This document shows positions 1 through 64,000 of a stretch of DNA of 64,000 bases, one piece after another; positions within the stretch are counted from its first letter, which is position 1, and each line of letters opens with the position of its first letter. The notes under the pieces are model-generated. The model did not search any database, was not told the DNA's origin, and worked only from the letters and a program-made list of their open reading frames with translations. Source of the stretch: Pseudocitrobacter faecalis (GTDB lineage: Bacteria > Pseudomonadota > Gammaproteobacteria > Enterobacterales > Enterobacteriaceae); assembly GCA_003315335.1 (NCBI GenBank), contig QNRL01000001.1, forward strand, positions 914,214 to 978,213, in the 5' to 3' direction. Made by a program: the position numbers and the translations under genes.

Positions 1-654
1 CAGAACAGAACAATCAGATTGGCACGATCGGTTCCCTCTCCCTGCGGGAGAGGGGAAAACCAGCACAGAACAATCAGATTGGCACGATCGGTTCCCTCTC
101 CCTCCGGGAGAGGGGAAAACCAGCACAGAACAATCAGATTGGCACGATCGGTTCCCTCTCCCTCCGGGAGAGGGGAAAACCAGCACAGAACAATCAGATT
201 GGCACGATCGGTTCCCTCTCCCTGCGGGAGAGGGGAAAACCAGCACAGAACAATCAGATTGGCACGATCGGTTCCCTCTCTCTGCGGGAGAGGGGAAAAC
301 CAGCACAGAACAATCAGATTGGCACGATCGGTTCCCTCTCTCTGCGGGAGAGGGGAAAACCAGCACAGAACAATCAGATTGGCACGATCGGTTCCCTCTC
401 TCTGCGGGAGAGGGGAAAACCAGCACAGAACAATCAGATTGGCACGATCGGTTCCCTCTCCCTGCGGGAGAGGGGAAAACCAGCACAGAACAATCAGATT
501 GGCACGATCGGTTCCCTCTCCCTGTGGGAGAGGGGGAAAACCAGCACAGAACAATCAGATTGGCACGATCGGTTCCCTCTCCCTGCGGGAGAGGGGAAAA
601 TCAGCACAGAACAATCAGATTGGCACGATCGGTTCCCTCTCCCTGCGGGAGAGG
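1..654. repeat. Tandem array of eleven 60-bp units
   Basis: Eleven head-to-tail copies of a 60-bp unit fill the left edge; the ninth is 61 bp because of one extra G. The array may continue to the left of the window. Each unit holds the invariant block GGCACGATCGGTTCCCTCT, a palindrome with 9-bp arms CCCTCTCCC/GGGAGAGGG around a 3-base loop, a short inverted repeat CAATC-A-GATTG, and one Dam site within CGATCG. CGATCG occurs at 25, 85, 145, 205, 265, 325, 385, 445, 505, 566 and 626. Units differ mainly at the hairpin centre (CCTGC, CCTCC, TCTGC, CCTGT). The last unit passes into GGGTTAGGGTGAGGGC, which resembles the right half of a REP-like element common in enterobacteria. The array lies just downstream of the bglX stop codon. 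Because 60 is divisible by three, one frame stays open across it, but I do not regard that as a gene. Confidence 0.95.
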
Positions 655-668
655 GTTAGGGTGAGGGC
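632..668. repeat. REP-like palindromic element at the array boundary
   Basis: The last array unit has the palindrome CCCTCTCCCTGCGGGAGAGG followed by GTTAGGGTGAGGGC, which the other ten units lack. The form palindrome-TTAGGGTGAGGGC is a familiar extragenic repeat of enterobacteria and other gammaproteobacteria (recognised from memory). The 60-bp units may have arisen by amplifying a truncated copy of this element plus its flank. It ends against the bglX stop codon, so the bglX transcript would carry this hairpin first. Confidence 0.6.
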
Positions 669-2966
669 CTACTTCAGCTCAAACGCTCCCTGCTTCACGC
701 GCGCCGAATCGACACCAATAAAGACGTTGAACTTGCCCGGTTCCGCATCGTATTTCATGCTCTGATTCCAGAACTTCAGCGCTTCAACATCAATCGGGAA
801 GCTGACGGTCTGCGTTTCACCGGGTTTCAGCGTCACTTTCTCAAAGCCTTTCAGCTGTTTCACCGGACGACTCATCGACGCCGTGACGTCCTGCAAGTAC
901 ATCTGAATCACCGTCGCGCCTTCGCGCTTACCGCTGTTAGTCACCTCCACACTTGCGGTGACTTTACCGTCACGCGTCATTGACGGGGCCGACATTTTCA
1001 CGTCAGAAACCGTGAACGTCGTGTAGCTCAGGCCATAGCCGAACGGATACAGTGGGCCGTTAGCTTCATCGAAATAGCGCGAGGTGTATTTGTTTGGCTT
1101 ATCCGCATTATACGGACGACCGGTGTTGAGATGGCTGTAGTAAACCGGGATCTGCCCGACAGAGCGCGGGAAGGACATCGGCAATTTACCCGACGGGTTG
1201 TAATCACCAAACAGCACGTCGGCAATAGCGTTCCCGCCTTCGGTGCCGGCGAACCAGGTTTCCAGAATCGCATCAGCCTGCTGATCTTCTTTTACCAGCG
1301 CCAGCGGACGCCCGTTCATCAGCACCAGCACCAGCGGTTTGCCGGTGGCTTTCAGCGCGGCAATCAGGTCGCGCTGACTTTGTGGGATTTCAATATTGGT
1401 ACGGCTGGAAGCTTCATGCGCCATGCCCTGCGCTTCGCCCACTACGGCAACCACCACATCAGATTGCTTCGCGGCGGCAACCGCTTCATCAATCATCGCC
1501 TGCGGGGAACGCGGGTCAACTTTCACCGCCTCTTCATACAAATTCAGGAAGTCGACAATACCTTTATCGTTGGTGACATTCGCGCCTTTGGCGTAAACCA
1601 CGTTGCCCTTATCACCCAGCGCGTTTTTAATCCCGGTGAGCACGGTCACCGACTGGTCTGCCACACCCGCCGCCGACCAGCTTCCCATCACATCACGCTT
1701 ACTGTCGGCCAGTGGGCCAACCACGGCAATGGTGCCGGATTTTTTCAGTGGCAGCGTCTCGAGACGGTTTTTCAGCAATACCAGACTTTCGCGCGCGACT
1801 TCACGTGCGTCTTTACGGTGCAGACGGCTTTCGGCATTGGTGTCCTGTGGGTCAGACTCTTTCGGCCCAAGATGGCTGTACGGGTCGTTAAACAATCCCA
1901 TATCATATTTGACGTTCAGCACATGACGCGTGGCATCATCCAGCTCCGCCATCGTCACCTTGCCAGATTTCACCAGCCCTGGCAGATATTTGCTGTAATA
2001 TTCGTCGCTCATACTCATGTTGATGCCGGACTTCAGCGCCACGCGTACCGCATCTTCCGGGTCAGAAGCGGTGCCGTGTTTAATCAGCTCTTTAATCGCG
2101 CCGTGGTCGGAAACGGTAATACCCTTAAAGCCCCATTTATCACGCAGGATCTCTTTGAGCAGCCAGGCATCTGACGTTGCAGGTGTGCCGTTCAGCGAGT
2201 TCAGCGCCACCATTACCGCGCCGCTGCCCGCATCCAGCCCCGCCTTGTATGGCGGCATATAATCGTTAAACAGGCGCTGCGAGCTCATATCAACGGTGTT
2301 GTACTCTTTCCCGCCCTCAACCGCGCCGTAAGCGGCGAAGTGTTTAACGCTGGTCATCACCGAATAGCGATCCGCCGGGCTTTTGCCCTGCATCGCTTCC
2401 ACCATGGTTTTGCCCATGATGGAGGTCAAATAGGTATCTTCACCAAAACCTTCCGAGGCACGGCCCCAGCGCGGGTCGCGCGAGACATCAACCATCGGCG
2501 CCCAGGTCATGTTCAGGCCGTCGTCCGCCGCTTCATACGCAGACACACGGCCAACGGTGCGCACCGCATCAAGGTTAAAACTTGACGCCAGGCCGAGGCT
2601 TATCGGGAATACGGTACGCTGGCCATGCAGCACGTCGTAGGCGAAGAAGAGAGGAATTTTCAGGCGGCTCAGTTCCATCACCTGATCCTGCATTTTGCGG
2701 ATATCCTGGCGGGTCACGGTGTTAAAGATAGCGCCAACCTGGCCCTCTTTAATCATGTCGCGGATCGCCTCTTTCGGGTTATCCGGCCCCACGCTTATCA
2801 GACGAAGCTGGCCGATTTTTTCATCAACCGTCATTTTTTTGAGCAACCCGGTAACGAACGCATCCCGCGCCTCGGGCGTCAACGGGTGGTTGCCGAACAG
2901 ATCTTCCGCCAGCGCGGGTTGCAGCGCCAGGCTCACGGCGACGCCTACAGAACATAACCATTTCAT
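669..2966 (-). CDS. bglX: Periplasmic beta-glucosidase BglX
   Basis: A glycoside hydrolase family 3 enzyme that hydrolyses beta-glucosides in the periplasm. The 765-residue product matches the length of E. coli BglX. It begins with a Sec signal peptide (cleavage near ALA-ED, residue 20). The GH3 N-terminal barrel contains KHFAAYG near residue 208 and the nucleophile motif TVSDHGA with Asp287. The GH3 C-terminal domain and a fibronectin-III-like domain follow, the latter ending near the C-terminus. The start ATG is preceded by AAAGAG. The gene diverges from dld, and its 3' end abuts the 60-bp array, so its mRNA would run into up to eleven hairpins on this strand. Confidence 0.97.
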   Translation of the reverse strand: MKWLCSVGVAVSLALQPALAEDLFGNHPLTPEARDAFVTGLLKKMTVDEKIGQLRLISVGPDNPKEAIRDMIKEGQVGAIFNTVTRQDIRKMQDQVMELSRLKIPLFFAYDVLHGQRTVFPISLGLASSFNLDAVRTVGRVSAYEAADDGLNMTWAPMVDVSRDPRWGRASEGFGEDTYLTSIMGKTMVEAMQGKSPADRYSVMTSVKHFAAYGAVEGGKEYNTVDMSSQRLFNDYMPPYKAGLDAGSGAVMVALNSLNGTPATSDAWLLKEILRDKWGFKGITVSDHGAIKELIKHGTASDPEDAVRVALKSGINMSMSDEYYSKYLPGLVKSGKVTMAELDDATRHVLNVKYDMGLFNDPYSHLGPKESDPQDTNAESRLHRKDAREVARESLVLLKNRLETLPLKKSGTIAVVGPLADSKRDVMGSWSAAGVADQSVTVLTGIKNALGDKGNVVYAKGANVTNDKGIVDFLNLYEEAVKVDPRSPQAMIDEAVAAAKQSDVVVAVVGEAQGMAHEASSRTNIEIPQSQRDLIAALKATGKPLVLVLMNGRPLALVKEDQQADAILETWFAGTEGGNAIADVLFGDYNPSGKLPMSFPRSVGQIPVYYSHLNTGRPYNADKPNKYTSRYFDEANGPLYPFGYGLSYTTFTVSDVKMSAPSMTRDGKVTASVEVTNSGKREGATVIQMYLQDVTASMSRPVKQLKGFEKVTLKPGETQTVSFPIDVEALKFWNQSMKYDAEPGKFNVFIGVDSARVKQGAFELK

Positions 2967-3162
2967 GTTGTCAGTCTCTTTATTCCATGCCAGTCAATCG
3001 GCGAAAGTTGATGAAAAACCGCAGTTTGCCATAAGCCTAAACGGCTGAGGAGCAGAAAGCGAAGGTTATTCTCTGAATTTTCGAAACATTCGTACTCCCA
3101 ATAAATCTGCAAAGCGCTATTCTTAGGGACGACAAATTAGTCTCACCACAAGGAGTGGAATG
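2967..3162. promoter_or_regulatory. Divergent bglX-dld intergenic region
   Basis: About 195 bp separate the divergent starts of bglX and dld, so promoters for both should lie here. The dld side has a good ribosome binding site, AAGGAG, at 3150-3155. I could not assign convincing -35/-10 pairs or an operator by eye. Confidence 0.5.
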
Positions 3163-4926
3163 ATGTCTGCACAAGCCACCACTGATAATAAAGCGCTAAT
3201 TAACGAACTCACCCGTCTGGTCGGTCACGCCCACCTGCTGACTGACCCGGCGAAAACCGCCCGCTATCGCAAGGGCTTCCGCTCCGGTCACGGTGACGCA
3301 CTGGCCGTTGTCTTCCCCGGCTCCCTACTGGAACTGTGGCGCGTCCTCAACGCCTGCGTGAACGCGGATAAAATCATTCTGATGCAGGCGGCGAACACCG
3401 GCCTGACCGAAGGCTCAACGCCGAGCGGCAATGATTACGATCGCGAGATTGTCATCATCAGTACCCTGCGTCTTGATAAGCTGCATCTGCTCGATAAAGG
3501 CGAGCAGGTACTGGCCTGGCCGGGCACCACGCTCTATTCTCTGGAAAAAGCGCTTAAGCCGCTGGGACGCGAGCCACACTCTGTGATTGGTTCTTCCTGC
3601 ATTGGCGCATCGGTTATCGGCGGGATCTGCAATAACTCCGGCGGTTCGCTGGTGCAGCGTGGCCCGGCGTATACCGAAATGTCGCTGTTTGCGCGTATTG
3701 ATGAGAACGGCAAGCTGGTACTGGTTAATCACCTGGGCATTGATCTGGGCGAAACACCGGAGCAAATCCTCAGCAAACTTGACGATGAACGGGTAAAAGA
3801 CAGCGACGTGCGCCACGATGGCCGTCACGCCCACGACCACGATTACGTCACTCGCGTGCGTGATGTTGAAGCCGACACCCCTGCCCGCTACAACGCAGAC
3901 CCGGCACGCCTGTTCGAATCATCCGGCTGCGCCGGAAAACTGGCCGTTTTCGCCGTGCGTCTGGACACCTTCCCGGCGGAAAAACGTCAGCAGGTGTTTT
4001 ATATCGGCACCAACCAGCCGGACGTGCTGACCGAAATCCGTCGCCACATTCTGGCGGAATTCAAGAACCTGCCGGTGGCGGGGGAATATATGCATCGCGA
4101 TATTTACGATATCGCCGAGCAGTACGGCAAAGACACCTTTCTGATGATTGACAAACTCGGCACCGACAAAATGCCGTTCTTCTTTACTTTGAAAGGGCGT
4201 ACCGACGCGATGCTGGAAAAAGTGTCGCTGTTTAAGCCGCACTTTACCGACCGTTTTATGCAGAAAGTCGGCCACGTCTTCCCGGCACACCTCCCGGCGC
4301 GCATGAAACAGTGGCGTGATAAATATGAGCATCACCTGCTGCTGAAAATGGCGGGAGACGGCATTGAAGAAGCGCAGGCCTGGCTGGCGGAATACTTTAA
4401 ACAGGCAGAAGGCGGCTATTTTGTCTGTACCGCTGAAGAGGGCAGCAAAGCCTTCCTGCACCGTTTTGCCGCGGCGGGCGCGGCCATTCGTTATCAGGCG
4501 GTTCACGCCGATGAAGTCGAGGATATTCTGGCGCTGGATATCGCCCTGCGTCGTAATGATACCGAGTGGTTTGAGCATCTGCCGCCGGAAATCGACAGCC
4601 AACTGGTGCATAAACTCTACTATGGCCACTTTATGTGCCACGTATTCCATCAGGATTACATCGTCAAAAAAGGCGTGGACGCCCACGCGCTGAAAGAAAA
4701 AATGCTGGTGCTGCTGCGCGAACGCGGCGCGCAGTATCCGGCGGAGCATAACGTTGGGCATCTGTACGAAGCCGCCGACTCGTTAAAACGTTTTTATCGT
4801 GAAAACGATCCGACGAACAGCATGAACCCGGGCATCGGTAAAACCAGTAAACAGAAATACTGGGGCGAAGGAAAGCCGCAGAATAATCCCGTTTGTCCCG
4901 CAACCGACGAGCCCTCCGTGAAATAA
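3163..4926 (+). CDS. dld: Quinone-dependent D-lactate dehydrogenase Dld
   Basis: A membrane-associated FAD enzyme that oxidises D-lactate to pyruvate and passes electrons to quinone. The N-terminal half is an FAD-binding PCMH domain, including NTGLTEGSTPSGNDYDR and SSCIGASVIGGICNNSGG. The rest is the membrane-binding and cap region typical of Dld. Two ATGs occur in tandem (3160 and 3163). The second lies seven bases after AAGGAG and aligns with the E. coli N-terminus, so I chose it. At 587 residues the protein has about 16 extra C-terminal residues compared with E. coli Dld (571), a hydrophilic tail ending TDEPSVK. A hairpin terminator follows at 4977. Confidence 0.96.
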   Translation: MSAQATTDNKALINELTRLVGHAHLLTDPAKTARYRKGFRSGHGDALAVVFPGSLLELWRVLNACVNADKIILMQAANTGLTEGSTPSGNDYDREIVIISTLRLDKLHLLDKGEQVLAWPGTTLYSLEKALKPLGREPHSVIGSSCIGASVIGGICNNSGGSLVQRGPAYTEMSLFARIDENGKLVLVNHLGIDLGETPEQILSKLDDERVKDSDVRHDGRHAHDHDYVTRVRDVEADTPARYNADPARLFESSGCAGKLAVFAVRLDTFPAEKRQQVFYIGTNQPDVLTEIRRHILAEFKNLPVAGEYMHRDIYDIAEQYGKDTFLMIDKLGTDKMPFFFTLKGRTDAMLEKVSLFKPHFTDRFMQKVGHVFPAHLPARMKQWRDKYEHHLLLKMAGDGIEEAQAWLAEYFKQAEGGYFVCTAEEGSKAFLHRFAAAGAAIRYQAVHADEVEDILALDIALRRNDTEWFEHLPPEIDSQLVHKLYYGHFMCHVFHQDYIVKKGVDAHALKEKMLVLLRERGAQYPAEHNVGHLYEAADSLKRFYRENDPTNSMNPGIGKTSKQKYWGEGKPQNNPVCPATDEPSVK

Positions 4927-4976
4927 GAGAGACGGATTGTTATTCAGGTTCGCACCGTATTAGAGTAAGTGAATGA

Positions 4977-5008
4977 CGCCGGAGGAACGTTTCTCCGGCG
5001 ATTTTTTT
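4977..5008 (+). terminator. Rho-independent terminator after dld
   Basis: The 8-bp stem CGCCGGAG/CTCCGGCG has an 8-base loop and is followed by ATTTTTTT. It lies 50 bp after the dld stop and 17 bp before the next start codon. Confidence 0.9.
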
Positions 5009-5024
5009 CACAAGGAATCTGAGT

Positions 5025-5579
5025 ATGTCCGCGCGCGTATCCGCTACTGCCACTGATGTTGAAATTCGTTTAGCCCAGCCCGATGACGTCCACGCCATTT
5101 CCGCTATCTACGCCTGGCACGTGCTGAACGGGCGGGCCTCCTTTGAAGAAACGCCCCCCTCTATTGAAGAAATGCGCGAGCGCATGAAGAAGATCAATGA
5201 CCACGGTCTGCCCTGGCTGGTTGCCCTTTATCGCGGCGTGGTGGTTGGGTACTGCTATGCGTCACCTTACCGCCCTCGCCCGGCTTATCGTTTTACGGTG
5301 GAGGAGTCGATTTATCTGGATACCACCATGACCGGGCTCGGCATTGGCAGCGCGCTGCTGGGCCGGTTGATTGAGATTTGCGAACAGGGGCCGTGGCGCC
5401 AGATGCTGGCGGTGGTTGGGGATGGGCACAATAATCCGGGGTCGCTTAACCTGCATAAAAAAATGGGATTTGAGGTTGCCGGGCAGTTGCGCAGCGTGGG
5501 TTATAAACTGGGGGACTGGCGGGATACGTTGATCATGCAGCGCCCGCTCAATGATGGGGATTGGACGCTGCCGGAGTAG
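5025..5579 (+). CDS. GNAT N-acetyltransferase, phosphinothricin/methionine-sulfoximine type
   Basis: A 184-residue single-domain GNAT enzyme, expected to transfer acetyl from acetyl-CoA to an amino group. It resembles the PAT/MnaT group: IRLAQPDDVHAISAIYAWHV at the N-terminus, then FEETPPS, then the acetyl-CoA loop TGLGIGSALL, then NPGSLNLHKKMGFE near the C-terminus. Family members acetylate phosphinothricin, methionine sulfone or methionine sulfoximine; the substrate here is inferred. AAGGAA precedes the ATG. The gene is separate from dld (terminator between) and is followed by a REP element. E. coli K-12 has no gene at this position, so it is a local accessory gene. The family is certain, the substrate is not. 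Confidence 0.85.
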   Translation: MSARVSATATDVEIRLAQPDDVHAISAIYAWHVLNGRASFEETPPSIEEMRERMKKINDHGLPWLVALYRGVVVGYCYASPYRPRPAYRFTVEESIYLDTTMTGLGIGSALLGRLIEICEQGPWRQMLAVVGDGHNNPGSLNLHKKMGFEVAGQLRSVGYKLGDWRDTLIMQRPLNDGDWTLPE

Positions 5580-5597
5580 TAGGTTCGGTGCTGGGTT

Positions 5598-5650
5598 TCG
5601 CCGGATGCGCTGCGCTTATCCGGCCTACGGGGGGCTTTTGGTAGGCCGAA
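5598..5650. repeat. REP element between the GNAT gene and pbpG
   Basis: GCCGGATGCGCTGCGCTTAT followed by CCGGCCTAC (5600-5628) is a typical enterobacterial REP sequence. A partial inverted copy, GTAGGCCG, follows at 5641. It lies between two convergent genes, the usual setting for REP/BIME elements. Confidence 0.85.
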
Positions 5651-5680
5651 TAAACGTTACCATGCCGAAGCTAAAGAACC

Positions 5681-6625
5681 TTAATCTTCCTGGGTCGTCA
5701 CTTTACCGTGTGCCAGGTTGCCTGCAATCTGCGACTCTTTCTGCTTTTTATAGCTCAGCGCGGCCGCAGGAACCGGCATCACTTTACCGGTTTCCACCCA
5801 GGTACGCAGACGACTGGCGTCAGCGAAGTGGGTATATTTCCCAAACGCATCCATCACCACCATCGCCACCGGACGTTTATTCATCACCGTGCGCATCACC
5901 AGGCAGTGACCCGCCGCATTGGTGAAGCCGGTTTTGGTCAACTGGATATTCCAGTTATCGCGGTACACCAGATGGTTGGTATTGCGGAACGGCAGCGTAT
6001 ACGCCGGGTTTGCAAAGGTCGCCATATCTTCACGCGTGGTGCTCAGCTGCCCAATCAGCGGGTACTGTTTGGTGGCAATCAGCATTTTGGTCAGGTCGCG
6101 CGCCGTTGACACGTTGTGAATCGACAGCCCGGTCGGTTCCACATAGCGGGTGTGCGTCATGCCCAACGATTTAGCCTTCGCATTCATGGCGCGAATAAAG
6201 GCGTCGTAACCGCCAGGGTAATGATGCGCCAGGCTTGCCGCCGCACGGTTCTCCGACGACATCAGCGCCAGCAGCAGCATATTTTTACGGCTGATTTTAC
6301 TGTTCAGTCGCACGCGGGAGTAGACCCCTTTCATCTCCGGCGTGTGGCTGATATCGACGCTCAGCATCTCATCAAGCGGCAGGTGTGCATCCAGCACCAC
6401 CATCGCGGTCATCACTTTGGTGATAGAAGCAATCGGGCGCACCAGATCCGGTTCACTGGCGTAGATCACTTTATTGGTTTCAAGATCGACAATCATCGCG
6501 CTCCCGGAAGCAATTTCCGGGCGCGAGGCTGCGGCAGTGGCTGCCGTTTTAGCACTCGCCTGAGGCGCAAAAGGCACAGCCAGCATTAACGCCAGGCTGA
6601 GCAGGGAAACGCGAAATTTCTGCAT
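5681..6625 (-). CDS. pbpG: D-alanyl-D-alanine endopeptidase PBP7
   Basis: A periplasmic low-molecular-weight penicillin-binding protein that cleaves DD-cross-links in peptidoglycan. The 314 residues include a signal peptide ending near PQASA and all three serine-peptidase motifs: SITK (Ser67-Lys70), SEN (124-126) and KTG (231-233). Length and sequence agree with E. coli PbpG. It is convergent with the upstream GNAT gene and lies downstream of yohC on the same strand, separated by about 180 bp, so probably transcribed separately. The C-terminal tail after the KTG domain ([17 protein letters not shown]) is polar. Confidence 0.97.
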
Positions 6626-6804
6626 GATGTGTTTTCTGGTGGTTATTTATGCACTGTATGGAATATGGACGCCACACGCGTTAAGGCAACGCAGCGAGGA
6701 CATCATCATAGCGCGGAGCGCAAGGCACCTACCAGAAAAGAATAGTGAATAAATGCTGCATTGCTGGCGCGAAACAATTCACACCAGCAATGCATTAGAA
6801 CGGA

Positions 6805-7392
6805 TCAGAACAATCGGTAACCATAGCCCCACAAAATGACGGTGATCGCCAGCAGCACCTCCAGCACCAGCACGCCAATCGCCAGCGTTGAGCTGGCAAA
6901 ACTCAGCCCCTCTTCCCGGTCAATATTAAGGAACGTCGGAATACCGACATAAAGCAGATAACCGGTATAAAACAGTGCAACGGTACCGATCAGCGCACAG
7001 AGCCAGACCAACGGATAGAGCGCCACGATACCGCTCAGGAACATCGGCGTTGCCACATAGCCGGCAAACACCATACAGCGCTTGAGCGACGGACGCTCCG
7101 GATAGTTACGCGCCATCCACCAGATTACGCGCCCCATCACCGCGACGCCCCCGAGCATGACCCCATAGAAAAGTACGGCCAGGATTAAACCGGTTACCGG
7201 TGACAGTTTAACCACATTGCCATCGCCGAAATTCCAGCCCAGCTGTGTTGTGCCTATAAATGCACAGATAACAGGAATCGCGGCCATCAACAGAACATGG
7301 TGCGTGTAATGATGTGAAACGGTTTCGTTTTCACTGCGAATAACATGCATTTCCCGATCGGGATGGGAAAACAGCCCCCAGACATGGTTCAT
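6805..7392 (-). CDS. yohC: Inner-membrane protein YohC (Yip1 family)
   Basis: A 195-residue multi-spanning membrane protein closely matching E. coli YohC. It opens with NHVWGLFSHPDREMHVI, typical of bacterial Yip1-domain proteins, followed by about five hydrophobic segments (LLMAAIPVICAFI, LAVLFYGVMLGGVAVMG, PMFLSGIVALYPLVWLCAL, VALFYTGYLLYVG, VLVLEVLLAITVILWGY). No enzymatic motif is visible and the function is unknown. The start ATG has the ribosome binding site GAGG. It diverges from yohD. Confidence 0.93.
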   Translation of the reverse strand: MNHVWGLFSHPDREMHVIRSENETVSHHYTHHVLLMAAIPVICAFIGTTQLGWNFGDGNVVKLSPVTGLILAVLFYGVMLGGVAVMGRVIWWMARNYPERPSLKRCMVFAGYVATPMFLSGIVALYPLVWLCALIGTVALFYTGYLLYVGIPTFLNIDREEGLSFASSTLAIGVLVLEVLLAITVILWGYGYRLF

Positions 7393-7543
7393 AACGCCTC
7401 CTCGACACGGCTTCGTACCACGTAACGTAAGTATAATCCACGCTAATAGATTATTTATTGAGCAGACAAAAAATAACGTCGCCCCCGGTATAGGTTCAGG
7501 GGTGTATGCTTAAAGGAGATGTTTAAAGGAAACCAAGATAACG

Positions 7544-8107
7544 ATGGATATACCGGCTCTGATTTCACAATATGGTTATGCCGTGCTGGTACTGGGCAGT
7601 ATGGCGGAAGGCGAAACGGTGACGCTGCTGGGTGGCGTGGCGGCGCATCAGGGGTTACTGCGTTTTCCGCTGGTGGTGATTTCCGTCGCGCTCGGCGGGA
7701 TGATTGGCGATCAGGTGCTCTATTTGCTGGGCCGCCACTTTGGCGGGCGTATGCTGAAGCGTTACTCGCGCCAGCATACCAAAATCCGCAAAGCGCAACG
7801 GCTGATCCAGCGTCACCCTTACCTCTTCGTCATTGGCAGCCGTTTTATGTATGGATTTCGTATCATCGGCCCACTGTTGATCGGTGCAAGCCGCATACCG
7901 CCTAAACTTTTTCTGCCGCTCAATATTGTTGGCGCGCTGCTGTGGGCACTGATCTTCACCACCCTCGGCTATGTGGGTGGTGAGGTGATCGCACCATGGC
8001 TGCACAACCTCGATACCCATTTGAAACATTGGATCTGGGTAATTCTGGCCGTCGCTATCGTATTTGCATTGAGCTGGTGGTTCAAACGCCGCGAGAATAA
8101 ATCATAA
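7544..8107 (+). CDS. yohD: DedA-family membrane protein YohD
   Basis: A 187-residue member of the DedA superfamily of inner-membrane proteins, linked to membrane homeostasis and polyprenyl-phosphate or lipid flipping in other members. Family signatures are visible: the re-entrant region GSMAEGETVTLLGGVAAHQG, GGMIGDQVLYLLGRHFG, and the conserved GSRFMYGFRIIGPLLIGAS. The C-terminus is basic (KRRENKS). The ATG is preceded by AAAGGAAACC. The gene is convergent with mdtQ, and their ends overlap by 6 bp. E. coli yohD is followed by yohF, which is missing here. Confidence 0.95.
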   Translation: MDIPALISQYGYAVLVLGSMAEGETVTLLGGVAAHQGLLRFPLVVISVALGGMIGDQVLYLLGRHFGGRMLKRYSRQHTKIRKAQRLIQRHPYLFVIGSRFMYGFRIIGPLLIGASRIPPKLFLPLNIVGALLWALIFTTLGYVGGEVIAPWLHNLDTHLKHWIWVILAVAIVFALSWWFKRRENKS

Positions 8108-9541
8108 CGCCTGATACCCGCCACCGAGTGCAGAAGTCAGTTGGATGGAGGCATCCAGCCATTGGCCCTGTAATTTCAGGGCGTTAATCTGCTCATGCAG
8201 CGCGGGCAGTTTCGCGTGGCTGTACTGCGCACTGGAAATAATGCCCACCTTCAGCCGCGCCTGCGCGAGCGTCGCCACGCGCCCGGCATCACGCAGCACC
8301 TTCATCTGCTGCTGATTTTTGGTCGCCAGCGTGTCCATCTGGCTGGCGCACTTCGCTACCTGGTTGACGGCTTCAACCACCGCTTTGTTGTAGCTAGCGA
8401 TGGAGTAATTATTTTCCGCGCTGGCGATATCCAGATTTGCGTTCAGCCTGCCGCTGTCAAAGATGGGCAGCGTTAACCCTGCCGTGACGCCCATCTGCTG
8501 TGCGGAGTGGCGGAAAAGATCGCTCAGATGCAGGGCATCCTGTTGCAGGAACGCCATGATGTTGATATCCGGGTAAAACGCCGCTTTCGCCGCATCGACA
8601 TCGCTCAGGGTGGATTCCACCAGCCAGCGCGCTTCCTGTAAGTCCGGGCGACGTGCGAGCAGTTCGAAGTCCAGTTGCGCGGGCAATTGTGCCACTACCG
8701 TCGGTAACGCCACCGTCTTCAACTGCAACGCCGTTGATTGCGCGTTGGTGAGCGCCATCAACCGCGCTTCAATCTCTTTCAGATTGCCGTCGATTTCCGC
8801 CAGTTGCTGCCCGGTTTTGCCGACGTTAATATCGTTTTCAACGCCTTCCACCGAGTTAGTGATACCCGCCTGATAAAGTTTTTTATCCACCGAGACAATC
8901 AGATTTTGTTCTTCCTGAATCTGTTCAAGCTGCTGGCGAATTGCCGATTCCGTTTGCCACTGCCAGTACAGCCGCGCCACGCTGCTCGCCAGCAGTTGAC
9001 GAGTTTGCGCCATCCCGGCAATGTCAGCCTTAACTTTGCCAATTCGCGCACTCACCTGCGCCGAATCTTTTCCCCACAGGTCGATATTCCAGCCCGCGGT
9101 TAAACCAAACGTGCCGTTGGTGTACCACGGGCCCGTGGTTCCCGCGGCCGGATCATCAAATGCAAATGGCCCCATAAGCCCTTCGGCTGACATTTTTTGT
9201 CGTTCCAGGTCAGCGGAGAAATTCACCTGCGGCCCGCCGTTCGCTTCGGCCATTTTCGCCTGCGCTTCCGCAAGTGCAATGCGCTGCTGTGCGATAGCCA
9301 TATCCGGCGCATCGTGCAGCGCACGTTCAATCAGCGCGTTAAGCTGTGGGTCATGATAATCGAGCCACCACGAGGATGTCGGCCAGCCATTTTTCAGCGC
9401 CACAGGCAGTGACGAATCAATATGCGAGACGGGTACCTTTTTGGCCAGACGCGCATCGGTTTCATGTGATGGCGCACAGGCGCAAAGCGTAAAGAGTAGC
9501 GGTAAGCTTAATACCGCGAGCGTTTTAGCAGAATGTTTCAT
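8102..9541 (-). CDS. mdtQ: Outer-membrane efflux lipoprotein MdtQ (TolC/NodT type)
   Basis: An outer-membrane factor of the RND efflux type, expected to form the exit duct of a tripartite pump. The start at 9541 gives 479 residues and places a lipoprotein signal at the N-terminus (LLFTLCAC, lipidated Cys at about residue 22). An upstream in-frame ATG at 9628 would bury the signal peptide and is rejected. Two outer-membrane efflux repeats follow, with the typical SSWWLDYHDPQLNALIERAL near the start and LPARLDFELLARRPDLQEAR-like sequence in the middle. No membrane-fusion or RND pump gene is adjacent, so it is an orphan component. The E. coli K-12 copy (yohG) is annotated as a pseudogene; this one is full length and open. 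Confidence 0.92.
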   Translation of the reverse strand: MKHSAKTLAVLSLPLLFTLCACAPSHETDARLAKKVPVSHIDSSLPVALKNGWPTSSWWLDYHDPQLNALIERALHDAPDMAIAQQRIALAEAQAKMAEANGGPQVNFSADLERQKMSAEGLMGPFAFDDPAAGTTGPWYTNGTFGLTAGWNIDLWGKDSAQVSARIGKVKADIAGMAQTRQLLASSVARLYWQWQTESAIRQQLEQIQEEQNLIVSVDKKLYQAGITNSVEGVENDINVGKTGQQLAEIDGNLKEIEARLMALTNAQSTALQLKTVALPTVVAQLPAQLDFELLARRPDLQEARWLVESTLSDVDAAKAAFYPDINIMAFLQQDALHLSDLFRHSAQQMGVTAGLTLPIFDSGRLNANLDIASAENNYSIASYNKAVVEAVNQVAKCASQMDTLATKNQQQMKVLRDAGRVATLAQARLKVGIISSAQYSHAKLPALHEQINALKLQGQWLDASIQLTSALGGGYQAL

Positions 9542-9800
9542 GGAATTTGCGTGCGTCTGAAAAGAGGCGCAAATAATAGAGAAAATCAGAGGCTTTGCTT
9601 TAGTAACCCGTGTGCAAGGGGCATCCATGAAAAATCATTATATCGCGTTATTTATTCGCCTCATAAATACGTTAGCGACATTTTGAAATACTTCTGCGCT
9701 TATTTTTTGATTCAGATCGAATTAAACCGTGCGACTTAATATAATTTAGCCTTTAATATTAGCACAATTATTTATTATATGAATATTTCAGAGGTTATTG

Positions 9801-10532
9801 ATGACGCAAAATATTTATGATGATCCGCACTTTTTTGCCGGTTACGCCACGCTTGACCGCTCAGTGAAAGGGTTAGACGGCGCGCCGGAGTGGGCAGATA
9901 TTCAAACAATGCTGCCTGAAATTCAGGGCAAAACCGTTGTAGATTTGGGGTGCGGCTACGGCTGGTTCTGCCGCTGGGCGCGCGACAACGGCGCGGCAAA
10001 CGTGCTGGGGCTGGATGTTTCGCAGAAAATGCTCGCGAAAGCGCAGGAGATGACATCCGGTGAACGCATTACCTATCAGCGGGCTGACCTGGAAACGCTT
10101 GTTCTGCCTGCTGCTTCCGTCGATCTGGCCTACAGTTCGCTGGCCCTGCACTATCTCACAGACATCGACCGTTTATTCCGCACCCTGCATCAGGCGCTTA
10201 AACCCGGCGGTAAACTGGTTTTCTCCGCCGAGCATCCTGTTTACACCGCGCCGGCGAATCAACAATGGGTGATGGATAATCAAGGAAGCAAGCACTGGCC
10301 GGTCAGCCAGTATCAGCAGGAAGGCGAGCGCATCAGCAACTGGTTTGCCGATGGCGTAAAGAAGCAGCACCGCAAACTCGCCACCTGGATTAATGCGTTA
10401 ATTGCCGCCGGTTTTATCATTGAAGCACTGGATGAATGGGGGCCGACGGCTGAGCAAATCGCCGCTAACCCGGCACTGGATGAAGAGAAAGAGCGCCCGA
10501 TGATTTTTATTCTCAGCGCCCGAAAAGCTTAA
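9801..10532 (+). CDS. Class I SAM-dependent methyltransferase
   Basis: A 243-residue methyltransferase of the UbiE/Methyltransf_11 type. The AdoMet-binding glycine loop [11 protein letters not shown] lies near residues 46-56, followed by the acidic end of strand 2 (GLDVS) and the post-II motif [14 protein letters not shown]-terminal block carries HPVYTAP and [16 protein letters not shown]. The substrate is unknown. I chose ATG 9801, with GAGG eight bases upstream, over the in-frame TTG three bases earlier. The upstream 259-bp gap also holds the mdtQ promoter. The stop codon shares the bases TTAA with the stop of the convergent dusC. This gene is not at this position in E. coli K-12. Confidence 0.85.
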
Positions 10533-11464
10533 CGCCAGCGCAGGATTTCGCGCGCCACCGACGCGGAGTCCTGCAACGCCCGCACCGCCATAAACAGTTC
10601 TGTGGCTTCCTCGTACTCTTTGCGCAGATAGCCCAGCCACTGCTTGATGCGCGCCAGATGATACAGCCCGGTGTCGTCCTGTTTTTCCAGCAGGCAATAT
10701 TTTTGCAGCAGACGCACCACGTCCGGCCACGGCATTCGCGGTTCGTTATACTTAATGACCCGGCTCAGGTTCGGCACGTTCAGCGCCCCGCGGCCAATCA
10801 TCACCGCGTCACATCCGGTCACCGCCAGGCATTGTTGCGCGCTCTCCCAGTCCCAGATTTCGCCGTTGGCGATAACCGGAATAGTCAGACGCTGGCGAAT
10901 ATCTGCAATTGCCTGCCAGTTAATGCGCTCAGCTTTGTAGCCATCTTCTTTAGTACGACCATGAACGACCAGCTCGGTTGCGCCCGCCTGCTGCACCGCA
11001 TCGGCAATTTCGAACTGGCGCGCGCCGCTGTCCCAGCCCAGACGCACTTTAACGGTCACGGGAAGCGCCGCTGGCACCGCTTCACGCATCGCTTTCGCGC
11101 CGCGATAGATAAGCTCAGGATCTTTTAGCAACGTCGCCCCACCGCCGCTGCCGTTAACCATTTTGGACGGACAGCCGCAATTAAGATCTACGCCCCATGA
11201 GCCCAGTTCCACCGCGCGGGCGGCGTTTTCGGCCAGCCATTCGGGATACTGGCCGAGAAGCTGAATGCGCACCAGCGTACCGCTCGGTGTGCGACTGTGG
11301 TTGTTCAGTTCCGGGCACAGTTTATGGAACGATTTTACCGGCAGCAGTTTATCCACCACGCGCAAAAATTCGGTCACGCAGAGATCGTAATCATTCACTT
11401 CGGTCAGCAGCTCACGCACCAGCGAATCGAGCACGCCTTCCATCGGCGCCAGTAACACACGCAT
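10529..11464 (-). CDS. dusC: tRNA-dihydrouridine(16) synthase DusC
   Basis: A flavoenzyme that reduces uridine 16 in tRNA to dihydrouridine. The start at 11464 gives 311 residues beginning [19 protein letters not shown], as in E. coli; the open frame extends 16 codons further upstream but without support. FMN-binding TIM-barrel motifs are seen: [15 protein letters not shown] with catalytic Cys98, [20 protein letters not shown], and [10 protein letters not shown]. The upstream mhb operon ends with a terminator 16-46 bp before this start, so dusC should have its own promoter or rely on read-through. Confidence 0.96.
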
Positions 11465-11479
11465 ATTGATACCCGGTAA

Positions 11480-11510
11480 AAAAAGAGGCGCTATGTTAGC
11501 GCCTCTTTTC
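11480..11510 (-). terminator. Terminator of the mhb operon
   Basis: The 11-bp stem AAAAGAGGCGC/GCGCCTCTTTT has a 7-base loop; on the minus strand it is followed by a T run. It lies 17 bp after the mhbM stop and just upstream of dusC, insulating dusC from the catabolic operon. Confidence 0.9.
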
Positions 11511-11526
11511 ATCGGTTAAAAGCCTG

Positions 11527-12720
11527 TTAGCGGGGTTCCAGGCAGTTATCTTCTTTCCAGCCGTAGAGCCACTCCATCGCGCGATAGAACTCGGCCTGGG
11601 TTTTGCCTTTCCACAGCAGGTTACGCACGTGACGCTCGACGCCTGCGGCGTGATAAATACGCCCCATTTCGCGCGTCGACCAGACAATGCGCGCAGTGCG
11701 TGGAATACGCACGGACTCATACAGCGCGAAAGCTTCTGCCGCATCGCCGTCGCATTGCGCCAGCGCTTTGCCGATAGTGACCGCATCCTCCAGCGCCATA
11801 CACGCTCCCTGCGCCATATACTGCGCCACCGGGTGCGCCGCGTCGCCCACTAAGGTAATGCGATCGTTCCCCCATTTTTCCACCGGCTCACGGTCAGCGG
11901 TAGACCAGCGACGCCACGAGGTTGGTTTGTCGAGCATCTGGCGTGGACGCGGGTGAATACCTTTAAAGTAAGAGAGCACCTCTTCTTTACTGCCGTCCTT
12001 CACGCCCCACTCTTCCGTTTCACGGCTGTGGAAGGTGACCACCAGGTTGTACTGTTTGCCGCCACGCAGCGGATAGTGCACCAGGTGACAATGCGGGCCC
12101 GCCCACAACACCGGGGCGTTGATGCGTAAATCATCCGGCATATCGTCGCAGTCAATCACCGCGCGATACACCACATGCCCGGTAACTCGGGGAGTGTCCC
12201 CCAGCAGGCTCTGACGCACGACGGATTTCACGCCATCGCAACCAATCAGAACATCGGCCGTCCAGCTATTGCCTTTGTCATCAAACACGGTGACATCATG
12301 GTCGGTCTGGCGGATATCCACCACATGCGTTGAGGTGCGATATTCCACACACGGATGCACCATCGCCGCTTCCCAAACGGTCGCGTGAATATCAACACGG
12401 TGAATAACCGCATAGGGGCCACCGAAGTGATCGCGGAACGCCTGCCCGGTTTCGATATGCACCACTTCTTCGCCGTTCACCGCGTCCATCATCGTGATAT
12501 GGTCGGTAAATACCGCACGCTGGCGGGCAACGTCCCCCACGCCCAGGCTATCCAGTGCCGAAAACGCGTTCGGGCCGAGCTGAATGCCCGCGCCGATTTC
12601 ACCAATTTCATGCGCTCTTTCCAGCAGCATCACTTTGATGCCCTGACGCGCCAGAGACAACGCGGTCGCCGCGCCGCCAATCCCGCCACCGACAATAATT
12701 GCACTTGTCACTTTTGCCAT
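11527..12720 (-). CDS. mhbM: 3-hydroxybenzoate 6-monooxygenase
   Basis: An FAD/NAD(P)H aromatic hydroxylase converting 3-hydroxybenzoate to gentisate. At 397 residues it has the usual features of the family: the Rossmann FAD motif IIVGGGIGGAATALSLARQG at residues 8-27, the middle DG region LIGCDGVKSVVR, and the GD motif ITLVGDAAHPVAQYMAQGAC. It is the last gene of mhbTDHIM, 14 bp after mhbI, with AAGGAGAG as ribosome binding site. Related salicylate hydroxylases share this fold, but the neighbouring gentisate genes make 3-hydroxybenzoate the likely substrate. A terminator follows. Confidence 0.92.
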   Translation of the reverse strand: MAKVTSAIIVGGGIGGAATALSLARQGIKVMLLERAHEIGEIGAGIQLGPNAFSALDSLGVGDVARQRAVFTDHITMMDAVNGEEVVHIETGQAFRDHFGGPYAVIHRVDIHATVWEAAMVHPCVEYRTSTHVVDIRQTDHDVTVFDDKGNSWTADVLIGCDGVKSVVRQSLLGDTPRVTGHVVYRAVIDCDDMPDDLRINAPVLWAGPHCHLVHYPLRGGKQYNLVVTFHSRETEEWGVKDGSKEEVLSYFKGIHPRPRQMLDKPTSWRRWSTADREPVEKWGNDRITLVGDAAHPVAQYMAQGACMALEDAVTIGKALAQCDGDAAEAFALYESVRIPRTARIVWSTREMGRIYHAAGVERHVRNLLWKGKTQAEFYRAMEWLYGWKEDNCLEPR

Positions 12721-12734
12721 GATAACTCTCCTTA

Positions 12735-13379
12735 TTATGCCGGGATTTTGTCCTGTTGGTTCTCGGGTGCGGCAGCGACGAACGCTGGCAGCGCGGAACA
12801 GGCTTCATACACGGCTTTACAGCGGGGATACCCGCTAAGATCGCAACCCATACGTAACGCATTGGCCCACTGCGGCACTAAGCAGCAATCGGCCAGCGTC
12901 GGCGTATCGCCCACGCAGAATTGCCCCGACTGGCTGTGGCGCAGCAGTTGCTCCACTGCGCTCAGCCCCTGCTGGACCCAGTGCGCATACCAGCGTTGTT
13001 TATCCTCTTCGCTCACCTTCAGCTCATCGCTCAGGTAGCGCAGGACGCGCATGTTGTTAATGGGGTGGATATCGCAACAAATGGCATAGACGATTTCCAG
13101 AATCCGCATCCGCGCCGGATCGTTGTCCGGCAGCAGCGGGGTTTGCGGGAAATGCCGGTCCAGCCAGTCAATAATCGCCAGCGACTGTCCCAGTGATTCG
13201 CCATCGTCCGTCACCAGCGCGGGCACCAGCCCAACCGGGTTGAGCCTGCGGTACTCCAGCGCGTTTTGCTGGCCGATACGAATATTGACGCCGACGGTGT
13301 CATAATCGATTCCCTTGAGCGCCATCGCGATGCGCACCCGATAGGAGGCCGAGCTATTGAAAAAACTGTACAGCTTCAT
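12735..13379 (-). CDS. mhbI: Maleylpyruvate isomerase (zeta-class GST)
   Basis: Isomerises maleylpyruvate to fumarylpyruvate, normally using glutathione. The 214-residue protein starts MKLYSFFNSSASYRVRIAMA, which is the zeta-class GST active-site region (consensus SSCSxRVRIAL, with the Cys position occupied by Ala here). NPVGLVPALV-DDG and SLAIIDWLD follow in the thioredoxin-like domain; the helical domain includes PTLADCCLVPQ. It lies between mhbH and mhbM with gaps of 8 and 14 bp, so translation is probably coupled. The missing Cys may bear on catalysis, since zeta-GST isomerases usually have Ser-Cys there. Confidence 0.92.
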   Translation of the reverse strand: MKLYSFFNSSASYRVRIAMALKGIDYDTVGVNIRIGQQNALEYRRLNPVGLVPALVTDDGESLGQSLAIIDWLDRHFPQTPLLPDNDPARMRILEIVYAICCDIHPINNMRVLRYLSDELKVSEEDKQRWYAHWVQQGLSAVEQLLRHSQSGQFCVGDTPTLADCCLVPQWANALRMGCDLSGYPRCKAVYEACSALPAFVAAAPENQQDKIPA

Positions 13380-13387
13380 CCGTCACC

Positions 13388-14089
13388 TCAAACAATCTTC
13401 ACGGCGATAGGCGTTAAACCATCCACGTTGCCGGTAATCGTGTCGCCTTTCACTACCGCGCCAACGCCTTCCGGCGTGCCGGTGAAAATCAGGTCGCCGG
13501 GTTGCAGTTCGAAAAAGCCCGACAGATAACTGATGGTTTCATCTACTGACCAGATAAGATGTTTGATGTCGCTACGCTGGTGATCTTCACCGTTCACCTG
13601 CAACCAGATTGGCGCGTTATCGACGCCGGAAACGTCAGCGGCTTTATGCAGCGGCGAAATGGGCGCAGAGTTATCGAACGCTTTACCGATTTCCCACGGA
13701 CGGCCCATCTGGCGCATCTCCATCTGACGGTCACGGCGCGTCATATCCAGGCCGGTCGCATAGCCCCAGACATATTCATGGGCCTTTTCCAGCGGAATAT
13801 CACTGCCTTTTTTGCCAATCGCCACCACCAGCTCAATTTCATAGTGATAGTTGTCAGTCTGTGCCGGGTACGCCAGATTGAGCGTTTCGCCTGCGGCAAC
13901 GGGAACGACGGCATCAGCGGGTTTGCAGAAGAAGAATGGCGGTTCGCGATCCGGATCAAAGCCCATTTCGCGGGCATGGGCGGCATAGTTACGGCCTACG
14001 CAATAGACGCGGCGTACCGGGAATTGTTCATCACTACCAACAACCGGGATCGCAACGGGGGCCTGGGGTTCAAATACATACTTGCTCAT
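13388..14089 (-). CDS. mhbH: Fumarylpyruvate hydrolase
   Basis: A member of the fumarylacetoacetate hydrolase fold that splits fumarylpyruvate into fumarate and pyruvate. In its 233 residues are the motifs [16 protein letters not shown], the metal-binding [12 protein letters not shown] (Glu-x-Glu), [15 protein letters not shown], and the C-terminal [18 protein letters not shown]. The ribosome binding site AGGAGAAG precedes the ATG. Third in the operon, 14 bp after mhbD. Confidence 0.94.
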
Positions 14090-14103
14090 TATTCTTCTCC
14101 TGA

Positions 14104-15141
14104 TTAGTAGCGTGCTTCGCGGAACAGGCCCAGCGCTTCCTGAACGGGGCGATCCGAGAAACTGAATAACACGGTGTCGTCCTGCGCATCGAACGACACG
14201 CTGTGCCAGGTCGGCACGACAAAGACATCTTTTTCTTTAAAGCTGAAGGTCTGATCGCCAATCGTGACCTGCCCACTGCCTTCCACCACGTGATAAATCG
14301 TGCTGTCAGTAGTACGCGCCTGGCGGGAGCGGAAGCCCTTCGGCAGCAGTTGCAGGAATGCGCCCATGGATGGCATCGGGTAGCCGCCCGTCACCGGGTT
14401 GACATAGCGCATTTTGTAACCGTCCCACTCATCGGCATCGCCCAGACGAGTCAGGTCATGCAACGCTTCGCGGCTGCGGTCATAGCGATAGTTGAAAATC
14501 GGTGATGAGTTACCGGTTTGATGGCGCAGCGGCAGCATATTGGCGGCGTAGCGCGGCAGGTAGTCGCCCTCTTTACGGGTAACCGGTTGCTGATCTTCCG
14601 GGTAATCCTCGGCAAAGCCGCAACCAAGGTAATTCACCAGCGGCAGATCCAAACCATCCAGCCAAATCACCGGCTCATCGCCCGGGTTGCCGTGGTCGTG
14701 CCAGCGCCACTGCGGGGTGAGGATAAAGTCGCCCGGATGCATCTGAGTGCGTTCACCATCGACGGCGGTAAATGCGCCTTTTCCTTCCACGATAAAGCGC
14801 AACGCCGACTGGTTATGGCGATGGCTCGGAGCGACTTCACCTGGCATAATTAACTGTAAACCGGCGTACAGCGATGAGGTAATCGACGATTGTCCGCGCA
14901 GAGCCGGGTTTTCCAGCACCAGCACGCGGCGCACCGCCTCTTTCGCACCAATCAGGCTGCCACTTTCCAGCAACAGCGGGCGAATTTCCTGATAGCTCCA
15001 GTGCGCAGGCGCGCAGGTCGGGTTTGGCGTTTGCGGCACCAGGTGATGCAGCGATTCCCACAGCGGGGTCAGGTTCTGCCCGGAAATGTGCTGGTAGTAC
15101 TGTTGCCGTTCATTTTTGACGTCCGGATTTAACTGGCTCAT
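14104..15141 (-). CDS. mhbD: Gentisate 1,2-dioxygenase
   Basis: A bicupin Fe(II) dioxygenase that cleaves the gentisate ring to maleylpyruvate. The 345-residue protein has the first cupin [13 protein letters not shown] with probable Fe ligands His107 and His109, and a third near WRWHDHGN (His148). The second cupin near the C-terminus ([16 protein letters not shown]-, FVVPTWHS) retains fewer ligands. The ATG follows AAGGAGAATAAC. It lies 11 bp downstream of mhbT in the operon. Confidence 0.95.
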
Positions 15142-15152
15142 TGTTATTCTCC

Positions 15153-16511
15153 TTATTTATTCACCACACCTGTAGCAGGCAGCGGGTTGGGTACTCTTGT
15201 CGTCCGGCGAACAGCCAGGGTAAGCAGCGTCAACATGATGGCGCTGATGGCTGCCGGGACGGCAATCACGTAAAACAGAGTGTCGAAAGAGAAATTCAGC
15301 GCCATCATTACCCCGCCGGAAACCGAGCCGACAATGGCACCACAGCGACCAATCGCGTTTGCCCAGCTCACGCCTGTCGCGCGGCTTTGGGTTGGGTAGA
15401 GCATGGCGGTTAAGGCATTCAGGCCAACCTGCGAGCCGCTGATCCCAATTCCGGTGCCGAAAATCGCCAGCGCCATCAGCCAGAGGCCGTTTTCACTGAG
15501 GCCAATCATCACGATGCACACCGCACCCAGCGCGTAGCTCACTGCCAGTACCCGGAAGGGATTGAATTTATCCATTAATACGCCGAGCAGAATCGCGCCC
15601 ATTGTGCCGCCAATCTGGAACGCCGCCGTCACCCATGACGCGTGTTGCAGGTCGATGCCACGATGGTTAAGCAGCGTCGGCATCCAGCTTGAGAGCAAAT
15701 AGATAATCAGCAGGCTCATAAAGAACACCACCCACAGCATCAGTGTGATAGCGAGCTGGCGTCCGGCGAAAAGCTGGCCGATGCTACCTTTGTTTACCGA
15801 CGTCGGTTCATCGAGCCAGAAGATGGTGTCGTCATGGCGCGCCTGGGTCATCTCACTGACCAGCCGCGCGATGTGCGCCTGAGGTCGCTGACGGCGCACC
15901 ATCCAGCGGGGAGATTCCGGCAGCGCAACCAGTAAGTAGAAGAACAGGATCATCGGCAGCACACCACCGAGTACCAGAATACCCGCCCAGCCGATCATGC
16001 CAACCAGCTGCGCGCTAACAATCCCGCCAAAGGCGGAGCCGAGCGTGAAGCCGCAGAACATCAGGGTCACCAGCGCGCCGCGTCGACGAGCTGGCAGGTA
16101 TTCGGAGGTCATGGTGATGGTATTGGGCATTGCGCCGCCTAAGCCCAGCCCGGTTAAGAAGCGCAAGATAACCAGCGTTTCCAGATCCGGTGAAAAAGCG
16201 GAGAGCAGGCTGAGGATACCGAAAAACGCCACGCACCACTCAATGACGCGCTTACGGCCAAAGCGATCGGAGAGTGGCCCGCAAAGCAGGGCCCCGGCGG
16301 TAAGACCGAGCAGGCCAGCACCAAATAGTGGGGCCAGTTCTGCTGCCGTCAGTTGCCAGTGTGCGCGGATATCGGGGGCGATAAAGCCAATCGCTGCCGT
16401 GTCAAAACCATCCATCATCACCACCAGAAAACAGCAGATAATGACACGCCACTGGAGCGCGCCGATGGGGGCAGCATCAATCAGAGCTTGTAGTTCACGT
16501 CGTTGAGTCAT
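15153..16511 (-). CDS. mhbT: 3-hydroxybenzoate transporter (MFS, AAHS family)
   Basis: A 12-helix major facilitator of the aromatic acid:H+ symporter family, first gene of the catabolic operon. The start at 16511 gives [20 protein letters not shown], followed by the first helix [23 protein letters not shown] with the AAHS signature DGFDTA. The inter-helix 2/3 motif is [11 protein letters not shown]. The open frame runs 32 codons further upstream into the promoter region, but GAGGCA just before 16511 and the family alignment favour the shorter form (452 residues). The substrate is inferred from the operon. Confidence 0.92.
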
Positions 16512-16636
16512 GGTAAATGCCTCAGGTGTGTAGGGTAGATGTTGTATTTGTTGTTTGTATGTAGCAAGTTTGTGGTAATTGAAATGAGTTGTACAATGGC
16601 TTTCCATGCAGCGTCATAACCTGGAGGTTATTGCTA
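16512..16636. promoter_or_regulatory. Divergent mhbT-mhbR control region
   Basis: These 125 bp separate the divergent mhbT and mhbR starts, the usual place for a LysR operator. It is AT-rich and T-rich on one strand. A perfect 8-bp palindrome, TTGTACAA, lies at 16589-16596 and is a candidate half of the MhbR binding site. Promoter boxes could not be fixed by eye. Confidence 0.5.
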
Positions 16637-17560
16637 ATGGCAAACTGGACGCAGAAACTGAAGCTTCATCACCTGCAAATGCTGGTCGCGCTGGGCGAAC
16701 AGTGCAATCTGACGCAGGTGGCGAAAATGATGCACATCACCCAGCCTGCCCTTTCCAAGTGGCTGACACAGTTCGAAGAAGAGGTCGGGATCACACTTTT
16801 CGAACGCCATAGCAAAGGATTACGTCCCTCGGAAGGGGGAAAGCTGCTGCTTGCGCACGCGCAACGGTTAATCAACGATCTCGAACGTTCGCAGTTTGAG
16901 ATGGAACGGTTTAAGCAGGGTGGCCTGGTCGGTAGCCTGAAAATCGGTTGCTCGCCGGTCGCGACCGATTGCGTCTCGCAGGCGATTTTCCCGCTCCTCA
17001 AAGAGATGCCTTCCCTGCATCTGAACATTGAAGAAAAAGTAATGACGCCGTTGCTGCATGATTTGCAGTCTGGCGTAGTGGATGTGGTGGTCGGGCGAAT
17101 TGGTGGGCGAGCACTGGAACTGCCGTTAAATTACCAGGTGTTATATACGGAACCCGTTTGTTTTGTTGCCCGCACCGATCATCCTCTCGCCGCTTACGAC
17201 CGTCTAAGCTGGAAGGATCTGGAGCCCTGGCGCTGGATAGTCTGGCCGACCGGCACGCCCATCCGCCAGAGTATTGATAACGCCCTCGTAGATAACGGCG
17301 TGATGCTGCCGGAAAACACCATCGAATCCGCCTCAATGAACGTCAGCGTCAACCTGCTGCAAAGCAGCGAGATGATTTCTATTCTTTCTTTACGACTGGC
17401 TGAACGTTACGCCCAACAGGGGCAACTCACTATTCTCGCGCTGCCCAAAATTGAGCAAAAAGGCAGCGTCGGCGTATTCTGGAGAAAAAACGATCAGCCC
17501 TCGCAGGCGCTGAGTCGTTTTCTTTATCATTTATCGCATCCGCTTCTGTCAGATGCCTGA
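16637..17560 (+). CDS. mhbR: LysR-type regulator of 3-hydroxybenzoate degradation
   Basis: A 307-residue LysR regulator, divergent from the operon it probably activates. The N-terminal winged helix-turn-helix reads LHHLQMLVALGEQCNLTQVA then MHITQPALSKWLTQFEEEVG. The effector domain follows, with GSLKIGCSPVATDCV at its start and the second subdomain around CFVARTDHPLA. I chose ATG 16637 because GGAGG lies 9 bases upstream; the open frame continues 16 codons further with no ribosome binding site. The inducer (3-hydroxybenzoate or gentisate) is inferred. Confidence 0.9.
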   Translation: MANWTQKLKLHHLQMLVALGEQCNLTQVAKMMHITQPALSKWLTQFEEEVGITLFERHSKGLRPSEGGKLLLAHAQRLINDLERSQFEMERFKQGGLVGSLKIGCSPVATDCVSQAIFPLLKEMPSLHLNIEEKVMTPLLHDLQSGVVDVVVGRIGGRALELPLNYQVLYTEPVCFVARTDHPLAAYDRLSWKDLEPWRWIVWPTGTPIRQSIDNALVDNGVMLPENTIESASMNVSVNLLQSSEMISILSLRLAERYAQQGQLTILALPKIEQKGSVGVFWRKNDQPSQALSRFLYHLSHPLLSDA

Positions 17561-17600
17561 TGTTCCGCTTGTCTATGTCAGGTATGCTCACAATTCATGA

Positions 17601-17638
17601 TGTGATCAGTAGCACATTTCTGGCTTTAATTGTATGAT
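17601..17638 (+). promoter_or_regulatory. CRP-like site and -10 box before yohJ
   Basis: TGTGA-TCAGTA-GCACA (17601-17616) matches the CRP consensus with one mismatch. A -10 candidate TATGAT lies at 17633-17638. The centre-to-start distance would be about 37 bp, a few bases shorter than a standard class II site, so the arrangement is uncertain. Confidence 0.45.
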
Positions 17639-17665
17639 GAATGCGTTCCATCAAGGGTAACCAAC

Positions 17666-18064
17666 ATGAGCAAATCGCTGAATATTATCTGGCAATACCT
17701 GCGTGCTTTCGTCCTGATATACGCCTGTTTATATGCGGGAATCTTTATCGCCTCGCTGCTACCGATCACCATCCCCGGCAGTATTATCGGGATGCTAATT
17801 ATGTTCGTTTTACTGGCACTGCAAATTCTGCCGTCGAAGTGGGTTTTGCCGGGCTGTTATATTCTCATCCGCTATATGGCGCTGCTGTTCGTGCCCATCG
17901 GCGTTGGCGTGATGCAGTATTATGATCTGTTGAGCGCACAGTTCGGCCCTATCGTCGTCTCCTGCGCGATCAGTACGCTCGTCGTTTTCCTGGTGGTGAG
18001 CTGGAGTTCGCACATTATTCATGGCGAACGCAAAGTGGTTGGTCAAAAAGGAACTGACGAATGA
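17666..18064 (+). CDS. yohJ: LrgA/CidA-family membrane protein YohJ
   Basis: A 132-residue, four-helix membrane protein of the holin-like LrgA/CidA family, nearly identical in layout to E. coli YohJ. Helices include [54 protein letters not shown] and [17 protein letters not shown]. The start at 17666 has AAGGG 9 bases upstream and aligns with E. coli. It overlaps yohK by ATGA (4 bp), so the two are translationally coupled. LrgAB/CidAB pairs are linked to murein hydrolase export and pyruvate transport in Gram-positives; its role in enterobacteria is less clear. Confidence 0.95.
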
Positions 18065-18756
18065 TGCATTATATCTGGTGGTCGTTGCCGCTGACGCTGG
18101 CGGTCTTTTTTGCCGCACGCTGGCTGGCCGCACGGGTCAAATTCCCGCTACTGAATCCGCTGCTGGTGGCGATGGTGGTGATTATTCCCATCCTGCTACT
18201 GACAGGTACACCTTACGATCACTATTTTCAGGGCAGCAAAGTCCTGAACGATCTGCTGCAACCGGCGGTCGTGGCGCTTGCTTTCCCGCTGTATGAACAG
18301 TTACACCAAATCCGCGCGCGCTGGAAATCGATTATCACCATCTGCTTTTTCGGCAGCGTGGTCGCGATGATTACCGGCACCTCGGTGGCGCTGTTAATGG
18401 GCGCATCGCCTGAAATTGCCGCCTCTATTTTACCGAAGTCGGTCACGACGCCGATTGCAATGGCGGTTGGCGGCAGCATTGGCGGCATTCCAGCGATTAG
18501 CGCTGTCTGCGTGATTTTCGTCGGGATCCTGGGCGCGGTATTTGGCCATACCCTGCTGAACCTGATGCGCATTAATACCAAAGCCGCGCGTGGCCTGGCG
18601 ATGGGGACAGCTTCGCACGCCCTCGGTACTGCCCGTTGTGCAGAAGTCGATTATCAGGAAGGCGCGTTCAGTTCGCTGGCACTGGTGCTGTGCGGGATTA
18701 TTACCTCGCTCGTCGCCCCATTCCTGTTCCCGATTATTCTCTCTGTGGTCGGCTAA
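18061..18756 (+). CDS. yohK: LrgB/CidB-family membrane protein YohK
   Basis: The 231-residue LrgB partner of YohJ. The family motifs [28 protein letters not shown] and [22 protein letters not shown] are present, with about seven hydrophobic segments. [14 protein letters not shown] near the C-terminus is the conserved LrgB signature. It overlaps yohJ by 4 bp. The cdd promoter starts directly after its stop. Confidence 0.95.
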
Positions 18757-18808
18757 AATGCGACAAGTCACACATTTTGTAAAACGATTGCATGTGTTGC
18801 ATAAATAA

Positions 18809-18858
18809 TGAGATTTAGATCACTCATTTAAGCGTGATCGGCACGTACACTGTTTACC
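18809..18858 (+). promoter_or_regulatory. CRP-dependent cdd promoter
   Basis: A CRP-like site TGAGA-TTTAGA-TCACT (18809-18824) is centred at 18816.5. A -10 candidate TACACT at 18846-18851 would start transcription near 18858, giving a centre at about -41.5, the class II spacing. E. coli cdd is known to be controlled by CRP and CytR, so this fits. Confidence 0.7.
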
Positions 18859-18882
18859 CTTACACTGTTACGAGGCAACGAC

Positions 18883-19767
18883 ATGCACCCACGTTTTCAA
18901 TCTGCTTTTTCGCAACTGCCTGCGGACCTGCAAACAGCCATCGCCCCTGTGCTGGCTGATGCACACTTCTCCGCAATGCTGAGCGCCGGGCAGGTCTCAT
19001 CGCTGCGTAGCGCGACAGGACTGGACGAAGACGCGTTGGCCTTCGCGCTCCTGCCGCTGGCTGCCGCCTGCGCGCGCGCCGATCTTTCCCACTTCAACGT
19101 TGGCGCTATTGCGCGCGGCGTCAGCGGGAACTGGTATTTCGGCGGCAATATGGAATTTCTGGGCGCGACCATGCAACAAACCGTCCATGCCGAGCAAAGC
19201 GCCATCAGCCACGCCTGGCTGCGCGGTGAAAAAGCCCTTGCGGCGATCACCGTTAACTACACCCCTTGCGGTCACTGCCGTCAGTTTATGAATGAACTGA
19301 ACAGCGGGCTGGCGCTGCGCATCAACCTGCCGGGCCGTACGCCGCATACGCTGAAGGATTATTTGCCGGACGCGTTTGGGCCAAAAGATCTCGACATCAA
19401 AACGCTGTTGATGGATGAGCAGGATCACGGTTACCCAATGGAAGGCGATGCGTTAACTCAGGCTGCCATTAAAGCCGCGAATAAAAGCCACACCCCATAC
19501 AGCAAATCGCCTTCTGGCGTGGCGCTTGAACTGGCTGATGGTACGATTTTCAGCGGCAGCTACGCTGAGAATGCGGCCTTCAACCCAACGTTACCGCCGT
19601 TGCAGGGTGCGCTGAATCTGTTAAGCCTGCATGGCTATGATTATCCTGCCATTACCCGCGCGATGCTTGCTGAACGCGCCGATGCGCCGCTCATCCAGTG
19701 GGATGCGACAGTGGCGACGCTCAAAGCGTTAGGCTGCCAGAACATCGACCGCGTCCTTCTCGGTTAA
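18883..19767 (+). CDS. cdd: Cytidine deaminase
   Basis: Deaminates cytidine and deoxycytidine to uridine and deoxyuridine in pyrimidine salvage. The 294-residue dimeric-type enzyme has both catalytic motifs: HAE at 102-104 (His102 Zn ligand, Glu104 proton shuttle) and PCGHC with Zn ligands Cys129 and Cys132. The C-terminal half is the inactive duplicated domain seen in the E. coli type. GAGG lies upstream of the ATG. A GC hairpin GCGGGC-GAAA-GCCCGC follows the stop at 19778-19793 but lacks a T run. Confidence 0.97.
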
Positions 19768-19859
19768 TCATTCAGTGCGGGCGAAAGCCCGCAACTGGCG
19801 AATTTCCCTGCAATTAACGCGCTGTTTCTTGCTCTTAAGCGGCGGGTACAGTAGCCTGA

Positions 19860-20600
<741 letters not shown>

Positions 20601-20618
20601 TGTGTAAAATATTACGCA

Positions 20619-20810
20619 TTACGTAACACCGGAACAGATTATGACAATGCCTGCGAATAATAAAATCAATAATTCGATAGCAACGGTCAATAAAGTATTC
20701 AGGCCTTTTGGCTTACAAATGGGTTTAATGCCCACAACACCCAGTCGGCTGATTAATTTGCTCGGTACGGTAAAAAAATAACACATCATGACAGGGCGCG
20801 CGTAAATCAT
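20619..20810 (-). CDS. Possible small membrane protein between sanA and mglC
   Basis: An open frame of about 63 codons on the minus strand, not recognised as any known family. Its C-terminal third is strongly hydrophobic (LLTVAIELLILLFAGIVIIC), as in a single-pass small membrane protein; the N-terminal part is basic (KPICKPKGLN). There is an ATG at 20810 and others at 20789 and 20786, but none has a good ribosome binding site. It lies between convergent genes in the slot where E. coli has yeiS-preTA. It may be a real small protein, a gene remnant or chance. Confidence 0.3.
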   Translation of the reverse strand: MIYARPVMMCYFFTVPSKLISRLGVVGIKPICKPKGLNTLLTVAIELLILLFAGIVIICSGVT

Positions 20811-20818
20811 AAACAATA

Positions 20819-20851
20819 AAGCCCGAAGCCAGACAGCTTCGGGCTTTTTGT
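20819..20851. terminator. Terminator downstream of mglC
   Basis: The 9-bp stem GCCCGAAGC/GCTTCGGGC has a 6-base loop, with T runs on both sides (TTTTT on plus, TTTATTG on minus). It lies 10 bp beyond the mglC stop and should end the mglBAC transcript; it could also act on transcripts from sanA. Confidence 0.85.
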
Positions 20852-20861
20852 TATCCTTGAC

Positions 20862-21872
20862 TTATTTCTTACGCGCGTATTTCAGTGAATCCAGCGCTAC
20901 GGCGAAGATAATAATTGCCCCTTTAATAATGTACTGCCAGTACGGGTTAACACCGATATAGGTCAGACCATAGTTGATAACCGTAAAGATAATCACACCA
21001 GTGACCACACCAAGCACCGTACCCACGCCGCCACTGAAGGAAACCCCACCCACAACACAGGCTGCAATAGCATCCAGCTCATACATAAAGCCAAGGTTGT
21101 TGGTCGCAGAACCAATTCGCCCCGCTTCCAGTAGACCGCCGAAAGCGTAGAACACACCGGACAGCGCATAGATAACCAGCAGGTTTACCGCCACGTTCAC
21201 GCCGGAAACTTTCGCCGCTTCCGGGTTACCGCCGATGGCGAAAATGTTTTTACCGAAGCGGGTTTTGTTCCACAGCACCCAGACAAACGCTACGGCAATC
21301 AACGCATAGAATGTAATGTAGGAGAGACGGAAACTGCCGAGCGCAATAAAGCCCTGCGCAAAAGTGGAGAAGCCGCTATCAAAACCAGAAATCGGCGAGG
21401 CGCCCACAAAGTCGTAATACAGGGAGTTGATCCCGTACACAATAATCATGGTTCCCAGGGTGGTAATAAACGGCGTCACGTTCAGATAAGCAATAATAAT
21501 GCCATTGATCAGGCCGATGATCGCCCCAATCGCGCAAACAATCAAGATGACCAGCGCAATCGGCATGGTCGCCATTTCCGGGAACACCTTGTTGGCGTTA
21601 TCCACGGATTGGAGCAGCGTCGCGGCAATCACCGCTGCCAGCCCAACCTGACGTCCAGCGGACAGGTCAGTACCCTGAGTGACAATCAACCCCGCCACCC
21701 CAAGCGCGATGATAATACGTACAGAAGACTGGGTCAGGATGTTACTTAAGTTCAGCAGGCTTAAGAAGGTAGGATCCTGGAAAATAATAATGGCCAGCAG
21801 AACTAAAAGAACGACGTAAATACCGCCCTCTTTCAGATAAGTGAGAAAGCTTTTTTTATTTAACGCACTCAT
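20862..21872 (-). CDS. mglC: Galactose/methyl-galactoside ABC transporter permease MglC
   Basis: A 336-residue permease of the BPD_transp_2 family, partner of MglA and MglB. It has about ten hydrophobic segments and the permease signature QGTDLSAGRQVGLAAVIAATL and GTMIIVYGINSLYYDFVGASP, with the cytoplasmic coupling region ARFGKNIFAIGGNPEAAKVSGV-like. Length and sequence match E. coli. It begins 15 bp after mglA. Confidence 0.97.
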   Translation of the reverse strand: MSALNKKSFLTYLKEGGIYVVLLVLLAIIIFQDPTFLSLLNLSNILTQSSVRIIIALGVAGLIVTQGTDLSAGRQVGLAAVIAATLLQSVDNANKVFPEMATMPIALVILIVCAIGAIIGLINGIIIAYLNVTPFITTLGTMIIVYGINSLYYDFVGASPISGFDSGFSTFAQGFIALGSFRLSYITFYALIAVAFVWVLWNKTRFGKNIFAIGGNPEAAKVSGVNVAVNLLVIYALSGVFYAFGGLLEAGRIGSATNNLGFMYELDAIAACVVGGVSFSGGVGTVLGVVTGVIIFTVINYGLTYIGVNPYWQYIIKGAIIIFAVALDSLKYARKK

Positions 21873-21887
21873 GTCGAGCCCCTGATC

Positions 21888-23408
21888 TTAAAGGTGCAAT
21901 GACGCAAGACGGAGAATTTCGTTTTGCGTTGTTGTTTTTGTGTCTACAATTCCGGCAACCAGACCGTTGCTCATTACCAGAATGCGATCGGTAATGCCCA
22001 GCAGTTCCGGCATTTCGGATGAGATAATAATGATCCCTTTATCTTTCTTGGCCAGCTCAGCAATCAGCTGATAAATTTCAAATTTCGCACCGACGTCAAT
22101 CCCGCGTGTCGGTTCATCGAGCATTAAAATTTCAGGCTGGGTTAACAGCCAGCGGCCAATAATGACCTTTTGCTGGTTTCCGCCGGAGAGTGAACCAATT
22201 TGCGTATGGTGGCCCGGCGTTTTCACGCGCATGGAATCGATAACCCATTGGGTATCGCTCTTCATGCGGGAATTATCGAGTAGGCCGACTTTGTTCTTAT
22301 AATTTTTAATATTGGAGATCAGCGAATTAAAGCCGATATCCAGATAAGCGTAAATACCGGTTGAGCGCCGCTCTTCAGTCACCAGTGCGAAGCCGTTATT
22401 GATGGCTTCATTGGCATTGTGGTTATTAATTTTTTTACCGTGCAGGGTTATGGTACCGGACGATTTTTCACGCACGCCAAACAGCGTTTCGACGATGTCG
22501 GTACGTTTTGCCCCCACCAGCCCGGCAATACCCAGGATTTCACCTTTACGCAGCTGGAACGATACATCACGGATAGACGGTTGACGCAGCGAGGTCAGAT
22601 TCTGCACGTCCAGAATAACCTCACCCGGCGTATTGGAACGATCCGGGAAGCGCTGATTCAGCGAGCGGCCCACCATCATGGCGATAATCTTATCCATATC
22701 CAGCCCTTCCAACGGCTGGGTGGCGATCCACTGACCATCACGCAGAACGGTGATTTCATCACATAACTGGAAGATCTCTTCCATTTTGTGAGAGATATAC
22801 ACGATGCCGCAACCGCGATCTTTGAGCTTGCGAATAATCGTAAACAGGTGATTGACTTCTTTCTCGGTCAGAGACGATGTCGGCTCATCCATAATGACGA
22901 TTTTAGCGTTATAAGAAAACGCTTTGGCGATTTCAATCATCTGCATTTGCGAAACGGATAGCGTGCCAACGCGCGCGCGCGGGTCGATATCGATATCCAG
23001 TTCATCAAAAATCGCTTTGGTGTCGCGATACATTTTTTCCTGATCGACAAACACGCCTTTAGCCGGGTAACGTCCCAGCCACATGTTATCCATCACGGAG
23101 CGTTGCAGTACCAGGTTCAGTTCCTGGTGCACCATCGAAATACCATTTTCCAGCGCTTCTTTTGCCGAATGGAAATCGATCTCTTTGCCCTGAAAAATAA
23201 TGCTACCGGAATCCTTTTGATAGATCCCAAACAGGCATTTTAATAACGTCGATTTTCCGGCGCCATTCTCACCCATCAGTGCATGGATTGAATGCGGGCG
23301 AACCTTTAAATTAACATTATCGAGTGCCTTAACGCCTGGAAACGACTTGTTGATATGGCTCATTTCCAACAAGAATTCGCCCGACGACTCTCTATTATCG
23401 CTGACCAT
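21888..23408 (-). CDS. mglA: Galactose/methyl-galactoside ABC transporter ATP-binding protein MglA
   Basis: A 506-residue fused double ATPase powering galactose import. The first domain has an intact Walker A (GENGAGKST), ABC signature ([14 protein letters not shown]) and Walker B ([10 protein letters not shown]). The second domain has a degenerate Walker A (GLVGAKRTD) but an intact LSGGNQQK signature and [10 protein letters not shown], the usual pattern for MglA/RbsA. It lies 102 bp downstream of mglB, and the spacer holds two hairpins that may limit the level of mglA relative to mglB. Confidence 0.97.
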
Positions 23409-23433
23409 AGTTTTACCTGGCTGCTGGTTTTTA

Positions 23434-23497
23434 ATGGCTATTTACGCGAAATAGCCATGGTCTTAATCGTCAATAAAGGGCGCACTCACGCGCGCCC
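23434..23497 (-). other. Two hairpins in the mglB-mglA spacer
   Basis: A perfect 10-bp stem ATGGCTATTT/AAATAGCCAT with a 5-base loop lies at 23434-23458, and GGGCGC/GCGCCC forms a second at 23478-23497. In many binding-protein operons such structures stabilise the mRNA of the binding-protein gene and reduce downstream expression. That role is inferred here. Confidence 0.7.
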
Positions 23498-23510
23498 AAA
23501 GAATATAAAA

Positions 23511-24509
23511 TTACTTGTTGGTAAATTCGCTGAGGTTTTCTTTATCGACGCCAACATATGGCACGCGAACCACTTTATTTTCAATTTTCCAGTTCGTGCC
23601 TTCCGCCGCGGCTTTACCATCCGCCAGGTTTTTCGCCAGATCGAATGTGGCTTTCGCCTGGTTGTTAGCATCGTTCAGAACCGTACCGGCCATTGCGCCG
23701 GATTTTACCAGCGCCAGTGCTTCTGGCAGGGCATCAACGCCGAAGACCGGAATGCTGCTCTTGTTGTGCGCTTTCAGTGCTTCAACCGCACCCATTGCCA
23801 TCGCATCGTTGTTGGCGATAACCACTTCGATTTTGTTAGCATTCGGGCCAGAAAGCCACGCGTCCATTTTGTCTTTCGCCTGTGCGGTATCCCACATCGC
23901 GGTATCTAACTGCAGCTGCTGGGTTTTCAGCCCTTTGTCGTTCAGCTCTTTAATCACGTAGGTGGTACGCGCTTCCGCATCCGGGTGTCCCGGTTCGCCT
24001 TTCAGCAGCACGAATTGAACCTGACCATCTTTGTTCAGATCCCAGTTCGGGTTAGCCGCCCAGTGTTTGGCAATCAAATCACCCTGAATGATACCGGACT
24101 CTTTCGAATCGGTGCCCACGTAATAGGCTTTGTCGTAGCTGTCCAGCGCCTTACGGGAAGGTTCTTTGTTAAAGAAAACGATAGGCACATTCTGGCCGCG
24201 CGCTTTCTCAATGACCGTGCCTGCCGCCGCCGGGTCAACCAGGTTGATCGCCAGCGCTTTAACGCCCTTCGCCAGCAGGACGTCAATCTGGTCGTTCTGC
24301 TTGGACTGGTCGTTCTGGGAGTCGTTCATCAGTAGCTGTACATCCGGCGCTGCTTTGCCGTCTTTTTCGATAGCTTTGCGGACCACGGACATAAAGTTAT
24401 CGTCATACTTATAGATCGTCACACCAATGCGGGTATCAGCAGCGTGCGCCGCGGCACCGAATAACATGCTTGCCATCACAGCAGACAGGGTTAACACCTT
24501 CTTATTCAT
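23511..24509 (-). CDS. mglB: Periplasmic galactose/glucose-binding protein MglB
   Basis: The 332-residue periplasmic receptor for galactose and glucose, also read by the Trg chemoreceptor in E. coli. A signal peptide ([19 protein letters not shown]) precedes [20 protein letters not shown]. The calcium-binding loop DLNKDGQVQ is intact, and the sugar-binding residues lie in FFNKEPSRK and the C-terminal [17 protein letters not shown]. First gene of mglBAC. Confidence 0.97.
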
Positions 24510-24729
24510 GGTATCTCCGGTTTTATTATGCAGGGTAGTTCGTATGGAAAAAGTCGGCGGGCAGTGTTAAAGAAACGTTACTGCACGACGAAATTCATTC
24601 TTAAGTAAAATTACTCTTCCGTGGTCGATAACGCTCCAGAGTGCGCTTTATTGCTTGCTTTTGGCTTGACTGCTATACAAAAAGTGATTAATCACCGTGA
24701 TGTCATATTCGGCCTTTACAAACGCTGAC

Positions 24730-24789
24730 ATCATAGTCAGCGCAATGTTAATATACTGTGAAATCACTCACAGATTGAAAACGGTTACA
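24730..24789 (-). promoter_or_regulatory. mglB promoter with CRP site and GalS/GalR operator
   Basis: On the minus strand, a perfect CRP palindrome TGTGA-N6-TCACA (24757-24772) is centred 41.5 bp before a start predicted from the -10 box TATGAT at 24730-24735. Just upstream lies TGTAACCGTTTTCA (24776-24789), matching the galactose operator consensus TGTAAnCGnTTnCA. The layout agrees with the E. coli mgl promoter, which CRP activates and GalS represses. The operator is only 13 bp from the galS stop codon. Confidence 0.85.
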
Positions 24790-24802
24790 TCGGGTCATGA
24801 AA

Positions 24803-25825
24803 TCAGTTAGTGACGGGCAGCACAGATTGCCGCTGCGCCACGGAATGACGTCGAACCAGCGTTGGCATAAAACAATGCGTTGCCGACGCATCCAGTTTCC
24901 CTGCCGCCCCCAGTAAAGCCAGTTCGGTCGCCAGTTTTGCCATGGAAACAATCGGGTAGCGAATGGTGGTGAGTTGTGGATCGGTGTAACGCGCCAGCGG
25001 AATATCATCAAAACCGATGATTGAAACCTGCTGTGGCACCGCAACGCCGTTGTCTTTTAGCGCCGTGAGCGCGCCCGCAGCCATATTATCGTTATAGGAA
25101 AACACCGCCGTCAGGCCCGGATTGCGTCCCAGCAGTTCAACCATTGCGGCTTCTCCACCCTGCATATCCGGCGATCCGGTTCCGATCCAGCTGTCAGGCG
25201 CCGTGATACCCTGCTCGCGTAATGCCCGTTGCCAGCCTTCACGGCGTAAGTCTTCATCTTCAATCTGATGACTGGAGGCAAGATAACCAATGCGCTGGTG
25301 ACCGTGATTCAATAATGTGCGCGTAGCCATGACTGCGCCACTGACGTTGTCCAGCCCCACGCAACGATGTGCATACCCCGGTACGATACGGTTAATCAGC
25401 ACCATTCCCGGAATATGATCCATAAAATCGCCCAGTTCGCGATCGCTGAGGGCTTTTGAGTGCACGATAAGCGCGCTGCATCGCTGGCGGATCAACACCT
25501 CAATGGCGTTACGCTCTTTTTCCGCTTCATGGTAGCTGTTGCCGATAAGTACATATTTTTGCTGTAACTGGGCAATGGTATCGACGGCTTTTACCAGCGC
25601 GCCAAAAAAGGGATCGGAGACGTCCATCACTACCACGCCGATGGTATCGCTCGCCTGCGTCGCCAGCGCCTGTGCATTGGCGTTAGGTCGATAGCCCAGC
25701 GCCGCCACCGCTTTCATTACCGTTTCGCGCGTTTCGGGGCTAACCAGCGCGCTGTTATTCAGCACGCGAGAAACCGTTGCCACCGATACGCCCGCCTGAC
25801 GCGCCACGTCACGAATGGTGATCAT
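24803..25825 (-). CDS. galS: Galactose isorepressor GalS
   Basis: A 340-residue LacI-family repressor of mglBAC and itself. The helix-turn-helix and hinge helix are [24 protein letters not shown] and the region to about residue 60. The periplasmic-binding-like core includes [18 protein letters not shown] and the C-terminal [12 protein letters not shown]. The start at 25825 aligns with E. coli GalS and has AGGGCGG upstream; the open frame extends ten codons further without support. Confidence 0.95.
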
Positions 25826-25935
25826 CGCCACCGCCCTGCTGTGCATTGCTGCCATTCATAGCCAAACCCTCTTTCTGGGAAGAGCGCTATTCTGGCAATG
25901 AATGCACCAGCGCTACGTGAAGAAGGTCACACGGC

Positions 25936-25982
25936 TGGAAACGGTTACATCCGTTTTGTTAATGATTGTGATCCAGATCGTT
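25936..25982 (-). promoter_or_regulatory. galS operator and weak CRP site
   Basis: TGGAAACGGTTACA at 25936-25949 (minus strand TGTAACCGTTTCCA) fits the galactose operator consensus and would give galS autoregulation. TGTGATCCAGATCGTT at 25967-25982 has one good CRP half-site. It overlaps the yeiB stop. No clear -10 was found. Confidence 0.6.
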
Positions 25983-27138
25983 ATCTTAATGTTTTGCGTA
26001 AGGACACACCAGAAGCGCGTGCGGTGAGCTGTCGCCAGAGCCATTCGAGCGGCCCCTGACGGAAATAACGCAGCCACAGCAGCGAGAAGACAATGTTAAC
26101 CAGCCAGACCGGCACGACAAATGCCAGCAACGTCAGGCGGTCAAATTTCATAAAGAGATCAAACCGATAGAACAGCGTGGTGCAGATAAGCGTTTGCAGT
26201 ATGTAGTTTGAGAGCGCCATCCGTCCCACGCAGGCGATAGCCATCGCCAGCCGGGAATGGCAGATTTGCGGCCAGAATCCCCACGCCAGCGCCGCGTAGC
26301 CCAGCGTTTGCAGAGGCGCGCTCAGTTCGCGTGGTGCCTGAAGCAGAAAAGCACACCAGCGATAATCCCAGCCCAACTGCCACTGCGCGATAATCGCCGG
26401 CAGGTTGATCAACATGCCAATAGCAATCAGCGATGCGCCGGTTCGCCGGTAATGCCGCAGGCTAAACTGCCCTTTCAGCCAGCCGCAGCGCATCAGCGCC
26501 GCCCCCATCAGCATCATCCCCGCCAGTTGCCAGCCATACTGCGCGCCAAGCGCCAGCAGGTTTGCAGACAGCATATCCACCCGATTGCTAATAGCTTCCC
26601 TGCCGCCGGTCACCTTCCAGAAGTGTTCGTAAAGCAGCGTGGAGGCATCCGGCACCCAGGAGCGACTCTGCCCCGAGTCGGCAATCAGCCCCAGCAGCAC
26701 CAGCAAGCCGACGCCCACCAGGTATAGCATCGCCCCGGTTTTAAACAGTGATTTCACATCGCGCGCGTCGCGGATTAAACGCCAGCTAATTAATCCCACC
26801 AGCGCATAGGCCAGAAGAATATCGCCGTCCCAGAGGAGTAAACCGTGAATAAAGCCGAGTAAAGCAAGCAGCGTTAAGCGTGACTGGATCCAGCGTTTGC
26901 CGCGAGGCAGAAGCAGTTGCAGACCTGCACCAAACAGCAGTGCAAACAGCGTAAGGAATTTAACCTGCGCGAAGAGGTCGAGCACCGCCCAGGTCCAGGC
27001 ATCGCGTGAGGTGATATCGCCATACCAGGCGGGGTTAAGATAGGCGGCTTTGGGCAAGCCAAAGCCGTTAATATTCAGCAGCAGGATACCGAGGATAGCC
27101 ACGCCCCGCACAAAATCCAGGGTGACATTTCGTTCCAT
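25981..27138 (-). CDS. yeiB: DUF418 membrane protein YeiB
   Basis: A 385-residue multi-pass inner-membrane protein of the DUF418/YeiB family, same length as in E. coli. It starts ERNVTLDFVRGVAILGILLLNINGF, the typical acyltransferase-3-like opening, and ends with LEWLWRQLTA. About ten hydrophobic segments are visible. Its function is unknown. It lies 14 bp downstream of folE on the same strand, so the two are likely cotranscribed. Confidence 0.93.
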   Translation of the reverse strand: MERNVTLDFVRGVAILGILLLNINGFGLPKAAYLNPAWYGDITSRDAWTWAVLDLFAQVKFLTLFALLFGAGLQLLLPRGKRWIQSRLTLLALLGFIHGLLLWDGDILLAYALVGLISWRLIRDARDVKSLFKTGAMLYLVGVGLLVLLGLIADSGQSRSWVPDASTLLYEHFWKVTGGREAISNRVDMLSANLLALGAQYGWQLAGMMLMGAALMRCGWLKGQFSLRHYRRTGASLIAIGMLINLPAIIAQWQLGWDYRWCAFLLQAPRELSAPLQTLGYAALAWGFWPQICHSRLAMAIACVGRMALSNYILQTLICTTLFYRFDLFMKFDRLTLLAFVVPVWLVNIVFSLLWLRYFRQGPLEWLWRQLTARASGVSLRKTLR

Positions 27139-27152
27139 GTATCCTGCCCCGC

Positions 27153-27821
27153 TTAGTTGTGGTGGCGCACGGCGCGCAAGAATTCCTGACGGGTATTCTG
27201 GCTGGATTTAAACAGGCCGCCGAGCGAGGTCGTGGTCGTCGCGCTGGTGGCATCACGAATGCCGCGCGCTTTCACGCAATAATGCACCGCATCAATGGAA
27301 ACCGCCACGTTGTTGGTTCCCAGCAGGGTTTGCAGCGCGGTGAGAATTTGCTGCGTGAGACGCTCCTGCACCTGCGGGCGCTGAGCGAAGAACTGCACGA
27401 TACGGTTGATTTTGGACAACCCAATCACCGACTCTTTCGGGATGTACGCCACCGTCGCTTTACCATCGATGGTCACAAAATGGTGTTCACAGGTGCTGGT
27501 GAGGGTGATATCGCGCACGGTCACCATTTCATCAACCTTCATTTTGTTTTCAATGACGGTGATTTTCGGGAAATTGGCGTAATCGAGGCCAGAGAAAATC
27601 TCATCAACATACATTTTGGCGATGCGATGCGGGGTTTCCATCAAACTGTCATCACTCAGATCGAGATTCAGCAACTGCATAATCTCGGTCATATGCCCTG
27701 AAATCAGACGCTTACGGGTTTCATTATCCATTTCGCGCACCGGTGGGCGCAGCGGCGTTTCCAGCCCACGAGCAACCAATGCTTCATGAACCAGTGCAGC
27801 TTCTTTACTCAGTGATGACAT
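27153..27821 (-). CDS. folE: GTP cyclohydrolase I
   Basis: Converts GTP to 7,8-dihydroneopterin triphosphate, the first step of folate synthesis. The 222-residue protein matches E. coli FolE. Zn ligands Cys111 and His114 (STCEHHF) and Cys182 (HYCVKARG) are present, with the GTP-binding region around [18 protein letters not shown]. The start at 27821 has GGAG upstream; the open frame runs 26 codons further but is unsupported. Probably cotranscribed with yeiB. Confidence 0.97.
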
Positions 27822-27923
27822 CTTTTTTTTCTCCAGCAGGTGGGGCACTCCGCCCTTCATGGGGCAAAGTTTGCACTTATTGTGCGTGAGGCCGCGCACA
27901 TAATCCAGTATTCGTAACGATAA

Positions 27924-29072
27924 TTATTGCAATTGCTGCTGCCTTGCATGCTCTGGTCGCCATACCAGTACGCCGCCAATAAACAGCGCCAGCGCCGCGA
28001 CGCCAAGCGCAGGGTCCAGGCGATGCGTAAGCCAGGTCGATAACGCCGAGGTCATTGGGCCAACCAATTGACCGACTGCATAGCCGGTAGTCAGCAATCC
28101 GGCCATATAGCGCGAGTGACGCGGCGCCAGCTCCCGCCCATATAACAGCGAAAGCTGCACCGCGCAAAGGAAACCGCCGCCCACCAGCGCAGCACCCAAA
28201 GCTAACCCCGGCAAACCAGGCATCAACCACGCGAACAGCACGCCAATCCCCTGCAACCACAGAACCACCGCCAGACGGTGATGGCTTTTACCCAGGTGAC
28301 GCATCGCAATACTCAGAGCGATACCGATTACCGACGCAACGCCAAATATCGGCCAGACAAACTGGGCGAACAGGCTACCGGGAAAGCGCTGCGAGGCCAT
28401 TTGTGAGAGAAAGGTCGCGGGCAAAATATAGCCGAATCCCGCCAGGCTGTAACTCCAGACCAGACGTTTGAGGTCGGCGGTTAAATGTAGCGGTTCGGGC
28501 GTTGTGCCTGACGGATGCAGCGCGCCGGGATGCGGCAACCAGCGCGCCACCAGAATAATCAGCACTAACGCCAGCAGGCCATAAAGCAGCCAGCCCTGCG
28601 ACGCGGTCAGCGACTGAGAGTGGATCCACACCGCCAGCAGACCGCTCAGTGCAATTCCCGCGCCTGGCCCCGCGAAAACAGCGGCACTCAACCCAACATG
28701 GCCTGACTGCGCAAGACGCTCGTTGGTCCAGGCGGCGGTGAGCACCAGCGCCCAACCGCTCATGCAGCCCAGAATCAGGCGCAGTATACCGTGCAGCCAG
28801 GCATTATCGGCCCAAGCGGAAAGCAGCGTGAACACCACCGCCCCGGCAATGCCCAGATACAAGCGCGTTTCAACGTGACGCTGCGCGCGCATCGCATCCC
28901 ACGCGCCAATCAGATAGCCCAGATAGTTCATCGCCGCCACCAGCCCGGCGCTGGTCAGCGTCAGCTGGTTGTCAGCCATCATTAATGGCACCTGGGGGGT
29001 AAAGGCAAAGCGCCCTATCCCCATAATCACCACCAGCACCGTAAAACCGCTGAATGCGATGCGTAAGGCCAT
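27924..29072 (-). CDS. YbfB/YjiJ-family MFS transporter
   Basis: A 382-residue 12-helix MFS protein of the YbfB/YjiJ type. The opening FSGFTVLVVIMGIGRFAFTP is characteristic, followed by AGLVAAMNYLGYLIGA. The substrate is unknown. It is transcribed away from yeiG and ends about 100 bp upstream of the folE start, on the same strand. E. coli K-12 has no gene here. GAGG precedes the ATG. Confidence 0.88.
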   Translation of the reverse strand: MALRIAFSGFTVLVVIMGIGRFAFTPQVPLMMADNQLTLTSAGLVAAMNYLGYLIGAWDAMRAQRHVETRLYLGIAGAVVFTLLSAWADNAWLHGILRLILGCMSGWALVLTAAWTNERLAQSGHVGLSAAVFAGPGAGIALSGLLAVWIHSQSLTASQGWLLYGLLALVLIILVARWLPHPGALHPSGTTPEPLHLTADLKRLVWSYSLAGFGYILPATFLSQMASQRFPGSLFAQFVWPIFGVASVIGIALSIAMRHLGKSHHRLAVVLWLQGIGVLFAWLMPGLPGLALGAALVGGGFLCAVQLSLLYGRELAPRHSRYMAGLLTTGYAVGQLVGPMTSALSTWLTHRLDPALGVAALALFIGGVLVWRPEHARQQQLQ

Positions 29073-29210
29073 ATCGCCTCAATTGTTAACAATAAGTTAT
29101 ATGTATGATGCGATATATCAGGTCGATGCGGAAGTGAAAGTTACTCAACGGCGATGAATTATCTGTATGATGATCCCAGTATTTCTGTTTTTGAATATAA
29201 GGAGCCTTGC

Positions 29211-30047
29211 ATGGAATTGCTTGAAGAACATCGTTGTTTTGAAGGCTGGCAACAACGCTGGCGGCACGACTCCACTACGTTGAACTGCGCTATGACGTTC
29301 AGCATCTTTTTACCGCCTCCCCGCGGGACAACGCCACCGCCGGTACTTTACTGGCTATCCGGCTTGACCTGTACGGACGAGAACTTCACCACGAAAGCGA
29401 ACGCACAGCGCGTTGCCGCTGAGTTGGGCATAGTGCTGGTGATGCCCGATACCAGCCCGCGCGGCGCCGATGTCGCTAATGATGATGGCTATGATCTGGG
29501 CCAGGGCGCGGGTTTTTATCTGAACGCCACGCAGCAGCCGTGGGCAGCACATTTCCGAATGTATGACTATATTCGCGATGAGCTGCCAGCCCTGATTCAG
29601 GATAAGTTCAATGTCAGCGATCGCTGTGCTATCAGCGGTCACTCAATGGGCGGCCACGGCGCACTGCTGCTGGCGCTGAAGAATCCGGATAAATATGTGA
29701 GCGCATCGGCGTTTGCCCCTATTGTGAACCCAGCCACTGTGCCGTGGGGTAAGAAAGCGTTTACAGCGTATCTGGGTGAGGATCAATCCGCCTGGGCGCA
29801 GTGGGACAGTTGTGCGTTGTTGCATGGGAGCCATGCTGATGCGGCGATTCCGATGCTTATCGATCAGGGTGACAACGATCAGTTCCTGGCCGATCAACTG
29901 CAGCCTGCGGTATTCGCGGAGATCGCGCGGCAAAAAGACTGGCCGCTGACGCTGCGCATTCAGCCGGGTTACGATCACAGTTATTTCTTTATTGCGTCGT
30001 TTATTGAGGATCATCTGCGCTTCCATGCGCAGTATTTGTTGAAGTAA
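29211..30047 (+). CDS. yeiG: S-formylglutathione hydrolase YeiG
   Basis: Hydrolyses S-formylglutathione to formate and glutathione in formaldehyde detoxification (esterase D family). The 278-residue protein has the nucleophile elbow GHSMGG with Ser145, LTCTDENF near the N-terminus, and the C-terminal DQGDND and YDHSYFF regions supplying Asp and His. The start at 29211 has AAGGAG 8 bases upstream and gives the E. coli length; the open frame begins 19 codons earlier. It is divergent from the MFS gene and convergent with cirA. Confidence 0.95.
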
Positions 30048-30056
30048 GCGTGGGTT

Positions 30057-30137
30057 GCCGGATGCGGCTACGCCTTATCCGGCCTACGCGTGCATATGAA
30101 CAGGCAGGTCGGATAAGGGCGTCGCCGCATCCGACCT
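30057..30137. repeat. BIME (pair of inverted REP elements)
   Basis: GCCGGATGCGGCTACGCCTT followed by ATCCGGCCTAC (30058-30088) and, 21 bp later, an inverted copy GTCGGATAAGGGCGTCGCCG-CATCCGAC (30109-30136). Together they fill the gap between the convergent yeiG and cirA, which otherwise has no terminator. Confidence 0.92.
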
Positions 30138-30153
30138 TACCGCTACCGCACCA

Positions 30154-32124
30154 TCAGAAGCGGTAATCCACCGCCATAAAGTAGCGACGACCATCTTCGT
30201 TATAGCTGTAGTCATCACGACTCAGGTCTTTATCCCCCAGGTTGAGCACACCGGCACGGAGCTTAACGTTTTGCGTGGCCTGCCATGCACCGCCCATGTC
30301 CCACGTCGTGTAGCCGCCCGGCGTTTTCGACGTTGCGCTCACCGCACGCTGTTCGCCGTTGTAACGCGCCGCCAGGTAGAACGACCAGTCCTGTACCGGC
30401 GTCCAGTCTACGCGACCGTTAGCCGTATGGAACGGCAGCTCCTTCAACGGCTTATTCCCGCCATTACTGAGATCGCGACCATCGTTGTAGGTGTAGTTCA
30501 GCGTCACTTTCCACTGCTCACCAAACGGCACTTTCAGCTCGGTTTCTACACCCTGAATTCGTGCTTTATTCACGTTGTAATACGCGAAAATTGGCTTGCC
30601 GCTGGAATCAAAACCGACGAAGTTGGAATAGCCTGGCGCTGCGCTGACATCAGAAGTACGCGCAATGTTGATCATATCTTCCACATCGTTGCGGAAGGTG
30701 GTCACGCTACCCTGCACGCCTTCCAGCCAGCCCTCTTCCCCCTGATAGTAGAGGCCGATTTCCCAGCTTTCGCTGGTTTCAGGTTTCAGGTCAGGGCTCC
30801 CCACGATACGGCAGCCCCCGCGGCAGGAGTTAGTCGTCCAGTCGGGGCTCAATTGCAGCAACGATGGCGCTTTAAAGGCCGTTGCCCAGCCGCCTTTCAC
30901 CGTAATGGTATCCGTCGCGCTATAAACGAGGTAAGCACGCGGGCTCCAGTGGTCGCCATAGGTTTCGTGATCGTCCATACGAATACCGGTGGTCAGCGCC
31001 AGTGGTTCAAAAATACGCCATTCATCTTCAATAAACAGCGCGTACTGACTGGCAGAGGTCTCGCTGCTGGTGCCGCCAGTGAGGTTAACCGGATCTTTCA
31101 GCTTGTCGTGTCGCCATTCGCCGCCGAACGTGATCAACTGGTTGATAGCGCCTACCGGCAGCACATATTTACCGTCGATGGTGTTGCTTTCTGAGGTGAT
31201 TGGGCTGCTGTTGCCAGGATTCTTGTTATCGACTTTTTCGCCGTAGAACTTCAGCTCGCTGTTACCGACATCCCAACGACCGTTATGACTCAGGGAATAG
31301 TTTTGACGCTCAAGACGGTTCTTATCCAGCGAGTCTGAATTTCTGTCCTGACGGTCAAAACCGTAACCGGCGGTGATGTCCTGATTATCCGTGGGTGTCC
31401 AGGCAAATTCGACGTTGGCGTCGCGGCTGGTAAAGCCTTCGATGCGCGGCGTTTCGCCGGTAGCGCTGGTGGTGGACGATTCCTGCTTATCTTTCTCACG
31501 TTTGGAGAGGCTACCAAAGGCTTTCACTCCCAGTACGCCATCCACTAATGGGCCGCTGGTAAAGAACTGGCCATTGTAAGTATCGCCACGATCGCGGTTT
31601 TCCTGAATGGTGGTGTCAGCCGTGATGCTGCCCGTCCACTTCTGACCAATCTTTTTGGTGATGATGTTGACCACGCCGCCCAGCGCATCGGAACCGTAGA
31701 GCGAAGACATTGGCCCGCGCACCACTTCGATACGCTCGATGGAATCTGCCGGGATCCAGTTCAGGTCAAAATCGTTATGACGGAAAACGGCGTTGCGCGA
31801 ATTCACGCGTTTACCATCGATGAGAATCAGAGTGTAGCTGCTGTCGAGGCCGCGAATACTCACGCCCTGGCGGTTATCGCCTTCATTGGTGAGCTGTACA
31901 CCCGGCACTTCCTTGAGGATATCTTTCAGGTTTTGCACCGGCTTGCGTTGCAGATCTTCCTGAGTGATCACGCTGATACTGGCGGGGGCATCTTTGACGC
32001 TCTGCTCGGTTGCAGCAGCGGTGACGACCATTTGTTCGCCTTCAGTGGCGGCGGTAACCGGCAGCGCCAGTGACAAAGCGGACACGCAGAGCCCGCCCCG
32101 GACGAAGGGGTTTAACCTGAACAT
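30154..32124 (-). CDS. cirA: Catecholate siderophore / colicin I receptor CirA
   Basis: A 656-residue TonB-dependent outer-membrane receptor that takes up linear catecholate siderophores in E. coli and is used by colicin I. It has a signal peptide ([11 protein letters not shown]), the TonB box EQMVVTA near residue 30, the plug ([39 protein letters not shown]) and a 22-strand barrel ending in the typical C-terminal [13 protein letters not shown] precedes the ATG. A Fur box lies upstream. It ends against the BIME shared with yeiG. Confidence 0.96.
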
Positions 32125-32460
32125 TCCAAATCTCCATGAGGTGAATACGTAATTATTTCAAAAGGGTATTGCTCACACTGACTGCTTCACGCTGCTGACC
32201 TTCAGCGCTTATTTTTTTATGCAGATGTGGCTGTCGCCTCTTGTCGGTCACGATTTACCGTAAGAGAGGGAGTGGCTTCATCCAGTATTAACGCGGAGAT
32301 GATAAAGAGAATGATAACAATTATCAATTTAGTTATTTAAAGTTATGTCAATATGTAATCGTTTAATTCTATCAATAGGGGAATAATCTTAGGCGGGATG
32401 TAATTTTGGGTAAAAAAAAGCCCTCTTTGCGTGAAGAGGGCTTCTCAGACTGAGCGCTAA
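32125..32460. promoter_or_regulatory. cirA control region with Fur box
   Basis: Between cirA and lysP, GAATGATAACAATTATCAA (32309-32327) is a good Fur box (two inverted GATAAT-type repeats), fitting iron control of cirA. The remainder is AT-rich and ends at the lysP terminator. No open frame is convincing. Confidence 0.8.
32412..32442 (-). terminator. lysP terminator
   Basis: The stem AAGCCCTCTT/AAGAGGGCTT (minus strand), with a short loop, is followed by a run of eight Ts. It lies about 20 bp after the lysP stop. Confidence 0.9.
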
Positions 32461-33930
32461 TTATTTCTTAAAGCGCTCCGGGAAGTGCATTTCGCTGTAG
32501 CGAACGAAGCGTGTTCCACGGCTCAGCTTGTAACCAAACCAGATAATCAGGAACAGCGGAATACCGATATAAGTCGCGGCAACAGCCCCCCAGTCGATGG
32601 TATCGGCCAGGAACGCTTCATAGTTCTGGCCCAGGGTGATAATCAGGCACAGGACGAACGCGAAGATCGGCCCCAGCGGGAAGAACCCGGAACGGTACGG
32701 CAGATTGTTAATATCATTGCCCTGCATCACGTAACCACGACGGAAGCGATAGTGACTGATGGCTATCCCCAGCCAGGCGATGAAGCCTGTCATCCCGGAG
32801 GTGTTCAGCAGCCACAGGTAAACGGTCTGGTTGCCAAACATAGAGGTCAGGAAGCACAGGCCCGCAATCACCGTAGTTGCATACAGCGCGTTACGCGGCA
32901 CGCCGCCTTTTGACAACTTCGAGAAGATACGCGGTGCTTTACCGTCGCACGCCAGGGTATAAAGCATACGCGTGGATGCGTACATCCCGGAGTTCCCCGC
33001 CGACAGTACCGCCGTCAGGATAACGGCATTCATCACCGCGGCCGCTGAGAGCAGACCCGCATGCTGGAAGACCAGGGTGAACGGGCTGACGCTGATGTCT
33101 TTAACATCATTACGCAGCAGGCTCGGATCGGTATACGGAATAATCAGGCTGATAATCAGAATGGCGAACACATAGAACAGCAGGATTCGCCAGAACACCT
33201 GACGCACCGCACGCGGAATGTTTTTCTCTGGATCTTCAGACTCCCCCGCCGCGATACCAATCAGCTCGGTACCCTGGAAGGAGAAACCGACAATCATCGC
33301 CACGCCAATCATCGCCGACAACCCACCGGCAAACGGCGCATCGCCGGTTGTCCAGTTGCTCCAGCCCACAGGCTGTGCGCCTTTGAAGATGCCAATAATC
33401 ATCATCACACCCACAACGATGAAGATGATGACGGTGGCGACTTTAATTAGCGAGAACCAGTATTCTGCTTCGCCGAAGCCTTTAACAGAGATGTAGTTAA
33501 GCAGGAAAATGACGCACAGGAACACGGCGCTCCAGATCCAGCCCGGCGTATCCGGGAACCACCAGCTCATCACCAGTTGTGCGGCGACCAGGTCAACGGC
33601 GATTGTCACCGCCCAGTTGTACCAGTAGTTCCAGCCCAGCGCGAAGCCGAAGCCCTCTTCAACATAGTTCTGACCATAAGTGGCGAACGAACCGGAAACC
33701 GGCATGTATGCCGCCAGTTCGCCCAGACTGGTCATCAGGAAGTACACCATCAGGCCAATCAGAATATAGGAGAATAACGCCCCGCCGGGGCCTGCTGCGG
33801 AAATGGTTGCGCCTGATGCGACAAAAAGGCCTGTACCGATTGAACCGCCAATGGCGATCATCGTCAGGTGACGCGCCTTGAGTTCGCGACGGAGCGCGGG
33901 CGCTTGTGTGGTTTTAGTTTCGGAACCCAT
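32461..33930 (-). CDS. lysP: Lysine-specific permease LysP
   Basis: A 489-residue, 12-helix amino acid permease of the APC family importing L-lysine, also a co-sensor of CadC in E. coli. It starts MGSETKTTQAPALRRELKAR and the APC signature IAIGGSIGTGLFVASGATIS follows, with WNYWYNWAVTIAVDLVAAQL. The start at 33930 gives exactly the E. coli length; a longer frame begins at 33990. It is followed by its terminator and preceded by yeiE on the same strand. Confidence 0.96.
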   Translation of the reverse strand: MGSETKTTQAPALRRELKARHLTMIAIGGSIGTGLFVASGATISAAGPGGALFSYILIGLMVYFLMTSLGELAAYMPVSGSFATYGQNYVEEGFGFALGWNYWYNWAVTIAVDLVAAQLVMSWWFPDTPGWIWSAVFLCVIFLLNYISVKGFGEAEYWFSLIKVATVIIFIVVGVMMIIGIFKGAQPVGWSNWTTGDAPFAGGLSAMIGVAMIVGFSFQGTELIGIAAGESEDPEKNIPRAVRQVFWRILLFYVFAILIISLIIPYTDPSLLRNDVKDISVSPFTLVFQHAGLLSAAAVMNAVILTAVLSAGNSGMYASTRMLYTLACDGKAPRIFSKLSKGGVPRNALYATTVIAGLCFLTSMFGNQTVYLWLLNTSGMTGFIAWLGIAISHYRFRRGYVMQGNDINNLPYRSGFFPLGPIFAFVLCLIITLGQNYEAFLADTIDWGAVAATYIGIPLFLIIWFGYKLSRGTRFVRYSEMHFPERFKK

Positions 33931-34064
33931 GTGAAAATACTGTCCATCCAAAAATTGAGGCGCGATTGTAGCAGACGATAAGCGCATCATCTGGCAGAAA
34001 TGCGCAGTTATAAGAGACCTTCATGATTAGCGGCCAATTATAAGTAAAGCAGTACATGCTGTGG

Positions 34065-34083
34065 CTGGCGAGTTTCTCGCCAG
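34065..34083 (-). other. Hairpin after yeiE
   Basis: A perfect 8-bp stem CTGGCGAG/CTCGCCAG with a 3-base loop lies 10 bp beyond the yeiE stop, upstream of lysP. No T run follows, so it may stabilise or attenuate rather than terminate. Confidence 0.6.
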
Positions 34084-34093
34084 CTGGCGACCT

Positions 34094-34963
34094 CTATGAG
34101 ATGGTGCAGTATGAGAGAAAACGCTGTAACGCATTAGAAAGATGTTTCTGCCGATGATGAATGCGCCACAGCGTGCGGTTCAGGCCCGGTAACGGCACCG
34201 TCACCTCAACCAGTTTTCCGCTTTCCAGCTGTTCGGCAATCACCCGACGGGACAGACAACTGATGCCGAGCCCGTGGCGCACCGCATGTTTGATGGCTTC
34301 TGAGTTGCCAAGCTCCATCCCCAGGCGGAACTGCGGCAAATGTGAAAGCAGCAGATAATCGACGATTTCGCGGGTACCGGAGCCTTTCTCACGCAAAATC
34401 CACGGCTGCGCCGACAAACGCGCGAGGGTCACCTCCCCTACCAGCAATGGCGAATCCGGTGCGGCAAACACCACCAGTTCATCCTCCAGCCAGGGCTCCG
34501 CCACGATATCTGCTGAATGACACGGCCCCTCAATAAAACCGATATCCACGCGAAAATCCGCCACGGCATTAATGGCATCCTGGCTGTTGCCGACGCTAAG
34601 CTCAATCGGCAAATCAGGAAAATCCCGGCGATAGCGACCAATCATTTCCGGCAGGAGATAGTTACCGATAGTGCTACTGGCGTAGACGCGGATGGCACCG
34701 TTATCTTCCCGGAACAGTTGCTCAATTTCAGTTGCTTGTTCCAGCAGCGCCAGCGCGCGCGGATAAAGCAGACGTCCGTGCTCATTCACCACCAGCCGTT
34801 TACCGACGCGGTCAAAAAGCTGCACGCCCAGTTGCCCTTCGAGATCGGTTAACGCCGCGCTGACCGCAGACTGTGACAGCGCCAGCATCTGCGAGGCCTG
34901 GGTGGTGGAACCGCTTTTAAGTACTTCCGCGAACACTTCAAGCTGTCGCAGCGTGATATGCAT
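34094..34963 (-). CDS. yeiE: LysR-type regulator YeiE
   Basis: A 289-residue LysR regulator close to E. coli YeiE (293), which has been tied to sulfite response and iron regulation. [23 protein letters not shown] and [19 protein letters not shown]. The effector domain starts at [17 protein letters not shown]. The C-terminus is a few residues shorter than E. coli. It diverges from yeiH, with an AT-rich palindrome between them. Confidence 0.95.
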
Positions 34964-35003
34964 ATCTTTCCTGCCCGTTAAATCGGTGCTTACCAGTTAT
35001 TAC

Positions 35004-35025
35004 GATTAATTATAAATATATAATC
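35004..35025. promoter_or_regulatory. AT-rich palindrome between yeiE and yeiH
   Basis: GATTA-N12-TAATC is an imperfect 22-bp palindrome (16 of 22 positions symmetrical) centred in the divergent gap, where a LysR operator (T-N11-A) would be expected. It is a candidate YeiE site controlling yeiE and yeiH; the role is inferred from position. Confidence 0.45.
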
Positions 35026-35081
35026 AATTTTATCTTTAAACCAGCACGGCGTAATCTTTTGCCCAGACAAAGGAGAAGGTT

Positions 35082-36131
35082 ATGGCAGAAATCACATTAC
35101 GCGAACCTCATCGTACTGTAAGACACTATCTCCCCGGGCTGGCGCTTAGCGCGGTGATCACCGGGGCAGCACTGTGGGCCGGGAACATTCCCGCTATTTC
35201 AGGCGCAGGCTTCAGTGCATTAACGCTGGCTATCCTGCTGGGGATGGTCATCGGTAACACGGTTTACCCTAAAATCTGGCAGTCCTGCGACGGCGGCGTC
35301 CTGTTTGCCAAACAGCACCTGCTGCGGCTCGGTATCATTCTTTATGGCTTCCGCCTGACGTTTTCGCAAATTGCTGAAGTGGGCGTCAGCGGGATTGCCA
35401 CCGATGCCCTCACGCTGACCAGCACCTTTTTACTGGCCTGTTGGTTGGGGCAAAAGGTATTTGGTTTGGATAAACAAACCAGCTGGCTGATTGGTGCGGG
35501 TAGCAGTATCTGTGGTGCGGCAGCCGTACTGGCGACGGAACCGGTGGTAAAAGCAGAAGCGAGTAAAGTGACCGTAGCAGTCGCGACCGTCGTTATCTTC
35601 GGTACGCTGGCTATTTTCCTTTACCCGGCGATGTACCCACTGCTGGCACACTGGTTCACCCCGGAAACCTACGGCATCTATATTGGTTCAACCATGCACG
35701 AAGTGGCGCAGGTGGTTGCTGCGGGTCATGCGATTAACCCGGATGCGGAAAACGCGGCGGTGATATCGAAAATGCTGCGTGTGATGATGCTGGCTCCGTT
35801 CCTGCTCATTCTGGCAGCGCGAGTGAAGCAACTTGCTCCGGCGGGCAGCGGTCAGAAAAGTAAAATCACTATCCCCTGGTTTGCGGTGCTGTTCATTGTG
35901 GTCGCGATTTTCAACTCCTTCCACCTGTTGCCGAAAGCCGTAGTGGATGTGCTGGTGACGCTGGATACAGTTCTGCTGGCAATGGCGATGGCGGCGCTGG
36001 GCTTAACCACCCACGTGAGCGCGTTGAAAAAAGCCGGTGCAAAACCGATGCTGATGGCGCTGGTGCTGTTCATCTGGTTAATCGTCGGCGGTGGCGCTAT
36101 CAACCTTGCGGTTCACGCCCTGATGGCATAA
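35082..36131 (+). CDS. yeiH: UPF0324 inner-membrane protein YeiH
   Basis: A 349-residue membrane protein with about ten helices, from the UPF0324/PSE family (conserved hypothetical sulfate/sulfite-type exporters). The conserved [21 protein letters not shown] and [17 protein letters not shown] are present. Divergent from yeiE, whose product probably regulates it; the YeiE link to sulfite hints at a sulfur oxyanion role (inference). AAGGAGAAGG precedes the ATG. Confidence 0.93.
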
Positions 36132-36211
36132 TCCATCACGACTTCTCCCTGTTAACCCGCTATGATTACGGTTTGCTTTCCCCTCCTCTGGCGGGTTTAA
36201 CAGGAGTCGTT

Positions 36212-37069
36212 ATGAAATACATTGGAGCGCACGTGAGCGCCTCCGGCGGCGTAGCCAACGCAGCCATTCGTGCAGCAGAATTAGAAGCGACCGCTTTCGC
36301 CCTGTTCACCAAAAATCAGCGCCAGTGGCGCGCCGCCCCTCTCACAACCGAAGTGATTGATGATTTCAAAGCGGCCTGCGAAAAATATCACTACACCGCC
36401 GCGCAAATCCTTCCCCACGACAGCTATCTGATTAACCTCGGTCATCCTGTGGAAGAGGCGCTGGAAAAATCTCGCGAAGCTTTTATTGATGAGCTCAGCC
36501 GCTGCCAGCAGCTTGGCCTGACGCTGCTGAACTTCCACCCCGGCAGCCACCTGATGCAAATTGATGAAGATAAGTGCCTGGCGCGTATCGCTGAATCCAT
36601 CAACATCGCGCTGGCGCAAACCGAAGGCGTGACCGCGGTGATTGAAAACACGGCCGGTCAGGGCAGCAACCTTGGCTTTAAATTCGAACATCTGGCGGCC
36701 ATCATCGACGGTGTGGAAGATAAATCCCGCGTCGGCGTCTGCATTGATACCTGCCACGCCTTTGCCGCCGGATACGATCTGCGTACGACTGACGAATGTG
36801 CAAAAACCTTTGCCGAATTTGAGCGTATCGTGGGCTTTAACTACCTGCGCGGGATGCACCTCAATGATGCAAAAAGCGCCTTCGGCAGCCGCGTCGACCG
36901 CCATAACAGCCTCGGTGAAGGCAATATCGGCCACGATGCCTTCCGCTGGATTATGCAGGACAACCGTTTTGACGGTATTCCGCTAATTCTGGAAACCACA
37001 AACCCGGATATCTGGGCTGAAGAGATTGCGTGGCTGAAAGCGCAGCAAACTGAAACGGCGGAAGCCTGA
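36212..37069 (+). CDS. nfo: Endonuclease IV
   Basis: An AP endonuclease that cleaves 5' to abasic sites and repairs oxidised 3' ends. The 285-residue TIM-barrel enzyme contains the metal-binding sequences [57 protein letters not shown] and LETTNPD, covering all the trinuclear Zn ligands. The start ATG has CAGGAG upstream. In E. coli eight genes separate nfo from fruA; here only 46 bp with a terminator do. Confidence 0.97.
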
Positions 37070-37072
37070 TGT

Positions 37073-37101
37073 AAAAAAGGGCCGAAGATTCGGCCCTTTT
37101 A
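37073..37101. terminator. Bidirectional terminator between nfo and fruA
   Basis: AAAAGGGCCGAA/TTCGGCCCTTTT forms a strong stem with a 3-base loop; A and T runs flank it, so it can serve both convergent genes. Confidence 0.92.
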
Positions 37102-37115
37102 TCGTTTAAGCACGC

Positions 37116-38801
37116 TTACGCCGCTTTCGCGACCCCTTCCGCGTCAGCACGTTTCACCACCGCGTAGGACAAGCCCGCCACCAGCGTACCCGCCACAATC
37201 GCCAGCAGATAACCCAGAACCGGAGTGATTGCGCCAGGGATCAGCAGAACAAACAGACCGCCGTGCGGCGCCATCAGTTTTGCGCCTACCGCCATGGAGA
37301 TAGCGCCGGTGATTGCGCCGCCAACGATACAGCATGGCAGAACACGCATCGGGTCACGCGCTGCGAAAGGAATTGCCCCTTCAGAGATGAAGCACAGACC
37401 CAGCACCAGCGCCGCCTTACCGCCTTCACGCTGACCTTTATCGAACTTGTTGCGCGCAACCAGCGTGGCAACGCCCATCGCCAGCGGTGGCACCATGCCC
37501 GCGGCCATAATTGCCGCCATCGGCGCGTAGGTTTGTGTACTGAGCAGACCGACGCCGAACGCATACGCCGCTTTATTCACCGGGCCACCCATGTCGGTAC
37601 ACATCATACCGCCGAGAATGGCACCCAGCAGAACGGCATTCGCCGTGCCCATGGTTTGCAGCCAGTGCGTCAGACCCGCCAGGATACCGGCAACCGGTTT
37701 ACCGATAAGGTAGATCATCGCCAGGCCAACGATCAGGCTGGAGATCAGCGGAATGATCAGAATCGGTTTCAGCGCCTCCATGCTCGGCGGCAGTTTCAGC
37801 TTCGTGCTGATGGCTTTCGCCACGTAACCGGCGAGGAAGCCCGCGATGATACCGCCGATGAAGCCTGAACCGGTGCTCACGGCTAACATACCGCCAATCA
37901 GACCCGGCGTCAGGCCAGGACGGTCAGCAATTGAGAAGGCAATGAAGCCCGCCAGAACAGGAACCATCAGGGCAAAGGCTGAACCACCGCCGATTTGCAT
38001 CAGCGCGGCAGCCAGCGTGTCCGGTACTTCGAACGATTTGATACCAAAGGCAAAGGAGAGCGCGATACACAGGCCGCCCGCCACCACCATCGGCAGCATG
38101 TAAGAAACACCGGTCAGCAGGTGGCGATAAGCGCCGCCGCCCTCTTTCTTCGCGCTGGTCGCGGCCTGGGTTTGGCCGGTCGGTTGATACGGCTTCGCTT
38201 CGGCCAGGGCTTTATCAAACTCCTGCGCCGTTTTCTTCAGCGCCAGGCCGGTCGAGGTGCGATACATCGGTTTACCGGCGAACTTCGCCAAATCCACTTC
38301 GATATCCGCCGCCACAATAACCAAATCGGCCTGCTCAACTTCTTCCGGGGTGATGGCATTGCCTGCGCCCACGGAGCCGCGGGTTTCAACCTTCACCCAC
38401 ATACCGCGTTTTTTGGCTTCAGTTTCAATCGCTTCCGCCGCCATAAAAGTATGTGCGACCCCGGTCGGGCATGCGGTGACCGCCACGATGCGTTTTACCG
38501 CACCGGAGGTTGTCGGTGCCGCAATAGCCGGTGCTTCGTAAGGCAGCGCATGACCTTTCGCTTCGCCAAGGAACAATTCCGGGTGCGCGACTGCGCGATT
38601 GATATCACCGAGATAGACTTTCTTTCCGACCAGAGCGTTGTCTGTTGGTAAGGCTGATCCCAGCACAATCACCAGTTCCGCATCGTTCGGGTTATCAATC
38701 AGTTCGAGCTTTGCTTTTTGTGCCGCCGCGCTCAGCAGGGTTTTCGCCATGTAGGCGCGAGCCTGTCCGAGTCCGGCATCAATAATCAGCAGCGTTCTCA
38801 T
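37116..38801 (-). CDS. fruA: Fructose PTS EIIB'BC component FruA
   Basis: A 561-residue fructose transporter that imports fructose and makes fructose 1-phosphate. Two IIB domains at the N-terminus: the first is the degenerate B' and the second has the phosphocysteine motif TACPTGVAHTFM with Cys111. The IIC domain has about ten helices, including YRHLLTGVSYMLPMVVAGGL and FISEGAIPFAARDPMRVLP. The start at 38801 aligns with E. coli and the preceding fruK stop is at 38818. Third gene of fruBKA. Confidence 0.96.
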   Translation of the reverse strand: MRTLLIIDAGLGQARAYMAKTLLSAAAQKAKLELIDNPNDAELVIVLGSALPTDNALVGKKVYLGDINRAVAHPELFLGEAKGHALPYEAPAIAAPTTSGAVKRIVAVTACPTGVAHTFMAAEAIETEAKKRGMWVKVETRGSVGAGNAITPEEVEQADLVIVAADIEVDLAKFAGKPMYRTSTGLALKKTAQEFDKALAEAKPYQPTGQTQAATSAKKEGGGAYRHLLTGVSYMLPMVVAGGLCIALSFAFGIKSFEVPDTLAAALMQIGGGSAFALMVPVLAGFIAFSIADRPGLTPGLIGGMLAVSTGSGFIGGIIAGFLAGYVAKAISTKLKLPPSMEALKPILIIPLISSLIVGLAMIYLIGKPVAGILAGLTHWLQTMGTANAVLLGAILGGMMCTDMGGPVNKAAYAFGVGLLSTQTYAPMAAIMAAGMVPPLAMGVATLVARNKFDKGQREGGKAALVLGLCFISEGAIPFAARDPMRVLPCCIVGGAITGAISMAVGAKLMAPHGGLFVLLIPGAITPVLGYLLAIVAGTLVAGLSYAVVKRADAEGVAKAA

Positions 38802-38817
38802 GATTTCTCTCCTGCTG

Positions 38818-39756
38818 TTAATTAAACGGTTGTAAGTCAACGCGCGCCATCATGGCCGCCAGTTGGGTACGGTCGGTAATGCCGACGTTGCTCTGACTAA
38901 CGGCCAGTGCCGCTACTGCCGTCGCCAGACGCAGTGTGTGCTCGCTGGATTCACGCATCAGCAAGCCGTAAATCAGGCCACCGACCATGGAATCCCCTGC
39001 ACCCACCGTGCTGACCACTTCCATTGAAGGCGGTTTAGCGATCCACTCACCGGAGGCATTTACCCACAACGCGCCTTCCGCGCCGAGGGAAATCACCACA
39101 TGAGCAATGCCCTGTTCACGCAGAGCGTGAGCCGCGTCGATCACGTCTTTCATTTCCGGCAGCTTGCGACCTGCCCAGATTTCCAGTTCGCGACGGTTCG
39201 GTTTCACCAGCCACGGCGCGGCTTTCAGGCCCGCCACCAGCGCCTCACGGCTGCTGTCGAAAATGATGCACGGACACTGGCTGCGCAGACGCGTCATCCA
39301 GTCGGTAAACGCTTCCGGGCTGACGCCTGCCGGCAGGCTGCCGCTGACGCACACCATGTCGAACTGCCCCAGCCAGCTCAGGGAGTCGTTCACAAAACGT
39401 TCCCAGTCTGCGGCAGTCACGTCGAAACCGGAGAAGTTGAAGTCGGTGACTTCACCGTCTTTTTCCGTCAGCTTCACGTTAATGCGGGTACGGCCCTGCA
39501 CCACCTGAAAACGGTTGGCGATGCCAAGTTCGCTGAACAGTTGCTGAAAACCGTCCTGGTTGTCTTTGCCGAGGAAGCCGCCGACGGTGACATCGATGCC
39601 CAGGTCCTTCAGCACTTTTGCAACGTTAATCCCTTTACCCGCGGCGTGCAGGCCGGTAGTGCGTACCAGGTTAACTTCGCCACGCTCAATTTCTGGCGTG
39701 AAGCCAACCAGATCGTAGGCCGGATTCAGTGTGATTGTTGCAACGCGTCTGCTCAT
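38818..39756 (-). CDS. fruK: 1-phosphofructokinase FruK
   Basis: Phosphorylates fructose 1-phosphate to fructose 1,6-bisphosphate. A 312-residue PfkB-family kinase with GKGINVAKVLKDLG near the N-terminus, FDSSREALVAGL in the middle, and the ATP/anion-hole motif VSTVGAGDSMVGGLIYG near residue 245. Its start directly abuts the fruB stop (TAA then ATG), indicating coupled translation. Confidence 0.97.
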   Translation of the reverse strand: MSRRVATITLNPAYDLVGFTPEIERGEVNLVRTTGLHAAGKGINVAKVLKDLGIDVTVGGFLGKDNQDGFQQLFSELGIANRFQVVQGRTRINVKLTEKDGEVTDFNFSGFDVTAADWERFVNDSLSWLGQFDMVCVSGSLPAGVSPEAFTDWMTRLRSQCPCIIFDSSREALVAGLKAAPWLVKPNRRELEIWAGRKLPEMKDVIDAAHALREQGIAHVVISLGAEGALWVNASGEWIAKPPSMEVVSTVGAGDSMVGGLIYGLLMRESSEHTLRLATAVAALAVSQSNVGITDRTQLAAMMARVDLQPFN

Positions 39757-40887
39757 TTATGCGCCCTCCCCGAGGCCAGAGGCGATCGCCTCTCCAATTG
39801 CGTCCAGTGCCTGACGAGCATCGTCCCCCTGAGCGGTGAAGCGCAGGCGATGGCCTTTCTTCACGCCGAGCGCGACAACTTTCATCAAACTACGACCGTT
39901 CGCCGGTTTACCGCTGCCATCAAGGTTGGTGACGGTGATATCACTGCTGAACTGTTTGATTGTATTGACTAACATGGTACCCGGACGGGCATGTAAGCCA
40001 TGCTCGTTGCGCACCACAAACTCTTCGCTTAAGACGTCTTCCGCTGCCGCATCGTCGCTGGTCAGCAGCGCCAGCAGGGTAGCCGCATCGGCTTTCAGCA
40101 GACGTTCAGCTTTATTTTCCAGCAGCAGATTACTCAGTCGGCTGAGCACGGCTGTCGGTTGATCGTCCACCATTGCTACGGTAATCAACATGGCAGCCTG
40201 AGATTCGCCCACGCTAACCGGGCTTACCGCACGGCTCACCGCCACGGCGCTACGCAGGTTGCCGTTAACACCATCGCTCAGCCAGATACCCTGACCGAGA
40301 TTCAACGGCTGTTCGTTAATCGCATGGGCGACAAAAGCGCTATCGACCGCTCCGGCCTCTTTCAGACGCGCGGCGTTCAGCGCCTGCAGCGTCATCAGAT
40401 CGTTTGCCGCGACATCCAGCGACAGCGTATCGTTATCAAGCTTCAGCGATTCGCTCTGCTTTTCGCCCATCAGCAATGCACGCAGCTCTTCCGCCGTGGT
40501 GGCACTTTTCAGCTGTTCAGCAACCGAGTCATCGCTCAGCACGTGCGTCAGCTGACGCAGCAGACCAAGGTGTTCATCTGAGCTTGCGGCAATACCGATA
40601 GCCACATACGCCGTTTGCCCTTCGCCCCAGGTTACGCCCTGCGGGAACTGATAAACCTGGACGCCGGTTTTCAGCACCTGGTCACGCGTATCGGTGGTGC
40701 CGTGCGGAATGGCGATGCCATTGCCTAAGAAAGTGGACGTTTGTTGCTCACGCGCCAGCATCCCGGCGACGTAACCTTCCGCCACGTTGCCTGCACTGAC
40801 CAGTGCTGAAGCAACCTGCCGAATAGCCTCTTCTTTATCCGCGGCCTGCTGACCGGGATGAATATCCTGAACAGATAACTGGAACAT
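39757..40887 (-). CDS. fruB: Fructose PTS diphosphoryl transfer protein FruB
   Basis: A 376-residue fusion of IIA-Fru, a central M domain and a C-terminal HPr-like domain (FPr). Phospho-sites: His62 in [10 protein letters not shown] (IIA) and His299 in [10 protein letters not shown] (FPr). It passes phosphate from EI to FruA. First gene of fruBKA, downstream of two Cra operators. Confidence 0.96.
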
Positions 40888-40906
40888 GGTTCTCCTCTCC
40901 TGCTGA

Positions 40907-40988
40907 ATTGAATCGTTTCAGCTAACATGAGAAAAAAGGCGTCACCTTATGCCGAAAGAAAGGTCAGATGACGCTGAAACGTTTCAAT
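40907..40988. promoter_or_regulatory. Two Cra (FruR) operators in the fruB-setB gap
   Basis: ATTGAATCGTTTCAGC (40907-40922, inverse orientation) and GCTGAAACGTTTCAAT (40973-40988) both match the Cra consensus, the second perfectly. Two-operator control of fru operons by Cra, relieved by fructose 1-phosphate, is established in E. coli. The gap (40888-41257, 370 bp) also serves setB; no gene was recognised in it. Confidence 0.88.
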
Positions 40989-41257
40989 GGAGTCTGTCCC
41001 TTTCTTAACCACCCTGCAAGATAAGTTGAATTTCTGATGTTTAAAGTTAGATCTACAGCACATTTTATTAGCATTAATGCCACAACTGCTGACGCGTAAA
41101 TCGGCTGATTTTACAGCGTCAGCAAACGTCAGCTTGAGTGAGAATTATTTTGAAATAGCTTTTTAATTTTTTTGTGCGGAATTTGATGTAGATGACTGTT
41201 CATTTTCTGAGTGGCGACGTAAACTCCCGCCTCCTGTCACGCTAGCGATAAAGAGAT

Positions 41258-42439
41258 ATGCACAACAGTTCCGCCGCCGTTCCTCGACGTCCGTTTGATC
41301 TCACCTCATCGTCGTTTCTGATTGTCGCGTTTTTAACCGGTATCGCCGGGGCCTTGCAAACGCCGACCCTGAGCCTGTTTCTGAGCAATGAAGTCCACGT
41401 TCGCCCGGCGATGGTGGGTTTCTTCTTTACCGGTAGCGCGGTCATCGGCATTTTCGTCAGCCAGTTTCTGGCCAGTTGGTCAGATAAACGCGGCGATCGT
41501 AAAAACCTGATTGTCTTTTGCTGCCTGCTTGGGGTGATGGCGTGCATTCTTTTCGCCTGGAATCGCAACTACTTTATTCTTCTGTTTGTCGGCGTGTTCC
41601 TTAGTAGCTTTGGCTCTACCGCTAACCCGCAGATGTTCGCGCTTGCTCGCGAACATGCCGATAAAACGGGACGCGAAGCGGTAATGTTCAGTTCCATCAT
41701 GCGTGCGCAAGTCTCACTGGCCTGGGTTATTGGCCCGCCGCTGTCCTACGCGCTGGCAATGGGGTTTGGTTTCACGACGATGTACCTGGCAGCCGCTGGC
41801 GCATTTGTTGTTTGCGGCGCGATGGTCTGGCTATTCCTCCCCACCATGCGCAAAGAGAAAGTGATGATCAGCGGCGCGATTCAGGCGCCGCGAACCAACC
41901 GAAAAGACGCCCTGCTGCTGTTCGCCATCTGCACGCTGATGTGGGGCACCAACAGCCTGTATATCATCAACATGCCGCTCTACATTATTAATGAGCTGCA
42001 TCTGCCTGAAAAACTGGCTGGCGTAATGATGGGGACGGCGGCCGGCCTGGAAATACCGACAATGCTTATTGCCGGATATTTTGCAAAGAGGTTGGGTAAA
42101 CGCTTTCTGATGCGTTTGGCCGCCGTCGCCGGACTGCTGTTCTACGCGGGTATGCTGACCTTCCATAACCCCATGCTGCTTCTGGCAATGCAGGTGCTGA
42201 ATGCGATCTACATTGGGATCCTTGGCGGCATCGGAATGCTCTACTTTCAGGATTTGATGCCGGGCCAGGCGGGGTCAGCGACAACGCTTTATGCCAACAC
42301 TTCACGCGTGGGCTGGATTATCGCCGGTTCGCTGGCGGGCGTTGTTGCGGAAATCTGGAACTACCATACGGTGTTCTGGATAGCGCTGGTTCTGTGCGTT
42401 TGTGCGGTTGGCTGTCTGGTCAGAATTAAAGACGTTTAA
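41258..42439 (+). CDS. setB: Sugar efflux transporter SetB
   Basis: A 393-residue MFS exporter of the SET family, which pumps out lactose- and glucose-type sugars in E. coli. The motif region SDKRGDRKN, and the helices [18 protein letters not shown] and [16 protein letters not shown] are visible. Same length as E. coli SetB. It diverges from fruB and could share Cra control. Its stop overlaps the stop of convergent yeiW (TTAA). Confidence 0.94.
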
Positions 42440-42690
42440 GGTGCCGTTAGCGCTTCAAGGGTCAAAAGCCATGTGATTGCCTCTGTGCGGTTCGCGCCGC
42501 ACATCTCCGCGGACGGTTGAAGTCCGGCACAGACGTTAGGCCGCAGCGGCGAGGTGAAAATCTTACATCGCTGACGCTCGTCAAGCTGTACGCAGGGAGT
42601 GTTAGCCGGCTTGCCGTTCGGCATGCCAGGGATGGGGCTGGAGATAGACGGCGCAGTGCAGCAGGCCCCACAATCCGGGCGACATTCCAT
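42436..42690 (-). CDS. yeiW: Cys-rich small protein YeiW (UPF0153)
   Basis: An 84-residue protein of the YkgJ/UPF0153 family (CxBCx-type putative Zn/Fe-S proteins) with [11 protein letters not shown] at the N-terminus, [13 protein letters not shown] and [16 protein letters not shown] later. It contains nine Cys. The start at 42690 gives the E. coli length; the longer frame adds 12 codons. Function unknown. Confidence 0.88.
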
Positions 42691-42840
42691 AATGTAGACT
42701 CTTATCAGGGGCGCAATGGCGCGCACAGTAACACCTTTTAGCGGAAGATAGCAAAACCCTTCAATTCCTCTTGCCTGAAAGGCCCGGCGCGAGTACTTTT
42801 ACGCGATATTTTTGACACCCTTGTACACAGGATAATTGCA

Positions 42841-43413
42841 ATGCCAAGAGCGAACGAAATTAAGAAAGGTATGGTGCTGAATCATAACGGCAAACTGCTG
42901 ATTGTAAAAGATATTGATATTCAGTCACCGAGCGCCCGTGGCGCTGCAACGCTGTATAAAATGCGTTTCTCTGATGTCCGCACCGGTCTGAAAGTCGAAG
43001 AACGTTTTAAAGGCGACGATCTGCTTGATACCGTGACTCTGAACCGCCGCTTTGTTGACTTCTCTTATGTTGATGGCAACGAGTACGTCTTTATGGATAA
43101 AGAAGACTATACCCCGTACACCTTCACCAAAGATCAGATTGAAGAAGAGCTGCTGTTTATTCCTGAAGGCGGCATGCCGGATATGCAGGTGCTGCTGTGG
43201 GACGGTCAGTTGCTGGCGCTGGAACTGCCGCAGACCGTTGATCTGGAAATCGTTGAAACGGCACCGGGTATTAAAGGTGCTTCTGCCAGCGCGCGCAACA
43301 AACCCGCTACGCTGACCACCGGCCTCGTTATTCAGGTTCCTGAGTACCTGAGCGCAGGTGAAAAAATCCGTATTCATATTGAAGAAAAACGCTATATGGG
43401 CCGCGCGGATTAA
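42841..43413 (+). CDS. efpL: Elongation factor P-like protein EfpL (YeiP)
   Basis: A 190-residue EF-P paralogue that relieves ribosome stalling. Three OB/KOW domains; the loop has Arg33 ([10 protein letters not shown]) where EF-P has the modified Lys34, the hallmark of EfpL. The C-terminus [21 protein letters not shown] is typical. The 3' end runs into a 107-bp repeated BIME. Confidence 0.96.
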
Positions 43414-43426
43414 TCGCGATGCCTTC

Positions 43427-43626
43427 GCCTGATGCGCTTCGCTTATCAGGCCTACAAGGTCGGTGCAATTTATCAAATTGTATTCACTTGTAGGCCGGGC
43501 AAGCGCAGCGCCCCCGGCGAGCGCGGCGAAAATGCCTGATGCGCTTCGCTTATCAGGCCTACAAGGTCGGTGCAATTTATCAAATTGTATTCATTTGTAG
43601 GCCGGGCAAGCGCAGCGCCCCGGCAA
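43427..43626. repeat. Tandemly duplicated BIME after efpL
   Basis: Two nearly identical copies, starting at 43427 and 43534 (period 107 bp), each with GCCTGATGCGCTTCGCTTAT, the middle GGTCGGTGCAATTTATCAAA, and the inverted GTAGGCCGGGCAAGCGCAGC. Differences are few (CACTTG vs CATTTG; one C in the tail). The repeats lie between efpL and the terminator shared with uxuA. Confidence 0.93.
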
Positions 43627-43650
43627 AAATACAGGCTCTCGCATTAACGT

Positions 43651-43682
43651 AAAAAAGCCAGCTCAATAAGCTGGCTTTTTTT
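43651..43682. terminator. Bidirectional terminator between efpL and uxuA
   Basis: AAAAAAGCCAGC/GCTGGCTTTTTT has a 12-bp stem and a 7-to-8-base loop, flanked by A and T runs, serving convergent efpL and uxuA. Confidence 0.92.
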
Positions 43683-43696
43683 ATTCTGAAACCAAG

Positions 43697-44887
43697 TTAC
43701 AGCAAATCGCGAAATTTAGTCGCTTTCAGCGCCATCTCAACGCCACGCACTTCCGCCAGCCCTTTCAGACGACCAATCGCGGAATAACCTGGGTTGGTTT
43801 TCTTTTTCAGATCGTCAAGCATCTGATGGCCGTGGTCAGGACGCATCGGAATTGGACGCAGATCGCCGGCATTCTTACGACGCTGCTCTTCAGTCAGAAT
43901 CGCATCAACCACCGCAACCATATTCACGTCGCCCTGTAAATGCGCAGCTTCGTGGAAGGTTTTCGGGTTGTCTTCACGGCAGGTGGAGCGCAGGTGCGTG
44001 AAGTGAATACGATCGCCGAAGGTTTGAATCATTTTCACCAGGTCGTTATCAGCGCGCACGCCATAAGAACCGGTGCACATGGTGAAGCCATTGTTAATGC
44101 TGTCAACGGTCTCTTTCAGCCACTGCATATCTTCGATAGTGGAAACGATACGCGGCAGGCCGAGGATCGGACGCGGCGGATCGTCCGGGTGAACCGCAAG
44201 GCGCACGCCCACTTCTTCCGCAACCGGCACAATCGCACGCAGGAAAACGGCCATGTTTTCACGCAGTTGCTCTTTGCTGATGTGATCGTACTCAGCCAGA
44301 CGCGCACGGAACTGATCAAGGGTATAGCCCTCTTCCGCGCCCGGCAGGCCAGCAATGATATTGCGGGTCAGTTTTTCAATATCGGCAGCGGTCATAGCCT
44401 CGAAATAGGCTTTCGCTTGCTGCTGCTCTTCTGCGGTGTAATCAGCTTGCGCGCCTTCACGCTTAAGGATATGCAGCTCAAAAGCGGCAAACGCAATCTG
44501 GTCAAAACGCAGCGCTTTGGAACCATCTTCCAGCGTGTATTCGAGGTCAGTACGCGTCCAGTCAAGGATTGGCATAAAGTTGTAGCATACGGTATCAATG
44601 CCGCAGGTCGCCAGATTGCGAATGCTCTGCTGGTAGTTAGCAATCCAGGTTTTGTATTCGCCGGAAGCCGTTTTGATATCTTCGTGAACCGGGATACTTT
44701 CAACAACAGACCAGGTCAGCCCTTTTTCCGCCAGCATCGCCTGACGTTTTTGAATTTCTTCGACCGGCCACACCATACCATTCGGGATGTGGTGCAGTGC
44801 AGTCACAACACCTGTGGCACCCGCCTGACGCACATCATCAAGGGAAACCGGATCATTTGGGCCGTACCAACGCCATGTTTGTTCCAT
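43697..44887 (-). CDS. uxuA: Mannonate dehydratase UxuA
   Basis: Dehydrates D-mannonate to 2-keto-3-deoxygluconate in hexuronate breakdown. The 396-residue TIM-barrel enzyme starts [20 protein letters not shown], contains [20 protein letters not shown] with metal ligands, [40 protein letters not shown] and MRPDHGHQM. In E. coli K-12 uxuA lies elsewhere with uxuB; here it is beside yeiQ, which encodes a UxuB-like enzyme. Confidence 0.96.
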
Positions 44888-44904
44888 CGCCTCAACCTCT
44901 CAAC

Positions 44905-44916
44905 TTGTTATACCAA
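44905..44916. promoter_or_regulatory. Possible UxuR/ExuR operator upstream of uxuA
   Basis: TTGTTATACCAA differs at one base from the core TTGGTATACCAA of UxuR/ExuR sites. It lies 18-29 bp before the uxuA start, in the 205-bp gap shared with divergent yeiQ. Function is inferred. Confidence 0.5.
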
Positions 44917-45092
44917 TAAAATATTCGTTAATGACGACTACCATACATGTTTATTCGTAGTGGTCAAATACGGCCCCTGCAATGATTGATCTGGCTCACA
45001 TTACCCGGATAAATTCGGCACACCAATTTAATTTGTTGTCATATAACTTTACACTGGCATTGTTAATTACTGGTTAATTGGACGTGTAAATA

Positions 45093-46562
45093 ATGAAAAC
45101 AATCGCCAACAGTACGCTCCCTGAGAATGTGCAACTGCCTCATTATGATAGAAAAGCGCTGCGCTCACGGATTGTGCATTTTGGTTTCGGCGCCTTCCAT
45201 CGCGCGCATCAGGCGCTGCTGACTGACCGTGTACTGAATGCCGTGGGCGGCGATTGGGGGATCTGCGAGATCAGCCTGTTTAGCGGCGACCAGTTGATGA
45301 GCCAGCTTCGCGCGCAGGATCATCTGTTCACGGTGCTGGAAAAAAGCGGTGACGGTAATCAACCAATAGTGATTGGCGCAGTGAATGAGTGCCTCAATGC
45401 CAAACTCGATTCGCTGGCGGCGATTATTGAGAAATTCTGTGAGCCGCAGGTGGCGATTGTTTCTCTGACAATCACCGAGAAAGGCTACTGCATCGACCCG
45501 GCGACCGGGCAACTGGACGTGAATCAGCCACGCATTGCACACGATCTCGGCCATCCGCAGGAACCCCACTCTGCGCCGGGTATTCTGGTCGAAGCCCTGC
45601 ACCGCCGTCGCCAACGCGGACTGCCGGCTTTTACGGTTCTCTCCTGCGACAATATTCCGGACAACGGACACGTGGTGAAAAACGCCGTGCTGGGAATGGC
45701 GAAACAGCGCGATCCGGCACTGGCGGCGTGGATATCAACGCATGTTACCTTTCCCGGCACCATGGTTGATCGCATCGTACCGGCGGCAACCGAGGCGTCG
45801 CTTGCGGAAATCACCGATGAGCTGGGCGGCGTGAACGATCCTTGTGCAATCAGCTGTGAGCCATTTATTCAGTGGGTTATTGAAGATAACTTTGTGGCTG
45901 GCCGCCCGGCATGGGAAATCGCCGGGGCGCAACTGGTTAACGATGTGTTGCCGTGGGAAGCGATGAAGTTACGCATGCTCAACGGTAGCCACTCGTTCCT
46001 GGCGTATCTCGGTTATCTGGCGGGTTATCAGTACATCAGCGACTGCATGCAGGACGCGGATTACCGCCTCGCAGCTCAACGTTTAATGATGACAGAACAG
46101 GCTCCTACACTGAAGATAACCGATGTGGACTTAGGCGCTTACGCCGAGAGCCTGATGAGCCGATTTAGCAACCCGGCGCTGAAGCATCGTACCTGGCAAA
46201 TCGCCATGGACGGCAGCCAGAAGCTGCCACAGCGCCTGCTGGACGGCATTCGCGTTCATCTGGCTCAGCACACAGCGTGGCCGTTGCTGGCATTAGGCGT
46301 CGCGGGCTGGATGCGTTATGTCAGCGGCATCGACGATGCGGGTGAAAAAATTGATGTGCGCGACCCGTTATCCGAGAAGATCGCCCGGATCGTTGCCGAC
46401 AGCCGTGACGAAGAACGCGTCACCGCCCTGTTAACACTCAGTGAAATCTTTGGCAGCGACCTGCCGCGCAACGCGACCTTTGTCGAAAATATCCAACAGG
46501 CATGGCAGCGTCTGATGCAACTCGGTGCACGTCAGGCCATTATCACAACCCTGAATAGTTAA
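45093..46562 (+). CDS. yeiQ: UxuB-like mannonate/mannitol dehydrogenase YeiQ
   Basis: A 489-residue polyol-specific long-chain dehydrogenase, probably interconverting fructuronate and mannonate with NAD(H). It has the N-terminal dinucleotide region IVHFGFGAFHRAHQALLTD, the family motif SCDNIPDNGHVVKN, and catalytic KLRMLNGSHSFLAYLG (Lys-x4-Asn-x2-His). The resemblance is highest to E. coli YeiQ. Being divergent from uxuA, with which it forms two successive steps of a pathway, favours the fructuronate reductase role. Confidence 0.9.
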   Translation: MKTIANSTLPENVQLPHYDRKALRSRIVHFGFGAFHRAHQALLTDRVLNAVGGDWGICEISLFSGDQLMSQLRAQDHLFTVLEKSGDGNQPIVIGAVNECLNAKLDSLAAIIEKFCEPQVAIVSLTITEKGYCIDPATGQLDVNQPRIAHDLGHPQEPHSAPGILVEALHRRRQRGLPAFTVLSCDNIPDNGHVVKNAVLGMAKQRDPALAAWISTHVTFPGTMVDRIVPAATEASLAEITDELGGVNDPCAISCEPFIQWVIEDNFVAGRPAWEIAGAQLVNDVLPWEAMKLRMLNGSHSFLAYLGYLAGYQYISDCMQDADYRLAAQRLMMTEQAPTLKITDVDLGAYAESLMSRFSNPALKHRTWQIAMDGSQKLPQRLLDGIRVHLAQHTAWPLLALGVAGWMRYVSGIDDAGEKIDVRDPLSEKIARIVADSRDEERVTALLTLSEIFGSDLPRNATFVENIQQAWQRLMQLGARQAIITTLNS

Positions 46563-46685
46563 CAATTTCTGCTGTTATGCGAAGAGAAATCATTTCTCTT
46601 CGCGAATTACTTCTCTTTTCATCGCCTTTTCGCCAGGATTAATGCAACCCGTAACAACATTGCAGATTTTTATCCTGGAGTTTTC

Positions 46686-47663
46686 GTGACAAAGACCAAC
46701 CTGATAACCGGTTTTCTCGGTAGCGGTAAAACCACCTCCATCCTCCATCTGCTCGCGAATAAACCAGCCGATGAGAAGTGGGCGGTGCTGGTAAATGAGT
46801 TCGGCGAAGTGGGCATTGATGGCGCGCTGTTGGCCGATAGCGGTGCGCTGCTCAAAGAGATCCCCGGCGGTTGTATGTGTTGTGTGAATGGTTTACCGAT
46901 GCAGGTGGGTCTGAATACGCTGCTGCGTCAGGGCAAGCCAGACCGTCTGCTCATTGAGCCCACCGGGCTGGGCCATCCTAAACAGATCCTCGATATTCTC
47001 ACCGCCGCGGTCTACGAGCCCTGGATCGACCTGCGGGCGACACTTTGCATACTTGACCCGCGTCAGCTGCTGGATGAGAAAGTGGTGCTCAATGAGAACT
47101 TCCGCGACCAGCTCGCCGCCGCCGATATCATCATTGCCAATAAAGGCGATCGCGCGACGGCGGAAAGCGAGCAGGCCCTGGAAAGCTGGTGGCAACAATA
47201 CGGCAACAATCGTCAGCGGGTTAGCGCGACGCAGGGTAACATTGATATCGCCCTCCTCGACCAGCCGCGAAGCAATCTCACACAGCTCCCTGCCAGCGCC
47301 GCACACTCGCACGCGCATTCGGAGAAAAAAGGGCTCGCCGCGCTCAGCCTGCCGGAACATCAACGCTGGCGTCGCAGCCTGAATAGCGGCCAGGGTTATC
47401 AATCCTGCGGCTGGATTTTTGACGCCGACACAACTTTCGACACCGTGGGGATTCTCGAATGGGCACGTCTTGCTCCCGTTCAGCGCGTTAAAGCGGTCAT
47501 GCGGATCCCGGAAGGGCTGGTGCGGATAAACCGCCAGGGTGCAGATCTGCACATTGAAACGCAGAGTGTCGCACCGCCGGACAGTCGCATCGAGCTGATT
47601 AATGATGCGGATGCCGACTGGAATGGGTTGCAAACCACTCTGTTGAAGCTCCGTTTAGCGTAA
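46686..47663 (+). CDS. yeiR: COG0523 GTPase / zinc chaperone-like YeiR
   Basis: A 325-residue P-loop GTPase of the CobW/COG0523 family; E. coli YeiR is a zinc-binding GTPase. Starts with GTG (46686). Walker A GFLGSGKTT at residues 9-17, the metal motif GGCMCC with Cys63, Cys65 and Cys66, and guanine specificity NKGD. A His-rich segment (AAHSHAHSEK) and the CobW C-terminal domain with a GWIF motif follow. Alone, between yeiQ and lpxT. Confidence 0.94.
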   Translation: MTKTNLITGFLGSGKTTSILHLLANKPADEKWAVLVNEFGEVGIDGALLADSGALLKEIPGGCMCCVNGLPMQVGLNTLLRQGKPDRLLIEPTGLGHPKQILDILTAAVYEPWIDLRATLCILDPRQLLDEKVVLNENFRDQLAAADIIIANKGDRATAESEQALESWWQQYGNNRQRVSATQGNIDIALLDQPRSNLTQLPASAAHSHAHSEKKGLAALSLPEHQRWRRSLNSGQGYQSCGWIFDADTTFDTVGILEWARLAPVQRVKAVMRIPEGLVRINRQGADLHIETQSVAPPDSRIELINDADADWNGLQTTLLKLRLA

Positions 47664-47707
47664 AAGCGCTAAGGTTGCGGTCGTTGTTGAATTAAGGTGA
47701 TGAAAAA

Positions 47708-48424
47708 ATGAAAACGCGATATCCGTTAATCCTGCTGCTGAACGCTGCGGGCATAGCGCTCTTTTTATGCTGGTTCCTGCCGCCCAACCATGGCGTCTGG
47801 TTTAATGTTGATTCCGCGATTTTCCACTTCTTCAATCACGGGCTCGATGAGAGCCGCGTTTATCAGTGGTTCCTCGCTATAACCAACAACCGCGCCTTTG
47901 ATGGCTGTTCGCTGCTGGCCATGGGCTGCCTGATGCTTAGCTTCTGGCTGAAAGAGGATGCCGCTGGCCGCCGCCGGATAATTATTATTGGCCTGGTCAT
48001 GCTGCTTGCCGCAGTAATTATTAACCAGCTGGCACAGAATTTGATGCCGGTTAAGCGCGCCAGCCCAACGCTATTTTTCCCGGATACCCATCGGGTGAGC
48101 GATTATTTGCACATCTCGACCAAGGATGCTTCACGGGATAGTTTCCCGGGCGACCACGGCATGATGCTGCTCATTTTTTCAACATTCATGTGGCGTTATT
48201 TCGGTAAAAAAGCGTTCGCCATCGCGCTGGCTATTTTCGTGATTTTTGCCTTCCCGCGCGTAATGATTGGCGCACACTGGTTTACTGATATCGCCGTGGG
48301 TTCTCTGACAGCCGTGTTGATTGGCATTCCGTGGGTATTGATGACCCCGCTGAGTGACAAAGCAATATCGCTTTTTGAACGTTATCTTCCACGGTTCAAT
48401 ATGGCCCAATCCGAAAATAAATAA
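47708..48424 (+). CDS. lpxT: Lipid A 1-diphosphate synthase LpxT
   Basis: Transfers phosphate from undecaprenyl diphosphate to the 1-position of lipid A in the periplasm. A 238-residue six-helix PAP2 enzyme with motifs KRASPT, FPGDHGMM and RVMIGAHWFTDI (the C1-C3 phosphatase motifs). AAGGTGATGAAAAA precedes the ATG. A hairpin terminator follows. Confidence 0.95.
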   Translation: MKTRYPLILLLNAAGIALFLCWFLPPNHGVWFNVDSAIFHFFNHGLDESRVYQWFLAITNNRAFDGCSLLAMGCLMLSFWLKEDAAGRRRIIIIGLVMLLAAVIINQLAQNLMPVKRASPTLFFPDTHRVSDYLHISTKDASRDSFPGDHGMMLLIFSTFMWRYFGKKAFAIALAIFVIFAFPRVMIGAHWFTDIAVGSLTAVLIGIPWVLMTPLSDKAISLFERYLPRFNMAQSENK

Positions 48425-48443
48425 CGGACGTTATAAAATTATC

Positions 48444-48472
48444 ATCAGGGATCGTTTTAGATCCCTGATTTA
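48444..48472 (+). terminator. Hairpin after lpxT
   Basis: ATCAGGGATC/GATCCCTGAT is a perfect 10-bp stem with loop GTTTTA, followed by TTTAT. Weak T run, so attenuation or termination is likely but uncertain. Confidence 0.65.
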
Positions 48473-48837
48473 TCTCCGCCGATAAATCATTCTGAATAAC
48501 GTTTTCCGCCACAAATATTCGCCTTATGAATGAGTGAGTTGCCTATTTTTCAGGCTAAATTGACACTATTTTACGCATTCACAAATTTTAACTTTCTGTA
48601 TCACAATTTCTTATAAGAAATCCTGTAAAACCACTCGCAATGCCCTTGTCAATCGGGTAATCTCAATCGCGTTTGCCAATAATGAGCAATTATTCTCACA
48701 GTGAATAAATTTGTGCGCTAGTCCACAGATCTGACTTTAAAGAATTGTCTCATTGTTAGCGTGTATTTAGTCTCAGACGCGTTTGGCATTTTTTATAACG
48801 ACATTGTCGTTAAGGACTTCAAGGGAAAACACATAAA
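48473..48837. promoter_or_regulatory. Long upstream region of mepS
   Basis: About 365 AT-rich bases lie before mepS with no convincing open frame. Stretches with low GC suggest promoters and a long leader, but none could be fixed by eye. A short inverted pattern, ATTGTC...GACAAT, occurs near 48745 and 48805 (CATTGTC-GTTAAGGAC), without a clear function. Confidence 0.4.
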
Positions 48838-49410
48838 ATGGTCAAATCTCAACCAATCTTGAGATATATCTTGCGAGCGATTCCAGCAGTAGCAGTTGCG
48901 GTTCTGCTTTCTGCCTGTAGCACAACAAAAGACACCGCCAGGAATATGCATTCTGAGACGCATGCTGTGGGCACCAACGATGCCTCGTCACTGCAAGCCT
49001 CTCAGGATGAATTTGAATCAATGGTACGCAACCTCGACGTGAAATCACGTTTGATGGATCAGTACGCAGGCTGGAAAGGCGTTCGTTATCGTTTAGGCGG
49101 TGACACCAAACGCGGCGTTGATTGCTCCAGCTTTGTACAGCGCACCTTCCGTGAACAATTTGGTTTAGAGCTGCCGCGTTCTACGTGGGAACAGCAGGAA
49201 ACCGGTAAATCCGTTTCTCGTAGCCAGCTTCGCACCGGCGATTTAGTTCTGTTCCGTGCAGGATCAACAGGTCGTCATGTCGGCATCTATATCGGTAATA
49301 ATCAGTTCGTTCACGCGTCTACCAGCAGCGGTGTTACGATCTCCAGCATGAATGAACCATACTGGAAGAAGCGCTATAATGAAGCGCGCCGAGTGTTAAG
49401 CCGCTCTTAA
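48838..49410 (+). CDS. mepS: Murein DD-endopeptidase MepS (Spr)
   Basis: An outer-membrane lipoprotein that cuts D-Ala-mDAP cross-links to let peptidoglycan grow. The 190-residue protein has a lipobox LLSAC with Cys27, and an NlpC/P60 domain with catalytic Cys96 (GVDCSSF), His147 (GRHVGIYIG) and His159 (QFVHAST). Two residues longer than the E. coli protein (188). A terminator follows. Confidence 0.97.
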
Positions 49411-49453
49411 TATCACTTGCTGTCAGTATCCCTTGATTGACCGCAAGCATAAG

Positions 49454-49483
49454 AAAGCACTGCTCTGGCAGTGCTTTTTTTTT
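49454..49483 (+). terminator. mepS terminator
   Basis: AAAGCACTGC/GCAGTGCTTT, a 10-bp stem with a TCTG loop, followed by six more Ts. Confidence 0.93.
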
Positions 49484-49532
49484 CCTGATGATTTTGCAAA
49501 ACCGATTTAAATAACCGAGACCCGCAATCTTT

Positions 49533-51098
49533 ATGCTAAGCCGCAAAACGCTGTTAAGCCGCAGAATCGCCATCACCAGTTTGTTGGTCGGCGTGGTATT
49601 TGCTCTGCTGGCAGGCGGTACTCAGTTTTACGTCTCTTACCACAAACGCACCGAGCAGTTTGACAACACCATTACCGAGCTGAAAACCTATCTCAACAGC
49701 TATTTTGGCGAGGTGCTCAGTACTATCGATACGCTGCAACCGCTGACCATGAGTTTGTGTGAGGACGTCTCCTCTGAGCTCACCTCGCGGGCGGCTTTTA
49801 GTCTTAATATTCGCGCTTTTCTGCTGGTCAAAGACGGCCATGCGTTTTGTTCATCGGCAACAGGGCCGCTGGATATCGCGATTAAAGATCTCGTCCCTGC
49901 TCTTGACCTGTCACAAAATAAAGCGATGACGATTTTGCCCGGCACCCCCATGATGCCGCACCGCCCGGCATTTATTCTGTGGGCGCGTAGCCCACTGTTG
50001 GCTGACCGAGGGGTATTTACGTCGATCAACGCCAATCTGATGCCGTGGATACTGAATTCATCGAAACAGAGTCAGTACAGTGGCATCGCGCTGGTGATTA
50101 ATGGCAATACGGCGATCTCAACTTTTAACCACCAGCCCGTGGCGCTGACAAGCATTGAAAATAGCCCCATTCGCCGGGCTAAAATCAACGGCGTGCCGCT
50201 GGAGATTTATCTCTATGGCAACGAAGTCGCCACGGACAATATGCTTTACGCACTGCTGTTAGGGGCGATGTGTGGCCTGCTGAGTGGAATTTTGTGCGCC
50301 TACGTAATGACGATAAGAATGCGGCCTGGCCGGGAAATTCTATCGGCAATTACCCGAAATCAGTTTCATGTGGTCTACCAGCCGGTGGTGCATGCCAGCG
50401 ATTTGCATATTGGCGGCGTGGAAGTGCTGATGCGCTGGACGCATCCTGTTGCCGGCAATATTCCTCCCGACGCCTTTATCAGTTTCGCAGAGGGGCAAAA
50501 CCTGATGGTTCCTCTCACCCGCCATCTTTTTGAGTTAATTGCCAACGATGCACCTGCGCTGCAAAAAGTGCTGCCGCCCGGCACAAAGCTTGGGATAAAT
50601 ATCTCGCCAAGTCATCTGCACGCTGAGAGCTTCAAACAGGATATCCGTCGTCTGCTTGCCAGTTTGCCTGAAAACTATTTCCAGGTGGTGCTGGAGCTCA
50701 CCGAGCGCGACATGCTCAACGAAAAGCAGGCGGTGAAACTGTTTGAATGGCTACACGGCGAGGGCATAGAAATTGCCATTGACGATTTCGGTACCGGTCA
50801 TAGTGCGCTGATTTATCTTGAGCGCTTCACGCTGGATTATCTGAAAATCGACCGTGGTTTTGTCAAAGCCATTGGTACGGAAACGGTCACCTCGCCGGTA
50901 CTGGACACTGTACTGACGCTTACGCATCGTCTAAATCTGGTCACCGTGGCAGAAGGCGTGGAGACGCAGGAGCAGGCAACGTGGCTGCGCGACCACGGCG
51001 TCGATTTCCTGCAGGGCTACTGGATAAGCCGACCGCTCACTCTCCCTCAGCTTGTTGAGGCGCATAATGAGCCTGCGAAATATTTCACAAGCCGCTAA
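49533..51098 (+). CDS. pdeN: Cyclic-di-GMP phosphodiesterase PdeN (Rtn)
   Basis: A 521-residue inner-membrane protein with an N-terminal helix, a periplasmic CSS-motif domain (CEDVSSEL... FCSSATG) and, after a second helix (MLYALLLGAMCGLLSGILCA), a cytoplasmic EAL domain. EAL-site residues: EVL in place of EAL (GGVEVLMRW), NISPSHLHAESF, ELTERD, IAIDDFGTGHSAL, DYLKIDRGF and VAEGVET, QGYW. All catalytic groups are present, so it should be active. The CSS domain of related proteins senses periplasmic redox state. Confidence 0.94.
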   Translation: MLSRKTLLSRRIAITSLLVGVVFALLAGGTQFYVSYHKRTEQFDNTITELKTYLNSYFGEVLSTIDTLQPLTMSLCEDVSSELTSRAAFSLNIRAFLLVKDGHAFCSSATGPLDIAIKDLVPALDLSQNKAMTILPGTPMMPHRPAFILWARSPLLADRGVFTSINANLMPWILNSSKQSQYSGIALVINGNTAISTFNHQPVALTSIENSPIRRAKINGVPLEIYLYGNEVATDNMLYALLLGAMCGLLSGILCAYVMTIRMRPGREILSAITRNQFHVVYQPVVHASDLHIGGVEVLMRWTHPVAGNIPPDAFISFAEGQNLMVPLTRHLFELIANDAPALQKVLPPGTKLGINISPSHLHAESFKQDIRRLLASLPENYFQVVLELTERDMLNEKQAVKLFEWLHGEGIEIAIDDFGTGHSALIYLERFTLDYLKIDRGFVKAIGTETVTSPVLDTVLTLTHRLNLVTVAEGVETQEQATWLRDHGVDFLQGYWISRPLTLPQLVEAHNEPAKYFTSR

Positions 51099-51153
51099 GG
51101 GTCAATTATGATTCAAGGACATCAGGAACGGATCATAAAGGGAAGGTAGCCCG

Positions 51154-52962
51154 GTGATATTTGTGCGCATGTGTCTCGTGCTGTTGGCGCTGAGCAGTTT
51201 TCCCCTCGGCGCACAGACGATTAAAGAGAGTTACGCGTTTGCCGTCATTGGCGAGCCGAAGTATGCCATTAACTTTAATCACTTCGATTACGTCAATCCG
51301 GCTGCGCCGAAAGGCGGCGCGGTGACGCTTTCTGCTATTGGCACCTTCGATAACTTTAACCGTTATGCGCTACGCGGCAACCCCGGCGTGCGTACAGAAT
51401 CGCTTTATGATGCGCTCTTCACCACCTCGGACGATGAACCGGGCAGCTACTATCCGCTGATTGCCGAAAGCGCCCGCTACGCCGATGATTACTCATGGGT
51501 CGAAGTCAGCATGAACCCCCAGGCTCGCTTTCATGATGGAAGCCCCATTACCGCCCGCGACGTCGAGTTTACCTTCCACAAGTTTATGACCGAAGGTGTG
51601 CCGCAATTCCGTTTGGTCTACAAAGGCACGACTGTTAAAGCCATTGCGCCGCTCACGGTGCGTTTCGAACTGGGCAAACCGGGCAAAGAGGATATGTTGA
51701 GCCTTTTCTCCCTGCCGGTGATGCCAGAGAAATTCTGGCGCGACCACAAACTCAGCGATCCGCTCTCTACCCCACCGCTCGCCAGCGGCCCCTATCGCAT
51801 TACCGACTGGCGGCTGGGGCAATATATTGTCTATTCGCGCGAAAAAAATTACTGGGGCGCGAATTTGCCCGTCAACCGTGGCCGCTGGAATTTTGATACG
51901 CTGCGCTACGACTACTACCTTGATGACAATGTCGCCTTTGAAGCATTTAAGGCGGGTGCCTTCGATCTGCGTAACGAAGGCAGTGCCAAAAACTGGGCCA
52001 CGCGCTATATCGGCAAAAACTTCGCCAATGGCTATATCGTGAAAGAGGCGCAAAAAAATGAGGCCGCTCAGGATACACGCTGGCTGGCGTTTAATATTCA
52101 GCGCCCGGTCTTTGCCGATCGGCAGGTACGTGAAGCCATCAGCATGGCCTTCGATTTTGAATGGATGAATAAAGCGCTGTTTTATCACGCCTACAGCCGC
52201 CCCGTCAGCTATTTCCAGAATACAGAGTACGCGGCGCGCCATTATCCGAATGCCGAGGAACTCACGCTGCTGGCACCGATGAAAAAGGATCTTCCACCCG
52301 ACGTCTTTACCACTATTTATCAGCCGCCCGTCTCAAACGGTGATGGTGCGAACCGCCAAAACCTGCTTAAAGCGGGCGAGCTGCTCACCCAGGCCGGCTG
52401 GGTGTTGAAAAATCAGCAGCGCGTAAATGAGAAAACGGGCCAGCCACTGCGCTTCGAACTGCTGGTCGCCTCTGGCGGGAATAACCAGTGGGTGCTGCCG
52501 TTCCAGCGCAATCTGAAACGCCTCGGCGTCGATATGTCTATTCGCCAGGTGGATAACTCTCAGTTGCTCAGCCGCTTACGTAAACGCGATTACGATATGA
52601 TGCCAAGCCTGTGGCGCGCCACGCCGTGGCCCAGCTCCGACCTGCAAATTTCCTGGTCATCCGAGTACATCAACTCAACCTATAACGCGCCCGGCGTCGC
52701 CAGCCCGGTCGTTGACACGTTAATCAATCAAATAATCCAGGCAAAAGGTGACGAGAAAAAATTGCTGCCGCTGGGTCGCGCGCTGGATCGCGTCTTAACC
52801 TGGAACTTCTACATGCTGCCGATGTGGTATATGGCGGAGGATCATGTGGCTTACTGGGATAAATTCTCACATCCACCGGTTCGCCCGCTCTATGCCAGCG
52901 GCTTTGACAACTGGTGGTATGACGTCAATAAAGCGGCGAAACTGCCGGAAGCCCGGCGTTAA
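51154..52962 (+). CDS. yejA: Oligopeptide-binding protein YejA
   Basis: A 602-residue SBP_bac_5 periplasmic receptor of the YejABEF importer, which takes up peptides including microcin C in E. coli. A GTG start at 51154 gives a signal peptide (CLVLLALSSFPLGAQT) aligned with E. coli. The core has TFDNFNRYALRGNPG, HDGSPITARDVEFTFHKFMT, and ISWSSEYINSTYNAPG. First gene of yejABEF. Confidence 0.95.
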   Translation: MIFVRMCLVLLALSSFPLGAQTIKESYAFAVIGEPKYAINFNHFDYVNPAAPKGGAVTLSAIGTFDNFNRYALRGNPGVRTESLYDALFTTSDDEPGSYYPLIAESARYADDYSWVEVSMNPQARFHDGSPITARDVEFTFHKFMTEGVPQFRLVYKGTTVKAIAPLTVRFELGKPGKEDMLSLFSLPVMPEKFWRDHKLSDPLSTPPLASGPYRITDWRLGQYIVYSREKNYWGANLPVNRGRWNFDTLRYDYYLDDNVAFEAFKAGAFDLRNEGSAKNWATRYIGKNFANGYIVKEAQKNEAAQDTRWLAFNIQRPVFADRQVREAISMAFDFEWMNKALFYHAYSRPVSYFQNTEYAARHYPNAEELTLLAPMKKDLPPDVFTTIYQPPVSNGDGANRQNLLKAGELLTQAGWVLKNQQRVNEKTGQPLRFELLVASGGNNQWVLPFQRNLKRLGVDMSIRQVDNSQLLSRLRKRDYDMMPSLWRATPWPSSDLQISWSSEYINSTYNAPGVASPVVDTLINQIIQAKGDEKKLLPLGRALDRVLTWNFYMLPMWYMAEDHVAYWDKFSHPPVRPLYASGFDNWWYDVNKAAKLPEARR

Positions 52963-52971
52963 GGAGAAGAG

Positions 52972-54066
52972 ATGAGCGCCTATTTGCTCCGCCGCTTATT
53001 GCTGATTATCCCGACGCTGTGGGCAATCATCACGCTTAACTTTTTTATTGTTCAGATTGCCCCTGGCGGCCCGGTCGATCAGGCCATTGCCGCCGTTGAG
53101 TTCGGTAACCCCGGCGGCCTCCCCGGCACCGGCGGAGGCGGCTCGGGCGGCAGTCATGCACGCGCGGGCGTGGGTAATATCGCCGACAGCCAGTATCGCG
53201 GCGGGCGTGGCCTTGACCCGGAAGTGATCGCCGAAATTACTCAGCGCTACGGTTTTGATAAACCGCTGCACGAACGCTACGTCAAAATGCTGTGGGATTA
53301 CATCCGCTTTGATTTCGGCAACAGCCTGTTTCGTAACGCCTCCGTTTTACAGTTAATGAAGGACAGCCTGCCCGTGTCGATTACGCTCGGCCTGTGGAGC
53401 ACGCTGATTATTTACCTGGTGTCGATACCGCTGGGGATTCGCAAAGCGGTGCAAAACGGCAGCCGTTTCGACACCTGGAGTAGCGCACTGATTATTATTG
53501 GCTACGCCATTCCGGCGTTTCTGTTCGCTATTTTGTTGATCGTGTTCTTCGCTGGCGGCAGTTACTATGACCTGTTCCCGCTACGTGGGCTGGTATCGGC
53601 CAATTTCGACACGCTTCCCTGGTATCAGAAAATTACCGACTACCTCTGGCACATCACGCTGCCGGTGCTGGCGACGGTGATTGGCGGCTTTGCGGCGCTT
53701 ACCATGCTGACTAAAAATTCGTTTCTGGACGAAATTCGCAAGCAATACGTGGTCACCGCCCGCGCCAAGGGCGTCAGCGAGCACAACATCCTGTGGAAGC
53801 ATATTTTTCGTAACGCCATGCTGCTGGTGATTGCCGGTTTTCCGGCCACTTTTATCAGCATGTTCTTTACCGGTTCGTTGCTGATCGAAGTGATGTTTTC
53901 ACTGAACGGGCTGGGGCTTCTGGGTTATGAGGCGACCGTCTCACGCGATTACCCGGTGATGTTCGGTACGCTCTATATTTTTACCCTGATCGGCCTGCTG
54001 CTGAATATCGTCAGTGATATCACCTACACGTTGGTCGATCCACGCATCGATTTTGAGGGCCGGTGA
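52972..54066 (+). CDS. yejB: Peptide ABC transporter permease YejB
   Basis: A 364-residue permease (BPD_transp_1) with six helices. The EAA-type loop [23 protein letters not shown] is present. A Gly-rich loop ([21 protein letters not shown]) near residue 45 is typical of YejB and not a repeat artefact. GGAGAAGAG precedes the ATG. Overlaps yejE by one base at 54066. Confidence 0.95.
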
Positions 54067-55091
54067 TGATGTCGTTAAACCCAATCAACCAGGCCCGCTG
54101 GGCGCGCTTTCGCCATAACCGACGCGGTTACTGGTCGTTATGGATCTTTCTGATCATCTTCGTTTGCAGCATGTGTTCCGAACTTATCGCCAACGATCGT
54201 CCTTTGCTGGTGCAGTACAAAGGCAGCCTCTACGTGCCGCTGGTAAAAGAGTACAGCGAACAAACCTTTGGCGGCCAGTTCGCCACCGCCGCCGATTACC
54301 AGGATCCGTGGCTGCGTAAGCAGTTGAGCGAAAATGGCTGGGTGCTGTGGGCGCCGGTTCGCTACGGTGCAACAACCATCGACTTTAATACCGACCTCCC
54401 CTTCCCTTCGCCACCTTCTTCACAAAACTGGCTGGGCACCGACGCCAACGGCGGCGATGTGCTGGCGCGCATTCTTTACGGCACTCGCATCTCGATTTTG
54501 TTTGGCCTGATGCTGACGATTTGCTCCAGCGTAATGGGGGTAACAGCCGGCGCGATTCAGGGATATTACGGCGGTAAGATTGACCTGTGGGGGCAACGCT
54601 TTATTGAGGTATGGTCCGGCATGCCGACGCTGTTCTTGATCATTTTGCTTTCAAGCGTCGTGCAACCGGGCTTCTGGTGGCTGCTGGCGATTACTGTCCT
54701 GTTTGGCTGGATGGCGCTGGTCGGCGTGGTGCGCGCGGAATTTTTACGCACGCGAAACTATGACTATATTCGCGCGGCACAGGCGCTTGGCGTCAGCGAC
54801 CGCAGCATTATTTTCCGTCATATGCTGCCCAACGCGATGGTTGCCACCCTCACCTTCCTGCCGTTTATTTTATGCAGCTCCATTACCACGCTGACCTCGC
54901 TGGATTTCCTTGGCTTCGGCCTGCCATTGGGGTCGCCATCGCTGGGAGAACTGCTTTTACAGGGCAAAAATAACCTTCAGGCTCCGTGGCTTGGCATCAC
55001 GGCATTTCTTTCCGTTGCTGTGCTGTTGTCGCTGCTGATTTTTATCGGCGAAGCCGTGCGCGACGCTTTTGATCCGAATAAGGCGGTTTAA
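54066..55091 (+). CDS. yejE: Peptide ABC transporter permease YejE
   Basis: The second permease, 341 residues, with the extended periplasmic N-terminal region of OppC-type proteins, LGTDANGGDVLARILYGTRISI, and the EAA loop IRAAQALGVSDRSIIFRHMLPNAMVATLTF. The ATG at 54066 gives the E. coli length; a second ATG is three bases later and a GTG three bases earlier. Confidence 0.94.
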   Translation: MMSLNPINQARWARFRHNRRGYWSLWIFLIIFVCSMCSELIANDRPLLVQYKGSLYVPLVKEYSEQTFGGQFATAADYQDPWLRKQLSENGWVLWAPVRYGATTIDFNTDLPFPSPPSSQNWLGTDANGGDVLARILYGTRISILFGLMLTICSSVMGVTAGAIQGYYGGKIDLWGQRFIEVWSGMPTLFLIILLSSVVQPGFWWLLAITVLFGWMALVGVVRAEFLRTRNYDYIRAAQALGVSDRSIIFRHMLPNAMVATLTFLPFILCSSITTLTSLDFLGFGLPLGSPSLGELLLQGKNNLQAPWLGITAFLSVAVLLSLLIFIGEAVRDAFDPNKAV

Positions 55092-55092
55092 G

Positions 55093-56682
55093 ATGAGTCA
55101 TCATCTGCTTGAGATAGACAATCTTTCCATCGCCTTTCGCAATCAGGGCGTCACACGTACGGTTGTTAGCGAGCTCTCATTACAGATTGACGCTGGCGAA
55201 ACGCTGGCGCTGGTTGGTGAATCGGGCTCGGGAAAAAGCGTCAGCGCGCTCTCCATTTTGCGCCTGCTGCCGCAGCCGCCGGTGAGCTATCCTGGCGGCG
55301 ATATCCGTTTTCAGGGCGAAACTCTGCTTCATGCCAGCGAACACACGCTGCGTGGCGTGCGTGGCAACCGCATTGCGATGATTTTTCAGGAGCCGATGGT
55401 CTCGCTGAACCCGCTACATACGCTGGAAAAACAGCTTTATGAAGTGCTCTCGCTGCATCGGGGGATGCGCAAAGAGCCTGCGCGGGCAGAAATCCTGGAT
55501 TGCCTGGACAGGGTCGGCATTCGTAACGCGGCCAAACGGCTGGCGGATTATCCGCATCAGCTCTCCGGCGGCGAACGTCAGCGCGTGATGATTGCGATGG
55601 CATTGCTAACGCGTCCTGCCCTGCTGATCGCCGATGAGCCCACCACCGCGCTGGATGTATCGGTGCAGGCACACATTCTCACCCTACTGCGCGAGCTAAA
55701 GCACGAGTTAAACATGGGCTTACTGTTTATCACCCATGACCTGAGCATTGTGCGCAAGCTGGCTGACCGGGTTGCGGTCATGCAGCAGGGCCACTGCGTT
55801 GAACAGAATCGCGCTCAGACGCTGTTTGCCGCACCGGTGCACCCGTATACCCGCAGGCTGCTCGACAGCGAGCCATCGGGCTCTCCAGTACCTTTACCGG
55901 AGGATGCCGCCACGTTGCTCAAGGTAAACGATCTCAGCGTCGAATTTCCGATACGTAAAGGCGTCCTGCGCCGCATCGTTGATAACAATCGTGTGGTGAA
56001 CAATTTAAGCTTTACCCTGCGCGCGGGCGAAACGCTGGGGCTGGTAGGGGAATCGGGTTCAGGGAAGAGCACCACCGGGCTGGCGCTACTGCGGCTTATT
56101 GCCTCCAAAGGCGAGATTCAGTTTGCCGGGGAAATGTTGCAGGGCCGTAGCCGTAAGCAACTCCTGCCGCTGCGCCATCGCATTCAGGTGGTCTTCCAGG
56201 ATCCGAACTCGTCGCTTAACCCGCGTCTGAACGCGCTGCAAATTATTGAAGAAGGTTTACGGGTACACCACCCAGCGCTGTCGGCAATCGATCGCGAACA
56301 ACGCGTCATTCAGGCCATGCAGGAAGTGGGGTTAGATCCGGACACACGTCAGCGCTATCCGGCGGAATTTTCCGGCGGCCAGCGACAACGTATCGCCATC
56401 GCGCGGGCGCTGATCCTGAAACCTGAATTGATCATCCTCGATGAACCCACGTCATCGCTCGATCGCACCGTTCAGGCGCAGATACTGACGCTATTAAAGG
56501 AATTGCAGAAAAAGTACCGGCTGGCCTATATCTTTATCAGCCACGACCTGCATGTGGTACGTTCGCTATGCCATCAGGTGATTGTGCTGCGACAGGGAAA
56601 AGTGGTCGAACAGGGAGAGTGCCAGCGCATTTTCGCAGCACCAGAGCAGGATTACACCCGTCAGCTCATTATGCTGAGCTGA
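55093..56682 (+). CDS. yejF: Peptide ABC transporter double ATPase YejF
   Basis: A 529-residue fused ATPase (Dpp/Opp type). Domain 1: [40 protein letters not shown]. Domain 2: [42 protein letters not shown]. Each domain is followed by the oligopeptide-type tail VHPYTRRLL-, EQDYTRQL. The start overlaps nothing but lies one base after the yejE stop. Confidence 0.96.
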
Positions 56683-56685
56683 CGA

Positions 56686-57030
56686 TCAGAACGGATTATT
56701 GCCGGAGAAGGTTTCGGCAATCGCCACGCCAAAATTTTTCAGACGGCAGGTCGCGGCACATTCGTCCTGACGTTTTACAAACAGGCACGGCTCCCCTTCA
56801 CACTCCAGAACGGAGCTTTCGAGCGAGATATCCGACAATGCCTGGCTTAAGGTATGCATCACTGGCCAGGCTTTATCACCGTCCGGGCTCAGCAGTTTCA
56901 GGGCCACCAGCGCATTTTCGTTGCTATCACCGCTTTGCGGAATCGGTTCAACTCTTGAACCTGCGAAACCCGCCGCCCAGCGATAATCCTGCGGCAGTCG
57001 ATGTACTATAGAAAGCTGTAATGTCGTCAC
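56686..57030 (-). CDS. yejG: Conserved protein YejG
   Basis: A 114-residue small protein of unknown function, aligning end to end with E. coli YejG ([31 protein letters not shown] ... [13 protein letters not shown]). It starts with GTG, preceded by GGGGAA. Convergent with yejF with only 3 bp between stops. E. coli YejG has been linked to aminoglycoside susceptibility; not visible here. Confidence 0.9.
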
Positions 57031-57372
57031 GTTCTTTTCCCCGGAAGCAATTTACTTCACAATTATTTTACATCCATATTAACACATTGTTGACAAATCG
57101 TCCTGCATCCAGAAAAAAACGCCTGCAACTCACGGCTTATTCATTGACTGAGTGATTATTTTTGTCGCGACAAGCGAATTGGGTGATGCTTTTCGGCGCT
57201 ATATGTACCCGTTTCTGTGATCTAACACAACCTTTTTATCTACAACAATGTGACTTTTTACATTATTAGATTTTACATAAAAGAAACATACATAAGTACC
57301 ACGAATAGTACTTCGGTTGATATGCATCAAAAAAAAGGGGCGAAAAATCGCCCCTTTATCAAAATGTTTGTA
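57031..57372. promoter_or_regulatory. Gap between yejG and bcr
   Basis: About 340 bp of AT-rich sequence upstream of yejG. It contains the bcr terminator near its right end. No gene or operator recognised; the yejG promoter must lie in the part near 57031. Confidence 0.4.
57329..57358 (-). terminator. bcr terminator
   Basis: AAAGGGGCGA/TCGCCCCTTT, a 10-bp stem with a 4-base A loop; the minus strand continues with a T run. It lies 15 bp after the bcr stop. Confidence 0.92.
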
Positions 57373-58566
57373 CTACGCGCATTTTCGTCGACGGCTGGCG
57401 TAAAGCAGGAAAAAGAGTGAGCAACTGGCGCACAGCCCAATGGAGAGAATCATTGGCCAGGCTGAGTTGAACGTCGCCAGCGACAGCAGCGCGCCAATGA
57501 TAGCGCCAATGCCGAAACGGAAGGTTCCGGCGAGCGACGACGCCGTGCCTGCCATATGCGGGAACTCGTCAAGAATGACCGCCATCGCATTCGAGGAAAC
57601 CATCGACACGCAGCCGACAAATACCGCAATGCCCAGCACCAGCGACCAGAACCCCACGTCCAGCAGTGCACACGCCACCATCCACACCGCCATAGCAAAC
57701 TGTACCAATAACCCGGCACGGAACATGTTTAATGCCCCTACGCGGCGCACAATGCGGCTGTTGATGGTGGTCATGATGAACAGGAAGACGATATTCAGCG
57801 CAAAGTAGTAACCGAAATGCTGTGGCGAGACATGGTTCAGTTCAATATAAACAAACGGCCCGGCGCTCAAAAACGAGAACATCGCGGCAAAGCTAAAACC
57901 GCTCGCCAGCATGTAGGAAAGTACGCGTTTGTGACGGAACAGCGAGGCGAAGTTACCCAGCACCGTGCGCAAATGAAACGTCTGCCGCTTTTCAACGGGC
58001 AGCGTTTCCGCGATAAAGAACCAGATAGCCAGCGACGCCAACAGTGCTGCCGCCGCCAGTATCCAGAAAATCGCCCGCCAGCTAAACCAGACCAGCACCG
58101 CGCCCCCCGCCATCGGTGCGACCAACGGTGCAATGGTGGTAACCAACATGACAAACGACATCATTCGCGAGAACTCTTCTTTAGGATAGATATCACGCAT
58201 CAGAGCGTTAATCACCACGCTTGCCGCCGCAGCCGCCAGGCCGTGGAAGAAGCGCATCACAATGAGCTGATCGATACTTTTTGACAGCGCGCAGGCAATG
58301 GCGGCAACCGCAAAAATCAGCGTCCCGCCAAGGATAACCGGCTTGCGGCCCAGGCTATCGGCCATCGGGCCATACAAAAGTTGCCCGAACGCGAACCCCA
58401 GTATGTACGTACTGAGGGTCATCTGTGCGCTACCCGCAGGCACGCCAAACTGTTGTGAAATAACCGGCAGCGCCGGGAGATACATATCAATAGAAAGCGG
58501 CATCAGCATGGCCAGAAGGCCAAGGATAAACACGATATTGAATGACGATGGCTGCCTGGATGTCAC
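57373..58566 (-). CDS. bcr: Drug-resistance MFS transporter Bcr
   Basis: A 397-residue, 12-helix DHA1-family exporter; the E. coli protein exports bicyclomycin, sulfonamides and cysteine. The MFS motif [17 protein letters not shown] follows helix 2. GTG start (58566), as inferred from alignment with E. coli. It lies 14 bp downstream of rsuA on the same strand, so they form one operon. Confidence 0.94.
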
Positions 58567-58580
58567 AAGTTACCTCAATG

Positions 58581-59288
58581 TTAGCGCGGCGGCAGGCCGA
58601 CGCTTGCGATTTCTTCTTCGGTTAACGGACGGTATTCGCCCGGCTCAAGATCGTCGTCGAGCGCAATCTCACCGATACGCTCACGATGCAGCCCCACCAC
58701 GTGGTTGCCCACGGCGGCGAACATACGTTTCACCTGGTGATAACGACCTTCGCTGATGGTCAGTCGTACCTGCGTCGGGGTAATCACTTCCAGCACCGCC
58801 GGTTTGGTGAGATCTTTTTCGTTGTGCAGTTGAACGCCTTTGGCGAACTGCGCTGCGGTATCGTCGCTGACCGGGTTTTCCAGCGTCACGAGGTAGGTTT
58901 TTTCACAGTGGTGACGCGGTGAAGTGATGCGATGCGACCACTGGCCGTCATCGGTCATCAGCACCAGACCGGTGGTGTCGATATCCAGACGACCAGCGGC
59001 ATGCAGTTTGTGCGCCACAGGTTCATCAAGGAAATAGAGCACGGTAGGATGATCCGGGTCGTCGGTTGAGCAGACATACCCTTCCGGCTTGTTGAGCATA
59101 AAGTAGCGCGGGCCGTGCTGCTGGGCCAGAGGGTTCCCCTCATAAGCCACCTCATGTTCAGGAAGCAGTTTAAACGCCGTATCTCGCACAATTTCGCCAT
59201 CCACGGTGATGTGGTTGCCGCGGATTTGACGCCCGGCAATAGCACGGCTGACGCCGAGTTGCTGAGCGATAAACTTATCAAGTCGCAT
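58581..59288 (-). CDS. rsuA: 16S rRNA pseudouridine(516) synthase RsuA
   Basis: Makes the pseudouridine at position 516 of 16S rRNA. The 235-residue protein has an N-terminal S4 domain ([20 protein letters not shown]) and the catalytic domain with [12 protein letters not shown] (Asp102). The start at 59288 gives the E. coli form; the longer frame to 59375 is unsupported. Cotranscribed with bcr. Confidence 0.96.
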
Positions 59289-59356
59289 GAAAATTTTTAG
59301 CCTGTATGATGCCGGGTGTCGGGCAACGCGCCCGAAAAATGGAGTAACAACAATCG

Positions 59357-59450
59357 AGTATAGACTCAAAATCATTCGAGTTGCTTCAAGGCGGCAAAGA
59401 TGTGAACAAGTGCAGCCAACGCAGAAGCAGCTTGAAGGATGAAGAGTATA
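59357..59450. repeat. Degenerate enterobacterial palindromic element
   Basis: GAGTATAGACTCAAAATCAT then TCGAGTTGCTTCAAGGCGGC and, after a short spacer, GCAGCCAACGCAGAAGCAGC-TTGAAGGATGAAGAGTATA. This resembles, from memory, a common intergenic repeat of enterobacteria (AAAATAATTCGAGTTGCAG...GCAGCCAACGCA...AGCTTGAAGTATGACGGGTATA) with much of the middle deleted. It sits between divergent rsuA and radD. Confidence 0.6.
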
Positions 59451-59524
59451 ACGGGGTTGTTATACCACTCAAGTGAAAAGATTCGTGGCATACTAATTGC
59501 GAGCAAAACCAATAAACGAGCCCC

Positions 59525-61285
59525 ATGACTTTTACACTTCGCCCCTATCAGCAGGAAGCCGTCGACGCCACGCTTAACCACTTTCGCCGCCATCAGCACC
59601 CTGCCGTGATTGTGCTGCCCACCGGCGCGGGCAAAAGCCTGGTGATTGCCGAACTGGCAAGACTGGCGCGTGGACGTGTGTTAGTACTTGCACATGTTAA
59701 GGAGCTGGTCGCGCAGAACCACGCCAAATATTGCGCGCTGGGTCTTGAGGCCGATATCTACGCGGCGGGCCTGAAGAAAAAAGAGAGCCACGGCAAAGTG
59801 GTGTTTGGTAGCGTGCAGTCCGTCGCGCGCAATCTTGACCATTTTCAGCGTGAATTTTCGCTGCTGATCGTCGATGAGTGCCACCGCATCAGCGATGATG
59901 ACGACAGCCAGTATCAGCAAATCCTTACCCACCTGAAGAGCGTAAACCCCACCGTGCGCCTGTTAGGGTTGACCGCCACGCCCTTCCGCCTGGGAAAAGG
60001 CTGGATTTATCAGTTCCATTATCATGGTATGGTGCGGGGCGACGAAAAAGCCCTTTTCCGAGATTGCATCTATGAGCTGCCGCTGCGCTATATGATCAAA
60101 CACGGCTACCTGACGCCACCCGAGCAGCTTGATATGCCGGTGGTGCAGTACGATTTCAGCCGCCTGCAGGCCAACAGCAACGGGCTGTTCAGCGAAACGG
60201 ATCTCAATCGCGAACTGAAACAGCAAAAACGCATTACGCCGCACATTATCAGCCAGATTGAAGAGTTTGCTCAGGGCCGCAAAGGGGTGATGATTTTCGC
60301 GGCCACCGTTGAGCACGCGCGTGAAATCACCGGCCTGCTGCCCGCCAACGATGCGGCGTTGATTACCGGCGAAACGCCCGGCCCGATGCGTGATGAACTC
60401 ATCGACGCCTTCAAAGCGCAGAAGTTTCGCTATCTGGTGAACGTGTCGGTATTAACCACCGGTTTTGACGCCCCGCATGTCGATCTCATCGCTATCCTGC
60501 GGCCAACCGAATCAGTGAGTCTTTACCAACAAATTGTGGGTCGCGGCCTGCGCCTGTCACCGGGAAAAACGAGCTGCCTGATTCTGGACTACGCCGGAAA
60601 CCCTCACGACCTTTACGCGCCGGAAGTCGGCGCGCCAAAAGGCAAAAGTGACAACGTACCTGTCCAGGTTTTCTGCCCCGGCTGCGGCTTTGCCAATACC
60701 TTTTGGGGCAAAACCACCGCTGATGGCACGTTGATTGAACACTTTGGCCGCCGCTGTCAGGGCTGGCTGGAAGATGACGAAGGGCACCGGGAACAGTGCG
60801 ACTACCGCTTCCGCTTCAAAAACTGCCCACAGTGTAATGCGGAAAACGATATCGCCGCCCGCCGCTGTCGGGAGTGCGACACGGTGCTGGTCGACCCGGA
60901 CGATATGCTGAAGGCGGCGCTGAAGTTAAAAGATGCGCTGGTACTGCGCTGTAGCGGCATGGTGCTTCAGGACGGCGCGGATGACAAAGGCGCGTGGCTG
61001 AAAATCACCTACTACGATGAAGATGGCGCTGATGTAAGTGAGCGCTTCCGTCTGCACACACCAGCACAGCGTACCGCTTTTGAGCAACTTTTTATGCGCC
61101 CGCATACCCGAACGCCGGGCGTACCGTTACGCTGGATAACGCCTGCTGACATCATTGCCCAGCAGGCGCTGTTGCGTCACCCCGATTTCGTGGTAGCGCG
61201 TAAAAAAGGGCAGTTCTGGCAGGTACGCGAGAAAGTTTTTGATTATGAGGGGCGCTTCCGTCGCGCCAACGAATTGCGCGGATAA
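59525..61285 (+). CDS. radD: DNA repair ATPase RadD (YejH)
   Basis: A 586-residue superfamily 2 helicase-like ATPase that aids repair of double-strand breaks in E. coli. Walker [10 protein letters not shown] near residue 34, DECH box VDECHRI, motif [14 protein letters not shown], motif [15 protein letters not shown]-terminal zinc-finger region follows: [22 protein letters not shown]. Divergent from rsuA; followed by rplY. Confidence 0.96.
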
Positions 61286-61297
61286 ACGTCCTTTTGA

Positions 61298-61326
61298 TTG
61301 ATACGGCGCACATTTAAGTATAAAAT
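61298..61326 (+). promoter_or_regulatory. rplY promoter
   Basis: TTGATA (61298-61303), 17 bp, TAAAAT (61321-61326): a good sigma-70 pair. The RNA would begin about 75 bp before the rplY start, in line with a leader of E. coli size. Found by eye. Confidence 0.7.
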
Positions 61327-61408
61327 GCCGCCCGCTTTCACATCCGTGAAGCAGATCATTTACCTGCTGCTGGGTCGCCTGTAGCAGGAATAATTAAGAG
61401 AGATTTAA

Positions 61409-61693
61409 ATGTTTACTATCAATGCAGAAGTACGTAAAGAGCAGGGTAAGGGTGCGAGCCGCCGCCTGCGCGCAGCTAACAAGTTCCCGGCTATCATTTA
61501 TGGTGGCGAAGCTGCTCCGGTTGCAATCGAACTGGATCACGACAAACTGTGGAACATGCAGGACAAAGCTGAGTTTTACGCAGAAGTTGTTACCATCGTA
61601 ATCGATGGCAAAGAAGAAAAAGTGAAAGTTCAGGCTGTACAGCGTCACGCTTACAAACCGAAACTGTCTCACATCGACTTCGTTCGCGCGTAA
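61409..61693 (+). CDS. rplY: 50S ribosomal protein bL25
   Basis: A 94-residue 5S-rRNA-binding ribosomal protein. [21 protein letters not shown] and the C-terminal LSHIDFVRA match E. coli L25. AGAGAG precedes the ATG. Ends with a strong terminator. Confidence 0.98.
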
Positions 61694-61710
61694 TCGCTGA
61701 CAAGTTGTGA

Positions 61711-61736
61711 AAAAGCCCCGCTTGCGGGGCTTTTTT
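61711..61736. terminator. Bidirectional terminator between rplY and yejK
   Basis: GCCCCGC-TT-GCGGGGC, flanked by AAAA and TTTTTT, serving both convergent genes. Confidence 0.93.
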
Positions 61737-61747
61737 GTGCACAGCGT

Positions 61748-62752
61748 TTATTTCCCGCCAACGCGGCGCTGAAGCTGATCGCGCAGGTTCGGCGGCGTAC
61801 CTTTAATGGTCAGCGTATCCGTTGCCGGATCCCAGAAAATACGCTCGCCCAGCAGCAAAGAGTCGAAGTTAATCGTCAACCCGCCGCCGCTACCGGCAAA
61901 TTTCGTCAGCTGACGCAGAGTGCTGCGATCTGCCGGGAAGCTCTCTTCCAGTTCATAGCCTTTTTCAGCCGTAAACTCGCTAAAGCTCACTTCACTCACG
62001 CCAGAAATCTCTTTGGAAAGGGATTCCAGTTCAATCTCTTCGCCCGCCTGCAACTGCTCATTACAGTAGTCGTAAACCTGCTGACGCACGGTCTGACGCT
62101 CGTTTTTATCAAGCTGTGCTTCGGCGGAGAAATCATCCAGCGCCTGCAACAGGCCACGGTTTTGCACTTTGGCGTTTAGCCCTTCGCTGGCACCGAGGAA
62201 ATCCATAAAGAAATCCGCGACTTTACGCCCGACGCGCCCTTTCAGGAACGTCAGGTAACGGGTCGATTCCGGGTTGGTTTCCCACTCGGTTAAATCGATA
62301 CGCGCCACGATATCCGCATGATTAATATCGAGATAGTGTGTCGAGCTGATATCCAGCTGTTCGTTGACGCGCATGCTGCTGAGATTATTCAGCACCGCCA
62401 CCAGCAGGTATTCCACCGCCAGATAGCGATAATGGCAAAACAGCACGATGCCGCCATCGGCAAACGGATACTTGGCCAGCTCATCGCGCAGACGGCCAGT
62501 CGCCGCCCGGCTGAATGCCAGAAAATCTTCTTCTCCCTGACGCTGCAGGCGCAACGCCTGGGCCAGCTCGCTTTCTTCATTAAACAGCCCGTAGGCCTTA
62601 TTTTTAGCGCTGTAGACCCGATGCAGTTCCGCCATCATCTCTTCGACGGGCGCAGTGGGCTCCAGCAGCGAATCACGCAGTACCAGTTCAAGCGTCTGCT
62701 CATCGCGTTTGATAAGCTGGTGCAGCGCAATCTGGTCGATATCCAGACTCAT
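61748..62752 (-). CDS. yejK: Nucleoid-associated protein YejK (NdpA)
   Basis: A 334-residue nucleoid-associated protein (37-kDa NdpA family). Typical: [21 protein letters not shown] at the start, [37 protein letters not shown] and the C-terminal [17 protein letters not shown]. The start at 62752 aligns with E. coli (335); the frame continues 88 codons upstream without support. Divergent from yejL. Confidence 0.95.
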
Positions 62753-62938
62753 GTTAAACTCTCCTTTTAGATCGGGTGTATTCAACCACCCCTTAGGCTG
62801 CTGTGCAACTTGCTCTTTCTTCTGACGCCCGATCCTTTCAACCCTGAGGAAAGGATGACGTTTAGGGCGAAAAAATGCGGAAAAAATGCTGGTGCTACGG
62901 TAATATATTGCCCTTCCATATAAAGACAGATTTGATTT

Positions 62939-63166
62939 ATGCCACAACAATCCCGCTACAGTGATGAACACGTTGAACAACTGCTCAGTGAACTGGTCAA
63001 CGTACTGGAACAACACAAGACTCCAACAGACCTCTCTTTGATGGTTCTGGGGAATATGGTGACGAACCTGATTAACAGCAGCGTCGCCCCGGCTCAGCGC
63101 CAGGCTATCGCCCGCTCGTTTGCTCAGGCGTTACAGTCTTCGATTAACGACGACCCGGCGCACTAA
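62939..63166 (+). CDS. yejL: UPF0352 protein YejL
   Basis: A 75-residue helical protein, UPF0352, same length as in E. coli; it is known as a small dimer with unknown function. [20 protein letters not shown] ... [20 protein letters not shown]. It lies 19 bp before yejM and is likely cotranscribed. Confidence 0.93.
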
Positions 63167-63185
63167 GGGATACACACAACAGTTT

Positions 63186-64000
63186 ATGGTGACTCATCGT
63201 CAGCCCTACCGAGAAAAAGTCTCCCAGATGGTTAGCTGGGGGCACTGGTTTGCTATGTTCAACATGTTGTTGGCCATGGTGCTCGGCAGCCGCTATCTTT
63301 TTGTTGCCGACTGGCCGACAACGCTTACCGGTCGCGTCTACTCGTACCTGAGCCTTGTCGGACATTTCAGCTTCCTGGTGTTCGCCGCCTATCTGCTGAT
63401 TCTTTTTCCGCTGACGTTTATCGTCGGATCGCAGCGTTTAATGCGGTTCCTTTCCGCTATTCTGGCGACCGCCGGAATGACGCTGCTGCTAATCGATACT
63501 GAAGTTTTCACCCGCTTCCACCTGCACCTTAACCCGGTGGTATGGGAGCTGGTTATCAACCCGGACCAAAATGAAATGGCCCGCGACTGGCAGCTGATGT
63601 TTATTAGCGTGCCAGTGATTTTGCTTATCGAAATGCTGTTCGCCACCTGGAGCTGGCAAAAGCTGCGCAGTCTGATGCGCCGACGTCGCTACTTCCGCCC
63701 CGTCGCCTGGCTCTTTTTTGTGGCATTTATCAGTTCTCACGTAATGTACATCTGGGCTGATGCTAACTTCTATCGCCCAATTACCATGCAGAAAGCGAAC
63801 CTGCCGCTCTCTTACCCAATGACCGCGCGCCGCTTCCTTGAAAAACACGGCCTGCTGGATGCGCAGGATTACCAGCGTCGTCTGGTTGAGCAAGGCGATC
63901 CGGAAGCCGTTTCGGTGCAGTATCCGCTGAGCGAACTGCGCTATCGTGATATGGGCGCGGGGCAAAACGTCCTGCTGATCACCGTCGATGGCCTGAACTA
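63186..64000 (+). CDS. yejM: Cardiolipin transport / LPS control protein YejM (PbgA), truncated by window edge
   Basis: The first 271 codons of an essential inner-membrane protein, about 586 residues in E. coli, that adjusts LpxC proteolysis to LPS levels and binds cardiolipin and lipid A. It starts MVTHRQPYREKVSQMVSWGH with five helices (WFAMFNMLLAMVLGSRYLF ... VAWLFFVAFISSHVMYIW), a linker containing the basic RRRRYFRP stretch and the start of the periplasmic alkaline-phosphatase-like domain (GQNVLLITVDGLNY), where the window ends. No stop is present before the edge. Confidence 0.96.
   Translation, partial: MVTHRQPYREKVSQMVSWGHWFAMFNMLLAMVLGSRYLFVADWPTTLTGRVYSYLSLVGHFSFLVFAAYLLILFPLTFIVGSQRLMRFLSAILATAGMTLLLIDTEVFTRFHLHLNPVVWELVINPDQNEMARDWQLMFISVPVILLIEMLFATWSWQKLRSLMRRRRYFRPVAWLFFVAFISSHVMYIWADANFYRPITMQKANLPLSYPMTARRFLEKHGLLDAQDYQRRLVEQGDPEAVSVQYPLSELRYRDMGAGQNVLLITVDGLN

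Follow-up and report, generated by a model that had tools for sequence, protein, structure and literature searches.

A tandem hairpin array adjoining bglX in Pseudocitrobacter faecalis has the structure of an inverted triplex-motif doublet with an amplified core

The 64-kb stretch of DNA analysed here (the window) opens with a tandem array at the 3' end of a bglX-like gene. Judged by its sequence, the array is an inverted doublet of the enterobacterial triplex motif TM_ECO, with a type A motif at one end and a type B motif at the other, in which the intervening core has been amplified. The sequences show the doublet structure, a site that members of the genus share, an expansion seen in one lineage, junctions of chimeric make-up and recurrence at other loci. 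We consider it likely that hairpin slippage or unequal exchange amplified the core of the doublet and that the resulting array is neutral or nearly so.

Structure of the array

TRF resolved window positions 1-655 into 10.9 copies of a 60-bp unit with 98% matches and 0% indels. The elements of the locus are the following:

1..655, no strand assigned: tandem array of hairpin and core units (TRF and own-genome stretch L009)
638..667, no strand assigned: full motif with 5' C-rich arm, CCCTCTCCC-TGC-GGGAGAGGG-TTA-GGGTGAGGG, within 635-667 (sequence)
647..667, plus strand: outer end adjoining bglX, type A triplex motif GGGAGAGGGTTAGGGTGAGGG (motif definition from the consulted sections of PMC4666352)
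669..2966, minus strand: bglX-like GH3 beta-glucosidase of 765 aa, stop codon 1 nt from the motif
G000:C1:913887-913907, outside the window: inverted type B partner end (pattern search)

Every unit contains a hairpin with 9-bp arms (CCCTCTCCC-loop-GGGAGAGGG), a small palindrome (CAATC-A-GATTG) and CGATCG, which confirms the 60-bp units of the original prediction, each with a 9-bp-arm hairpin, a small palindrome and one GATC inside CGATCG (11 GATC). The hairpins of units 5-7, numbered from bglX, have a single stem mismatch. The 14 complete units differ pairwise by 1.8 edits on average and by 4 at most; the average is 1.2 edits for neighbouring units (12 pairs) and 1.9 for units that are not neighbours (79 pairs), in agreement with the prediction of local duplication. 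Sequence 3' of the hairpins reads AACCGATCG and has no T run; the one terminator-like site found in a search for intrinsic terminators (L009 5500-7000) lies outside the array. The next gene on the bglX strand encodes a GH28 enzyme and starts 327 bp past the far end of the array.

A CRISPR was rejected given that the whole unit is conserved, with no variable spacers (TRF; 14 complete units, at most 4 edits). Within positions 1-668, the plus strand has one stop-free frame and two frames with a single stop, and the minus-strand frames contain 2, 10 and 1 stops. As 60 is a multiple of 3, open frames arise by construction. The earlier statement that neither a coding nor a CRISPR explanation fits stands. 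An Rfam search of positions 1-3000 yielded 10 matches, all to microRNA families and far under their gathering scores.

The array had been described as continuing to the window edge. It does so, but the window edge is not the edge of the array: the first base of the window directly follows an NNNNN scaffold gap located inside the array, and beyond it another 322 bp of array (L009 5888-6209) close in the inverted end. In the source genome (G000) the whole array occupies G000:C1:913887-914880 and comprises 16 cores; its hairpins number 16 complete ones plus one that the gap interrupts. Because the gap lies inside the array, 16 cores are a lower bound, and the true number may be larger. The 5-N gap, together with the first window bases (cagaacagaac), which are unlike every other unit at that place, could point to a false expansion of a single doublet during assembly. 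However, the units on either side of the gap carry ordered, distinct variants, and short-read assemblers tend to collapse tandem arrays like these. We hold such an artefact to be very improbable.

Relationship to the TM_ECO motif and other repeat families

In the consulted sections of Holder et al. (2015, PMC4666352), the TM_ECO triplex motif is given as CCCTCNCCC-N3-6-GGGNGAGGG-N3-GGGNGAGGG, and the E. coli motif is shown to fold as an intrastrand triplex. Type A (TTA) and type B (CCG) motifs are described there as inverted repeats at five sites of E. coli K-12, and more than 300 motifs are reported for some Enterobacter. The same sections mention that motif sites are unstable, with losses at palindromic sites after which a hairpin remains.

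Both outer ends of the array match the TM_ECO pattern exactly and are inverted relative to each other, with the TTA loop (type A) beside bglX and the CCG loop (type B) at the far end. The array thus has the inverted A/B pairing of TM_ECO, and the C-rich arm, the G-rich arm and the second G-rich stretch are present in both ends. It differs in that its core is multiplied; core amplification was not found described in the consulted sections of PMC4666352. The inner hairpins are without the third stretch of the pattern. The array had originally been interpreted as a truncated REP-like element plus a flank amplified in tandem, which is close to the evidence except that positions 647-667 carry the motif in full; the truncated form of the triplex motif is represented by the repeated inner hairpins. 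The source genome contains 214 exact motifs, or 268 with up to 2 mismatches, and the reversed control pattern gave 0 matches in the same genome (motif search, up to 2 mismatches). Of 119 genomes sampled from the family, 21 contain exact motifs.

A minisatellite inside a MITE is described for Porphyromonas gingivalis in the consulted part of PMC4596501. A tandem repeat within a miniature inverted-repeat element is common to both cases, but the MITE is another element from another phylum, likened here by description only. The doublet also resembles GTAG REPs, BIMEs and REPINs, which according to the consulted part of PMC3733652 are short palindromes in inverted pairs, intergenic and often near stops; the array doublet is likewise short, palindromic, inverted, intergenic and close to a stop. 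Unlike GTAG REPs and REPINs as portrayed there, the motif GGGAGAGGGTTAGGGTGAGGG has no GTAG tag, and a Y1 transposase (RAYT) was not found in G000 (no PF01797 match). The latter is a weak criterion since REP elements may persist after their transposase has been lost. In 10 sampled genomes with at least 20 exact motifs, Y1_Tnp matches occurred in four (G029, G030, G080, G089) and in none of the other six. Elsewhere in the window, positions 43427-43621 comprise 1.8 copies of a 107-bp repeat containing GCCTGATGCGCTTCGCTTATCAGGCC (TRF), in this genome without a PF01797 match; that sequence may be akin to the classical E. coli REP/BIME.

The bglX site in related genomes

Among 80 bglX loci from named genomes, a doublet follows the stop codon in three, namely two Pseudocitrobacter genomes (L053, L054) and Kluyvera sichuanensis (L090). 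One additional locus (L085) has a hairpin after bglX without the motif ends, and for another (L101) only 111 bp past the stop were available. The doublet is offset from the bglX stop by 1 nt in the window and in L054, by 8 nt in L053 and by 6 nt in L090. In the two sister Pseudocitrobacter genomes, treated as identical to G002 and G003 on the basis of shared coordinates, it has one core. A third genome, G001, has a 1,285-bp IS481-family element splitting the doublet that lies about 15 nt past its bglX end, and no core is visible there. A doublet is found just past the bglX stop in at least four Pseudocitrobacter genomes. Given the one-core or IS-split doublets in sister genomes, the array is a single doublet core whose amplification, to 16 copies or more, is specific to this lineage.

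Against either sister core, the array units show 5.6 edits over roughly 60 positions, compared with 1.8 between units. The bglX DNA is 91% identical to that of the sister genomes, and the 5.6-edit divergence of the core is in line with that value. The doublet therefore probably dates back to the ancestor of the genus, and its expansion came later. With at most one mismatch allowed, a search of 197 genomes of the order detected the 22-base unit junction in two, at 12 places in G000 and at a single, mismatched place in G179. The exact core had no match in a genome-contig database in which G000 itself may be left out.

The IS481-family element of G001 (1,285 bp, NF033577; L045-L051) was located within a triplex-motif hairpin in all 7 inspected copies, which had been picked for flanking motifs. 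Target duplications measured 5 bp in five of these copies and 7 bp in one; the remaining copy had none. Four of the other five full-length copies lie 3-7 bp from an exact motif. Its insertion sites raise the possibility that the element may be an IS that targets the triplex motif specifically. Ends of the element were also found at contig ends of G000 (C1:1-93 and C5:426049-426141), next to or near exact motifs, which implies that it is present in G000 too and breaks the assembly.

Multi-core doublets and the slippage model

Distinct doublets of G000 (57) were compiled from the best array matches, the initial 30 motif places, another 40 stretches and some array regions; the sample covers part of the genome, is biased towards arrays and counts members of doublet clusters several times. 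More than one core was present in 13 of them. Counted as hairpins minus one, the numbers were 0 in two doublets, 1 in 42, 2 in five, 3 in two, 4 in four, 6 in one and 15 in one, the last being the bglX array with one hairpin lost to the gap; counts are approximate as diverged hairpins were missed (L003: 5 counted, 6 inner ones present). Of the two doublets counted as 0, L016 genuinely lacks a core and measures 45 bp, and L192 spans 73 bp with one arm diverged. In L011 and L012 it is the whole doublet that recurs, roughly every 125 bp. Another doublet, on contig C4 (L014, about 900-1350), contains a second array, which is more diverged and consists of some 7 units of about 60 bp with CGATCG.

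Such multiplication could be accounted for as follows. Each motif end contains a self-complementary hairpin, by which the inverted ends also form an imperfect direct repeat of two 9-bp blocks with the loop between them. Slippage in replication, or unequal exchange between hairpins, would then lose or duplicate the core, and once at least two cores exist additional slippage should be easy. The units predicted by this model have B-type sequence to the left and A-type sequence to the right of every inner hairpin. In the 13 multi-core loci the right flank was A-type at 41 of 44 inner hairpins, and the left flank, read by eye, was B-like at all 44; looser rules that included end hairpins gave totals of 53 and 57. 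The inner hairpins are chimeras of both ends (41 of 44), matching slippage between palindromic arms. In 41 one-core doublets the longest exact direct repeat between the halves was 8-11 bp, as against 4-7 bp when one half was shuffled. Slippage is the most likely process, inferred from comparison across loci and genomes. Against it, the exact block shared between the arms is short (8-11 bp), and three of the 44 inner hairpins, in L168 and L188, do not fit.

The E. coli trmL-lldD doublet (K-12 span 561) was compared in 60 matches spread over 5,387 records. Full-locus spans were 561, 559, 549, 517-518, 436 and 409-411 bp, plus one partial match; variants were shorter than in K-12, with none above 561 among these matches. 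Four aligned variants represent deletions or replacements without gain of a core. This variation agrees with instability but not with core gain, and counts against the expansion part of the model. In one of these loci (L220, E. coli EC11) the core is swapped for a perfect-looking palindrome, CTGTCTCTTGATCAGGAGATCTGATCAAGAGACAG, which may be akin to IS50 inside ends.

The GATC ladder

The array contains 11 GATC sites (26, 86, 146, 206, 266, 326, 386, 446, 506, 567 and 627), spaced by 60 bp throughout apart from one step of 61, as compared with 245 sites in the whole window (one per 261 bp). This density, and the CGATCG likewise found in the units of the independent array L003/L014, would be expected of a ladder of Dam sites selected for SeqA or local methylation; that the ladder could bind SeqA or affect methylation had been proposed. 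Against such selection, of 41 one-core doublets in G000 only 7 contain GATC and 3 CGATCG (6 and 3 of 25, counted by eye, without the 16 members of whole-doublet clusters), so GATC is not conserved beyond copies of a single founder. Few sites or none occur in most of the other multi-core loci (L003 seven, L008 and L004 three each, L168 and L188 one each, the remaining listed loci none), and regular spacing is produced by unit length alone. Spacing as such was not weighed, as the literature search retrieved no passage on a SeqA spacing requirement. The proposal is not supported, and we regard selection for SeqA or methylation as extremely improbable. With GATC in so few one-core doublets, the ladder reflects the founder core: it is inherited from it as a by-product of copying.

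Possible effects on bglX mRNA

If transcribed from bglX, the array forms a string of hairpins, as originally noted; a role in RNA is plausible, and an influence on bglX mRNA or translation is possible. The first hairpin arm begins 13 nt past the bglX stop, inside the 15-nt range quoted for REP effects on translation in the consulted part of PMC12306157. The array might accordingly have been retained for an action at the RNA level, with hairpins slowing translation termination or protecting the mRNA 3' end. Positions 520-690 of the minus strand fold as RNA with a z of -2.5, and for 29 of the 57 sampled doublets the stop of an incoming frame of at least 90 codons is no more than about 15 nt away, a figure inflated by doublet clusters; the corresponding value, 12.9% of 1,500 intergenic positions at up to 17 nt from a stop, was drawn from one window only. 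However, any such effect would already be exerted by one doublet, as present in the sister genomes, so that an RNA-level role does not account for 16 cores. Retention on these grounds seems quite unlikely to us, and amplification by slippage without appreciable selection remains the preferred reading.

Implications for triplex-motif doublets

What looked like an odd ladder can be explained as repeat biology, whereby triplex-motif doublets, which are widespread, can become minisatellites. A broader proposal, which we consider unlikely, is that the inverted doublet acts as a built-in length mutator whose palindromic arms double as direct repeats, core number stepping up or down. If true, it would give a mechanism for the site instability whose cause is called unclear in the consulted sections of Holder et al., and a variable hairpin array by the bglX stop codon could tune bglX. 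Core slippage offers a concrete, testable route to the instability reported at triplex motifs.
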